Of a stretch of 44,236 nucleotides of DNA, positions 1 to 44,236 are shown one piece after another (positions within the stretch are counted from its first letter, which is position 1; each line of letters begins with the position of its first letter). The notes beneath the pieces were generated by a model. That model was not told the DNA's origin and did not search any database. It was given only the letters and a program-made list of their open reading frames with translations. A program made the position numbers and the translations under genes. This DNA comes from Terriglobia bacterium (GTDB lineage: Bacteria > Acidobacteriota > Terriglobia > UBA7540), in assembly GCA_035712365.1 (NCBI GenBank), contig DASTAW010000024.1, forward strand, positions 1 through 44,236, written 5' to 3'.

Positions 1-408
1 CGCCGCACCGTGGTTCCAGGTTTCCAGCGAAATCAAAGGACTCTGGCTGGCAGTGTCTTCGCCGCCCAGAAACCAGACGTTCATGATGCCCAGCGATTCG
101 AGCGCGCGCCGCACCTCAATTTCCCGCACGGCGCAAAGCGACGCGGCCTGTTCATATCCAACCGTGTTGCCTCCGGAGTTGCCGCAGGTCCCGTAGGTCA
201 CGGCAATCCGCTTGTGACCGTCAATAGCCTCGCGCGCCAGGAAGCTGGCGATCTCGCTCTCGTCGTCCGGATGCGCCACCATCACCAGGATGTCCGCCTT
301 GTAACGCGCGTCCGGGCCCGGGCTCGGCGGGGCCTCCGGCAATTGTCCGAAGCAAACACTGCTGATCAGGAAGAAACAAAAAAGCAAATACCCAACCTTC
401 ATCTTCAT
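1..408 (-). CDS. PIG-L (LmbE-like) deacetylase, C-terminus beyond the window
   Basis: The minus strand reads in frame from an ATG at 408 to the window edge (136 codons, no stop). It begins with a signal peptide (MKMKVGYLLFCFFLISSVCFG) followed by the family motif AHPDDE at about residues 46-51, which supplies zinc ligands in PIG-L/LmbE N-acetylglucosaminyl deacetylases. A downstream stretch (TYGTCGNSGGN) fits the same fold. An in-frame GTG at 417, with a G-rich stretch before it, is an alternative start. The product is probably a secreted or periplasmic zinc-dependent amidase acting on N-acetylated sugars; the substrate cannot be told. Secreted PIG-L proteins are frequent in Acidobacteriota and Planctomycetes. 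The family call is firm, the specificity unknown. Confidence 0.85.
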   Translation of the reverse strand, partial: MKMKVGYLLFCFFLISSVCFGQLPEAPPSPGPDARYKADILVMVAHPDDESEIASFLAREAIDGHKRIAVTYGTCGNSGGNTVGYEQAASLCAVREIEVRRALESLGIMNVWFLGGEDTASQSPLISLETWNHGAA

Positions 409-885
409 CGTGTTCACAGCCGCTACCCCCTTTTCGCTGTACCTCAAGTGAACGATCTGCTGATTAGTTGAGCAGGCATCATACACTGGACAGGGTGATT
501 TGTCTCGAAATTCGGGGACCGGCAAAAATCTGGCAACTGGGAGTGCGAACTGCGATAACGATTTCGGCTTTGAATGCGGCCGCGCCACCAGCTACCGTTA
601 CAGTCGGCGGGAAAAGCTCCGGTCCGTTTAGGTTCATTTTTGAGCTGCCGTCTATTTTCAACAAAATCAGTGGCTTCGTTTTCCCGTTTGGTTATTCAGC
701 ACAAACCCTTGTTATCCACAACTTCTCCGCTTCATTTGCGCCATCCACTCGGGCTTTGGCAGGCCGCAGCCTACCTCCTGGGCACACTCAGCGCGGGACC
801 CCGCACTTAGAGATGAAGTTGCGAAGGGCCGCGAGGCTGAGGTAGCCTGATTGGCATCCGCAGGTCACGCTTCGAAGGAGGAACC
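409..885. other. Intergenic region between divergent genes, nothing recognised
   Basis: This 477-base stretch separates the divergently oriented PIG-L and sulfatase-like genes and must carry both promoters. The open frames in it have no family resemblance and no convincing start signals. I see no clear RNA structure or terminator. Confidence 0.5.
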
Positions 886-2934
886 ATGAGCGGAGGGCGG
901 TGGAAGCCCCGCCTGGCGGTCCTGCTGGCAGCAGGGCTTGCGATTGCCGGACTCATTTCCTGTCGAGGCAGGAAAGCCGAAATTCCCAATCCCCAGCCGC
1001 GGAACGCCAGCGTTCTTCTGATCACACTGGATACCACGCGGGCTGATCATCTGAGTTGCTATGGGACGGGCTTTGCCAAAACCTCGAATCTTGACGCGCT
1101 GGCGGCGCGGGGCGTGCGTTTTGAACACGCCATCGCCCAGGTCCCGCTCACCCTGCCCTCGCACGCCTGCATCATGACAGGCTCGTACCCGGAAGTTAAC
1201 GGCGTGCGCGGCATGGCCGGGTTTACGCTTTCCGATGCCCATCCCACCATTGCATCGGTCAGCCGAGCGGCTGGATACGCCACGGCGGCCTTCGTTGGAT
1301 CGAGCGTGCTGGGCCGCCGCTTTGGCTTTTCGACCGGGTTCGAAATCTACGACGACGATATGGGCCGGAGCATCGTGGAATCGAACCAAACGGGGGTGCA
1401 TCTGGAGCGTCGCGCGAGCGTGGTGACAGACCACGCCATTGACTGGCTGAAATCGAACGGCAATAAAAACTTCTTCCTCTGGTGCCACTTTTACGACCCA
1501 CACGCGCCCTATGAGCCTCCGGAGCCCTACAAACATCTCTATTCCAAGGACCCCTATTCGGGAGAAATTGCCTACACCGACAGCCAGGTCGGGCGGCTGT
1601 TGGATTACCTCAAAGCGCAGGGCCTTCTGGATCGGACTTTGATCGTGGCGACGGCGGACCATGGAGAAAGCCTGGGCGAGCACGGCGAAGAGACCCACGG
1701 GGTTTTCCTTTACGACGCCACCGTGCACGTGCCCCTGATTATTGCCGGCCCTGGAATTCCGGCGGGCAAAGCGATTGCGCAGCAGGTCCGTTCCATCGAC
1801 ATCATGCCCACCATCCTGGCCTTCCTCCATCTTTCGCCCGGCAAGGAGGCGCAAGGCCTGGACCTGCTTCCGCTGATCCAGAAGGGCCAGCCCCTGGCGA
1901 CCGACACGGCATATCTCGAGACCCTTTATCCGCGCACCTATATGGGATGGTCAGAGCTTCGCGCCGTTCGCACCAACCAGTGGAAGTTCATCCTGGCGCC
2001 GCGGTCCGAGCTTTACAACCTGACGGACGATCCCCGCGAGGCAACCAATGTGGAGTCGCGCGAGCCGGTCATCGCCTCGCGTCTGGACGCGCAGATCTGG
2101 TCGATTATCGGCCAGGACAAGCGGAACGAAAAAGTGGTTTCGAGCCCCATGACCGAGCAGACCCGCGAAGACCTGGCTTCACTGGGATATGTGAGCGGCG
2201 GAACGCCGAGGGTGATCCAGCTCGGGAGCAAAGCGCCCGATCCCAAGGATGAGACCGGGGTGCTGAAAATTCTTGGCGAGGTTGAACGCCTGATGGAACG
2301 AAGGGAGTTTGGGGGCGCGGCCCGATTGATGGAAAAAGGGCTCAAGCAGGACCCCACCAACCCACTTGGCATCACCTATCTGGCGTCCTCGTTTGAAAAT
2401 CTGGGGAATTTTCCTCGGGCGATCCAGGTTTACGAGAAAGCCATTGGCTTGCACGTGGAGACGGACCAGATCTATTCCAGGCTGGGGAAAGACTACCTGC
2501 GGACGCACCAGCTTGAGAAGGCGGTGCAGGCGATGCAGCGCGCTGCGGAGCTGAATCCCACGGACCTTGACAACCTTAGCAACCTGGGCGCGGCCAATCT
2601 GCAACTCAGGCGCCCGCAGGAAGCCCGCAAGGCGTTTGAAGCCATCACTGCCCAGAGCGACAGTTACGCGCCGGCCTTCAACGGGCTGGGGCTTCTCGCC
2701 ATTTCTCAGGGAGATTCGGCGGCAGCCATGCGCAATTTTATGAAGGCCGTCAACGCCGATCCCTCGGAGATGGAGCCGCTGTTGAACCTCGGCTTTCTCT
2801 ACCAGAGGTCGGGACAGAAACAACAGGCCCTGCATTGCTTCCAGACGTTTCTGCGCAAGGCGCCGCGTGGCCGGTACGGGAAGCTGTTCCCAATGGTGCG
2901 CGAAACAATCCGGCAGTTGCAAAGCGGCGCCTGA
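886..2934 (+). CDS. Sulfatase-like (alkaline phosphatase superfamily) lipoprotein with C-terminal TPR repeats
   Basis: 682 aa. The start is fixed by a strong ribosome-binding site (AAGGAGG, 876-882). A hydrophobic N-terminus ends in a lipobox (LISC, Cys26), so the protein is probably lipid-anchored. Residues ~41-400 are a sulfatase/phosphodiesterase domain: ITLDTTRADH supplies metal ligands, and ADHGESLGEHGEETHG carries the distal metal-binding DH. At the nucleophile position the classical sulfatase C-x-P-S-R reads T-L-P-S-H (Thr89), so formylglycine conversion is impossible; known relatives with Thr or Ser here act on phospho-esters or are uncharacterised. Residues ~455-680 are about six TPR-like helical pairs, implying protein-protein contacts. 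This sulfatase-TPR architecture is common in Acidobacteriota. Substrate unknown. Confidence 0.85.
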   Translation: MSGGRWKPRLAVLLAAGLAIAGLISCRGRKAEIPNPQPRNASVLLITLDTTRADHLSCYGTGFAKTSNLDALAARGVRFEHAIAQVPLTLPSHACIMTGSYPEVNGVRGMAGFTLSDAHPTIASVSRAAGYATAAFVGSSVLGRRFGFSTGFEIYDDDMGRSIVESNQTGVHLERRASVVTDHAIDWLKSNGNKNFFLWCHFYDPHAPYEPPEPYKHLYSKDPYSGEIAYTDSQVGRLLDYLKAQGLLDRTLIVATADHGESLGEHGEETHGVFLYDATVHVPLIIAGPGIPAGKAIAQQVRSIDIMPTILAFLHLSPGKEAQGLDLLPLIQKGQPLATDTAYLETLYPRTYMGWSELRAVRTNQWKFILAPRSELYNLTDDPREATNVESREPVIASRLDAQIWSIIGQDKRNEKVVSSPMTEQTREDLASLGYVSGGTPRVIQLGSKAPDPKDETGVLKILGEVERLMERREFGGAARLMEKGLKQDPTNPLGITYLASSFENLGNFPRAIQVYEKAIGLHVETDQIYSRLGKDYLRTHQLEKAVQAMQRAAELNPTDLDNLSNLGAANLQLRRPQEARKAFEAITAQSDSYAPAFNGLGLLAISQGDSAAAMRNFMKAVNADPSEMEPLLNLGFLYQRSGQKQQALHCFQTFLRKAPRGRYGKLFPMVRETIRQLQSGA

Positions 2935-3084
2935 AGACGAGCACGTGCGTCAGCCGCCGGGAACGCAGCCGCAAGCCCGACACCAAAGCACATTCCTTGT
3001 CGTCCGCTCCACAGAAGGAGAGGTGGAATGGCATGCGCTTCGGCCCGGACTTCAAGCCGGATCGAGAATCGGCCTAAAACCCGC

Positions 3085-3113
3085 TTGACATTCGAGCGCC
3101 CCGGCAGTATATG
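3085..3113 (+). promoter_or_regulatory. Sigma-70-type promoter of the padR gene
   Basis: A perfect -35 TTGACA (3085-3090) is followed after 17 bases by TATATG (3108-3113, 4/6 match to TATAAT). The predicted start is near 3120, giving a very short leader before the padR start at 3132. The A/T-rich stretch from 3108 to 3125 is also where a PadR autoregulatory operator would be expected, by inference from the family. Confidence 0.6.
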
Positions 3114-3131
3114 TAGAGATTCTAGGTGTTC

Positions 3132-3470
3132 ATGATGGCTGAAGAAAAAACGGAACTCCTGAAGGGAACGCTGGACATGCTGGTCCTGAAGGTTGTGGCG
3201 CTGGGCCCGATCCACGGCTACGCCATTGCTCAGCGGATTCAGCAGATCTCCCGCGACTTTTTCCAACTCCAGCAAGGCTCGCTCTACCCCGCGCTCCACC
3301 GGCTGGAGGACCGCGGCTGGCTGCGCGCGCAGTGGAAGGCCACAGAGACCGGTCGTGAAGCAAAATTTTATGCGCTCACTCCCAGGGGCCGGAAACAGCT
3401 CGAGGCCGAAGTCAGGAATTGGGAGCAGATGACCGACGCGGTCGCGTTGATACTTCGCACGGCAGAATGA
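3132..3470 (+). CDS. PadR-family transcriptional regulator (acidobacterial type)
   Basis: 112 aa from the ATG at 3132; an in-frame GTG at 3126 and an ATG at 3135 are alternatives. The sequence KGTLDMLVLKVVALGPIHGY leads into the PadR winged helix, with wing and dimer contacts in the QLQQGSLYPALHRLEDRGW segment and a short C-terminal helix typical of the small subfamily 2. The gene lies immediately before a duplicated permease, the standard acidobacterial PadR-ADOP pairing. It probably represses itself and the permease in response to an unknown ligand. No effector can be inferred. Confidence 0.92.
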   Translation: MMAEEKTELLKGTLDMLVLKVVALGPIHGYAIAQRIQQISRDFFQLQQGSLYPALHRLEDRGWLRAQWKATETGREAKFYALTPRGRKQLEAEVRNWEQMTDAVALILRTAE

Positions 3471-3659
3471 AGAGCAGTGGTTAGTGGTCAGTGGTTAGTG
3501 GTCAGAGACGAGAAGACAGGAGACAGGAGTCAGGAGCCGGGAGTGAGAGGGCGGAAGATACGGCAAACGGGCATGGCCTAGAGAACGTCACGCAACCTGC
3601 CGCATACCACATGCCACACGCCTGCTGATCGCTGACGGCTGAAAGCTGAGGGCTGATTC
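3471..3659. repeat. Low-complexity direct repeats between padR and the permease
   Basis: Three short-word families follow one another: AGTGGTTAGTGGTCAGTGG (from about 3475, repeated), GACAGGAG-type words (about 3511-3545) and GCTGA-type words (about 3622-3656). They have no coding potential. Similar words recur at 6281-6412, 11107-11240 and 19618-19640, so they form a dispersed family in this genome. Confidence 0.7.
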
Positions 3660-6278
3660 ATGCGCTGGTACGAACGGTTTTTCCAAAGAAAGCTCACCGA
3701 AAAGCGTCTCGACGCCGAGCTGCGATTCCACCTCGAGCAAAGGATCGCCGATCTCGTCGGCTCGGGCATGGCTCGGGAGGAAGCGCGTCGCCAGGCGCGA
3801 CTGGAATTGGGAGGACTCGACCAGGTGAAAGAAGAATGCCGCGATGTCGGCGGTTCACATATCATCGAAGCGTTCATCCAGGACATTCGCTACGGCCTGC
3901 GCCAGCTTCGCCGCAATCCGGGCTTTACCGCGATTGCCGTGCTCACCCTTGCGCTCGGCATCGGCGCGAACACGGCCGTCTTTAGTGTGGTGAATAGCGT
4001 TCTTTTGCAACCGCTCCCGTACCATGATCCCGAACGGCTGGTTTCCATCTGGCAAAGCTACCAAGGTTATACAGACGTTCCGGTATCCACTCCCAATGTC
4101 GATTCCTGGCGAACTCAGAACCGTGTTTTCGAGGAGATTGCTGCCTATCGAGTTCAAAGGAGTTTCACACTAGCGGGCCAGGGCGAAGCTCAGTGGCTTC
4201 AGGGAACGTACGTCACCGCAAACTTCTTTGGGACGCTAGGTGTAGAACCTCTTTTGGGCCGCGGGTTTGACAGCAGCGAAGACCAACCTGTAGCTCGGCC
4301 GGAGGTTATTCTAACCCACGCCCTCTGGGCCGGGGTCTTCCACTCAGACCCAGGCATTGTCGGAAAGATCATCGATCTCGATGGAAGAGGTTACACCGTG
4401 TTAGGGATCATGCCCACGGGTTTTCGCTTTCCAAGTTGGACCGACTTTTGGCTGCCCTTGGGCCAGATGGGCAAAGACGAGCTGACCAGCCGCGTCTACC
4501 ATCCCTTGAATGTGATTGCTCGCCTGAAATCAGGCGTGAACATACTACGGGCGCAGATGGAAATGACAACTATTAATTCCCGGGACCAACTCCAATACCC
4601 CAAGACGGACGAGGGATGGGGCGTGCAGGTTGTTTCGCTTCACGAGCAACTAGTCGGAACTGCACAGGAAGCATTGTTGATTCTGCTGGCAGCAACCGGC
4701 TTTGTGCTGCTGATCGCGTGCGCCAATGTAGCTAATCTGCTACTGGCTCGCGCTGCTGAGCGCCAGAAAGAAGTGGCTGTCCGTAAAGCCCTCGGTGCAA
4801 GCAGATCTCGCCTTATCCGGCAGATGCTCAGCGAAAGCATTGTACTGGCGCTCGCCGGGGGTGCGTTGGGGCTGGCTCTGGCAGAAGGCGGACTGAAACT
4901 GCTCCCCGCGTTGGGACAGGGGGCCATCCCACAGCTTCTCCCGATTCAACTCGATGCCAAGGTATTGGCCTTTACGCTGATCACGGCGTTAATGGCAGGG
5001 ATTCTCTTCGGGTTAGCACCGGCTTTGAGATCGGGCAGGTTGAATTTGGTTTCGAGTCTCAAAGCGACAAGTGAAGGTTCGACTGCGGGTTTTCGGTCAG
5101 ACTTTATCCGGAACCTTTTCGTAGTCACCGAGGTAGGATTGGCACTGGTTGTATTGATAGGGTCAGGTTTGCTCTTAAGGACCTTTCAATTCCTTCTAAA
5201 TGTTGATCCGGGGTTCGATGTCCACAATGTTCTGACGGCCAGGGTAACTTTACTTGACCCTCAATACTCTGCGGCTGGGCAACGGGAAATCTTCTATCGC
5301 CAATTGCTAAACAAGGTTAAGGAACTTCCGGGTGTGGAGGCCGCAGGATTCACCGACGTGTTGCCGCTAAGCGAAGAATCGAATTTCAAGACGCGATTTG
5401 CTGTTGAGGTCCACGCACTCAGTCCAGGCGAAACTTACCCCGCAGCGGAATTGCGTATTGTGTATCCTGGCTATTTCAAGGCACTGCGCATTCCTCTGAT
5501 TCAAGGGCGAGTCTTCACAAACGCGGATTTCGCTCGCTCTTCGGCGCCGCCAGTGATCATCAACCGCCGCCTGGCGGATCGATTCTTCCACGGCGAGGAC
5601 CCAGTAGGGAAAAAGATCAACGCCGGCCCCGAGGGACCCGCGCCGAGCTGGGTAAGGGTCATCGGGGTAATCGGTGACATAAAAGAGTTCGGCTTGGCTG
5701 GCCGCCCTAAATACGCGCTGTATTTCTGCGGGTCAAATGCGGAAATGTATTTGGTCGTAAAGATAGCTTCCAGTCCACTGAGCTACTCTGAACCCGTTCG
5801 GAGACTAATTACAAAACTCGATAAATCGGTGCCGGTATCTGACGTAATGACGATGCAGCAGAGGCTTTCCACGTCCCTCGCGCGCCGCCGCTATTCCACC
5901 GTGCTCCTGGGTGTTTTTGCCATTCTTGGCCTAACGTTGTCAGCAGTTGGGATTTCTGGTGTCATTTCCTATTCGGTCATTCGCCGCACGCACGAAATCG
6001 GCATTCGCATGGCGCTGGGGGCGCAGAAGAGCGACGTGCTGACGATGGTCGTGGGGCAGGGGCTCCGGCTGGCTCTGATCGGCGTGGCGATTGGCATTGC
6101 CGCGGCGCTGGCGGTGACGCGCTTCTTATCGAGCATGCTCTATGGCGTCAAGCCCACCGACCCGCTCACCTTCGTTGCGGTCTCGCTGATCCTGATCGCC
6201 GTGGCGCTCGTGGCCTGCTATATCCCTGCCCGCCGCGCGACAAAAGTCGAGCCGATGGTGGCCTTGAGATACGAGTAA
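3660..6278 (+). CDS. ADOP-family duplicated ABC permease (MacB/FtsX-like)
   Basis: 872 aa inner-membrane protein. An N-terminal acidobacterial segment (about residues 1-75, [20 protein letters not shown]) is followed by a first transmembrane helix at about 90-112, a MacB-type periplasmic domain, a three-helix FtsX permease unit at ~335-440, then a second periplasmic domain and a C-terminal FtsX unit at ~750-870 ending in the family signature [11 protein letters not shown]. These 'orphan' permeases usually have no cognate ATPase gene next to them, and none is seen here. The role is probably mechanotransmission or export of an unknown substrate, under the adjacent PadR regulator. The central part (about 4030-5860) looks less GC-rich than both ends, suggesting mosaic origin. 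Confidence 0.92.
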
Positions 6279-6280
6279 GG

Positions 6281-6412
6281 CAGTGGTTAGTGGTTAGTGA
6301 TGAGTGGCGAGTAGCAGGTGCCGGGCCAACGGCGGAAGTCGGAAATTGGAATTAGGAAGTCGGGGCGGAGCAAACCCATTTCCTACTTCCTACTGCCCAT
6401 TTCCGCTCTTGC
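6281..6412. repeat. Low-complexity and inverted intergenic repeat
   Basis: It starts with CAGTGGTTAGTGGTTAGTGA just after the permease stop codon. It continues with GGAAGT/GGAATT-type words (about 6334-6365) whose near-complement (TTTCCTACTTCCTACTGCCC) follows at about 6380, so the region could fold. It separates two convergent genes and may double as a weak transcription end, although no T-run is present. Confidence 0.55.
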
Positions 6413-6415
6413 TGG

Positions 6416-6736
6416 CTACTCGGAGCGGCCGTCGAGGTTCAGCCGGACGGACGGCGTGGCCGGGGGCTTCTTCCGCAGCCGCACCTTGGGATTGAGGCAT
6501 TCCAAAAGCAGAAGGAAGAACGTGGTGAACATATAGACGAAGGCGATGATCTCGAAAGCGCGGCCTTGCCGGGCGAGCACGAACAGGGGCGCCATGATTG
6601 GAGCAAGCAGGACAGACCGCGGAGGCTTCATTTCCAGCCTTGCATGGCAATGAGGGCACGCGAGGTGAGTCCAGGCATCCAGGTTGAGAAAGAACGGCGT
6701 CCGCACACTGTGATTGCAAACGGGGCATGTTGCCAT
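6416..6736 (-). CDS. Small zinc-ribbon protein with two membrane helices
   Basis: 106 aa from the ATG at 6736, chosen because GGAAGGTGG lies just upstream; longer in-frame starts would add an unlikely N-terminus. Two CxxC knuckles (CPVC at 4-7, CPHC at 27-30) form a treble-clef or rubredoxin-like zinc ribbon. Two hydrophobic segments follow (about 43-56 and 61-79), then a basic tail. This is a known architecture of uncharacterised small membrane proteins. No function can be assigned. It is transcribed convergently with the permease. Confidence 0.6.
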   Translation of the reverse strand: MATCPVCNHSVRTPFFLNLDAWTHLACPHCHARLEMKPPRSVLLAPIMAPLFVLARQGRAFEIIAFVYMFTTFFLLLLECLNPKVRLRKKPPATPSVRLNLDGRSE

Positions 6737-7226
6737 CGACCGGCCACCTTCCATTTCTGGTGTCCACTGTAAGGTGCGGGCTTGAACGGTGTCAATGGAA
6801 CTTAAGGATGACGTGCTGACAATCAAACACTTCGGAACCACCAAGCCCGCCAACCACTACGATTTGAGCAGTGGCGTAAGTTTGACTTGTGGCCCGGGCA
6901 TCCTCCCCCATGCTTCGGTCAAATGACACGGCCAAGATGGCCGTGCCACAAAATAGGAACGACCTGAGCTGGTCGCGCATCATACGTCGCTGCTTTTGCG
7001 ATGTATGCGGACCCCAAATCGTGCGCCCGTCGCCTGTGCAGTCTGCGGGATTTTGACGGAGAAGAACCGCGGACCTCAAAACCGGAGGTCCTCGCTACCC
7101 ACGCCGCTGCCGGTTGACATTGGAAAACGGGCTTTGATACGCTTGCAGGCGATGTTGTTCCGGAGCCCGCCAGAAGCAGTGATAGGGCATAATTTTCCGG
7201 GCATGTGGACCGGTACGAGAGGTGCG
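6737..7226. other. Intergenic region upstream of the export gene, with a REP-like hairpin
   Basis: No credible gene is seen in these 490 bases. At about 6923-6948 there is a hairpin (ACGGCCA, 3-base loop, TGGCCGT) of the same style as the palindromes elsewhere in the window. An open frame continuous with the downstream gene starts at 6996, but its first 77 codons show no signal peptide or family match, so I start that gene at 7227. Confidence 0.5.
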
Positions 7227-8300
7227 ATGAAAAAGCGTTTTAGAACCTGTGCAGCCGCCGGTACGTTTGCCTTTTGGCTGGCGGTGGCGGGAGCCGCGCA
7301 GCTACGCGCGCAGGACCTGGAACGAGTAGGTCCCGTTCCCTCCTCCACCGCAACCGAGACGGGCGCCCGGCAAACGCCGGCTGCGCCGCAGAGCTCGGCC
7401 ACGGCCAACGCGGCAACCAGCGCCCCGTTGGATTACGTGATTGGACCCGAAGATGTGCTCGACATCGCGGTGTTCGATGTCCCAGACCTTAATCAAACCG
7501 TGCGCGTTGCCAACGACGGAACCATCGCGCTGCCGCTGCTCGGCCGCATGGTTGCTTCCGGGCTCACCGCTGATCAGTTGCGCGACCGGCTTGAAGCAGC
7601 CCTGGCGAAGAATCTTGTTCAGAACCCTCAGGTCGGCGTGTTCGTCAAGCTATTTCAGGCGCGCCCTGTCTCCATTATGGGCGCGGTCGAGAAACCCGGA
7701 CTTTACCAGATCACGGGGCCGCGCACGCTGATCGAAATGCTGTCACTCGCGGGAGGCCTGGCCAAGCGCAGCACCGCGCCGGCCGGCAAGACCGTCTATG
7801 TCACCAGGCCAGGGGGATTCAAAGGCCTGACCGTCGTTCCCGGCATGAAGGAAGTGGCGCCGGACAAGATTGCCATTGATCTGAAGGACCTGCTTTACAC
7901 TCAAGCTGAGGGCCTGAATATCCCTGTCGAACCGCACGACATTATCGCGGTCTCCAAGGCTGACGTCATCTATGTGGCAGGCAGCGGAGTGCGCAAGCCA
8001 GGTGGTTTTCTGCTGGAAGATCGCGACTCCATCACGGTTGTGCAGGCGCTGGCCATGGCAGAGGGTCTCGACCCGAATGCCGCCAGGCATAAGGCCCGGA
8101 TCATCCACACGAAAGCTGACGGCACCCGGGTTGAAATCCCCGTAGACCTCGAAAAGATCATGAAGGAAAAGGCCCGTGACCCGGAATTGGCGGCGAATGA
8201 CATCCTGTACGTACCCAACAGCGCGAGCAAAGCAGCAGCAAAAAAGACCGCCGAGGCAATCGTCCAAACGGTCAGCGGGTTCCTGATTTTCCATCCGTAA
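7227..8300 (+). CDS. Polysaccharide export outer-membrane protein (Wza-like, SLBB)
   Basis: 357 aa from the ATG at 7227 (GAGAGG five bases upstream). A signal peptide (about 1-28, ending AQLRAQ) precedes a low-complexity linker. The Poly_export domain (about 67-145) has the typical YVIGPEDVLDIAVFDVPDLNQTVRVANDGTI pattern. Two SLBB-type domains follow (about 147-235 and 248-330). The family forms the periplasmic/outer-membrane conduit for capsule or exopolysaccharide. No Wzc-like kinase or polymerase is adjacent, but glycosyltransferases lie about 30 kb downstream. I see no lipobox, unlike E. coli Wza. Confidence 0.9.
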   Translation: MKKRFRTCAAAGTFAFWLAVAGAAQLRAQDLERVGPVPSSTATETGARQTPAAPQSSATANAATSAPLDYVIGPEDVLDIAVFDVPDLNQTVRVANDGTIALPLLGRMVASGLTADQLRDRLEAALAKNLVQNPQVGVFVKLFQARPVSIMGAVEKPGLYQITGPRTLIEMLSLAGGLAKRSTAPAGKTVYVTRPGGFKGLTVVPGMKEVAPDKIAIDLKDLLYTQAEGLNIPVEPHDIIAVSKADVIYVAGSGVRKPGGFLLEDRDSITVVQALAMAEGLDPNAARHKARIIHTKADGTRVEIPVDLEKIMKEKARDPELAANDILYVPNSASKAAAKKTAEAIVQTVSGFLIFHP

Positions 8301-8721
8301 TCTCAATTCCGGGCTGCGAGCGTGCGCCAAGGCTCCAACATGCTGTTCCCTTTAGAAATCAGGCGACTAAATACCGGGCGCGGGCGAGTATGGGCGGGAC
8401 GATCTTCACTCTACTCTTTCCCGGTAAACTCGTGCAAAGGATAACTCGATTCCGACAAGTTTGTGCACAGTTTGTGACAGCCTGTTCCTTAAAACACTCG
8501 CGGGTTATCCCCTTGTGTCCCAAAGAGGAGACACTTCTATGACAGGCGGAAAGCGGGTTTTCCCGCCAAGTTATAGAGCAGACTGGTTATTAAGCGGTCA
8601 GCAACCAATTTGGCAACGAACGGCACGTCAGTTGCAATATGGCTGAAGCGCCGGTGCGGGAGGGGGGCCTGCCGAGCGTGCGCGACCGGTCCAGGTAAAA
8701 TCAACTGGGGACGAAAGAATA
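8301..8721. other. Intergenic region with a possible small ORF
   Basis: 421 bases. A near-direct repeat (GTTTGTGCACAG / GTTTGTGACAG) lies at about 8459-8480. A 35-codon frame (8539-8646, starting MTGGKRVFPPSYRADW) is preceded by AGAGGAG at about 8524-8530, a good ribosome-binding site. It resembles nothing I know. A short hairpin (GCGGG-TTTT-CCCGC) lies inside it. The region probably carries the promoter of the TonB-like gene. Confidence 0.35.
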
Positions 8722-10626
8722 ATGGCGCCAGAAAAAGCGCCACAGATCCAACTGTTGTCGCACGAACCCCGCCGCCAGGCGCTACGGGGTGGCCTCGCCA
8801 CTCTGTTCAGCAGGGCCCCGTCGCTAAAAAGCACCCCCCTAAACGGCCACAACGGCAATGGCGCCATCCATAAGCCGCCTCAAATCAGTCTGCTGGCGCA
8901 TGAACCTCGCCGCAAGGTCATTACCGGCGGCCTGGCCGCGCTGCTCCGCAAACACCCCGTGAGTTTGGCGGACTTTCACGAGGGCGCCTCAGTCAACGGC
9001 CACCGCGTACCGGGATTCCGGCTGTTGACTCACGAACCGCGCCGGCAGGCTATCCGTAGCGGGTTCAAGTCCCTGTTCTTGAAGGATCCGCCACCCCAGG
9101 AGCTGGTTGTTGGCCGGCAGGAGGTGGGGAAAGGCGGCCCGAAATTCACTGCCTTTCTCACCTCGTGCATGATGCACTTTTCGATTGTGTTTTTCCTCCT
9201 CGAGGTGCCCTTCTTTTTCCTGCTGCCGCGTCCTGCCCAGACAATCAAGCTGCCCCAAATTGTCTACGAGTTTCATGAGATTGAATTACCGAAGGACCTC
9301 CCGTCTGTAAAGCCGCCGGGCCCGGGCGGCCAGCCGGGAAGGGGGACCCACCCCGAGAAGGCTCCAGCGAAAGGCAGCAGCGCTTTTCACCACAGCGCCA
9401 CGGTGGTCTCAAACCCGCCCAACCCCGACAATAATTTCCAGACGATCATTCAGCCGCATGTAAACCCGGCCCAGAAGCTCGACATCAAACTCAAGCTTCG
9501 TCTGCCCAACGTGGTGCTCGGAGGCTCGCTGCCGGTTCCCGCCCCTCCGGCTGTGCCGCCTCCACCTCCGATGAAGCTGACCGTGCCGCCAACGCTGAAA
9601 TCTCTGACGATTCCCAAGACTACGGTGGTTTCTGTCACGCCGCCGGACCTCACCATCCCGGCAGCGGACATGCCCAACATGCCGGCAATTCCAGTTCCTC
9701 CGCCGCCTCTGCCGCCGCTGGCGCAGAGAAAGGATTTACCGAAGAACCTTGATCTTACCGCCATCGCAACCCAGGGGATGGAGGCCACATCAAACGGGTC
9801 AGTCACCAGCCTGCTGTCGCTCAGCCTAAATCCCGGTCCGCCGACGGACCAGCTTAAAATCCCTGCTGGAAATCGCTATGGGGCCTTCACCATCTCTCCT
9901 GAAGGCAATCATGCCGGAGCGCCCAATGGGAACTCCGGCGGCAGCGCCACAGGCGGCTCCGGAGGCCCGGGCAGCGGAGGCGATGCCAGCACCGGCGTGG
10001 GATCAGGTACGGCGGGCGGCGGTGGTGGCGGCGCCGGAGTAGTGAACGGACTGGGAGCTTCGACAACCGGTAATCCAGGCACCGCGGGCGCCGCCGGCGA
10101 TGCCGCTCTTTCCGCGGCTGCCGTGGCAAAACTCATCTACCCCATCCTGCGCGCCCCGCTGAAGAACCGCTTCGCCATGGTGGTGACCGCCGGACCGCAG
10201 GGCGGCGGCGGCCTGCACGTGTTCGGTGTCCTCAAGGGTGAAAAGATCTATACCATTTTTTTGCCGATGCCGCAGCGGAACTGGATCCTTCAATACTCGA
10301 TGATCAATGATCCGAACGCACAGCAAAAGCCCCAGCACAACGGCGTCACGCTACAGGTGGACTTCGGCGTTGTGCCGCCCGCCGTGGAAGAGCGCTTCGA
10401 TTTCCACCGCCCTGCTCTCACCGCCGAGCAGAAACAAAAAATGATCATCCTGCACGGATTCATCGCCGCGGACGGCTCGGTGGAACGGGTGACGGTCTAT
10501 CGTGGAGTTGAAAGCCTCGCGGACCGGGCCGCCCGCGCTGCGTTTGAGAAATGGAAGTTCCAGCCGGCCGTCTGGAGCGGCAAACCGATCCTAATTGAAA
10601 TCCTCCTGGGAATTCCGCTGAGCTGA
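8722..10626 (+). CDS. TonB-like energy transducer with three N-terminal HEPRR repeats
   Basis: 634 aa. The cytoplasmic N-terminus holds three copies of a motif LLxHEPRRxxxxxGxxxL (HEPRR at residues 14-18, 60-64 and 104-108). One transmembrane helix follows at about 143-168. The periplasmic part has a proline-rich stretch (about 280-345), a glycine-rich stretch (about 385-455), and a C-terminal TonB_C-like domain with the typical GxV..V.v.rg...L..aA..A...WkF.P pattern at about 575-625. The protein is far longer than E. coli TonB (239 aa), and the N-terminal repeats are not part of TonB as known. It could power outer-membrane transport or link a cytoplasmic signal to the envelope. No exbB/exbD is adjacent. 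Confidence 0.75.
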   Translation: MAPEKAPQIQLLSHEPRRQALRGGLATLFSRAPSLKSTPLNGHNGNGAIHKPPQISLLAHEPRRKVITGGLAALLRKHPVSLADFHEGASVNGHRVPGFRLLTHEPRRQAIRSGFKSLFLKDPPPQELVVGRQEVGKGGPKFTAFLTSCMMHFSIVFFLLEVPFFFLLPRPAQTIKLPQIVYEFHEIELPKDLPSVKPPGPGGQPGRGTHPEKAPAKGSSAFHHSATVVSNPPNPDNNFQTIIQPHVNPAQKLDIKLKLRLPNVVLGGSLPVPAPPAVPPPPPMKLTVPPTLKSLTIPKTTVVSVTPPDLTIPAADMPNMPAIPVPPPPLPPLAQRKDLPKNLDLTAIATQGMEATSNGSVTSLLSLSLNPGPPTDQLKIPAGNRYGAFTISPEGNHAGAPNGNSGGSATGGSGGPGSGGDASTGVGSGTAGGGGGGAGVVNGLGASTTGNPGTAGAAGDAALSAAAVAKLIYPILRAPLKNRFAMVVTAGPQGGGGLHVFGVLKGEKIYTIFLPMPQRNWILQYSMINDPNAQQKPQHNGVTLQVDFGVVPPAVEERFDFHRPALTAEQKQKMIILHGFIAADGSVERVTVYRGVESLADRAARAAFEKWKFQPAVWSGKPILIEILLGIPLS

Positions 10627-11106
10627 GCACGCCGCGCGGCGAAAATCTTAACAATCCTGTGGCAGTGCAATTTTTACCCGCTGTACCGTAAACAGACACA
10701 ATTTGCTCGGGAACGAAATTTAGCTCACTCAAATTTCGAGCATATTAATTGTTATCAATAAGATACAAAATTATGGAATTGATGGGACGAAAATCCCATT
10801 TGTCCCATTTTTGACCCTTGCCGTTAGAGTAGCCTATTTAACAAGCCTAGAACGCCCAGGGCCGCGCGCGCCCATGCGCCAAGCGTGGCGCATCCGTCGG
10901 GATCCCGGAAAGCAGATTGTCCTGCCGCTGTCAGCTCCCGGCAGCTTGCAAGGTCTCACGAGCGAGGGTGAAGAACGAAACTGCGCGCGGCAAGTGACGA
11001 GCAGGGGCGGGAGATTCAGCGGCTGAAGCCATTTTTGCGGAGGCGTCATGATGACACAGTTAAAGCTGCGTTCCCCTGAAAGGACCCCTCGCGCGGCCCA
11101 AAGGCA
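10627..11106. other. Intergenic region with an A/T-rich island
   Basis: No gene is recognised. About 10725-10815 is strikingly A/T-rich for this genome and holds the candidate terminator listed separately. The remainder shows no structure that I can support. Confidence 0.5.
10782..10812 (+). terminator. Candidate intrinsic terminator downstream of the TonB-like gene
   Basis: ATGGGAC (10782-10788) pairs perfectly with GTCCCAT (10802-10808), with a 13-base loop, followed by TTTT. It lies about 155 bases after the stop codon. The stem is modest, so the call is tentative. Confidence 0.4.
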
Positions 11107-11240
11107 GTGAAGAGTGCTTAGTGATGAGTGGCGAGTGAAAACGGGGGAGCGATTCAAGGTTTCAGATTTGAGATTCAAGATTGGGGTTAGTGATGAGCGG
11201 CGGGCCTGAAAAATGAGAAACACCTTCACCCTCTCCCGGA
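11107..11240. repeat. Low-complexity repeats at the left flank of the CRISPR island
   Basis: Words such as TTAGTGATGAGTGGCGAGTG (about 11119) and GGTTAGTGATGAGCGGCG (about 11186) repeat the style seen after padR and the permease. A TTTCAGATTTGAGATTCAAG word lies between them; the same word type fills 15165-15410. CACCCTCTCCCGGAGG follows at about 11227. Related words occur on the far side of the CRISPR array at 19585-19640. Confidence 0.55.
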
Positions 11241-11441
11241 GGTAGAGGGCTGGGGACTATGTTTTGGGCGGCGGCTTGGAAGTAAGAAAAATGACAATGG
11301 CAGGAAGAACGCGCTCCCGCCGGCGAGTGTTTTCTTCGCCTGGACCGCGCATTCTCGCCTCGATCACACCCCTGCACGAACGGCGAGCTGCGCCTCTCGC
11401 ACGCTTGAAAAAATGGCAGCCCCGCACCGGACGCGGCCGTG

Positions 11442-11481
11442 AAATAAAAAGCGCCGTGGGGCTTTGGGCCGCGCACGGCGC
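11442..11481 (-). terminator. Intrinsic terminator of the tracrRNA
   Basis: On the minus strand, an 8-bp perfect G+C-rich stem (GCGCCGTG / CACGGCGC) with a 15-base loop is followed directly by TTTTTATTT. It is the strongest rho-independent terminator in the window. Confidence 0.85.
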
Positions 11482-11575
11482 CTTGGGATCGCTCTTTCGA
11501 GACGGTGCCCGCGACGCAGACGGAATCCCGTCTGGCTTACTAAGGTAAGGTACGGGAACCGCTGCTGAGATACAC
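11442..11575 (-). ncRNA. tracrRNA for the type II-C Cas9
   Basis: Read on the minus strand. The transcript is predicted to begin at about 11575 with GTGTATCTCAGCAGCGG, which matches the CRISPR repeat with one difference and continues through TTCCCG, so it base-pairs with crRNA made from the minus strand. A bulge follows, then ACCTTAGT pairs with the crRNA start GCTATGGT (one mismatch, one G-U pair). Next is a perfect 7-bp hairpin, CAGACGG-GATT-CCGTCTG (11517-11534), in the nexus position. The end is an intrinsic terminator: GCGCCGTG/CACGGCGC (11474-11481 with 11451-11458) followed by TTTTTATTT. About 134 nt, a usual tracrRNA size. The 5' and 3' ends are inferred. Confidence 0.9.
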
Positions 11576-11580
11576 GGGTG

Positions 11581-11616
11581 TATAATACCGCCAATTTATT
11601 TATTGTCAAGAGGTGA
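11581..11616 (+). promoter_or_regulatory. Candidate cas9 -10 box and ribosome-binding site
   Basis: Plus strand: a consensus TATAAT at 11581-11586, with no recognisable -35 at 16-18 bases upstream, and AAGAGGTGA at 11608-11616 as a strong ribosome-binding site for the ATG at 11620. The TATAAT shares five bases with the tracrRNA -10 on the other strand, so the two promoters cannot be occupied together. Confidence 0.5.
11582..11609 (-). promoter_or_regulatory. tracrRNA promoter overlapping the cas9 start region
   Basis: Minus strand: a perfect -35 TTGACA (11609-11604), a 16-base spacer and TATTAT (11587-11582, 5/6). The predicted start falls at the first base of the anti-repeat. The -35 box lies within about 15 bases of the cas9 start codon and overlaps its ribosome-binding site by two bases. 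Confidence 0.8.
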
Positions 11617-11619
11617 TAT

Positions 11620-14600
11620 ATGACTGATCAAATTCCGCAGGAATACGTACTTGGCATCGACCTGGGCAGCAACTCTCTCGGCTGGGCCACCATCGAACGG
11701 CGGAACGGAAGCCCGCAGGGACTTTATCGCACTGGCAGCGTACCCGCCCTCGGGTCACGTGTCTTCGAGGCAGCCACAGAGGGAGATCGCCAGTCGGGAC
11801 AAGAGAAGACCCGCAACGTCAATCGCCGCCAAATGCGGCACCAAACCCGCCAGACGCGCCGCCGCGCCCAGCGGCTAAGGGATGTATTTCTGCTTCTGCA
11901 ATCCTGGGACCTCTTGCCCTTAGGCAATGCCAGAGTTCGCATAGAACGCCAGAAGATTCTGGAAGACTTGGACGTCAGCATCCTCAACTCTGAGTGGTTC
12001 AAGAAGATCGGTTCCGAACACGGCCATCCGCAGCGTGTCAAGCGTTGTGCTCAATGCCACCGACTGCGTGAGGTCATGCCCTATTCGCTGAGGGCGTCCG
12101 CGTTGGAAGAGAAGCTCGAAAAACATCATCTTGGCCGGGCGCTCTACCATCTCGCCCAGCGCCGGGGTTTTCTAGCAAATTCCAAGGTCGCGTCGAGGAA
12201 AGAAGACAAGGTCGGCACGGTAAAGAGAGGAATCAGCGAATTGGTCCGCGCTATGAAGACGGTGGATGCACCTACCCTAGGGGTCTATTTCGGCCGCCAC
12301 GTTACGCCCGACCGCGAGCGCATCCGGGGGCACTGGACCTCGCGAGAGGAGATGTATGAGCCAGAGTTAAAGCAAATCTGGCAGGAGCAGTCCCGGCACC
12401 ATCCGGACATTTTCAGCGCGGATAATTACAGGCGGCTGCGAGTGCTCGTCTTTGATCAACGCCCCTCATGGTTCGATCCCAACACCATCGGCCGTTGCGA
12501 TCTTGAACCGAGCCAGCGCCGCGCCCCGATGTACCTGCTCATCTCCCAGCGTTTCCGCCTGCTTCAACAGGTGAACAACCTCCGTGTCCTCCAGCCCGGT
12601 GAGTTGGACCGGCCGCTCACACCGGACGAGCGGCAGAAGGTGATCGATGAACTTGAGTTGAAGGGGGACCGAACCTTCGACCAGATCCGTAAGGTCCTGG
12701 CGCTTCCCGAAGAGCACAAATTCAACCTGGAGCCGCGAAAGCGAACGAAAAAGAAGAAGGGCGACCCTCCTCCACCCGACGTGGATGAAGAAGACAAGAG
12801 GTCCGGGAAGGCCAAGCTGAAGGGAAACCGAACCAACGCGGCCTTCTACAAAGTCTTCGGCAAACGCTGGCTTGCCATGTTGCCCGAAGAGCGGGACCGC
12901 ACCGTCGAATACGTTTACGCGTTCGAGAAGCCCGAGAAGCTGAGGGAAGCGGCGAAGCAAAAGTGGGGCCTTGAAGATGGGAAGGCAAAGAAGCTTTCGG
13001 AAATTTCATTCGAAACGCGGCCGGCAGGTCATTCTCGAAAGGCAATGAAGAAACTGCTTCCGCTTCTGGAAAATGGAAGGTTCTACGCAGAGGCTAAGCG
13101 TGAGATTTACCCGGAAAAGTTCCAGCCGTATCCGTCCCTCAAGCTCCTTCCGCCCGTCGAGTTTGCCGCCGATCCCACCTTTCACGAAAAGCGCTATCGC
13201 AATTGGCTCAGGAAAACGGGCGCGCTTCCTGAAGGGGGGCCCTTGCCGCCCGCCCTTGGCCAAATCCGCAACCCCGCCGTCATGCGCAGTCTAACGGAGC
13301 TTCGGAAGGTCATAAACGAGTTGATCTCTCGTTTCGGCAAGCCTGTGGAGGTTCACATTGAACTACTCCGCGAGCTTAAGAATCCCAAAAGCGTTCGCCA
13401 ACGCATCGATGAGGCGAGCAAGAGAAACCGCACCGCGCGGGATAATGCGGAAAAAAGGATTAAGGTCAAAACCGGCGACGAGCACCCGAGCGACGAAGAC
13501 ACAAGGAGAGTCCTTCTGTTCGATGAATGCAAGGATCGTTGCGTATACTGCGGGCAGGGATTTTCAGGTGACGGCATATATCGGGGCGGGCAGGACGTCC
13601 ACATCGACCACATCGTCCCCCGCAGCCTTTGCCCGGACAACACATTCATTAACCTCGTCCTTTGCCACACCCGCTGTAACAACGAAAAAGGGGCCAGAAC
13701 CCCCTTTCAAGCCTTCAAGGGCGATGACTTTGTGAAGTTGGAAATGAACGCCAAGGCGATTTTCGGGAGGACGGCGCGGCGCAAGCTGGCTCGGATCCTC
13801 ATGAACGACGAAAAGCTGAAAGAATTTCTTGAAAGATTCTCCGAACGCCAGCTTCGAGATTCCGCCTACGCATCAAAGGTGGCCGCAAAATACCTGGGAT
13901 ACCTTTACGGCGGAGTCTACGACGCGAGCAAAGAACAGCGGGTCATTTGCACGTCAGGTGAAGCGACCGCGGAACTCATGAAAGCCTGGGGCTTGTATAG
14001 TGTCCTCAACGATGGGCCCACTTCCAACGGTGGTGCGGTTAAGAAGAACCGAAACGACCACCGCCACCATGCCGTTGACGCCATCGCTGTTGCGCTCACC
14101 GGTCAAGGAACCATCCAGGCCCTTACCGCAGCCAGGTGGCTACGTCACGCTGTACTGGAATCTCCCTGGAACGATTTCGTAGATTCCGTCCGCACGGAAG
14201 TTGACGGAACCGTCGTGTCGCACCGAGCTTCCAAGAAAATCTCCGGCTCGCTCCACAAGGACACGATTTATTCCGCATTTGACCCGAACGCTCCTCGTGA
14301 GAACAATCCCGCGCGCCTCCCGCGCGTGCGGAAGTGGATCAACGAGCTCTCGAAGAAGGCGAAGGACATTGAGCATATCGCAGAACCGCCCAGAAAGTCA
14401 GGGAAGAAGGGGAAGGTAAGGGAGGCAATCGAGGACAAACTGCGGGAACTCGGGACGGACGATCCCGCCAACCTGCCCGACCCTCGCAGGCCGGAAAATA
14501 TCGACAAACTACCCCAGCTCCGGGGACGGCACGGCAACTCTGTTCCGATCAAGCGAGTAAGAGTCACGCAGGTCGTGAAAACTACTCACGTGGGGAGAGG

Positions 14601-15138
14601 CTTTCGGCGCAGGCTTGTCGAGCCAGGAAAGCCAGGGGCGAACCATCACTTCGAGATTTTTGCGGTCCTTGATCCGAAAAATCCGGAGAAGGAGTTGGGG
14701 TGGGAGAGCGATGATGTAGTCACATTGCTCGAGGTGCAGCGGAGAATAAGGGGAAAGAAGCCGATCATCAAGAAAGCTGGGTTCGGAGAACATACCGCGT
14801 TCAAGTTCTCCGTTTCACAGGGGGAAATCCTCGAACTCGACCGGCAGATTAAAGGTAAGCCTTTGCTGTCAGACAGGGTCCGCTTGACTACCGAAGAACG
14901 GAATTCCGGGCGGGTCAGGCTGGTTGTCAGGTCAATAAGCCAACAACAGGACGGCGGCAAGAAGATCGAGATGGTTCACGTCAACGATGCGCGTCCAAGA
15001 AGAGTAAACGAAGAAGGAAAGCGATCAAAAGTAAAGTCTGCCGACTGGGTCACCAAATCACCCGCGGAGCTATTTAAATGGCATGCGCGCAAAGTTGTAG
15101 TCAGCCCGCTTGGGGAGGTGACGGAAGCGCATGATTAA
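11620..15138 (+). CDS. cas9: Cas9 endonuclease, type II-C
   Basis: 1172 aa RNA-guided DNA nuclease. RuvC-I: GIDLGSNSLGW with Asp14. An Arg-rich bridge helix follows (about 62-95), then the recognition lobe. RuvC-II: VHIELLRELKNP with Glu581. HNH: DHIVPRS with Asp663-His664, Asn687, and a zinc knuckle of Cys641/644/682/686. RuvC-III: HRHHAVDA with His817 and Asp820. The C-terminal ~230 residues are the WED/PAM-interacting part. All catalytic residues are present, so it should cut both strands. There is no csn2 or cas4 nearby, which with the size and repeat type gives II-C. A Lys- and Pro-rich insert (about 372-400, KKKKGDPPPPDVDEED) interrupts the recognition lobe. It heads the operon with the four-helix gene, cas1 and cas2. 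Confidence 0.97.
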   Translation: MTDQIPQEYVLGIDLGSNSLGWATIERRNGSPQGLYRTGSVPALGSRVFEAATEGDRQSGQEKTRNVNRRQMRHQTRQTRRRAQRLRDVFLLLQSWDLLPLGNARVRIERQKILEDLDVSILNSEWFKKIGSEHGHPQRVKRCAQCHRLREVMPYSLRASALEEKLEKHHLGRALYHLAQRRGFLANSKVASRKEDKVGTVKRGISELVRAMKTVDAPTLGVYFGRHVTPDRERIRGHWTSREEMYEPELKQIWQEQSRHHPDIFSADNYRRLRVLVFDQRPSWFDPNTIGRCDLEPSQRRAPMYLLISQRFRLLQQVNNLRVLQPGELDRPLTPDERQKVIDELELKGDRTFDQIRKVLALPEEHKFNLEPRKRTKKKKGDPPPPDVDEEDKRSGKAKLKGNRTNAAFYKVFGKRWLAMLPEERDRTVEYVYAFEKPEKLREAAKQKWGLEDGKAKKLSEISFETRPAGHSRKAMKKLLPLLENGRFYAEAKREIYPEKFQPYPSLKLLPPVEFAADPTFHEKRYRNWLRKTGALPEGGPLPPALGQIRNPAVMRSLTELRKVINELISRFGKPVEVHIELLRELKNPKSVRQRIDEASKRNRTARDNAEKRIKVKTGDEHPSDEDTRRVLLFDECKDRCVYCGQGFSGDGIYRGGQDVHIDHIVPRSLCPDNTFINLVLCHTRCNNEKGARTPFQAFKGDDFVKLEMNAKAIFGRTARRKLARILMNDEKLKEFLERFSERQLRDSAYASKVAAKYLGYLYGGVYDASKEQRVICTSGEATAELMKAWGLYSVLNDGPTSNGGAVKKNRNDHRHHAVDAIAVALTGQGTIQALTAARWLRHAVLESPWNDFVDSVRTEVDGTVVSHRASKKISGSLHKDTIYSAFDPNAPRENNPARLPRVRKWINELSKKAKDIEHIAEPPRKSGKKGKVREAIEDKLRELGTDDPANLPDPRRPENIDKLPQLRGRHGNSVPIKRVRVTQVVKTTHVGRGFRRRLVEPGKPGANHHFEIFAVLDPKNPEKELGWESDDVVTLLEVQRRIRGKKPIIKKAGFGEHTAFKFSVSQGEILELDRQIKGKPLLSDRVRLTTEERNSGRVRLVVRSISQQQDGGKKIEMVHVNDARPRRVNEEGKRSKVKSADWVTKSPAELFKWHARKVVVSPLGEVTEAHD

Positions 15139-15431
15139 GGTCATTGCGAACCTCAGGTGTAAGGGCCAGAGGCTGATATCTCAGATCTAAAATTTGAGAC
15201 GCAGCCCGATTAGAGAAGATACGGAGGCGCATGACTGACGCAATCTCCGATCGCAAATTTGAGACGCGGCCCGTTTGGGAAGTTACCGAGACAGATGATT
15301 AAAGGTGTTGCAAATCTCAGGTGTGAAGGCCAGGCGCTGATATTTCAGATTTCAAACTTGAGATTTAGAATTTGAGATACGAAATTCGAGTTTTGAAATA
15401 GATTTCAAATTTGCGCAGCACAGGAGGGCCG
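15114..15431. repeat. Degenerate duplications of the cas9 3' end plus low-complexity words
   Basis: The stretch around the cas9 stop (ATGATTAAGGTCATTGCGAA from 15131) recurs imperfectly at 15295 (ATGATTAAAGGTGTTGCAAA) and stays similar for about 70 bases, through CTCAGGTGT and the GGCCAG and GCTGATAT words. A partial third copy lies near 15217-15240 (ATACGGAGGCGCATGACTGA). AAATTTGAGACGC occurs at about 15190 and 15255. From about 15345 the DNA turns into TTTGAGATT-type words. No gene is seen here; the four-helix gene follows with its own ribosome-binding site at 15421-15428. Confidence 0.6.
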
Positions 15432-15920
15432 ATGAAGTACGAGCGGTTCGAGCAATTGCCTGTCTGGCAGGCGGCCATTGAACTGGCGAGGCGGGTTTAC
15501 GCCCTCACCGGCAAGCCTCCGTTTCGCGGCCAGCGCAGCCTGCGTGACCAGATCGAGCGGGCGGCTGTCTCCATCTCCAACAATATTGCGGAAGGCTTTG
15601 AGCGCGGGACCACGCAGGAGCTGCTCACTTTCCTCTACATCGCGCGAGGCTCAGCGGGCGAAGTGCGCTCCATGCTCTGCCTGCTGGAGGCGCTGGAAGG
15701 TTTCGACAATCTCAAATCTGAAATCTCAGATTTGAAATCTCGGGCGGAGGGAGTTTCCAGGCAATTGCGCGGCTGGGCCGACTCGCTCCAGAACACCAAA
15801 ATCACCGGCCAGCGATACTTGAACGAAAAGACCCGCCGCGCCGACGAGCATAGGAAAGACCGGGATGAATTTCTAAACCAGCTCGAAGAGATTCGGCAGA
15901 GGGGAAAAGCCCATGAATGA
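15432..15920 (+). CDS. Four-helix-bundle protein (S23/IVP family) inside the cas operon
   Basis: 162 aa from the ATG at 15432, preceded by CAGGAGGG. The sequence matches the four-helix-bundle family named after proteins encoded in 23S rRNA intervening sequences: FEQLPVWQAAIELARRVYALTG, then LRDQIERAAVSISNNIAEGFERG, then LTFLYIARGSAGEVRSMLCLLE. A repeat-derived stretch NLKSEISDLKS (about 94-104) and a charged C-terminal helix of ~45 residues follow. Its stop overlaps the cas1 start (ATGAATGA, 8 bases shared), so the two are translationally coupled. Family members form helical oligomers, and the Avd protein of diversity-generating retroelements belongs to it, but there is no reverse transcriptase here. 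A role in spacer acquisition is suggested only by position. Confidence 0.88.
   Translation: MKYERFEQLPVWQAAIELARRVYALTGKPPFRGQRSLRDQIERAAVSISNNIAEGFERGTTQELLTFLYIARGSAGEVRSMLCLLEALEGFDNLKSEISDLKSRAEGVSRQLRGWADSLQNTKITGQRYLNEKTRRADEHRKDRDEFLNQLEEIRQRGKAHE
15713..15734. repeat. Perfect 9-bp inverted repeat inside the four-helix gene
   Basis: CAAATCTGA (15713-15721) and TCAGATTTG (15726-15734) flank AATC. The words match the non-coding repeats upstream of the gene (15165-15410), so an intergenic repeat seems to have entered the reading frame, encoding NLKSEISDLKS. Confidence 0.6.
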
Positions 15921-16887
15921 TCGAATCCTTGATTTCTCGGAGCGTCCGGCGCGGCTGAATGTACGCAACGGTCTGCTGGTGATTGATGTAGGGGAGCGCT
16001 CTGCGCTCCCGCGGGAGGGCGAAGCCCTCCCCTACGAGACAGATGGCCGCGACCCGGAGAGCGGCCTGCGGGCCCGCGTCGCGCAGGAACAAACCATTCC
16101 CCTTGCCGACATTGCCGTCCTGATCGCCGCGCACCCGCAGATCTCCTTTTCACACGCCGTCCTTTCCGGTCTCGCTGAAGCCGGAGGAATGTTCATCGCC
16201 TGCAACCAGAAACGCATGCCCTGCGCCATGCTGCTGCCGCTCGAAAACCACTCGACGCAAACCGAGCGATTCCATGCGCAGGCCAACCTGCCGCTGCCCA
16301 ACCGCAAACGCCTGTGGCAGCAGATTGTGAAGGCCAAAATCCTGGCCCAGGCACGGCTGTTGAAAGAACAGACCGAACAGGACTGGGGCCTTGAAATGCT
16401 GGCGGCAAGCGTCCGCTCCGGCGACCCGCAGAACATCGAAGCCCGCGCCGCCCGCATCTACTGGAAAAATCTTTTCGGAGAGGACGACTTCCGCCGCAAT
16501 CCCGACGGCGAGGGGCTGAACCCACTTCTCAACTACGGCTATGCCATCCTGCGGGCCGTGACTGCGCGGGCCCTGTGCGCCGCCGGTCTCCATCCTTCGC
16601 TCGGCATCCACCACCACAACCGCTATGACGCCTTCTGCCTGGCCGACGATGTGATGGAGCCTTTCCGCCCCATTGTAGACCGCGCCGTGGCCGCTCTCCG
16701 GGAACAGCGCGATGGAGACCCGGAGCTTGACCGCGAAACCAAGCGCGCCCTTCTGGAATCCCTGCTCGCGCGCTTCACTGCCGATGGGGAATCCAGAACG
16801 CTCTTTGACTGGGTCAGCAGGACCGCCCAGTCGCTCGCCGCAGCAATCGAAAGCGGCGATAAGAAACTGGAGATTCCGTTACTGTAG
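15913..16887 (+). CDS. cas1: Cas1 integrase, type II-C, with an in-frame palindrome insertion
   Basis: 324 aa, about 20-25 longer than usual type II Cas1. It opens with RILDFSERPARLNVRNGLLVID and continues at TIPLADIAVLIAAHPQISFS, both typical. Between them (about residues 26-56) lies an atypical stretch, GERSALPREGEALPYETDG, encoded by a REP-like palindrome. The catalytic metal site looks intact: Glu176 (IEARAARIYW), His233-235 (GIHHHNRYDAF) and Glu249 (ADDVMEPFRPIVD). With Cas2 it should integrate new spacers. Its start overlaps the four-helix gene, and its TAG stop lies in a second palindrome. The insertion replaces a surface turn between strands of the N-terminal beta domain, so function may be kept. 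Confidence 0.95.
   Translation: MNDRILDFSERPARLNVRNGLLVIDVGERSALPREGEALPYETDGRDPESGLRARVAQEQTIPLADIAVLIAAHPQISFSHAVLSGLAEAGGMFIACNQKRMPCAMLLPLENHSTQTERFHAQANLPLPNRKRLWQQIVKAKILAQARLLKEQTEQDWGLEMLAASVRSGDPQNIEARAARIYWKNLFGEDDFRRNPDGEGLNPLLNYGYAILRAVTARALCAAGLHPSLGIHHHNRYDAFCLADDVMEPFRPIVDRAVAALREQRDGDPELDRETKRALLESLLARFTADGESRTLFDWVSRTAQSLAAAIESGDKKLEIPLL
15988..16035. repeat. REP-like cruciform palindrome inserted in cas1
   Basis: GTAGGGGAG (15988-15996) pairs with CTCCCCTAC (16027-16035). Inside are two smaller hairpins, GGAGCGC-TCT-GCGCTCC and GGGAGGGC-GAA-GCCCTCCC. The outer-stem-plus-two-hairpins design matches intergenic palindromes elsewhere in the window. The insert keeps the reading frame. 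Confidence 0.8.
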
Positions 16888-16963
16888 CGGCGAGTTTATC
16901 TCGCCATCAGCCTACGTTGTGAACGCAAGGCTGGCGGTCCCGCCTCGGCGGGACCGCCGCTAC
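16884..16963. repeat. REP-like cruciform palindrome between cas1 and cas2
   Basis: An outer stem GTAGCGGCG / CGCCGCTAC encloses GGCGAG-TTTAT-CTCGCC and a perfect 12-bp hairpin (GGCGGTCCCGCC, loop TC, GGCGGGACCGCC). The TAG of the first arm (16885-16887) is the cas1 stop codon. The structure separates cas1 from cas2 and could slow transcription or stabilise the upstream mRNA. Confidence 0.8.
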
Positions 16964-16994
16964 ACACTTTTCAATAGACTCCTGGATTCACCTA

Positions 16995-17339
16995 ATGCCG
17001 CGCCATCAAGTTGCGCTCTCAGGATACCGAGCCATGTGGTTATTCGCCATGTTCGACCTGCCGGTCGATAAGCCCGACTTGCGTCGGGAGTATACGCAAT
17101 TCCGCGCCGCGCTTCTGAAACAGGGCTTCACCATGCTGCAGTATTCCGTGTATGTCCATTATGTGGCCAGCGAAGACAGCGATGAAGCCCTGCGCCGAAG
17201 AGTCCACGCAGCCCTGCCCAGCCACGGCCAGGTGAGGATCATCTCGATCACCGACCGGCAGTTTGAAAAGATGGAGATTTACGTCGGGAAAAAACGCGCG
17301 TCCGTGGAAGACCCTCCCATGCAGATGGGCCTTTTTTGA
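16995..17339 (+). CDS. cas2: Cas2, type II-C
   Basis: 114 aa. LSGYRAMWLFAMFDLPVDKPDLRREYTQFRAALLKQGFTMLQYSVYVHYVASE is the ferredoxin-like Cas2 core, with the conserved Asp of MFDLP near residue 20. RIISITDRQFEKMEIYVGKK is the second half. The start at 16995 keeps the LSGYR-MW lead-in typical of type II Cas2; an ATG at 17034 would shorten it by 13 residues. Only a weak ribosome-binding site is seen. Cas2 bridges two Cas1 dimers during spacer integration. It lies about 50 bases from the CRISPR array. Confidence 0.95.
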   Translation: MPRHQVALSGYRAMWLFAMFDLPVDKPDLRREYTQFRAALLKQGFTMLQYSVYVHYVASEDSDEALRRRVHAALPSHGQVRIISITDRQFEKMEIYVGKKRASVEDPPMQMGLF

Positions 17340-17358
17340 AATTCTGGAGAGAGTTATC

Positions 17359-17387
17359 CCCCCCGGATTACAGCAATATCCGGGGGG
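17359..17387. other. 10-bp perfect hairpin between cas2 and the array (leader candidate)
   Basis: CCCCCCGGAT (17359-17368) pairs with ATCCGGGGGG (17378-17387), with a 9-base loop. It ends four bases before the first repeat, at the convergence of cas and crRNA transcription. No T-run follows on either strand. It may be a leader element or a convergent-transcription barrier. Confidence 0.55.
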
Positions 17388-17391
17388 ATGT

Positions 17392-19538
17392 AGTGTATCT
17401 CAGAAGCGGTTCCCGGCAAACCATAGCCGTTCCCGCCTGTTACCCGCGCCACCGCTCAGTGTATCTCAGAAGCGGTTCCCGGCAAACCATAGCCGCTCTT
17501 GCGATATTCCGTCCATACGTATCAGTGTATCTCAGAAGCGGTTCCCGGCAAACCATAGCCACAAAACACAGGCAACGCGCAAGTCAATTAGTGTATCTCA
17601 GAAGCGGTTCCCGGCAAACCATAGCGCAATGCGTTTGCTGGCGCAGAAACCGACCAGTGTATCTCAGAAGCGGTTCCCGGCAAACCATAGCTTATCTACG
17701 CCAGCTCGCAGTGGAAGTCAGAGTGTATCTCAGAAGCGGTTCCCGGCAAACCATAGCCACGCCGTGTGGTCGCTAGCAAGTCGCTAGCAGTGTATCTCAG
17801 AAGCGGTTCCCGGCAAACCATAGCAGGTTAGGCTCCAGGGCGAGCGGCAATTCGAGTGTATCTCAGAAGCGGTTCCCGGCAAACCATAGCCCGCGGGCAA
17901 TGCGTACACCACCTTGTTCTAGTGTATCTCAGAAGCGGTTCCCGGCAAACCATAGCGTGAAGTGCTGATTGCTCGAAAGGTAACTCAGTGTATCTCAGAA
18001 GCGGTTCCCGGCAAACCATAGCTACATCCTTCACGATAAGTCAATCACCAGCAGTGTATCTCAGAAGCGGTTCCCGGCAAACCATAGCGCGCTCGTCATT
18101 GGCTTTATCGTGTTTATCAGTGTATCTCAGAAGCGGTTCCCGGCAAACCATAGCCGAATCCGCTGCGCGGCGGCGCCGAAGCCAAGTGTATCTCAGAAGC
18201 GGTTCCCGGCAAACCATAGCGCCAGCCACTTGACGGAGATGATAAAATCCAGTGTATCTCAGAAGCGGTTCCCGGCAAACCATAGCATGGCAATCGCCCA
18301 CTTCATAGCCGGTTAAAGTGTATCTCAGAAGCGGTTCCCGGCAAACCATAGCGTCATGATGGACATTCACGCGCAGGTCGAAAGTGTATCTCAGAAGCGG
18401 TTCCCGGCAAACCATAGCCCATCCGCGAGTATCAGCAGCGCTCGATGAGTGTATCTCAGAAGCGGTTCCCGGCAAACCATAGCGCTTTCTCCACTCCGCA
18501 TGCAGCGCTTTCAAGTGTATCTCAGAAGCGGTTCCCGGCAAACCATAGCGCCGACCTGGCGGCAGAGCGATCTGCATCGAGTGTATCTCAGAAGCGGTTC
18601 CCGGCAAACCATAGCCTCTTCATCGGACCACCCGGAACTGGTAAGAGTGTATCTCAGAAGCGGTTCCCGGCAAACCATAGCCCGCCAGCCAGAACGCCGA
18701 AGCGACTGAGAGTGTATCTCAGAAGCGGTTCCCGGCAAACCATAGCCCAACTGGCAGAACCTCGAAAATAACTTCGAGTGTATCTCAGAAGCGGTTCCCG
18801 GCAAACCATAGCGCATCATCAGTATTGAGCCTCGGGATGGCGAGTGTATCTCAGAAGCGGTTCCCGGCAAACCATAGCCGCTCCCCCATGATGCCCCGCA
18901 CTCGTGTCAGTGTATCTCAGAAGCGGTTCCCGGCAAACCATAGCGCGCTGAACTGCCGGACCGGTGCCTGCTGGAGTGTATCTCAGAAGCGGTTCCCGGC
19001 AAACCATAGCGGAGAACGATGGTTTACTCGACCCTTCTGAAGTGTATCTCAGAAGCGGTTCCCGGCAAACCATAGCATACTCCAGCCACACTCATCAATT
19101 GCTGAAAGTGTATCTCAGAAGCGGTTCCCGGCAAACCATAGCCTCGACCGCGCAGGCAAAACTCGATCCGAGAGTGTATCTCAGAAGCGGTTCCCGGCAA
19201 ACCATAGCCGAGGGAGCTGCTCGATCCTGACACCAGCCAGTGTATCTCAGAAGCGGTTCCCGGCAAACCATAGCGGATACGGCCTGGAGCCGACCATCGA
19301 GCAAAGTGTATCTCAGAAGCGGCTCCCGGCAAACCATAGCGGGGAACCCGGTATGCCGGCAACCCTGACGAGTGTATCTCAGAAGCGGTTCCCGGCAAAC
19401 CATAGCTCGGCCAACTCGACATTCACAGCCGCGCACAGTGTATCTCAGAAGCGGTTCCCGGCAAACCATAGCCGCTCTGCGATGGTTCAGGCAGCGTGAC
19501 GCTGTGTATCTCAGCAGCTATGGTTTGCCGGGAACCGC
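17392..19538 (-). CRISPR. Type II-C CRISPR array, 32 full repeats plus a rearranged terminal repeat
   Basis: The 36-bp repeat reads on the plus strand from AGTGTATCTCAGAAGCGG to GGCAAACCATAGC. Spacers are 30 bp, except one of 31 (before 17789) and two of 29 (before 18448 and 18711). The first repeat starts at 17392, the last full one at 19437. All look identical except the repeat at 19305, which has one T-to-C change at 19323. The tracrRNA anti-repeat shows that crRNAs come from the minus strand, where the repeat begins GCTATGGTTTGCC and ends GAGATACACT. That end holds a -10-like TACACT with TTGCCG 16 bases upstream, so each repeat may drive the next spacer, as in Neisseria. The degenerate end is at the right, so the cas2-proximal end is probably the newest. 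Confidence 0.97.
19503..19538. repeat. Terminal CRISPR repeat with an internal 20-bp inversion
   Basis: The first 15 bases (TGTGTATCTCAGCAG) match the repeat with two changes. The next 20 bases, CTATGGTTTGCCGGGAACCG, are the exact reverse complement of repeat positions 16-35, and the last base matches again. The element therefore keeps the 36-bp length with its interior flipped. One of the two changes (C at position 13) is shared with the tracrRNA anti-repeat. Confidence 0.85.
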
Positions 19539-19786
19539 CGGGACCTGTGAAGGGACCGCGCTACGAAACCCTCACCCGGCGTCGTACCTCCATCACCCTC
19601 TCTCCAATTAAAGGCGGTGATTAGCGGTTAGTGGATAGTGTTATGCCAAGGGCACGGGGGCAAACCGAAAAGCAGATCCTTCTCCCGCTCTGCGGGATCA
19701 GGATGACATGTTCCTCACGTGCCGGGAGCGGGGGTGGGCTGAAGACACCGGCGAGAGCGCCGGTGCCACTGCACTGTTTGGAAATT
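19539..19786. other. Intergenic region right of the CRISPR array
   Basis: No gene is seen. It contains low-complexity words (GATTAGCGGTTAGTGGATAG at about 19619) like those on the left flank of the island, a REP-type CAGATCCTTC...GGATGAC element (about 19673-19707), and a perfect hairpin CACCGGCG-AGAG-CGCCGGTG (19746-19765) just past the stop codon of the dipeptidase gene. Confidence 0.55.
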
Positions 19787-20845
19787 TCAAAGGTGTTGCC
19801 AGGCGGTGGTAAAGAACTTCACCCAGTTGGCGTGCATGACGCCCTCGATGTCCGATTCCGCGTATCCCTTTTCCTTGAGCATGGCCGGGACATTCTGGAG
19901 GTCGGCGATGGTGTCGAGGTCGTCGGGAGACTGTTCTTTGCCGAATCCGCCGTCGAGGTCGCTGCCAATTGCGATGTGCGCGGCATTGCCGGCGAGCTGG
20001 CAGATGTGGTCCATGTGGTCGGTGACCCTGCGGAGCTTGATCTGGCTGTTGTCCGTTTCTCCGGGAACGTAGCCCGGCCAGAGCATCCAGGAATCGAGCA
20101 CTCCGCCAATCACGGCGCCTCGGTCGATGAGCGCCTTGATCTGTTCATCTGAATATTGGCGGTCGCCGGGAACGAGCGCGCGGCAGTTGTTGTGGCTGGC
20201 CAGCACCCTGCCGTGGAACGATTCCATCACCTGCCAGAAGCCCTTGTCCGTCAGATGCGTTGTGTCCACAATCATGCCGAGCTGCTCGAACGCCTTCAGC
20301 AGCTCAAAGCCTTTGGGCGTGAGGCCGTCCTTTCCTGATGTTCCATCGCCGTAAACGCCGCTGCCGTAATGGGTGAGGCCGACCACGCGCAGGCCCTTCT
20401 CCCACCAGGTCGCGGCGTCATCGGGCGAGAGGATGGGGTCGGCGCCTTCCATGCTGAGGATGTACCCGATGGACGCGCGATTGCCGGAAAGCCACTCCTC
20501 AAGATGGCTCGTAATGTCGGCGGGATGCCGCAGCATGCGAAGATGCCCTTTCATTTCCATGATGCGATAGAACGTCCGCTGGCCATGGCCCATGGCGGAA
20601 GCTGCCTCCTGAGTGCGCCAGTCAAGCTGTGGATCATTGAGCGGGGTGCAACGCGCCAGAACGGTGGCCAGGCAAATGGCTACGTTGCCCTTGCGCATTT
20701 CCGGAAAGCAGACGGTGTTTGCTCCGCGGCGGTGTTCGGACACTCCGGCTTCGGCGCGGCGAATCTCCTCGACGGGCAGCGTGAGATCACGGTTCCAAGT
20801 GAGCGCGTTCCAGGCCAGGTCAAGATGCGAATCAACAACTATCAT
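19787..20845 (-). CDS. Membrane dipeptidase (peptidase family M19)
   Basis: 352 aa from the ATG at 20845, chosen for the strong AAAGGAGATCC just upstream. The binuclear zinc site of renal-dipeptidase-like enzymes is complete: His7 and Asp9 (DSHLDLAWN), Glu133 (SMEGADP), His197 (DTTHLTD), His218 (SHNNCRAL), and the GSDLDGGF loop. There is no signal peptide, so the enzyme is probably cytoplasmic. It hydrolyses dipeptides, often with relaxed stereochemistry. It stands alone on its strand, divergent from the sulfatase gene. Confidence 0.93.
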   Translation of the reverse strand: MIVVDSHLDLAWNALTWNRDLTLPVEEIRRAEAGVSEHRRGANTVCFPEMRKGNVAICLATVLARCTPLNDPQLDWRTQEAASAMGHGQRTFYRIMEMKGHLRMLRHPADITSHLEEWLSGNRASIGYILSMEGADPILSPDDAATWWEKGLRVVGLTHYGSGVYGDGTSGKDGLTPKGFELLKAFEQLGMIVDTTHLTDKGFWQVMESFHGRVLASHNNCRALVPGDRQYSDEQIKALIDRGAVIGGVLDSWMLWPGYVPGETDNSQIKLRRVTDHMDHICQLAGNAAHIAIGSDLDGGFGKEQSPDDLDTIADLQNVPAMLKEKGYAESDIEGVMHANWVKFFTTAWQHL

Positions 20846-21250
20846 GCGGATCTCCTTTGATAATGATTTCTCGGGCGCTGCGACAAGCCGCAGAGTCTCT
20901 AAGGAACAGAGACTCTTCGCTACCCGAATCCAATGGCAGCGTTCGAATATCATAGTTCAATTTTGGGAAAACTTGGTGCCGCCGTTGCGACCGGCACGGC
21001 GCGTGGCAACACGATTGCTCTGCCCCCGGACAAATCCCCCGCCCCGCCCCCCGCTGAATTCGATGGGCCTTGCCGCGGGTGATTAATCCCACACTCCCGC
21101 CACACGAATCCGGTGTTGACATAGCAGTGCAGCAGGAATATTTTTTCAAGGTGCAATTTCAGTTGTGAATGTGGGGAAGCGCGGTTTTCCGGATGCAAGC
21201 AAGAAATCGCCTTTGATCAATGCGCCCGACCTTCTAACCGGAGAGAACCA
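20846..21250. other. Intergenic region between the divergent dipeptidase and sulfatase genes
   Basis: It holds an inverted repeat AGAGTCTC / GAGACTCT (about 20891-20915) near the dipeptidase side and the sulfatase promoter listed separately. No gene is recognised. Confidence 0.5.
21116..21144 (+). promoter_or_regulatory. Sigma-70-type promoter of the sulfatase gene
   Basis: A perfect TTGACA (21116-21121), a 17-base spacer and TATTTT (21139-21144, 4/6). The predicted start near 21151 leaves a leader of about 100 bases before the ATG at 21251. Confidence 0.55.
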
Positions 21251-22798
21251 ATGGACCAGGACAACAGCGGCAGCAGGCAGAGCAGGCGGGAATTTCTGAA
21301 AGCGGGCGCCGGAGCGCTCGGGGCATTCGGAGCGGCCGGCAATTCCCTGGGGGCAGCCCGTGGCCAGGGCTCCAGTTCCCAAGCGAGGCCCAATTTTGTT
21401 TTCTTTCTGTGCGAAGGGGTGCGGCCGGACGAGTTCAGCGCCAGCACTCCGCAGGGCTGGAACGGAAACGGCCTGAGCGCGACGGGCAGCAAAATCATTT
21501 CAACGCCGAACCAGGACCGCATCATTCGTGAGGGCGCCACCTTCCGCAATGCGTTTGTGACTTACGCTCTGTGCCTGCCATCCCGCGCGTCCATCCTCAC
21601 CGGCCTCTATCCTCACAGCAGCGGAGTCATCGACAACCGCGGCCGGGCGATCCCCGAGGGTGTTCCCACCATTGCCGACATGCTCCGCGACGCGGGTTAC
21701 GACGTGGCCTTTTTCGGCAAGGCCCACATCCATGATCTGAGCAAGCAGAATTGGGACACATTCTTTGGAGTCGAGGCGGCCGGGGCAGACTACTACCGGC
21801 CAGTGTTGACCGAAAGCCACCATGGAGCCGTCGAGCCTCCAAAAGAATACCGCGGCTATGTCGATACCATCATCACCGGGCGGGCGGTTGAATGGTTGAG
21901 CCAAAGGGGTGAAAAGCCATTCTGCCTGTTCTTCTGGTTCGTGGCGCCGCACGCTCCTTTCTACCGGCCTCGCCACCTGCTCGACCTCTATAACGGCGTG
22001 CCCATCCCCAAACCGTCCACGTTTGACGAAGACCTGAAAGGGTATCCTGGCAAACCGCTGGCCTTTAAGAATGCCTTAAACAAAATTGGGACCACGGTCC
22101 TCGGGAATGACGACCCTCGATCACTCGAAGAGCTGGTGAAGGACCATTTCGCCGGTGTGGTGAGCAACGACGAAATCGTGGGCAAGATCATGGGCCTTCT
22201 TGAGAAAGCCGGCAAACTCGACGACACGGCGGTCGTTCTAAGTTCCGACCACGGCTTCTTCCTGGGCGAATGGCGCTTTTATGACAAGCGCTTCATGCAC
22301 GAACCTTCCATCCGCGTGCCGCTCTCCATCCGTTACCCTCGCTTGCTGAAGGCCGGCATCGCACGCGATGAAATGGCCCTCAACCTTGACATCCCTCCCA
22401 CAATTCTGGAGCTTGCCGGCATCAAGGAGCCAAACTGGAAAGACTGGGTGCAAGGACGGAGCCTCGTCCCGTTTATGAAGGGCACTCCGCCCACGGACTG
22501 GCGCAAGGATTGGCTCTACGAATACTACGAATATCCCGGCAACGAAGAGGTGAGGCCCCATCGGGGAGTTAGAACTGAGCGTTACAAGCTCATCCATTAT
22601 TTCCTGCCGCCGCAGGAATTTGAACTCTACGATCTCGAGGAAGACCCTGGTGAGCTTCACAACCTCTACGGTGATCCACGCCATGCGAAACTCGTCGCAG
22701 AGCTCCGCAACCGCATCGACCAGCTCAGAAAAGAAACCGGCGACGAGTATGAGTACCAGATGCCGAACGCGTTTGAATACGAGAAGCAGAAATTGTAA
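21251..22798 (+). CDS. Tat-exported sulfatase (formylglycine type)
   Basis: 515 aa, preceded by GGAGAGA. The twin-arginine signal SRREFLKAGAGALGAFGAAG indicates folded export to the periplasm. The sulfatase domain has the formylglycine motif C-L-P-S-R (Cys108) followed by ASILTG, an N-terminal metal-binding region altered to FFLCEGVRPDEF, and SSDHGFFLGEW for the distal metal site. The C-terminal part (about 400-515) follows the family pattern FELYDLEEDPGELHNLYGD. It probably desulfates a polysaccharide. The convergent downstream gene encodes a putative polysaccharide-degrading enzyme, which fits glycan use. A sulfatase-maturase gene is not in the window. Confidence 0.92.
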   Translation: MDQDNSGSRQSRREFLKAGAGALGAFGAAGNSLGAARGQGSSSQARPNFVFFLCEGVRPDEFSASTPQGWNGNGLSATGSKIISTPNQDRIIREGATFRNAFVTYALCLPSRASILTGLYPHSSGVIDNRGRAIPEGVPTIADMLRDAGYDVAFFGKAHIHDLSKQNWDTFFGVEAAGADYYRPVLTESHHGAVEPPKEYRGYVDTIITGRAVEWLSQRGEKPFCLFFWFVAPHAPFYRPRHLLDLYNGVPIPKPSTFDEDLKGYPGKPLAFKNALNKIGTTVLGNDDPRSLEELVKDHFAGVVSNDEIVGKIMGLLEKAGKLDDTAVVLSSDHGFFLGEWRFYDKRFMHEPSIRVPLSIRYPRLLKAGIARDEMALNLDIPPTILELAGIKEPNWKDWVQGRSLVPFMKGTPPTDWRKDWLYEYYEYPGNEEVRPHRGVRTERYKLIHYFLPPQEFELYDLEEDPGELHNLYGDPRHAKLVAELRNRIDQLRKETGDEYEYQMPNAFEYEKQKL

Positions 22799-22826
22799 GA
22801 TCGTGCAGCGGCAGAAACCGCTGAAT

Positions 22827-22902
22827 CGCATACATCGCAAAGCCGGCGACGTATGCGCGACCCTTTGTGATCGCATACATTCCAAACTGCGGAATGTATG
22901 CG
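22827..22902. repeat. Two tandem hairpins between convergent genes
   Basis: CGCATACATTCC (22872-22883) pairs perfectly with GGAATGTATGCG (22891-22902). A related copy, CGCATACATCGC / GCGACGTATGCG, lies at 22827-22857 with one mismatch. They sit between the stop codons of the sulfatase and the minus-strand gene and may end transcription from both sides, though T-runs are absent. Confidence 0.55.
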
Positions 22903-22912
22903 CCACCCGAGT

Positions 22913-24775
22913 CTATTGTTCGGCGGACAACGTCAACAAAATTTCCTGCTGATGGGGACGGACGTATTCATGCTCCGACTTCAAGTTTAGCGGGACGGTA
23001 AGCCTTCCGACGGCGTGGTCCAGCGTTTTCTCAGGCGCGTCGGCGTACGGGTTGTAGGGATATATGGGCCATCGCAGACTTGCTGCAGGATCGACCTTAA
23101 GCGTCCACCCGCCCTGGCGAATCCAGCCGCCAAGGTCATCCGGTCCCAGGTCAACTTGATCGCTTCCCAGCGTGATTTTCTTTCCTGCGCCCGTTTCGAG
23201 CACCTGGCCTGGCTTCAGCACCAACTGCAGGTTCAGGTCCGCTTCGTCCGGAGCCGAGCCGTGCCCGGTGATCTCAAACCGGAGCGTGACGGAATGGGCG
23301 GTCGGTGCTGGAACGTACAGGTCAACAAAGAATGTGTTGTAAGCAAGAGAGAGCCTGTCTATATCTTTGCCCATTTGCAGGCGGCTGCTGAGAGGCATGG
23401 CGTTCGTGGTGCCGTCAAATCTCTCCATGAACGTTCCCAGTTCCGGCTGGCGCTTGGAATTGGCGCCGGAAATAATCAGGCCCAGTTTCTGATGAAAAAC
23501 GCTCACGTTCGATTGCCGGTCAATGTAGAACTGGTTCCTCACTGCGGCGGGTTCGACGATGCCGGAGAGGCCCACTTCCCACGGACCGGCCTTGCGCATC
23601 CCGGCAGGAACCAGCAGCCGGTGCGAAAAGCTCTCCATGTCTTGCGGGATGGGCGCCGTGGGTCCGGCGTGATAATAGAGGGCATCTTGCGAAAGGCGTC
23701 CGAGTTCGTCCATCGTCAGGCGCCCTGGCTTGAAAAAGCCCACCAGGAATTCATCGTACCGGCGCCCATCGGGAAAATTGGAAAACCCAAATTGACCCCA
23801 GGCCGGGACAGTCCAATAACGATTCCGATTATTGACCACATCAACCGGGGTCCCGTCCAAATAGGTAAAGTACTTGTGAAAATCGGTTGAGCGGCGCAAG
23901 GCCTTCAGTGCCGCCGGATCGTGGCTGTACTCCCAATAAAGCGCCACCTGGGTCATGGTGATGTAGTCATAGCCTGTGGTCGGGCCCATGCGGCTGAACT
24001 CGCCCCAGTAGCCGTCAGCGGTCTGCTCGACAGCCGAATATCGGTGCAGGATCTTGTTGCCCAGTTCGAGCCAGTCGGATTTTCCAAAGACCTTGCCGGA
24101 AAGCATCAGCAGGCTGGCCCATTGCGCGTAGTGGTTGGGCGAGGTTCCGATATAGGGCGTGTTGTACCACGGGAAATCCACCATCTTCATGGCTGACGCA
24201 TAGAACGGCGTAGCATTCTGAAGGATGGCCTTCTTCCATCGCGCGCTGCGCTCGGCGCCCAGCTCCGGTTGAAGCAGGCGGTAGGCTTCCAGCCACATGT
24301 AGGTGTCCCAATCACTGTCCAGCCGCGGCGTAAAAATCCCTTTTTCGTTCTGGTCAGCAAGGTAATCGCCCAGCTTGATGGCCTCAGCCAGCATTTTCGC
24401 ATCGTGATAATGATGGTTGGCCGGATCGCGTTTGGAGTAAAGCACTGCCGGCGCCAGGATGGAATATGGGAGATGCCTCCACGCAGGCTCTTTCTCCAGC
24501 GCTGGCAGGTCCGCTCCGGGCTGCTGGCTCATGTGTTCTTGAACTTGCGCAATGCCGGAGACCATCAGGCGAAAATATTGGGCGGGCAAGCGTACGGGCG
24601 TCTCCGCAAGCAAGCTTGGTCCACTTGCTCCGCATAACAGGATTGCAGCAGCAATCCAATAGCAGGTTAGCGACTCAAGTTCTCGCAACCCCAAACTCTT
24701 CCTCGTCAACCGTTCCTTAAGTCGAAGCAGGCTGTTCATCAGAAACACCATTTCTAAATGCGAATTTGCATCCAC
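22913..24775 (-). CDS. Secreted protein, putative alpha/alpha-toroid polysaccharide lyase or hydrolase
   Basis: 620 aa from a GTG at 24775 (AGAGGA nine bases upstream); ATGs at 24751 and 24739 are alternatives. A hydrophobic segment, WIAAAILLCGASGPSLLA, is a late signal peptide or anchor. The first ~360 residues are helical and rich in aromatic motifs (DSDWDTYMWLEAYRLL, NTPYIGTSPNHYAQWASLLML, TADGYWGEFSRMGPTTGYDYITM), resembling the (alpha/alpha) toroid of lyases and unsaturated-glycan enzymes. The C-terminal part is beta-rich, as in heparinase/chondroitinase-type lyases. I do not recognise the exact family; the assignment rests on these patterns and the sulfatase next door. It follows the aquaglyceroporin gene by 22 bases, probably in one transcript. 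Confidence 0.55.
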   Translation of the reverse strand: MDANSHLEMVFLMNSLLRLKERLTRKSLGLRELESLTCYWIAAAILLCGASGPSLLAETPVRLPAQYFRLMVSGIAQVQEHMSQQPGADLPALEKEPAWRHLPYSILAPAVLYSKRDPANHHYHDAKMLAEAIKLGDYLADQNEKGIFTPRLDSDWDTYMWLEAYRLLQPELGAERSARWKKAILQNATPFYASAMKMVDFPWYNTPYIGTSPNHYAQWASLLMLSGKVFGKSDWLELGNKILHRYSAVEQTADGYWGEFSRMGPTTGYDYITMTQVALYWEYSHDPAALKALRRSTDFHKYFTYLDGTPVDVVNNRNRYWTVPAWGQFGFSNFPDGRRYDEFLVGFFKPGRLTMDELGRLSQDALYYHAGPTAPIPQDMESFSHRLLVPAGMRKAGPWEVGLSGIVEPAAVRNQFYIDRQSNVSVFHQKLGLIISGANSKRQPELGTFMERFDGTTNAMPLSSRLQMGKDIDRLSLAYNTFFVDLYVPAPTAHSVTLRFEITGHGSAPDEADLNLQLVLKPGQVLETGAGKKITLGSDQVDLGPDDLGGWIRQGGWTLKVDPAASLRWPIYPYNPYADAPEKTLDHAVGRLTVPLNLKSEHEYVRPHQQEILLTLSAEQ

Positions 24776-24797
24776 CGGTACTCGTCCTCTTCTCCGT

Positions 24798-25661
24798 TCA
24801 CGAAGCCTCCGGATGGCGGCCGGCGGGAACCTGCTCAGGCGCCCGGATCAGGAAGGGGCGCACGAGGCCGTCATACACCAGTCCGCCTGCAATCCCCCCG
24901 ACAAGCGGCGCCAGAATATAAATCCACCACTCGTTTCCCCTTGGCCCGGGAAAAGCAATCGAGCCGTATCCCGCGAGATAACCGAAGAGCCTGGGCCCGA
25001 AGTCCCGCGCGGGATTCACAGCGTCCATCGTCAGGGGAGCGCCAATGCCAACGATGATGGTTACCGTCAGGCCGATGAAGGTCGCCGCCAGATTGCTGCC
25101 GGGCGCCGCTGTGTTGCGCGAATCGATCAGGGCAAGAATGGCGAGCAGGAGGAGCATGGTCAGCACGGCTTCCACCAGAAATGCCGCGCCGCCCGTTACC
25201 TTGGCAAAATCCGCCGGCGTTACGCCCACGATGCCGGGATTGGGATAGAAGCAACTGAAGATCATCATCAGTTTCTGGCTTCCGGGCTGTCCGATGCTCA
25301 CACCCAGTTTCTGTGCGGTGGGCGTCCAAAAACCGTACCAGAAGAAGAACAAAACAACGCACGCAGTGAAAGCCCCTGCCACCTGCGCCAGCACGTAGGG
25401 CACGATTTTGCGGCCCGGAAACTTGCGGAAGGCGGCGAAGCAGGCAGTCACGGCCGGATTCAGGTGGGCCCCCGAGACGCCGCCTGAAATGTAGATGGCC
25501 AACAGAACGGCGAGGCCCCACAGAATGGCGACGCCCGTGAGATCGAAGGCATTGGTAAACACCGCCACGGCAACGGCGCCATCTCCGATCAGGATCAGAA
25601 CAAAGGTACCGATAAATTCACCCAGGCATTCTCCCATCAGGGAACCTTGCAGTCTCTTCAT
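24798..25661 (-). CDS. glpF: Aquaglyceroporin (MIP family, GlpF-like)
   Basis: 287 aa with six membrane helices and two half-helix NPA motifs: HLNPAVT (Asn68) and [13 protein letters not shown] (Asn216). The Asp after the second NPAR (Asp220) marks the glycerol-conducting branch rather than strict water channels. The family moves glycerol and small polyols across the inner membrane. No glycerol kinase is adjacent, and the downstream neighbour is the putative polysaccharide-degrading gene, so the substrate in this context is unclear. Confidence 0.92.
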
Positions 25662-25827
25662 GTCCGCTCCGCACCGGTGGCTGTTGACAACCTGCCCCGC
25701 CTAATCTTTCTGTTCTGCAGCTCTGTGAACCCGAGCGGCCCCTCGCAGCCCCTTGCTGAGGACCGCAATCGGCGACCCGTTGGATTCTGCCACGGATACT
25801 GCCTGAATCCAAGCGTAAGATCAAGTG

Positions 25828-25962
25828 CCCACAGCCAGGAGTGGCTGTGCTACGTTCCTTCCGTAGCACCGGCACTCTTGCCGGTGTTGGGGTCGCTTCA
25901 CCACAGCCAGGAGTGGCTGTGCTACGTTACCCGCGCCCACAGCCAGGAGTGGCTGTGCTACT
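25828..25962. repeat. Three copies of a CACAGCC hairpin plus one CACCGGCA hairpin
   Basis: CACAGCC-AGGAGT-GGCTGTG followed by CTAC occurs three times (about 25830, 25902 and 25938). A CACCGGCA-CTCT-TGCCGGTG hairpin lies between the first two copies. The last copy runs into the stop end of the DsbD-N-like gene. This is a REP-like cluster. The rest of 25662-25957 shows no gene. Confidence 0.7.
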
Positions 25963-26494
25963 TGAAGTTGATGGTGCTAAAGATCTCGGAATTGACGGAT
26001 TTCAGCGGAACCGAGGGCGGCGCCACGCGCACTGAAACCTCAAACGGAACACTGGTGGGCGGCAGGCAGGCATGATCGTTGCAGGCCTGATACATGAATT
26101 TTCCGCGCAACGGATAGTTTCCCGGCTTCACTGAGCTACCGACCTTCAGAAGCGAACCCAGATGGATTTCACCTTCGTAGACCGAAATCGGAGAATCCAG
26201 GAAATCAAACTTCACCATCTTACCGCGCGGGTAAACAACTTTCTCAACCTGCAAGTTGGGAGAAGCATCAAACTCGACTTTGGTGGGAATCAGATAATCG
26301 AGCGAAGGCTTGTGGTCGTTGATATGGTAACCGGGCTCAATTCGCGCCAGCACTGCCAGTTTTGCTGACTGGCCGGGATGGACCGCGTTGGTTGCAAGCA
26401 CGGTGCGGGCAGATACCACGGCGGGCGGGCCTGCGGCGGTTGCCGCGCCGGCCGACAGCAAAACCAGTAATGAAGCCGCGATCCATCGCATCAT
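25958..26494 (-). CDS. Secreted DsbD N-terminal-domain-like protein (thiol-disulfide partner)
   Basis: 178 aa from the ATG at 26494 (another ATG at 26491). The signal peptide is about residues 1-21. The rest is the immunoglobulin-like fold of the DsbD alpha domain / disulfide bond corrector family: VHPGQSAKLAVLARIEPGYHINDHKP and KGNYPLRGKF-type strands lead to YQACNDHACLPP, with the redox Cys pair Cys138 and Cys143. Full DsbD also has a membrane domain and a thioredoxin domain; here those functions seem to be split into the CcdA and TlpA-like genes upstream. It probably relays electrons in the periplasm. Confidence 0.8.
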   Translation of the reverse strand: MMRWIAASLLVLLSAGAATAAGPPAVVSARTVLATNAVHPGQSAKLAVLARIEPGYHINDHKPSLDYLIPTKVEFDASPNLQVEKVVYPRGKMVKFDFLDSPISVYEGEIHLGSLLKVGSSVKPGNYPLRGKFMYQACNDHACLPPTSVPFEVSVRVAPPSVPLKSVNSEIFSTINFK

Positions 26495-26580
26495 CGGGCC
26501 GCCCTGCCGTTGCTCGAATGGCCGATCTCGATCGTGCTTCGGCCCGGCAATCAAATGCCAAAGCCGCGCCTCGAGCAACG

Positions 26581-27405
26581 CTATCCGTGGTGATCTTTCA
26601 GGAATTTGGCGTACTCGTCTTTCGCCTGCTGCAGGCTGACCTGGCAGGACGAGTCCACCTGCCTGCATTTCAGCAGCGTGAAACCGCAACCGCAGGTACA
26701 CTTCTGTTGCCCCAGGTGCTTCTGAAACGCCGTCAGTTCGGACGGAGTCAGCTTTGAAACGTCAACCCCGGGCACCACCGAGCTTACCTCTGCCGGCGTG
26801 CTGGTGCGGATGTCTTTGGAAGCCGTGTACCCCACCGTCTTGAAGTCCGCCAGCTTGCGGTCCGGGGCCGCGGCCAGCAGTTCCTTGATTTCGGATTCAA
26901 AAATGGATGCGTCCGTCAAGCCGACGTGCTTGGCATAAATCCTGCCGTCGCGTCCGATCAAAAAGCTGGTGGGCAGCCCCAGAATTCCCCCATAAAGCTC
27001 GCCCAGGTTGTCAGAACCCATGACGACCGGATAATTCATGTGAAATTCCTGATAGAATTTTCGGACCGGCTCCGGACCATCGTCCATCGAGACGCCGATA
27101 ATCGACAGCCCCTGGCTTCCGTACTGGTTTTGAAGCTGTACGAAACCGGGAATTTCAATGCGGCAGGGCCCGCACCAGGTGGCCCAGAAATCCAGCAGCA
27201 CCACCTTGCCCTTGTAATTCTGCAGGTCGATCTTGTCGCCCGAAAGCGAGGTAAGTGTAAACCCTGGGGCCTGCGGAAAGTCACCGCTGGCTTTAGCGGC
27301 GGCCTTGGTGGCGGCGGGCGCAATCCAGTACTTGTTGACAAAGAACAGGCCGACGGCAACCACAATCCCCAGAGCCACGCCGAGAAGAACTTTGCCTTTC
27401 TTCAC
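26581..27405 (-). CDS. TlpA/ResA-like thioredoxin with a Cys-rich C-terminal tail
   Basis: 274 aa from a GTG at 27405 (GGGAG upstream). An N-terminal membrane anchor (about 5-24) places the thioredoxin domain (about 42-190) in the periplasm. The active site is WCGPC (Cys78, Cys81), and the cis-proline region is LPTSFLIGRDG. The last ~45 residues carry Cys236, 238, 240, 247 and 254 in a CTCGCG...CRxxDxxC pattern that normal TlpA proteins lack and that looks like a small metal or redox module. It lies between Lgt and the DsbD-N-like gene, downstream of CcdA, so it likely receives electrons from CcdA for cytochrome c or other thiol reduction. Confidence 0.88.
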   Translation of the reverse strand: MKKGKVLLGVALGIVVAVGLFFVNKYWIAPAATKAAAKASGDFPQAPGFTLTSLSGDKIDLQNYKGKVVLLDFWATWCGPCRIEIPGFVQLQNQYGSQGLSIIGVSMDDGPEPVRKFYQEFHMNYPVVMGSDNLGELYGGILGLPTSFLIGRDGRIYAKHVGLTDASIFESEIKELLAAAPDRKLADFKTVGYTASKDIRTSTPAEVSSVVPGVDVSKLTPSELTAFQKHLGQQKCTCGCGFTLLKCRQVDSSCQVSLQQAKDEYAKFLKDHHG

Positions 27406-27481
27406 AAGTATCTCCCTTCCTCGAAAACTCTTCGCATCTTGCGGACCTGCCCGGATCCTCTCCTGTGCCGATTCCCGATTC

Positions 27482-28327
27482 TCATCCCTTCACTTTGGAC
27501 TGCAAATGGACCTTGGCGCTCACGCTGCCTGCGAAGCTTCCGGCCTTGCGCCCCGGACCGTACCATCGGTATGCCAGCACCGCCGCAAACCCCAGCACCA
27601 GCAGCGCGATAAACTGCGAAGTTGAGAGCAGATGGTTAAACACAAAGCCGCGGTCGGGATCGCCTCGCAGGAACTCCAGCAAAAACCTTTCTACCCCATA
27701 AAGCCCGATATAAAGCAGAAAAATTTCTCCGTCGCGCGTTTTGTGCTTGTATCGCCACATCAGGATCACGAAAATGCCAAGCAGCGTGACGGATTCAACA
27801 ATCTGCCATGGAAAGAGTGGAATCCCAAGAGGCACTCCAGTCATCTGGTGGCTAAACTCATTGGTAAACGTCACCGCCAGGAAGGAATGGCTGGCCACAC
27901 CGTAATCGCACCCGGCTGAAAAACACCCCAGCCTTCCAATCGATTGCCCCAGCGCGATGGCGGGAGCATAAACGTCGAAAACCCTCCAGAACGGCAGCTT
28001 GTAGCTCCGAATGTACCAGGCGGCAAACACCGTGGCGGCGATGAATCCGCCGTAAAAAACTCCGCCAGCTTCCAAAGTGGACATGGAGAATATCTGGCCC
28101 GGATTATGGCTGTAGAACGTCCACTCCGTCAGGATCATCAGGATTTTCGCCCCCAGCAGCGCCGTAACAATGATCCAGGTGCTCAGGTCCACCAGGCGGC
28201 CCGTGTCCAGGCCCTCGCGCCGCCCCAGCCGCACCACCGTGTAGAGGGCCACAAGCAGCGCCGTGGCCAGCAGGACGCCATAAGTTGGCAGTTGAAAAGA
28301 ACCTATCTTGAAGAGAATCGGATGCAA
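27482..28327 (-). CDS. lgt: Prolipoprotein diacylglyceryl transferase
   Basis: 281 aa from a TTG at 28327 (AGGAT upstream). The polytopic protein has the Lgt pattern: FQLPTYGVLLATALL near the N-terminus, GGVFYGGFIAATVFAAWY, and the signature GQSIGRLGCFSAGCDYG at about 130-150. It transfers a diacylglyceryl group from phosphatidylglycerol to the lipobox Cys of prolipoproteins in the inner membrane. It sits in the thiol-redox cluster, 76 bases before the TlpA-like gene. The lipoprotein at 886-2934 is one likely client. Confidence 0.95.
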   Translation of the reverse strand: MHPILFKIGSFQLPTYGVLLATALLVALYTVVRLGRREGLDTGRLVDLSTWIIVTALLGAKILMILTEWTFYSHNPGQIFSMSTLEAGGVFYGGFIAATVFAAWYIRSYKLPFWRVFDVYAPAIALGQSIGRLGCFSAGCDYGVASHSFLAVTFTNEFSHQMTGVPLGIPLFPWQIVESVTLLGIFVILMWRYKHKTRDGEIFLLYIGLYGVERFLLEFLRGDPDRGFVFNHLLSTSQFIALLVLGFAAVLAYRWYGPGRKAGSFAGSVSAKVHLQSKVKG

Positions 28328-28421
28328 GCTGTTATCCTAACCTCGGGGCCACGTCTTGAGCATCGGGCATGCGGCCGCGCCATTTCTGGAGCGCGGTATG
28401 CAGCCCCACAATCCTCCATAA

Positions 28422-29147
28422 TTACAGGGTAAACCGATTGAGAAAAGAAAGATAGCCTGAGAGCATCGTCATTTTATGAGTTGCCATCAACACTCCGATG
28501 CAGATCAGCAGCACACCGGAAGCAACTTCCACGGCCTGCATGTGCTTTCGAAAGCGGCTGTAAAATTTGATGAACCTTCCCACGCCCAAAGCCGTCAGCA
28601 GGAATGGCACAGCCAGCCCCGCCGAATAGATGGCCAACAGAAACATGCCCTGGAATACCGTGTCTTTGATGGCCGCCAGCGCCAGAATCCCGGTCAGAAT
28701 CGGGCCGATGCAGGGGGTCCATCCAAAAGCGAATGCAAACCCCAGCACAAACGACCCGGCGATTCCCCGCTTGGGCGCCAGAGTGTTCATCCGGGCCTCG
28801 CGGTAAAGAAAAGGAATCTTCACCAGTCCCGTAAGGTGCAGGCCAAAAATGATGATCACCACGCCCGCCGCAATGTCAAACGTGCCCTGGCGTGACAGCA
28901 GGAACTTGCCGACGGCGGTTGCCGAAGCGCCGAGTACGATAAACACCACCGAAAAGCCGATGACGAACGCTACGGAGTTGCGAAGGATCAGCGCCGTCAC
29001 CTTTTCATCTGCCTCGCCGCGCAGGTCCTCCATGGACAGCCCGGACAGCATGGAAATGTATCCTGGAATCAGCGGCAGGACGCAGGGCGACAAAAACGAC
29101 ACCAGACCGGCAACGAAAGCAACAGGAATGCTCAGATTATGAGTCAT
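28422..29147 (-). CDS. ccdA: Cytochrome c biogenesis protein CcdA (DsbD membrane-domain family)
   Basis: 241 aa with six predicted helices. The first helix has VSFLSPCVLPLIPGY, with the reactive Cys, and the internal repeat has FGWTPCIGPILTGIL, with the partner Cys. The protein passes reducing power from cytoplasmic thioredoxin to periplasmic thiol proteins. It is first in a four-gene minus-strand cluster with lgt, the TlpA-like gene and the DsbD-N-like gene, a split equivalent of DsbD. The ribosome-binding site is not obvious. Confidence 0.93.
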   Translation of the reverse strand: MTHNLSIPVAFVAGLVSFLSPCVLPLIPGYISMLSGLSMEDLRGEADEKVTALILRNSVAFVIGFSVVFIVLGASATAVGKFLLSRQGTFDIAAGVVIIIFGLHLTGLVKIPFLYREARMNTLAPKRGIAGSFVLGFAFAFGWTPCIGPILTGILALAAIKDTVFQGMFLLAIYSAGLAVPFLLTALGVGRFIKFYSRFRKHMQAVEVASGVLLICIGVLMATHKMTMLSGYLSFLNRFTL

Positions 29148-29530
29148 TTTGAATCAGTTTCTTTAAGTACAGCTTTCACTTTTTGGATGTCCCAGAAACA
29201 GCCCCACAACACGCAATTTCTGGAACGTTCATACGGGCCAGAATCCGACAGCAGCCCAGCCTTGCGGCGCACACCCTAAGAGTGTATCATACCCCGCCTT
29301 GCTGTTTGGTATGTCGGCAGGTGAGGATAGTGGGGCGGCTCTCGCAGATTCCTGTGCGGCTAAAGCGACATTTGGCATTTCGAGCCTCGGGCACTGTCAT
29401 TCCGAGGAGCCGAAGGGCGACGAGGAATCCGCTTTTGGCTGGCCGAGAAGCAGATTCCTCGGGCCGCAACAGCGCCGTCCCTCGGAATGACGGTGGGTGC
29501 GGTTTCCATTTATGATTCGGAGGACTTGAA
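29148..29530. other. Intergenic region with a REP-like palindrome
   Basis: No gene is seen. At 29396-29491 there is an imperfect palindrome that starts GTCATTCCGAGG and ends CCTCGGAATGAC, with inner arms GAGGAATCCGCTTTT and AAGCAGATTCCTC. The same family recurs at 33485-33579, 36134-36238 and 37499-37578. GGAGGA at 29519-29524 serves the next gene. Confidence 0.65.
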
Positions 29531-30220
29531 TTGCTGCGAGCGATCATCTTCGATTTTGACGGCGTCATTGTCGATTCCGAGCCGATCATCATGAGGCTGA
29601 CGCAGGAGATGGCGGCCAAGGAAGGCTGGGTGGTCTCCGAGGAGGAATACTACCGGAATTACCTGGCGCTTGACGATCGCGGCATCGTGGAACACCTCTT
29701 TATCAGCCACGGCCGCGCTGTCGATCGTGCTCGCGTGGAAGAACTGGTGAGCTGGAAGTCGCGCGTTTACGGAGATATGATCGCCGAGGGCCTGCCCGCC
29801 ATGCCCGGCGCGGTTGAATTTGTCCGCCAAGTCGCCAAAAGCTATCCTCTGGCCATCGCCAGCGGCAGCGCCCGCAGTGAAATCGAACATCTGCTAGGCA
29901 GGGTCCAGCTCCGCGACTGTTTTCGGACCATCTCGAGCGCCGACGATTGCGAAAGGTCAAAGCCTGACCCGGAGGTTTACCTGAAAGCTCTCGCCGGCCT
30001 CGAGGCTCTCCCCGAATTCGGCGATAAGCCTCTGCGCGCGACTGAATGCGTGGCCATTGAGGACGCTCCCGGCGGGATTGATGCTGCGCACGCCGCAGGA
30101 ATCCGCTGCATTGGCCTTGCGCACAGCCGCACGCAGGAAAACCTGCTCCACGCCGACTGGGCTTTCAGCGGTTTTGAAGATCTGGATCTAGAGGCGATCA
30201 GCCGCGCATTCGAGCGTTAA
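29531..30220 (+). CDS. HAD-family hydrolase, beta-phosphoglucomutase-like
   Basis: 229 aa from a TTG at 29531, fixed by GGAGGA six bases upstream. Motif I is FDFDGVIVDSE (nucleophile Asp8, acid/base Asp10), motif II ASGSARSEI, motif III the Lys of SKPDPEVYLKA, and motif IV IEDAPGGIDAA. The cap domain is helical (about 16-85). The family includes sugar-phosphate phosphatases and beta-phosphoglucomutases; the substrate cannot be predicted. It stands alone on its strand. Confidence 0.92.
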   Translation: MLRAIIFDFDGVIVDSEPIIMRLTQEMAAKEGWVVSEEEYYRNYLALDDRGIVEHLFISHGRAVDRARVEELVSWKSRVYGDMIAEGLPAMPGAVEFVRQVAKSYPLAIASGSARSEIEHLLGRVQLRDCFRTISSADDCERSKPDPEVYLKALAGLEALPEFGDKPLRATECVAIEDAPGGIDAAHAAGIRCIGLAHSRTQENLLHADWAFSGFEDLDLEAISRAFER

Positions 30221-30364
30221 CACGTCGCTGAAAAGACTGTCTGCCACGTCATGATGGATCTTACCGTAGCGGCGGCTTTACGCCGCCATCTGCCCCGAGC
30301 GAATTGACCTGATGGCGGTGTGAACCCGCCGCTACGCCGGGCCGGGTTGCCGCAAGAAGGCCCC
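30221..30364. repeat. REP-like palindrome between convergent genes
   Basis: GTAGCGGCGG-type arms (about 30266) and CCGCCGCTAC (about 30335) form an outer stem around inner repeats of GCCGCCATC / GATGGCGG. The design matches the cas1-cas2 palindrome at 16884-16963. Confidence 0.65.
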
Positions 30365-31357
30365 TCAGTTACGGACCTCGTAAACGCCAATTTCAGCGAT
30401 TGCCGAGCCGCGGCGCGGAATGGCCAGATAGAGGCGGTCCAATGCGGGAACAAAAAGTGAGGTGCGGGCGCCGGAAGCGGTGGGGAGCGTCGATTGCAGC
30501 CGGTAGTGATCGGCATCCAACTGATGCACGACGCTGATGAAGCCCTGCCCGCCGGAAACATAGATCCTTCGCCGGGCTGCGTCGTAGTAAACGTCATCGG
30601 CGTCGCCCGCCACATCGAGGTGCGCAACCATTTTGCCCGACTCCGAATCGAGCACCAGGAGTTGCGCCGGGCTGCGGCAAACCACAAACAACCGCTGCCG
30701 TGACTGGTCATATGCCATGGGGAAATTGTCCCGATAATTTTCCATGGGCCATCGCAGAACCACAGACCGACGGTTCCAGTCCGCAGCGGCGATTTCATTT
30801 TCGGTGGGAACGTTCACGTAAATCCTCGACCCGCCACCTGCCACCTCAAAGGCTTCCGGATGCGCCCGCAGCGGTATGGTCCCCAATTCTTTCCCGGTCA
30901 TGGCGTCCAGAACGCCCAGGCCGCCGCTTCCGTATCCGACGTAGATCCGCTCGTGTGCGGCGTCATAGCGGATGTCATCGGCGTCCGAAGGAAACTGCAC
31001 GGTTGAGAGCAGGCTGTAGTTCGTGCCATCGAGAACATGGACGGAGCCGTCGCCGCCATTGGCAACGAAAATACGGTTCGACTCCGGCACGTAAAACACT
31101 CCTTGCGGCTCCTGCATTCCGGTGATCGAGTGAATGTCTTTGCCCGCGTCAAGATCGATGACTTCCACGGTATCGTTGCCAAGAGCGGAAACAAACAGCC
31201 GGTGGCCCTTTACATCAACGCTCAGATGATCAATGCGGCCGCGCACCTCGGGCATGGGAATGTTTGCGGCCAGTTTAAGCGGCGCGGGCACCTGCGCACA
31301 GAGGCCCGGGACCCACGCCAGCCAGCAGATAAACAAAAACCGCGCGCAGCTTTTCAT
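30365..31357 (-). CDS. Secreted YncE-like beta-propeller protein
   Basis: 330 aa from the ATG at 31357 (CGAGGGTG just upstream); a longer frame to 31609 adds no sensible N-terminus. The signal peptide is MKSCARFLFICWLAWVPGLCAQ. The rest is a run of 40-45-residue blade repeats of the YVTN/YncE type: RIDHLSVDVKGHRLFVSALGNDTVEVIDLDAG, then GVFYVPESNRIFVANGGDGSVHVLDG, and similar through the C-terminus. Such propellers bind ligands or proteins and are not themselves known enzymes. Function unknown. Confidence 0.82.
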   Translation of the reverse strand: MKSCARFLFICWLAWVPGLCAQVPAPLKLAANIPMPEVRGRIDHLSVDVKGHRLFVSALGNDTVEVIDLDAGKDIHSITGMQEPQGVFYVPESNRIFVANGGDGSVHVLDGTNYSLLSTVQFPSDADDIRYDAAHERIYVGYGSGGLGVLDAMTGKELGTIPLRAHPEAFEVAGGGSRIYVNVPTENEIAAADWNRRSVVLRWPMENYRDNFPMAYDQSRQRLFVVCRSPAQLLVLDSESGKMVAHLDVAGDADDVYYDAARRRIYVSGGQGFISVVHQLDADHYRLQSTLPTASGARTSLFVPALDRLYLAIPRRGSAIAEIGVYEVRN

Positions 31358-31512
31358 CACACCCTCGTATGAGCAGGTTGCTGAAAAAGGCCACCCGTTC
31401 AAATCATATCGCTTCCGGCTCTTCCCGGTGTACTCTTCTGTCTGGGGCGGGATTTCGTCCTTCCTGTTCGGAAAGATCGAGCGAATGCTACCGATACCTG
31501 GAGGTGTTAAGG

Positions 31513-32958
31513 ATGTTGATCCGACAACGGCGCGTGCAGATGCTGGCGATGCTCGCCGCGGCTCTGGCTGCGGCAAATGTCGCGCGCGCGCAGACAAAAG
31601 CAACTTCAACGGAAAGCGACCAGCAGGCGCTGAGCCTCACCATTTACAACTCGAACGCTGCCCTGGTGAGAGACGTTCGCACCGTGCGTTTGCCCGCCGG
31701 CAACGTCGAACTGCAGTTCGCCGATGTCGCTTCGCAGATCCAGCCGGAAACTGTTCGCATCATTTCGCTCAGCGGGCCCAGGCAATTGACGGTGCTGGAA
31801 CAGAATTACCGCTATGACCTGCTCGACCCGCAGAAGCTGTTCCAATACTACGTGGGGAAGCAGGTGACGCTGGTCCGCCACATCACGGAAAACAATTCAA
31901 CCAGGGAAGTCTCAACGAAGGCCACATTGCTCTCAGACAATAATGGCCCCGTCTGGCAGGTGGGCAATGAGATTGTTACCGGCATGTCAGCCGACCGCTT
32001 TGTCTTCCCCGCTCTGCCGCCCGGCCTCTACAGCAAGCCAACGCTGGTTTGGCGTCTGGAGAACAAGAGTGCGGGAGAGCAGAAACTTGAAGCCGATTAC
32101 ATGACCAAGGCCGTCAACTGGAATGCGGATTATGTTCTCACCTTGCCTGGCGAAGATGCGGCGGCCGACCTGAGTTCGTGGGTGACAGTGAGCAACAGCA
32201 GCGGCGCCGATTTTCGCAACACCCGGCTGCAGCTTGTCGCAGGGCAGGTGCACCAGGCCGTGCAAAACATCATGCCCATGGCAGGGCGCATGGTGGCGAT
32301 GGAAGCTAAAGCCGCGGCTCCGGGAGTTTCGGAAGAAGGGCTCTCCGAATATCATCTATACACCATTGAGCGCCCTGTGACGCTGCCGGACAACAGCAGC
32401 AAGCAGATTGCCTTTGTGCGCGCCAGCGGCATCAAGGTGCAGAAGACCTATGAGATCACCGGCCAGCAGTTCTACTTTTACAGTCCTTATCAGGGCGGCG
32501 AGTCCGCGAAACAACCCGTGGAGGCACACCTGAAGTTCAAGAATTCTGAGAGTAATTCGCTGGGAGTTCCTCTGCCGGCGGGGACCGTTCGCGTCTACCA
32601 GGCGGACTCCAACGGCAGGGTGCAATTCGTGGGCGAAGACAGCATCTCCCACACGCCGAAAGACGAAGACCTGAACCTCTACATCGGCAACGCCTTCGAT
32701 GTCACCGCGGAAAGGAGGCAGACGGATTTTCAAAATCTTGGCCGCGACGTTTATGAGTCGGCATTCCAGATCACCATTCGCAACCACAAGAAAGCCGCCG
32801 TCACGGTTGATGTCAACGAGCCGGTCAACGGGACATGGTCCGTGCTGCAATCCAATTTTAAGTATGAAAAGACCTCGGCGTTTTCGATCAGATTTCGGGT
32901 GCCGGTGGAAGCCGATGGCCAATCCGTTCTGAATTATCGCGTGCGCGTCCACCGATAA
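31513..32958 (+). CDS. Secreted DUF4139-domain protein
   Basis: 481 aa from the ATG at 31513, fixed by GGAGGTG (31500-31506). The signal peptide is about 1-25 (ending NVARAQ). The N-terminal part (SLTIYNSNAALVRDVRTVRLPAGNVELQFADVASQIQPETVRI) and the large beta-rich remainder match the DUF4139 group, related to mucoidy-inhibitor-like proteins. The C-terminal strands (YESAFQITIRNHKKAAVTVDVNEPVNGTWSVL) are typical. No biochemical role is established. The GNAT gene begins 38 bases later on the same strand. Confidence 0.82.
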   Translation: MLIRQRRVQMLAMLAAALAAANVARAQTKATSTESDQQALSLTIYNSNAALVRDVRTVRLPAGNVELQFADVASQIQPETVRIISLSGPRQLTVLEQNYRYDLLDPQKLFQYYVGKQVTLVRHITENNSTREVSTKATLLSDNNGPVWQVGNEIVTGMSADRFVFPALPPGLYSKPTLVWRLENKSAGEQKLEADYMTKAVNWNADYVLTLPGEDAAADLSSWVTVSNSSGADFRNTRLQLVAGQVHQAVQNIMPMAGRMVAMEAKAAAPGVSEEGLSEYHLYTIERPVTLPDNSSKQIAFVRASGIKVQKTYEITGQQFYFYSPYQGGESAKQPVEAHLKFKNSESNSLGVPLPAGTVRVYQADSNGRVQFVGEDSISHTPKDEDLNLYIGNAFDVTAERRQTDFQNLGRDVYESAFQITIRNHKKAAVTVDVNEPVNGTWSVLQSNFKYEKTSAFSIRFRVPVEADGQSVLNYRVRVHR

Positions 32959-32996
32959 TGGTTGGCAATGCCGCCGCCCAACATCGAAGGAGAATC

Positions 32997-33458
32997 ATGC
33001 GAGCCATGTCCGGGAAAACGCGGGAGGTGCGGGTCCGAACTGCACGGCTCGAAGACGCCGGCGCCATCGCCGATCTTTCCGGCCAGTTGGGCTATCCCAG
33101 CTCTGCCGCCAGCGTGCGGCGCCGCCTGCGCGATCTGCTCGGGAAGCCCGATCATGCCATCTGGGTGGCGGAAAACAGCGGAGGGAGCGTCGCAGGCTGG
33201 ATCCACGTTTTCGTCCATGCGCTGCTGGAGAGCGACCGCCAGGCGGAAATCGGCGGTCTGGTGATCGACGAAAACTTTCGCGGCCACGGCGCGGGCAAAG
33301 CGCTTGTCGGGCGGGCCGAACGCTGGGCAAAATCCAGGCGGCTCGTTTCCGTTTACGCGCGCTCAAATATCATCCGTAAAGAAGCGCACGCGTTCTACCA
33401 GAAGCTGGGTTACAAAATCATCAAGACTCAGCACGCTTTCCGGAAGGAGCTTTGTTAG
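32997..33458 (+). CDS. GNAT-family N-acetyltransferase
   Basis: 153 aa from the ATG at 32997 (GAAGGAGA upstream). The acetyl-CoA loop is in the segment IDENFRGHGAGKALVGRAERWA, matching the R/Q-x-x-G-x-G/A signature. The N-terminal RVRTARLEDAGAIADLSGQLGY and C-terminal SNIIRKEAHAFYQKLGYK are typical of GNAT enzymes. The acceptor is unknown. Confidence 0.92.
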   Translation: MRAMSGKTREVRVRTARLEDAGAIADLSGQLGYPSSAASVRRRLRDLLGKPDHAIWVAENSGGSVAGWIHVFVHALLESDRQAEIGGLVIDENFRGHGAGKALVGRAERWAKSRRLVSVYARSNIIRKEAHAFYQKLGYKIIKTQHAFRKELC

Positions 33459-33484
33459 TGTGGCATCCCAGTAATTGTTTACCA

Positions 33485-33579
33485 GTCATTCCGAGGGCCG
33501 TGCTCTTCCGGCCCGAGGAATCTGCTTTTACTCCATAGCAAAAGCAGATTCCTCTCCCGCCTTGCGGGCTCGGAATGAC
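33485..33579. repeat. REP-like palindrome, CATTCCGAGG family
   Basis: It starts GTCATTCCGAGGGCC and ends GCTCGGAATGAC, with inner arms GAGGAATCTGCTTTT and AAAGCAGATTCCTC. It lies between convergent genes. Confidence 0.75.
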
Positions 33580-33608
33580 GGTGGCAGACAGTAACGAATA
33601 ACGCCGCG

Positions 33609-34694
33609 CTAGACAATCAGCATGCAATCGCCATAGCTGTAGAAGCGATACCGCTGCTCGATGGCGTGCCGGTAGGCGCGGAAGATCAGGTCACGCCCAG
33701 CAAACGCCGAAACCAGCATCAGCAGCGTCGATTTCGGCAGGTGAAAATTGGTCAGCAGTCCGCGAACCACCTGAAACCTGAATCCCGGCATGATGAACAG
33801 CCCCGTTTCCCCTCGCCAGGGAACAATCTTGCCATCGTTCTCTAGTGCCACGGATTCGAGTGTGCGCACGCTGGTGGTGCCTACCGCGATCACGCGGCGT
33901 CTCTCGGCCAGAGCGCGGTTGAGGGTCGAGGCCGCTGCCTCTGAAATTTCGAACTGTTCCGATTCCATTTTGTGGTCTTCCACGCGCTCCGTCTGGACGG
34001 GACGAAACGTTCCCGGCCCCACGTGAAGCGTAATCTCGCAGACTTCAATCTCTCGCGCCCGCAGTGCGTCAAAGATTCGCTGCGTGAAATGAAGGCCTGC
34101 CGTGGGCGCGGCAACCGCGCCGCGTGCTCTGGCGTATATCGTCTGATAGGTCTCGCGGTCCGAGGCTTCGTCGGGCCGGCCCACGTAGGGCGGCAAAGGA
34201 ACGTGCCCCAGGCGGTCGATGGCGCCCGCCACGCTGCCTTCGCGCGCCCGCAGCAGCACCCTGCGCACACCGTATTCACCGCGCCCCAGGACTTCCGCCT
34301 CAAGCCCGCCGCCGCCAAAAACCAGCACCTCGCCTGTGCGGACTTTGCGCCCTGGATGCACGAGGCCCTGCCAGACGTCGCCCGATTCATTTCGCGTCAG
34401 CAGAAGTTCGACTTCGGCGGTCAGATACTCCCGCGCCGCCGGGTTGCCTTTGCCAATGGCCTGCGCCCGCGCGCCTCGCCTCTTTCCCAGCAGCCGCGCG
34501 GGAAACACCCGCGTGTTGTTCACCACCAGCACGTCGCCCGGATCGAGGAGCTCAGGCAACGAACGAAACGCGCGATCGCTGAATGATTGCGCGGCGCGGT
34601 CCAGCAGCATCATGCGCGAGGCATCGCGTTCCTTCAAGGGCCGCTGGGCGATCAATTCCTTCGGCAGTTCATAAGCAAATTCTTCAAGCAGCAT
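33609..34694 (-). CDS. queA: S-adenosylmethionine:tRNA ribosyltransferase-isomerase
   Basis: 361 aa, normal for the family. It begins FAYELPKELIAQRPLKERDASRMMLLDR and contains GDVLVVNNTRVFPARLLG, the central APTAGLHFTQRIFDALRAR and HVGPGTFRPV, and the late GTTSVRTLES plus LLTNFHLPKSTLLMLVSAFAG, all QueA hallmarks. The enzyme transfers and isomerises the ribosyl part of SAM onto preQ1 in tRNA, forming epoxyqueuosine. No other queuosine genes are in the window. Confidence 0.97.
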   Translation of the reverse strand: MLLEEFAYELPKELIAQRPLKERDASRMMLLDRAAQSFSDRAFRSLPELLDPGDVLVVNNTRVFPARLLGKRRGARAQAIGKGNPAAREYLTAEVELLLTRNESGDVWQGLVHPGRKVRTGEVLVFGGGGLEAEVLGRGEYGVRRVLLRAREGSVAGAIDRLGHVPLPPYVGRPDEASDRETYQTIYARARGAVAAPTAGLHFTQRIFDALRAREIEVCEITLHVGPGTFRPVQTERVEDHKMESEQFEISEAAASTLNRALAERRRVIAVGTTSVRTLESVALENDGKIVPWRGETGLFIMPGFRFQVVRGLLTNFHLPKSTLLMLVSAFAGRDLIFRAYRHAIEQRYRFYSYGDCMLIV

Positions 34695-34710
34695 GCAGAA
34701 ATTATTCTAC

Positions 34711-34920
34711 GCTAACAGGTTGCTGAAAAAGGCCGCCCGTCATGCTGAGCGAAGCATCTGCAGTATCTTACTGAAAATGAACAAAACAGATCCTTCGCTG
34801 CGCTCAGGATGACGTCACGCTGGGAGTTTTTCAGCAACCTGCTAAACGTCGGACCGCCTTTCGAAGATCGCGCGCCAACGCGGGATTGCCCGGTGGCGGC
34901 GTAAAGCCGCCGCTACTCGC
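34711..34920. repeat. Nested composite palindromes upstream of the methyltransferase gene
   Basis: An outer pair, AACAGGTTGCTGAAAAA (34714-34730) and TTTTTCAGCAACCTGCT (about 34827-34843), encloses an inner imperfect palindrome from GTCATGCTGAGCGAAG (34739) to CGCTCAGGATGAC (34813). A further GGCGGCGTAAAGCCGCCGC hairpin follows at about 34896. Copies of GCAGGTTGCTGAAAAA also occur at about 31374. Confidence 0.7.
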
Positions 34921-34939
34921 GGTGTGATAGAGTCACTTC

Positions 34940-36106
34940 ATGCCCGAAGCCACCGTAACTGTTTCCTCGCGCGGGGTCGAGAGAATTTTCGCCGGCCATC
35001 CGTGGATCTACCGGAGCGACGTTTCCGCCTCCCCGGATATTGAACCGGGAAGTGTTGTGGGCGTCCACGACCGGCGCCAGCGGTTTCTCGGGCAGGCCCT
35101 TTACAGCAACAGATCACAAATCGCCCTGCGTTTCATCACCCGCGAGAAGCGCTGCGTTGACCGCGCGTTTCTGGCCGAGCGAATCCAGACGGCCGCGGAT
35201 TACCGCCGGCAGGTCGTCCAGGATTCCGAGGCCTTCCGCCTGGTTGCCTCTGAGGGCGACGTTCTGCCGTCACTGGTGATTGATCGTTACGGCGAATATC
35301 TCGCCGTGCAGACGCTCAGCCAGGGAATGGAAAAGCTGAAGCCCATCATCATCGACGTCCTGCAGGAAAAGTTTTCGCCGCGCGGCATCGTGGAGCGGAA
35401 TGACGTTGCCGTCCGCGCGCTGGAGGCGCTGGAACAGGCCAAAGGCATCCTCGCCGGCGACGTGCCCGAAGAAGTCATCGTTTCGATGAACGGTCTGCGC
35501 TTTGCGTTTAACCTGCTGGAAGGCCAGAAGACCGGCGGCTTTCTTGACCAGCGGGAAAACCAGCGGGCGGCGCAGAGTTATGCTTTCGGGCGCGCGCTTG
35601 ATTGCTTCACGTACGCCGGCGGCTTCGCGCTCCACGTCAGCCGCTGCTGCGAGTCTGTTCTGGGCATCGACTCTTCTCAGGACGCACTGCGCCTCGCCCA
35701 GCGCAACGCGGAATTGAATGGGGTCTCGAACATTGAGTGGAAGGAAGCCAACTGTTTTGATTTCCTCAAGGCCGCCGACCAGGCCGGCGAGCGCTTTGAC
35801 GTTGTGGTGCTCGACCCTCCAGCCTTCGCGCGCCAACGGTCAAATCTCGACTCCGCTCTGCGCGGTTACAAGGAACTTAACCTGCGCGGCCTGAAAATCC
35901 TGAACCCCGGAGGTTACCTCATCACTTGCAGTTGCTCTTACCACGTCACAGAGGCGGATTTCCTGGAGGCCATCGCCAGCGCGGCCGTGGATGCACACCG
36001 GACGGTCACCGTGGTTGAGCGCCGCACGCAGGGCCGCGACCATCCCATCCTGCTGACTGTCCCAGAGACGCTCTATCTGAAGTGTCTCATCCTCCGGGCG
36101 CTATAA
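34940..36106 (+). CDS. rlmI: RlmI-like rRNA methyltransferase (PUA plus SAM domain)
   Basis: 388 aa. The N-terminal PUA domain (about 1-75) contains GHPWIYRSDV. A linker with the EEVIVSMNGLRFAFNLLEGQKTGGFLDQR signature leads to the SAM domain: motif I is ALDCFTYAGGFALHVSR, and motif IV is VVLDPPAFAR. The family methylates C5 of a cytosine in 23S rRNA (E. coli C1962). The start at 34940 agrees with the beginning of the PUA domain. Confidence 0.92.
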   Translation: MPEATVTVSSRGVERIFAGHPWIYRSDVSASPDIEPGSVVGVHDRRQRFLGQALYSNRSQIALRFITREKRCVDRAFLAERIQTAADYRRQVVQDSEAFRLVASEGDVLPSLVIDRYGEYLAVQTLSQGMEKLKPIIIDVLQEKFSPRGIVERNDVAVRALEALEQAKGILAGDVPEEVIVSMNGLRFAFNLLEGQKTGGFLDQRENQRAAQSYAFGRALDCFTYAGGFALHVSRCCESVLGIDSSQDALRLAQRNAELNGVSNIEWKEANCFDFLKAADQAGERFDVVVLDPPAFARQRSNLDSALRGYKELNLRGLKILNPGGYLITCSCSYHVTEADFLEAIASAAVDAHRTVTVVERRTQGRDHPILLTVPETLYLKCLILRAL

Positions 36107-36133
36107 CAGGGTGCTGAACGATGCATGGGACCC

Positions 36134-36238
36134 GTCATTCCGATCCCGCAGAACGGGAGAGGACCCTGCTTTTGATCGGTGCGCTGACAACACAGCAGAT
36201 TCCTCGGGCCGATTTAGAACATCGGCCCTCGGAATGAC
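36134..36238. repeat. REP-like palindrome, CATTCCGAGG family
   Basis: It runs from GTCATTCCGAT to CCCTCGGAATGAC, with CAGATTCCTCGGGCC inside. It explains why the open frame beginning at 36111 has an implausible N-terminus; the next gene is started after it. Confidence 0.7.
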
Positions 36239-36305
36239 AGGCGAGGAGGTTTCAGCGTTCCGCAAAGCGGCCGGGCAGGCCGTGAATTCGAGTAAAATAC
36301 AACCT

Positions 36306-37487
36306 GTGAATCGCTCTCGTGCCTTTACGGCAATCCTCTTATTCACTTTAGGCGCGGTGTCCGGCCGCGCTGAGGACCTCAAGCTACTGGTCTCGGTCGA
36401 GCAACAGAGCATCGTTGTGGCCAATCCGGTGCGAGCCACTTTGCATTTCCACAATTCGGGCAGTCAGGCGCTCTGGCTTTACCGGCCGGTGGTCAGCGAA
36501 ATTCCAGGTGACCGCCTCGGCTCGGTTGCGCCCCGGCCAGAAGGGCTCCGTCCGGGAGAGACTTGGGGCGGGTCGCGGCTTGAAGTCCACCTCGTGCCAC
36601 AAAGCGGGCCGGCCCAGGGAAGCAACCAAACCGCAGCGGCGGGCAGCGGGTTCGCCCTGGCCCCTGACGCTCTGCCCCATCCCAGACTGGTGCGCCTGGC
36701 GCCGGGAGGAGACTACGAAGAAAAAGTCGGCATCCATATTGAGCCCGCCGAGACTAAGGCAGGAGCGGGCAATCAGCCGGTCTGGGGACCGTATCAATTT
36801 TCAGTGGTCTATTCCGCGGACTACTCGAACGCAGACTCATTGGCCCGCAATATCGGCGTCAACCTCTGGCATGGCCAGGCAAGCAGCAACACGGTAACTC
36901 TGGAGCTGCGGCCGCCGGCGGGCAAGGGATCGATCGAGGGAACGGCGGTTGACTCCTTCCAGCGTCCTTATGGCGACGCGCTGGTGACTCTGAGCGACGA
37001 CAACGAAAACTCGCTCGATCAAGCCTTCACGGATGGCCAAGGCCGCTTCTCGTTCACTCACCTGTCGCCAGGCAGCTACTGGCTGGCGGTTCGCGCGCCC
37101 GCCTCTGAGCACGATACATCCGTATTTCGCCGCGTCGAAGTGGACGAGAGTGGTTCGCCCGCTGCGGCGGACATCATGATGCTGCCGCTCGATCCCAACA
37201 AACCTGATCGCCTTCTGCACAAGCCGGTGCTATACCACATTGTCGATAGCCAGGATCATCCTCTGGCAAATGGCAGGATTGAAGTTTTGTATTCGGCCGG
37301 AAACGTGGTGGAAAACCAGAAGGCGCAAACGGGGGACGACGGGTTTGCGACCCTCAGCTTGATTCCCGGAACAATTTATGTGACGCTCCAGACGGCAGGA
37401 TGCAAAAAAGAAGAGCGGCAGGCCGACGTGGCGCCCGGGCCCGGAGTGGACGGATTCAAATTCTCTTATGACTGCTCCGGCAATTGA
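36306..37487 (+). CDS. Secreted protein with a carboxypeptidase regulatory-like domain
   Basis: 393 aa from a GTG at 36306, giving the signal peptide NRSRAFTAILLFTLGAVSGRAE. Residues ~22-205 form an Ig-like region with SVEQQSIVVANPVRATLHFHN. Residues ~208-300 are a carboxypeptidase regulatory-like (transthyretin-type) domain: GSIEGTAVDSFQRPYGDALV and TDGQGRFSFTHLSPGSYWLAV. A second, weaker Ig-like repeat ends the protein. Such modules are surface or periplasmic binding domains. Function unknown. No strong ribosome-binding site is seen. Confidence 0.75.
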   Translation: MNRSRAFTAILLFTLGAVSGRAEDLKLLVSVEQQSIVVANPVRATLHFHNSGSQALWLYRPVVSEIPGDRLGSVAPRPEGLRPGETWGGSRLEVHLVPQSGPAQGSNQTAAAGSGFALAPDALPHPRLVRLAPGGDYEEKVGIHIEPAETKAGAGNQPVWGPYQFSVVYSADYSNADSLARNIGVNLWHGQASSNTVTLELRPPAGKGSIEGTAVDSFQRPYGDALVTLSDDNENSLDQAFTDGQGRFSFTHLSPGSYWLAVRAPASEHDTSVFRRVEVDESGSPAAADIMMLPLDPNKPDRLLHKPVLYHIVDSQDHPLANGRIEVLYSAGNVVENQKAQTGDDGFATLSLIPGTIYVTLQTAGCKKEERQADVAPGPGVDGFKFSYDCSGN

Positions 37488-37498
37488 GGGTCTCAGGC

Positions 37499-37578
37499 TA
37501 GAATCCGCACGGAATCTGGTTTTGGCTTGCTGAGAAGCAGATTCCTCGGGCCGGAAGAGCACCGGCCCTCGGAATGAC
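37499..37578. repeat. REP-like palindrome, CATTCCGAGG family (truncated)
   Basis: It contains GAAGCAGATTCCTCGGGCC and ends GCCCTCGGAATGAC. The left arm is shortened compared with the copy at 36134. Confidence 0.65.
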
Positions 37579-37654
37579 AACGTACGACGCCACACAAGCG
37601 CGTGCGTGAGCTTCCGCCGCAATTGATACTTTCATGCAGGGTGGTCTTTAACCT

Positions 37655-39484
37655 GTGAAATGCAGCGTGATCATTCCCACCCGGCATCGGGCCGGCCCAC
37701 TGCGCGAAACACTGGGTCCGCTCTGCCGGCAAACGGACAAGGAATTCGAGGTCATCGTGGTTGTGGACGGCGAGGACCCGGAAACCCGCGCGATGGCTGA
37801 TGGTTACAAGGCAACCTTCCCCCTGCGCTGGATTTTTGTGTCCGAACACCAGGGCCAGGCTTCGGCCCGGAATGCAGGCGCAGGCGAGGCAGAATCCGAA
37901 ATCCTGATTTTTCTCGACGATGACACTCAGCCCGTCCCTGATTGGGCCCGCCACCACCTGAAGCATCACCGTGCCAACACTGCCGCGAGCGAGATTGGCG
38001 TACTGGGGAAAGTGGCCGACCTCCATGCCAACCCGCCGCGCTCACGCACGGAGCAGTATCTGCGCGAGTGGCGCAATCCCGTCCTAGCAGAATTCGAAGG
38101 CTGCCTGAAAAACCAGTCGCTCGAGTTCGGCAAAGTCGCGGCCTTCGGTCTCAACACCTCAATTTCGCGCAGGCTGTTTTTCGCCGTCGGCGGTTTCGAT
38201 CCGAAGCTGAGCTCGCTTGACGAGGATACGGATTTCGGGGCCCGCCTGTACAACCACGGCGTCCGGTTCATATTTGAGCCCGAAGCGCTCGTGATTCACC
38301 ACGATACAAAGGACGCCGTCGCGCAGCACTATGCCATCCTGCGGAGTGCCGGAAAGCTGGACGTTTATCGCAGGCGCGAAAAGAAGCAGTGCAACGGACG
38401 GCTCCAACTGCTGGCCCAGATGCACTGCGGCAGCCCTTTACGCAAGCTGGTCCACCGCGCGGCTTGGCATTTTCCGTGGGCGTTCCAACTGGCGGATGCA
38501 CTCGCCAGGAAGACTACCGACCTCACCGGCTCCAGGCGCAGCTTTCGCCTTTGGCGCCGCGCGACTGCGGCGGAGTATTGGAAGGGCCTTCGCGCGGCGG
38601 GAGAAACCATCGATTCCCTGCGCGATTTATACCCTCCGCGAACGCCGATCCTGATGTTGCACAGCGTCTCCGCGCCAACCGAACGGCGCCTGAAATCGCT
38701 GTATATTTCGCCCGGGCGCTTCGCACGGTTTATGGAGTGGCTGAAAGAGTCAGGTTACACCTCCGCCTTCCCCACTGACTGGGATAAACGCACGGCCGAC
38801 AGGCGGCGCGTGATTCTGACCTTCGATGACGCCTATGATGACTTCATGAGCAACGCTTTCCCCGTTCTCGTCCGCCTGGGTTTTACGGCAACGGTTTTTG
38901 TGGTGGTTGACCGCATTGGAAAAACGAATGAGTGGGATGAATCGAGGGGCTTCCAGTCGCGGCGGCTGCTCTCGCTCGACCAGGTCCGCGAACTGCACCG
39001 CCTTGGAGTGCAGTTCGGGTCGCACACGCTGACGCACGCCTGGCTCACCAGCGCATCTGACCATGATCTCGAGCGAGAAGTGGGAGATTCGAAGCGCAAA
39101 CTGGAAGACCTGCTGGGTGCGGAGGTGTCATCCTTTGCCTATCCCTGGGGCGTTGCCGACATGCGCGTCCGCGGCGCCGTGGCGCGTGCCGGGTATAAGA
39201 CGGCGCTGACGACACAGGAAGGTCTGAACTGGTCGGAAGATCCGCTGGCGCTGAAGCGGACCAATGTGGCCGAAGTTGACACGCTGCCGGAATTCGCCTT
39301 CAAACTGGCAACCGGCAGGGATGTGCGCCAGATGGCCAAAGCATACCTGGTGAAAAAAGGGCTCTACCGCAGGCCAGAACAGACCGAGCGGGACAAAGCG
39401 GCCAGCCGTCACGGCGATGAGGCAAAAGCATCGGAGGATTCCGCCGGCGTCGTGATGCCACGAGCCTCAGGCCCCGGACGTTGA
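37655..39484 (+). CDS. Fusion of a GT2 glycosyltransferase and a NodB polysaccharide deacetylase
   Basis: 609 aa from a GTG at 37655. Residues ~1-270 are a GT-A fold family-2 transferase: CSVIIPTRHRAG, VVDGED, SARNAGAGEAESEILIFLDDDT (DxD site), and SLDEDTDFGARLYNHG for the acceptor Asp. Residues ~325-560 are a NodB deacetylase: TPILMLHSVS, then LTFDDAYDDF (metal Asp pair) and FGSHTLTHAWL (metal His pair), then FAYPWG. One protein may thus add and N-deacetylate a sugar. Its stop overlaps the next glycosyltransferase by one base (TGATG), showing an operon. Confidence 0.88.
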   Translation: MKCSVIIPTRHRAGPLRETLGPLCRQTDKEFEVIVVVDGEDPETRAMADGYKATFPLRWIFVSEHQGQASARNAGAGEAESEILIFLDDDTQPVPDWARHHLKHHRANTAASEIGVLGKVADLHANPPRSRTEQYLREWRNPVLAEFEGCLKNQSLEFGKVAAFGLNTSISRRLFFAVGGFDPKLSSLDEDTDFGARLYNHGVRFIFEPEALVIHHDTKDAVAQHYAILRSAGKLDVYRRREKKQCNGRLQLLAQMHCGSPLRKLVHRAAWHFPWAFQLADALARKTTDLTGSRRSFRLWRRATAAEYWKGLRAAGETIDSLRDLYPPRTPILMLHSVSAPTERRLKSLYISPGRFARFMEWLKESGYTSAFPTDWDKRTADRRRVILTFDDAYDDFMSNAFPVLVRLGFTATVFVVVDRIGKTNEWDESRGFQSRRLLSLDQVRELHRLGVQFGSHTLTHAWLTSASDHDLEREVGDSKRKLEDLLGAEVSSFAYPWGVADMRVRGAVARAGYKTALTTQEGLNWSEDPLALKRTNVAEVDTLPEFAFKLATGRDVRQMAKAYLVKKGLYRRPEQTERDKAASRHGDEAKASEDSAGVVMPRASGPGR

Positions 39485-40554
39485 TGCTGGCTGACGAGGA
39501 AATGGTGAGCGGGCGCGGGTGGAACGCAAAGGCGGAGCCGTCACAGGCTGGCATGAAATTCACGGTGGTTGTCACAACGTACAATTACGCTCACCTGCTG
39601 CCCGACGCGCTGCGCGCGCTTGCCGCGCAGACACTGCCGGATTTTGAACTGCTGATCATTGACGACGGCTCGACCGACAATACCGAAGAAGTGGTGGAGC
39701 GGTTTCTCCCTCAATTTCAGGATTGCCGCTATTTGAAAAAGCCCAACGGCGGCCCGGCAGATGCCAGAAACTTTGGCGTGCAGCAAGCGCAGGGCACGCA
39801 TATTGCTTTTCTCGATGCTGATGATCTGTGGTCGCCGTTGTATCTTCAGACTGTTCGAGACAGGCTTATTAAAAGCCCGCAAACCGACATGGCGCTCTCA
39901 AATGGCCTGCGCATCCGCTACGACGGCGCCGTTCTTGGCCCCGTTTTCCCCCCGGGAATCGAAGTCTCCGAAGGCCCGGTGAACGCCGCGAAGGTCCTTC
40001 TTTTCCTCTGCACCCACTTCCTGCCTTCCGGAATGGTGATCCGGAAATCACTTTATGACCGCATTGGCCCGTTCGACACGCGGTTTGATCAGGACCGGCT
40101 GGGAGACGACGTTGACTGGTTTATCCGGGCTGTCATCAGTGGCGCTTTTTGTCTGCCCATCTACCAGAAACTTTTTCTCTACCGAATCCACGGCCGCAAC
40201 TTGACGGCCAACCCGGCGAACTTTCTTGAACCGTGGCTAAGGATCTATACCGAACGCATAGATCGCGGACCCCTTGGCCCGGCGTATGGAGTCGCAGCCA
40301 GAAGCTTTACACGCGAATATGTTCTGCGACTCGTGGCGAATTACCCGCTGGAGGCAGGCCGCTCGATGATTGCACGGACCCTTGAGACCCTGCGCGGCGA
40401 CTTCATCCTCCGCTGTGCTTACTTCTTCACATATTTCGGATTGACCTATGCTTTGGGGCTGCTGAAATGGGCAAAACGCATGACGCGCAAGCGCCGCGCC
40501 GCGCAGCGGGTTGATCTGACTGCGCCGCCTGAAATAATCTTTCAGAGTCTATGA
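39484..40554 (+). CDS. Family-2 glycosyltransferase
   Basis: The ATG at 39484 overlaps the preceding stop (TGATG), favouring translational coupling. The conserved domain begins only at the ATG at 39553 (KFTVVVTTYNYAHLLPDALRAL), so that start is also possible. Motifs are IDDGSTDNTEEVVERF, GGPADARNFGVQ and IAFLDADDLWS (DxD). Residues DDVDWFIRAVISG hold the acceptor-side Asp. The C-terminal hydrophobic helix suggests membrane association. It closely resembles the next gene and probably acts in the same surface-glycan pathway. Confidence 0.88.
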   Translation: MLADEEMVSGRGWNAKAEPSQAGMKFTVVVTTYNYAHLLPDALRALAAQTLPDFELLIIDDGSTDNTEEVVERFLPQFQDCRYLKKPNGGPADARNFGVQQAQGTHIAFLDADDLWSPLYLQTVRDRLIKSPQTDMALSNGLRIRYDGAVLGPVFPPGIEVSEGPVNAAKVLLFLCTHFLPSGMVIRKSLYDRIGPFDTRFDQDRLGDDVDWFIRAVISGAFCLPIYQKLFLYRIHGRNLTANPANFLEPWLRIYTERIDRGPLGPAYGVAARSFTREYVLRLVANYPLEAGRSMIARTLETLRGDFILRCAYFFTYFGLTYALGLLKWAKRMTRKRRAAQRVDLTAPPEIIFQSL

Positions 40555-40636
40555 AGAGCTGCAATGCCTTCGTTTACTGCGGCGGCCGTTCACCGGGATT
40601 GCCTGAACAGCACAAGTTTTTGCCGGTTCGACCGAT

Positions 40637-41698
40637 ATGAAACTGTCAGTGGTGGTCTGCACCTACAACTACGGGCACCTTCTGCCGGACACATTGCGGA
40701 CGCTTGCCGCGCAGACCGCGCCTGACTTTGAACTCGTGATCATTGACGACGGATCGACGGACAACACCGAAGAGGTGGCGGAACAGTTTCGCCCGCAATT
40801 TCAGGCCTTCCGCTATTTGAAGAAAACTCACTCAGGCCCCGCCGACAGCAGGAACGCCGGCGTGCGCACCGCCCGGGGCACGCACATCGCCTTTCTTGAC
40901 GCGGACGATCTGTGGTCGCCGCACTATCTGTGCGAGATTGGCAAGGTCCTCAGCGCCCATCCGCAGGCAGACCTGATTCTGTGCGAGGGGATTATTGTCC
41001 GTAGCGAGAACGGGATGATCACGGAGGCCGTCTTGCATCGAGGCCTGCCTGCGCTGTGCGGGTTTGCCCGTTCGCCCGGCGAAGTCTTTGGCATTGTTCA
41101 GGCATTCTCGCCCTCGGGCATGGTGTTCTCACGGGACCTCTACAACCGTGCCGGCCCTTTCGATGTGGAGACCTTCGGATGGTTCTCCGAAGACATCGAC
41201 TGGGTGTTCCGGGCGCTCGAGGCGGGAGCATTTTGCGTCTGCCTGAAACAGAGGCTTTACCTTTACCGGCGCCACGGCGGGAATCTGACTGAAAAGGCCA
41301 GTGACTCTTTCCGTTCGTGGCTGGCGCTGTATTCCGGAACGCTGAAACAAAGCCGGAAGGATCCGCGAATCGAGGCGCTGGCGCGAAGGGCGATCAGGTC
41401 ACGGGCGTTGCGCTTTCTGCCGACGTGTTCAACTTCCGAAGGCAGACTTCTGCTGAAGCGCGCAATCGAGACGCTGGATGGCGAACCCTTGATCACGCTC
41501 TATTACTTCGGGACTTATCTGGGACTGGTCAGCTTGCTGAAAATTCTCAAGCAGTTCAGGCAGCTCTTGCGCGGCGCATTTCGAAAGAAACTCGCGATTG
41601 ATCTGATCTCGCCTTCCGAATCGGTTTTTACGGCGGTGAATGATCGGTTGGTGAAACCAGCCGCCGAGGGAAGAACTTCAGGCCGCCAGCCCGCATGA
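40637..41698 (+). CDS. Family-2 glycosyltransferase, tandem paralog
   Basis: 353 aa. KLSVVVCTYNYGHLLPDTLRTLAAQT, IDDGSTDNTEEVAEQF, SGPADSRNAGVRTARGTHIAFLDADDLWSPHYL and EDIDWVFRALEAG align along the whole length with the preceding gene, marking a tandem duplication. The nucleotide-sugar and DxD sites are intact. The proteins differ most in the acceptor region (about 130-200), so they probably use different acceptors. Confidence 0.9.
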   Translation: MKLSVVVCTYNYGHLLPDTLRTLAAQTAPDFELVIIDDGSTDNTEEVAEQFRPQFQAFRYLKKTHSGPADSRNAGVRTARGTHIAFLDADDLWSPHYLCEIGKVLSAHPQADLILCEGIIVRSENGMITEAVLHRGLPALCGFARSPGEVFGIVQAFSPSGMVFSRDLYNRAGPFDVETFGWFSEDIDWVFRALEAGAFCVCLKQRLYLYRRHGGNLTEKASDSFRSWLALYSGTLKQSRKDPRIEALARRAIRSRALRFLPTCSTSEGRLLLKRAIETLDGEPLITLYYFGTYLGLVSLLKILKQFRQLLRGAFRKKLAIDLISPSESVFTAVNDRLVKPAAEGRTSGRQPA

Positions 41699-41838
41699 CG
41701 GCTTCGCTTTGGAGCTTGATCGCACACGCTCGCATCCATTAGAATCTCGTAGTCCGCGTGGCGGCTTGCGCGGCGGTCACAAGTGTGCAGTTTCTTCGGG
41801 CGAATGGCTTGCTGACGTCGTTGGGTTAATAGCTCCCT

Positions 41839-43521
41839 ATGGATCCTTTCAACGAAGACCATCCTTTTCTGCTAACCGGCGTCATTCTGTTCGGCGGTTA
41901 TATTTTTCTCTACCTCAGCCTCTTTTCATTGCCGGCGACCCCTTTTCGCTTTGTCGGGGGCGACGCGCCAACCTATCTGTTAAACGCCAGCCGCATGCTG
42001 CGCGGGGAGGTGATTTACCGCGATTTCTTCCAGTTTACCCCGCCGGCGACCGAGGTATTTTACTTTCTACTGTTCAAAATCGCCGGTATCCGGGCGTGGA
42101 TTCCCAACGTGGTCCTGATTGGACTAGGGCTCGGCATTGCATGGCTGTTAATCGTAATCTCGAAGCAGGTTATTCACGGCTGGGCAGCTTATTTACCGGC
42201 TGCGCTCTTCCTTGTGGTCCCATTTCGCAGCCAGCTCGACCCCACGCACCATTGGTTCAGCCTTCTGTTTGTGATGGCGGCACTCGCTCTGCTCGTGGAA
42301 CATGCCTCTGCGCTGCGGCTGGTGGGCGCCGGAGCGCTCTGCGGAGTGGCGATGTGCTTTACGCAGTCAACCGGACTGCCGGGGGAGATTGGCCTCGCTC
42401 TGTTTTTGCTGTGGGCGGCATGGACACACCAGATGGACTGGGCGAGTTTTCGCAGGGCCCAATCGTATATCTGGGTTCCTTTTTGGACCGTGGTTGTTGT
42501 GTTCAATGCTTACTTCATTATCCGCGCGGGACTTTCGACTTTCGTGCATGACACCATCGTGTTTGGCTTTCGATACTGGCCTTATGGTCAATGGAACACG
42601 TTTCACGCCTACATGACCGATATGCCAACCTTTCATCCCTGGTACCGATTGCCGGCGCTCGCCATCTGGGCTTCCGTTTATCTGCTGGCGCCGCTCATTT
42701 ACATTCTGTTGTTCGTGCGGTACAAGGACGAGAAAGACGAGAGGCCTTCGGAGCCCTGGGACCGGCTGGTACTGATCGCCATCATGGGGGCGATGCTGTT
42801 CCTCGGCGTGGCAGCCGCCCCCACATGGCTGCGGTTGTGCGTTGCGGCCCCTCCCGGGATTATTCTTTTCGTCTGGTTCCTCAGCTCGCGCGGACGCTTT
42901 ATTTCCATCCGCACCGGGGCCGCCTGGGTCATCGTCCTGGCGCTTGCCCTCGGTGAGGTTGGTGAACGATGGGCGGTACCTCATCAAGTGGTCAGGTTGC
43001 CCATTGGCCAAATGGCGGTGTTCAATCCTGTCCAGTACCAGGAAATCAGCTTCCTGCTTGACCACACAAAACCGGGCGATTACTTCTTCGGAAGCCCGGA
43101 ACTCACTTATCTGCTCGATCTGCGCAATCCCTCGCCCGTCCCCAGCGTGACCCCATCCGACTATACCCGCCCCGAGCAGGTCGAGGAAACTCTAGCCGCC
43201 CTCAAGAAACATCCGGTGAAATATGTTTATTGGGAGTCCATTTTCGACATGCCACCCGAGGCCGGCGGAGGAGCCAATCACCTGCGCCCTCTGCGCGAAT
43301 ATCTGGCATCGAACTATCTGATTGTCAGGACCGTTGAAGGCGACGACTTTGCCCGCAGTTTCTGGGAAAAAGTCGGCATGTCGGCTCCGAGTCCACTTCG
43401 ACGCCGCATCGCGTCCCCGCCTCCCGCACCAGCCGGAGAAGCTCCAGGAGGCACGGGCAGCAACGGCGGGTCGCAAGCCCCCCAGGCGCCTCCTCTTGAC
43501 ACCCCGGCACAAGCTCCTTAG
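41839..43521 (+). CDS. Polytopic membrane protein, GT39/ArnT-like glycosyltransferase candidate
   Basis: 560 aa with about ten hydrophobic helices through residue ~390. GGDAPTYLLNASRMLRGEVIYRDFFQFTPPATEVFY near the N-terminus has the Asp and Arg/Tyr pattern of the first extracytoplasmic loop in lipid-linked-sugar (GT39/GT83-type) transferases. The soluble C-terminus resembles the periplasmic part of those enzymes and ends in a Pro/Ala/Gly-rich tail from about 505. It lies downstream of three glycosyltransferase genes on the same strand. The ribosome-binding site is weak. The exact family was not confirmed. Confidence 0.65.
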   Translation: MDPFNEDHPFLLTGVILFGGYIFLYLSLFSLPATPFRFVGGDAPTYLLNASRMLRGEVIYRDFFQFTPPATEVFYFLLFKIAGIRAWIPNVVLIGLGLGIAWLLIVISKQVIHGWAAYLPAALFLVVPFRSQLDPTHHWFSLLFVMAALALLVEHASALRLVGAGALCGVAMCFTQSTGLPGEIGLALFLLWAAWTHQMDWASFRRAQSYIWVPFWTVVVVFNAYFIIRAGLSTFVHDTIVFGFRYWPYGQWNTFHAYMTDMPTFHPWYRLPALAIWASVYLLAPLIYILLFVRYKDEKDERPSEPWDRLVLIAIMGAMLFLGVAAAPTWLRLCVAAPPGIILFVWFLSSRGRFISIRTGAAWVIVLALALGEVGERWAVPHQVVRLPIGQMAVFNPVQYQEISFLLDHTKPGDYFFGSPELTYLLDLRNPSPVPSVTPSDYTRPEQVEETLAALKKHPVKYVYWESIFDMPPEAGGGANHLRPLREYLASNYLIVRTVEGDDFARSFWEKVGMSAPSPLRRRIASPPPAPAGEAPGGTGSNGGSQAPQAPPLDTPAQAP

Positions 43522-43645
43522 ACTCGCCGTGTCTTCTGCATCTCTGTCTCTGTTTGTGCCGATCTTTCCGGCGGACCCATGTTTGACGCCCAAAAGGAGG
43601 AGCGCGCTGCGGGCAGCCGATCAATTCACAATCAGCGAGGCGTGA

Positions 43646-44236
43646 TTGGCATTCAGTTGGATCGACCTGGTGGTTGTCGTCGTTTACCTGGCAGCAGTCA
43701 CGCTGCTGGGCGCCCGTTTCGGCAAGCGCCAGAAGACGCTGCACGATTACTTCCTGGGCGGGCGACAGCTTCCGTGGTGGGCGATTGCCCTGTCCGTTGT
43801 TTCCGCCGAGACCAGCATCCTCACCATCATCAGCACTCCTGGGATCGCCTATACCGGCGACATGGGTTTTCTCCAGCTCGTCTTTGGCTACGTCGTGGCG
43901 CGGGTGGTCGTCAGCTTTATTCTGATTCCGAAATACTTCGCAGGCGAGCTTTTCACCGCTTATCAGTTGATCGAGCGCCGCTTTGGGCGCGGGCTCAAGG
44001 TCTTCACCGCTGGACTGTTTCTTGGCAGCCGTGCGCTTGCGGAAGGCGTCAGGGTCTTTGCGATCTCAATCGTTATCGAAGTGATTTTCAGGACCGGGGT
44101 CCTGACCGCCGTCCTGATTATCACCGCGCTGACGCTGTTTTACACATTCAAAGGCGGGCTGACGGCGGTTATCTGGACCGATGTTACGCAGCTTTCCATC
44201 TATATTGCCGGAACTGTCATTGCTCTGCTGCTGGCC
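43646..44236 (+). CDS. Sodium:solute symporter (SSS family), C-terminus beyond the window
   Basis: 197 codons from a TTG at 43646 (GCGAGGCG just upstream) to the edge, no stop. SWIDLVVVVVYLAAVTLLGARFGKR is helix 1, DYFLGGRQLPWWAIALSVVSAETSILTI is the core signature of the family (substrate/sodium region), and further helices follow. Members import sugars, amino acids, organic acids or nucleosides with sodium. Substrate unknown. Confidence 0.9.
   Translation, partial: MAFSWIDLVVVVVYLAAVTLLGARFGKRQKTLHDYFLGGRQLPWWAIALSVVSAETSILTIISTPGIAYTGDMGFLQLVFGYVVARVVVSFILIPKYFAGELFTAYQLIERRFGRGLKVFTAGLFLGSRALAEGVRVFAISIVIEVIFRTGVLTAVLIITALTLFYTFKGGLTAVIWTDVTQLSIYIAGTVIALLLA

Follow-up and report, generated by a model that had tools for sequence, protein, structure and literature searches.

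Introduction

Csn2 in subtype II-A and Cas4 in subtype II-B are adaptation accessories of type II CRISPR-Cas systems, and each of them marks a whole subtype.

Genes of the IVP family (PF05635) have been reported among cas genes before. The text of Zhang, Doak and Ye (2013; PMC3936711) counts 18 of them in cas loci and names subtypes I-B, I-E, II-A and III-B, and the legend of Figure 6B in Altae-Tran et al. (2023; PMC10910872) includes the 23S rRNA IVP among novel adaptation-module associations. A resemblance between PF05635 and Avd is described in the text of PMC10053308. The name of the family comes from a location in the 23S rRNA intervening sequence, a location that the family models do not require.

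Here we analysed a window (the whole stretch of 44,236 nt, from a Terriglobia bacterium) in which a type II-C operon carries such a gene between its cas9 and cas1. The initial annotation had put forward a II-C adaptation accessory as something not yet described, whereas IVP genes in cas loci, and with adaptation modules, were already in print in the sources cited above. As far as our searches of the open-access literature can tell, the II-C site is a new instance of this known neighbourhood. We consider it probable that a wandering helix-bundle gene has lodged in the operon, where it acts independently of CRISPR and has no specific role in the acquisition of spacers.

Results

The II-C operon and its additional gene

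The following features make up the operon and its array:

11620-15138, + strand: cas9, 1172 aa (TIGR01865, E 1.5e-170), ending in GCGCATGATTAA, the former cas9/cas1 junction in relic form
15422-15427: AGGAGG, ribosome-binding site of the bundle gene
15432-15920, + strand: IVP-family four-helix-bundle gene (the bundle gene), a complete ORF of 162 aa with an ATG start
15913-16887, + strand: type II cas1, 324 aa (TIGR03639, E 1.4e-79)
16995-17339, + strand: cas2, 114 aa (TIGR01573, E 1.2e-20)
17393-19472, + strand: CRISPR array with 32 repeats (35 nt each, allowing up to 5 mismatches) and spacers of 30-32 nt

The type II cas9, cas1 and cas2 together with the array are consistent with subtype II-C. 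No further clear gene of the operon is found in the list of ORFs of at least 60 aa, and Cas4 (PF01930) had no match in the window's genome (control matched in 8 of 14), both of which fit this assignment; Csn2 had no match in the genome, in a search that also matched none of the control genomes.

The initial annotation had described a complete IVP gene with its own ribosome-binding site between cas9 and cas1, its stop overlapping the cas1 start by eight bases, and both observations hold. The gene matches PF05635 (E 7.4e-28, 97.3 bits against a curated cut-off of 33.8) and TIGR02436 (E 3.8e-26, 91.4 bits against 24), and its TGA at 15918-15920 overlaps the cas1 ATG (15913) by 8 nt. It sits in a protein-coding operon rather than in the 23S rRNA intervening sequence that gave the family its name. 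All four cas-linked copies that were found are intact, and pairwise dN/dS among them is 0.15-0.23, which identifies the bundle gene as a coding gene under selection rather than an ORF that arose by chance.

An AlphaFold2 model of the bundle protein (24 sequences) has five helices at a mean pLDDT of 87.7, and the predicted fold is a four-helix bundle resembling XCC0516. This protein (2gsc) was the best Foldseek match (E 3.2e-5, TM by target 0.86) and the sole structure below 0.001, and was also matched by sequence (E 1.9e-11). BT_0352 (2rld) came next, followed more weakly by Avd (4dwl, E 0.1, TM by target 0.81; 8ub7, E 0.06), to which the bundle protein is about 12-13% identical; viral models gave weak Avd-like matches only. 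Going by these fold relatives, the bundle protein is probably a small helical oligomer, and by analogy with Avd it may bind nucleic acid.

Several other elements were observed around the operon. Just upstream of cas9, positions 11551-11574 of the window are complementary to the CRISPR repeat and are likely the tracrRNA anti-repeat. GC-rich palindromes occur at 15980-16035, in the variable N-terminal part of cas1, and at 16885-16994, in the cas1-cas2 gap (folding energy -47.7 kcal/mol), so that the operon appears to have acquired several repeat types. The protein encoded at 8722-10626 carries three related N-terminal repeats (DNA family D5, 8745-9038).

Occurrence of the bundle gene in cas loci

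The Cas9 of the window was matched at E 1e-30 in 20 of 151 genomes (that of the window and 150 relatives). Among the 19 loci from other genomes, cas9 and cas1 lie on one stretch in 16, and two of these (G015 and G032) have the bundle gene; adding the window (G000) and a relic locus (G008) gives 4 of 18. A pattern-based scan with the window's Cas1 yielded 35 loci, with the bundle gene in one, which was G032 again. Three loci of that scan (L085, L086, L088) duplicate G013, G032 and G064, leaving 50 distinct loci, a set that includes distant loci without a subtype assignment and two (L100, L105) in which no cas9 was recognised. The bundle gene is present in 4 of these 50 type II loci, and the four come from a single bacterial family. 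A broader IVP profile, run over 54 type II locus records, gave no further case; we relied on it instead of earlier, narrow profiles, and it recovers all nine IVP loci of the window's genome, most of which were used in building it.

Within the family of the window, half of the eight readable cas loci carry the gene. The carriers (G000, G015, G032 and the relic G008) belong to three genera, the readable loci without it are those of G013, G018, G023 and G037, and the cas loci of G003, G024 and G030, interrupted by contig ends, were left out of the locus counts. The initial annotation had looked to retention of the gene in relatives that share the cas9; four of the eight family loci lack it, and none of the loci searched outside the family has it. 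The bundle gene is not a regular neighbour of cas1-cas2 across the subtype in the way of Csn2 or Cas4.

Cas1 is present in 119 of 396 genomes of the phylum. From the best 80 of these 119, ranked by the score of their Cas1 on one profile, we took a single cas1 locus each with flanks of up to 5 kb, and the resulting 708 kb held no IVP gene. The profile gives type II Cas1 low scores, so most of the 80 loci are of other types, and many of the stretches end at contig ends. At the density seen in the window's genome (9 per 4.67 Mb), about 1.4 IVP genes would be expected in these loci by chance, and therefore the zero excludes only a strong general link between IVP genes and cas1.

History of the cas9/cas1 junction

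Three further features of the window bear on how the gene came to overlap cas1:

15203-15254, + strand: relic of an ancestral cas9-tail/cas1-head junction, by local alignment to relatives' junctions
15252-15302, + strand: second relic copy of the cas9 tail, belonging to direct repeat D4; it scores 38 against the tail of the window's own cas9, where shuffles reach at most 22
15913-15920, + strand: octamer ATGAATGA, comprising the cas1 start and the bundle-gene stop, and the cas9 stop in empty-site relatives

In three family loci that lack the bundle gene (G018, G013 and G023) cas9 ends in CATGACTGA, and ATGACTGA there also starts cas1. Across 14 loci without the gene, the cas9 end reads ATGAnTGA in eight and ATGAnTAA in two, with neither form in G040, G047, G116 and G131. 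In the window, cas9 still ends in GCGCATGATTAA and the bundle gene ends in GCCCATGAATGA; G015 has a junction laid out like that of the window, with GTGAGTGA. The overlap with cas1 is retained in these two carriers, and has been lost in G032, where a gap of 90 nt separates the bundle gene from the GTG taken as the cas1 start.

The segment at 15203-15254 aligned to the G013 junction, cas1 head included, with a local score of 51 (maximum of 300 shuffles, 33) and to the G018 junction with a score of 41 (shuffled maximum 26), while the score against the G023 junction, 23, did not exceed that of shuffled sequence (28). For the cas1 part of this relic junction the evidence comes from G013 and G018; the window's own cas1 head gave no match above chance in the region upstream of the bundle gene. 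The region between cas9 and the bundle gene also folds better than its own shuffles (z -3.2). Judged from these junctions, the 8-nt overlap is the one that cas9 and cas1 shared ancestrally, inherited from the displaced cas9 end. The simplest account would be a duplication of, or recombination at, the cas9/cas1 boundary, with the bundle-gene segment landing in the new space. The junction octamer flanks this segment on both sides, an arrangement that recombination between modules could also yield.

The same subfamily at other genomic sites

The bundle gene belongs to an acidobacterial IVP subfamily that is found well away from cas genes. Nine PF05635 copies are present in the window's genome, one of which, on contig C50, is 65% identical to the cas-linked gene and follows an RNA polymerase beta' gene and a small gene, before an amidase gene, in a setting common to six genomes. 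Subfamily members occur in 26 of the 39 family genomes at E 1e-15 and in 23 of 39 at E <= 1e-29; at the latter threshold they are found in 7 of 10 genomes with cas9 or its relic versus 16 of 29 without, which is no significant association with cas9 (Fisher p 0.48, counting G030, which has only a cut cas1 and cas2, among the 29). G018 has an empty cas site, yet holds an 80%-identical subfamily copy on another contig.

Among 20 scanned neighbours of non-cas copies, Pfam matches at 1e-8 were obtained for 18, the majority to metabolic or other housekeeping families; beyond the rpoC site they include GcpE, GMP synthase, Mur ligase, PFOR, acyl-CoA dehydrogenase and peptidase M3, among others, and the one defence gene is a GmrSD restriction enzyme in G023. 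Copies at the rpoC site have dN/dS of 0.07-0.15 in five of ten pairs, dS being saturated in the other five, and the G018 and G022 copies compared with the cas-linked ones give 0.08-0.14 (eight comparisons). Some non-cas copies are broken, for example those of G003 and G005b. According to the initial annotation, random occurrence elsewhere in the genomes would mark the gene as a passenger, and this is largely the picture obtained, with the subfamily at other sites in many family genomes whether or not they have cas9.

Divergence, trees and exchange apart from cas genes

Between G032 and G008, dS is 0.14 for the bundle gene, 0.52-0.57 for two pieces of cas9, 0.88 for cas1 and 0.77 for cas2 (bundle gene versus cas9, Fisher p 3e-6). 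The bundle gene is far more similar than its cas neighbours and has therefore been exchanged on its own. The subfamily thus combines unrelated sites with exchange apart from neighbours, as a mobile element does; no mobilising enzyme was seen. In two other pairs, dS of the bundle gene did not differ from that of cas1 (G000-G032, p 0.26; G000-G015, p 0.64). This parity speaks for long co-residence, as for a long-standing operon member, and lends some weight to a role in adaptation.

In the Cas9 trees G000 joins G015, in the Cas1 tree it joins G032 and G008, and in the bundle-gene tree it groups with G032 and G008 together with the non-cas copy of G018. The four cas-linked copies are not monophyletic in the best tree (0% of 200 bootstrap replicates), but the AU test does not reject a single clade (p 0.124 and 0.358), and we consider several independent captures into cas loci unsupported.

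At the relic locus G008, as read partly by eye, the cas9 reading frame lacks its middle and holds a tandem expansion of 72 bp that includes a stop and of which 13 copies were found, cas1 begins at about residue 153, cas2 is shortened, and the array comprises two whole repeats and one that is cut. The bundle gene is intact there while all three cas genes are broken. The cas9 remnants show a dN/dS near 0.1, however, which makes the decay recent and says little on the gene's independence, and we set the intact copy aside as proof of it because the cas9 pieces still look constrained. The 72-bp expansion was observed in the N-terminal third of the Cas9 gene of both G008 (L165, about 5460-6623) and G032 (L043, 10841-11112), in the latter with at least 3 copies of the unit at a contig end.

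Heptad repeats beside the subfamily

Two stretches of 7-nt periodicity lie at the bundle gene:

15337-15392, unstranded: imperfect 7-nt-period repeats upstream of the bundle gene (families D3 and D7)
15709-15740, unstranded: strict heptad repeat (ATYTSAR)n inside the bundle gene, coding NLKSEISDLKS

The strict pattern occurs at about 18 separate places in the window's genome, and the only one at an IVP gene is that inside the bundle gene itself; the idea that heptad repeats mark IVP genes in general was therefore rejected. A looser repeat score was above zero beside three of the nine IVP loci of this genome (L005, L006 and L008). Against a null that includes coding DNA, and with G031 dropped as too short, this score reached p < 0.05 at 18 of 24 subfamily loci within the family of the window and at 2 of 13 outside it; the window locus alone, at p 0.087, is outside the 18. 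Comparing gap with gap gave 11.2 versus 1.3 per kb in the family (above zero beside the gene at 11 of 25 loci) and 6.7 versus 0.9 per kb at the 13 other loci (2 of 13), for a motif that was picked after the flanks had been seen, at loci that are related and of which several have no adjacent gap owing to the ORF calls. As a lead, towards how such genes move, 7-nt-period repeats seem to be concentrated beside subfamily genes (for example L198 in G028, L202 in G023, L196 in G022 and L151 in G000). Clusters of self-complementary heptad repeats were also observed away from PF05635 genes, in G000 at 171-189 kb of C15 and 8-18.5 kb of C17 (L216, L215).

Discussion

The results are best explained by a gene that occupies many unrelated sites and probably came to rest in this operon. 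Members of the acidobacterial subfamily would serve the host at those sites independently of CRISPR, and in a sub-lineage of one family the bundle gene would have arrived at the cas9/cas1 boundary. Since it ends on the octamer, it may pass translating ribosomes on to cas1, the part formerly played by cas9, and this hand-over could be what lets the operon tolerate it. An extended form of the proposal, which we regard as conceivable and yet doubtful, would join the subfamily genes and the adjoining self-complementary 7-nt-period repeats into one mobile cassette that inserts at the ends of operon genes, like 23S rRNA intervening sequences; the cas9/cas1 boundary would be one target among others, the hand-over to the next gene would be re-created, and the protein might then be recruited by Cas1-Cas2.

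The suggestion in the initial annotation of a II-C adaptation accessory, a protein that works with Cas1-Cas2, for example in binding prespacers or the leader, like Csn2 or Cas4 elsewhere, now appears unlikely. Part of it stands, as the gene is genuine, intact and under purifying selection, is found at this one position in four loci, from three genera, keeps the overlap with cas1 in two of them and matches cas1 in dS in two pairs, and IVP appears among the adaptation-module associations in the figure legend of PMC10910872. However, the gene is patchy, being absent from half of the family loci; the subfamily is equally constrained at non-cas sites, coupling is lost across the 90-nt gap of G032, the overlap is ancestral, and the gene was exchanged between G032 and G008 without its cas neighbours. 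The array period is also similar where the gene is missing (65-66 nt in G018 versus mostly 66 in the window).

It is rather improbable that the sequence is kept as a translational relay, bringing ribosomes to the cas1 start irrespective of the protein's own function: the octamer overlap, its identity with the earlier cas9/cas1 coupling and a purine-rich stretch before cas1 would suit such a role, but a dN/dS of 0.15-0.23 reveals constraint on the protein itself, and G032 does without the overlap. That the protein partners a reverse transcriptase or retroelement in the manner of Avd is scarcely credible, for although the relation to Avd that the initial annotation mentioned is borne out as a weaker fold match (4dwl, 8ub7), the identity is low and the 98.9% complete genome has no match to a reverse transcriptase (PF00078; control matched in 3 of 14).

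We return to the lodged wandering gene as the reading that we prefer. It provides a worked case in which the apparent marks of a designed operon component are all present, namely its own ribosome-binding site, an overlap and selection, and in which the overlap was nevertheless inherited from the displaced gene. This is a caution for surveys of CRISPR neighbourhoods, in which IVP genes have been listed. In addition, a single family with four loci that carry the bundle gene and four that lack it offers a ready comparison for effects on adaptation.

Among described proteins, the IVP/S23 proteins XCC0516 (2gsc) and BT_0352 (2rld) share the four-helix bundle (TM by target 0.77-0.87), from which the bundle-protein model differs by an extra C-terminal helix at residues 132-161. 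Avd of diversity-generating retroelements is alike in fold, but belongs with a reverse transcriptase of the kind for which the window's genome gave no match. The cases of PMC3936711 likewise place a PF05635 gene in cas loci; the subtypes that its text names do not include II-C, and it does not discuss the history of the junction. The association in PMC10910872 is similar in linking IVP with adaptation modules, its text giving neither subtype nor organism. Like Csn2 and Cas4, finally, the bundle gene stands beside cas1 in a type II operon, but instead of marking a subtype it is distributed patchily within one family.
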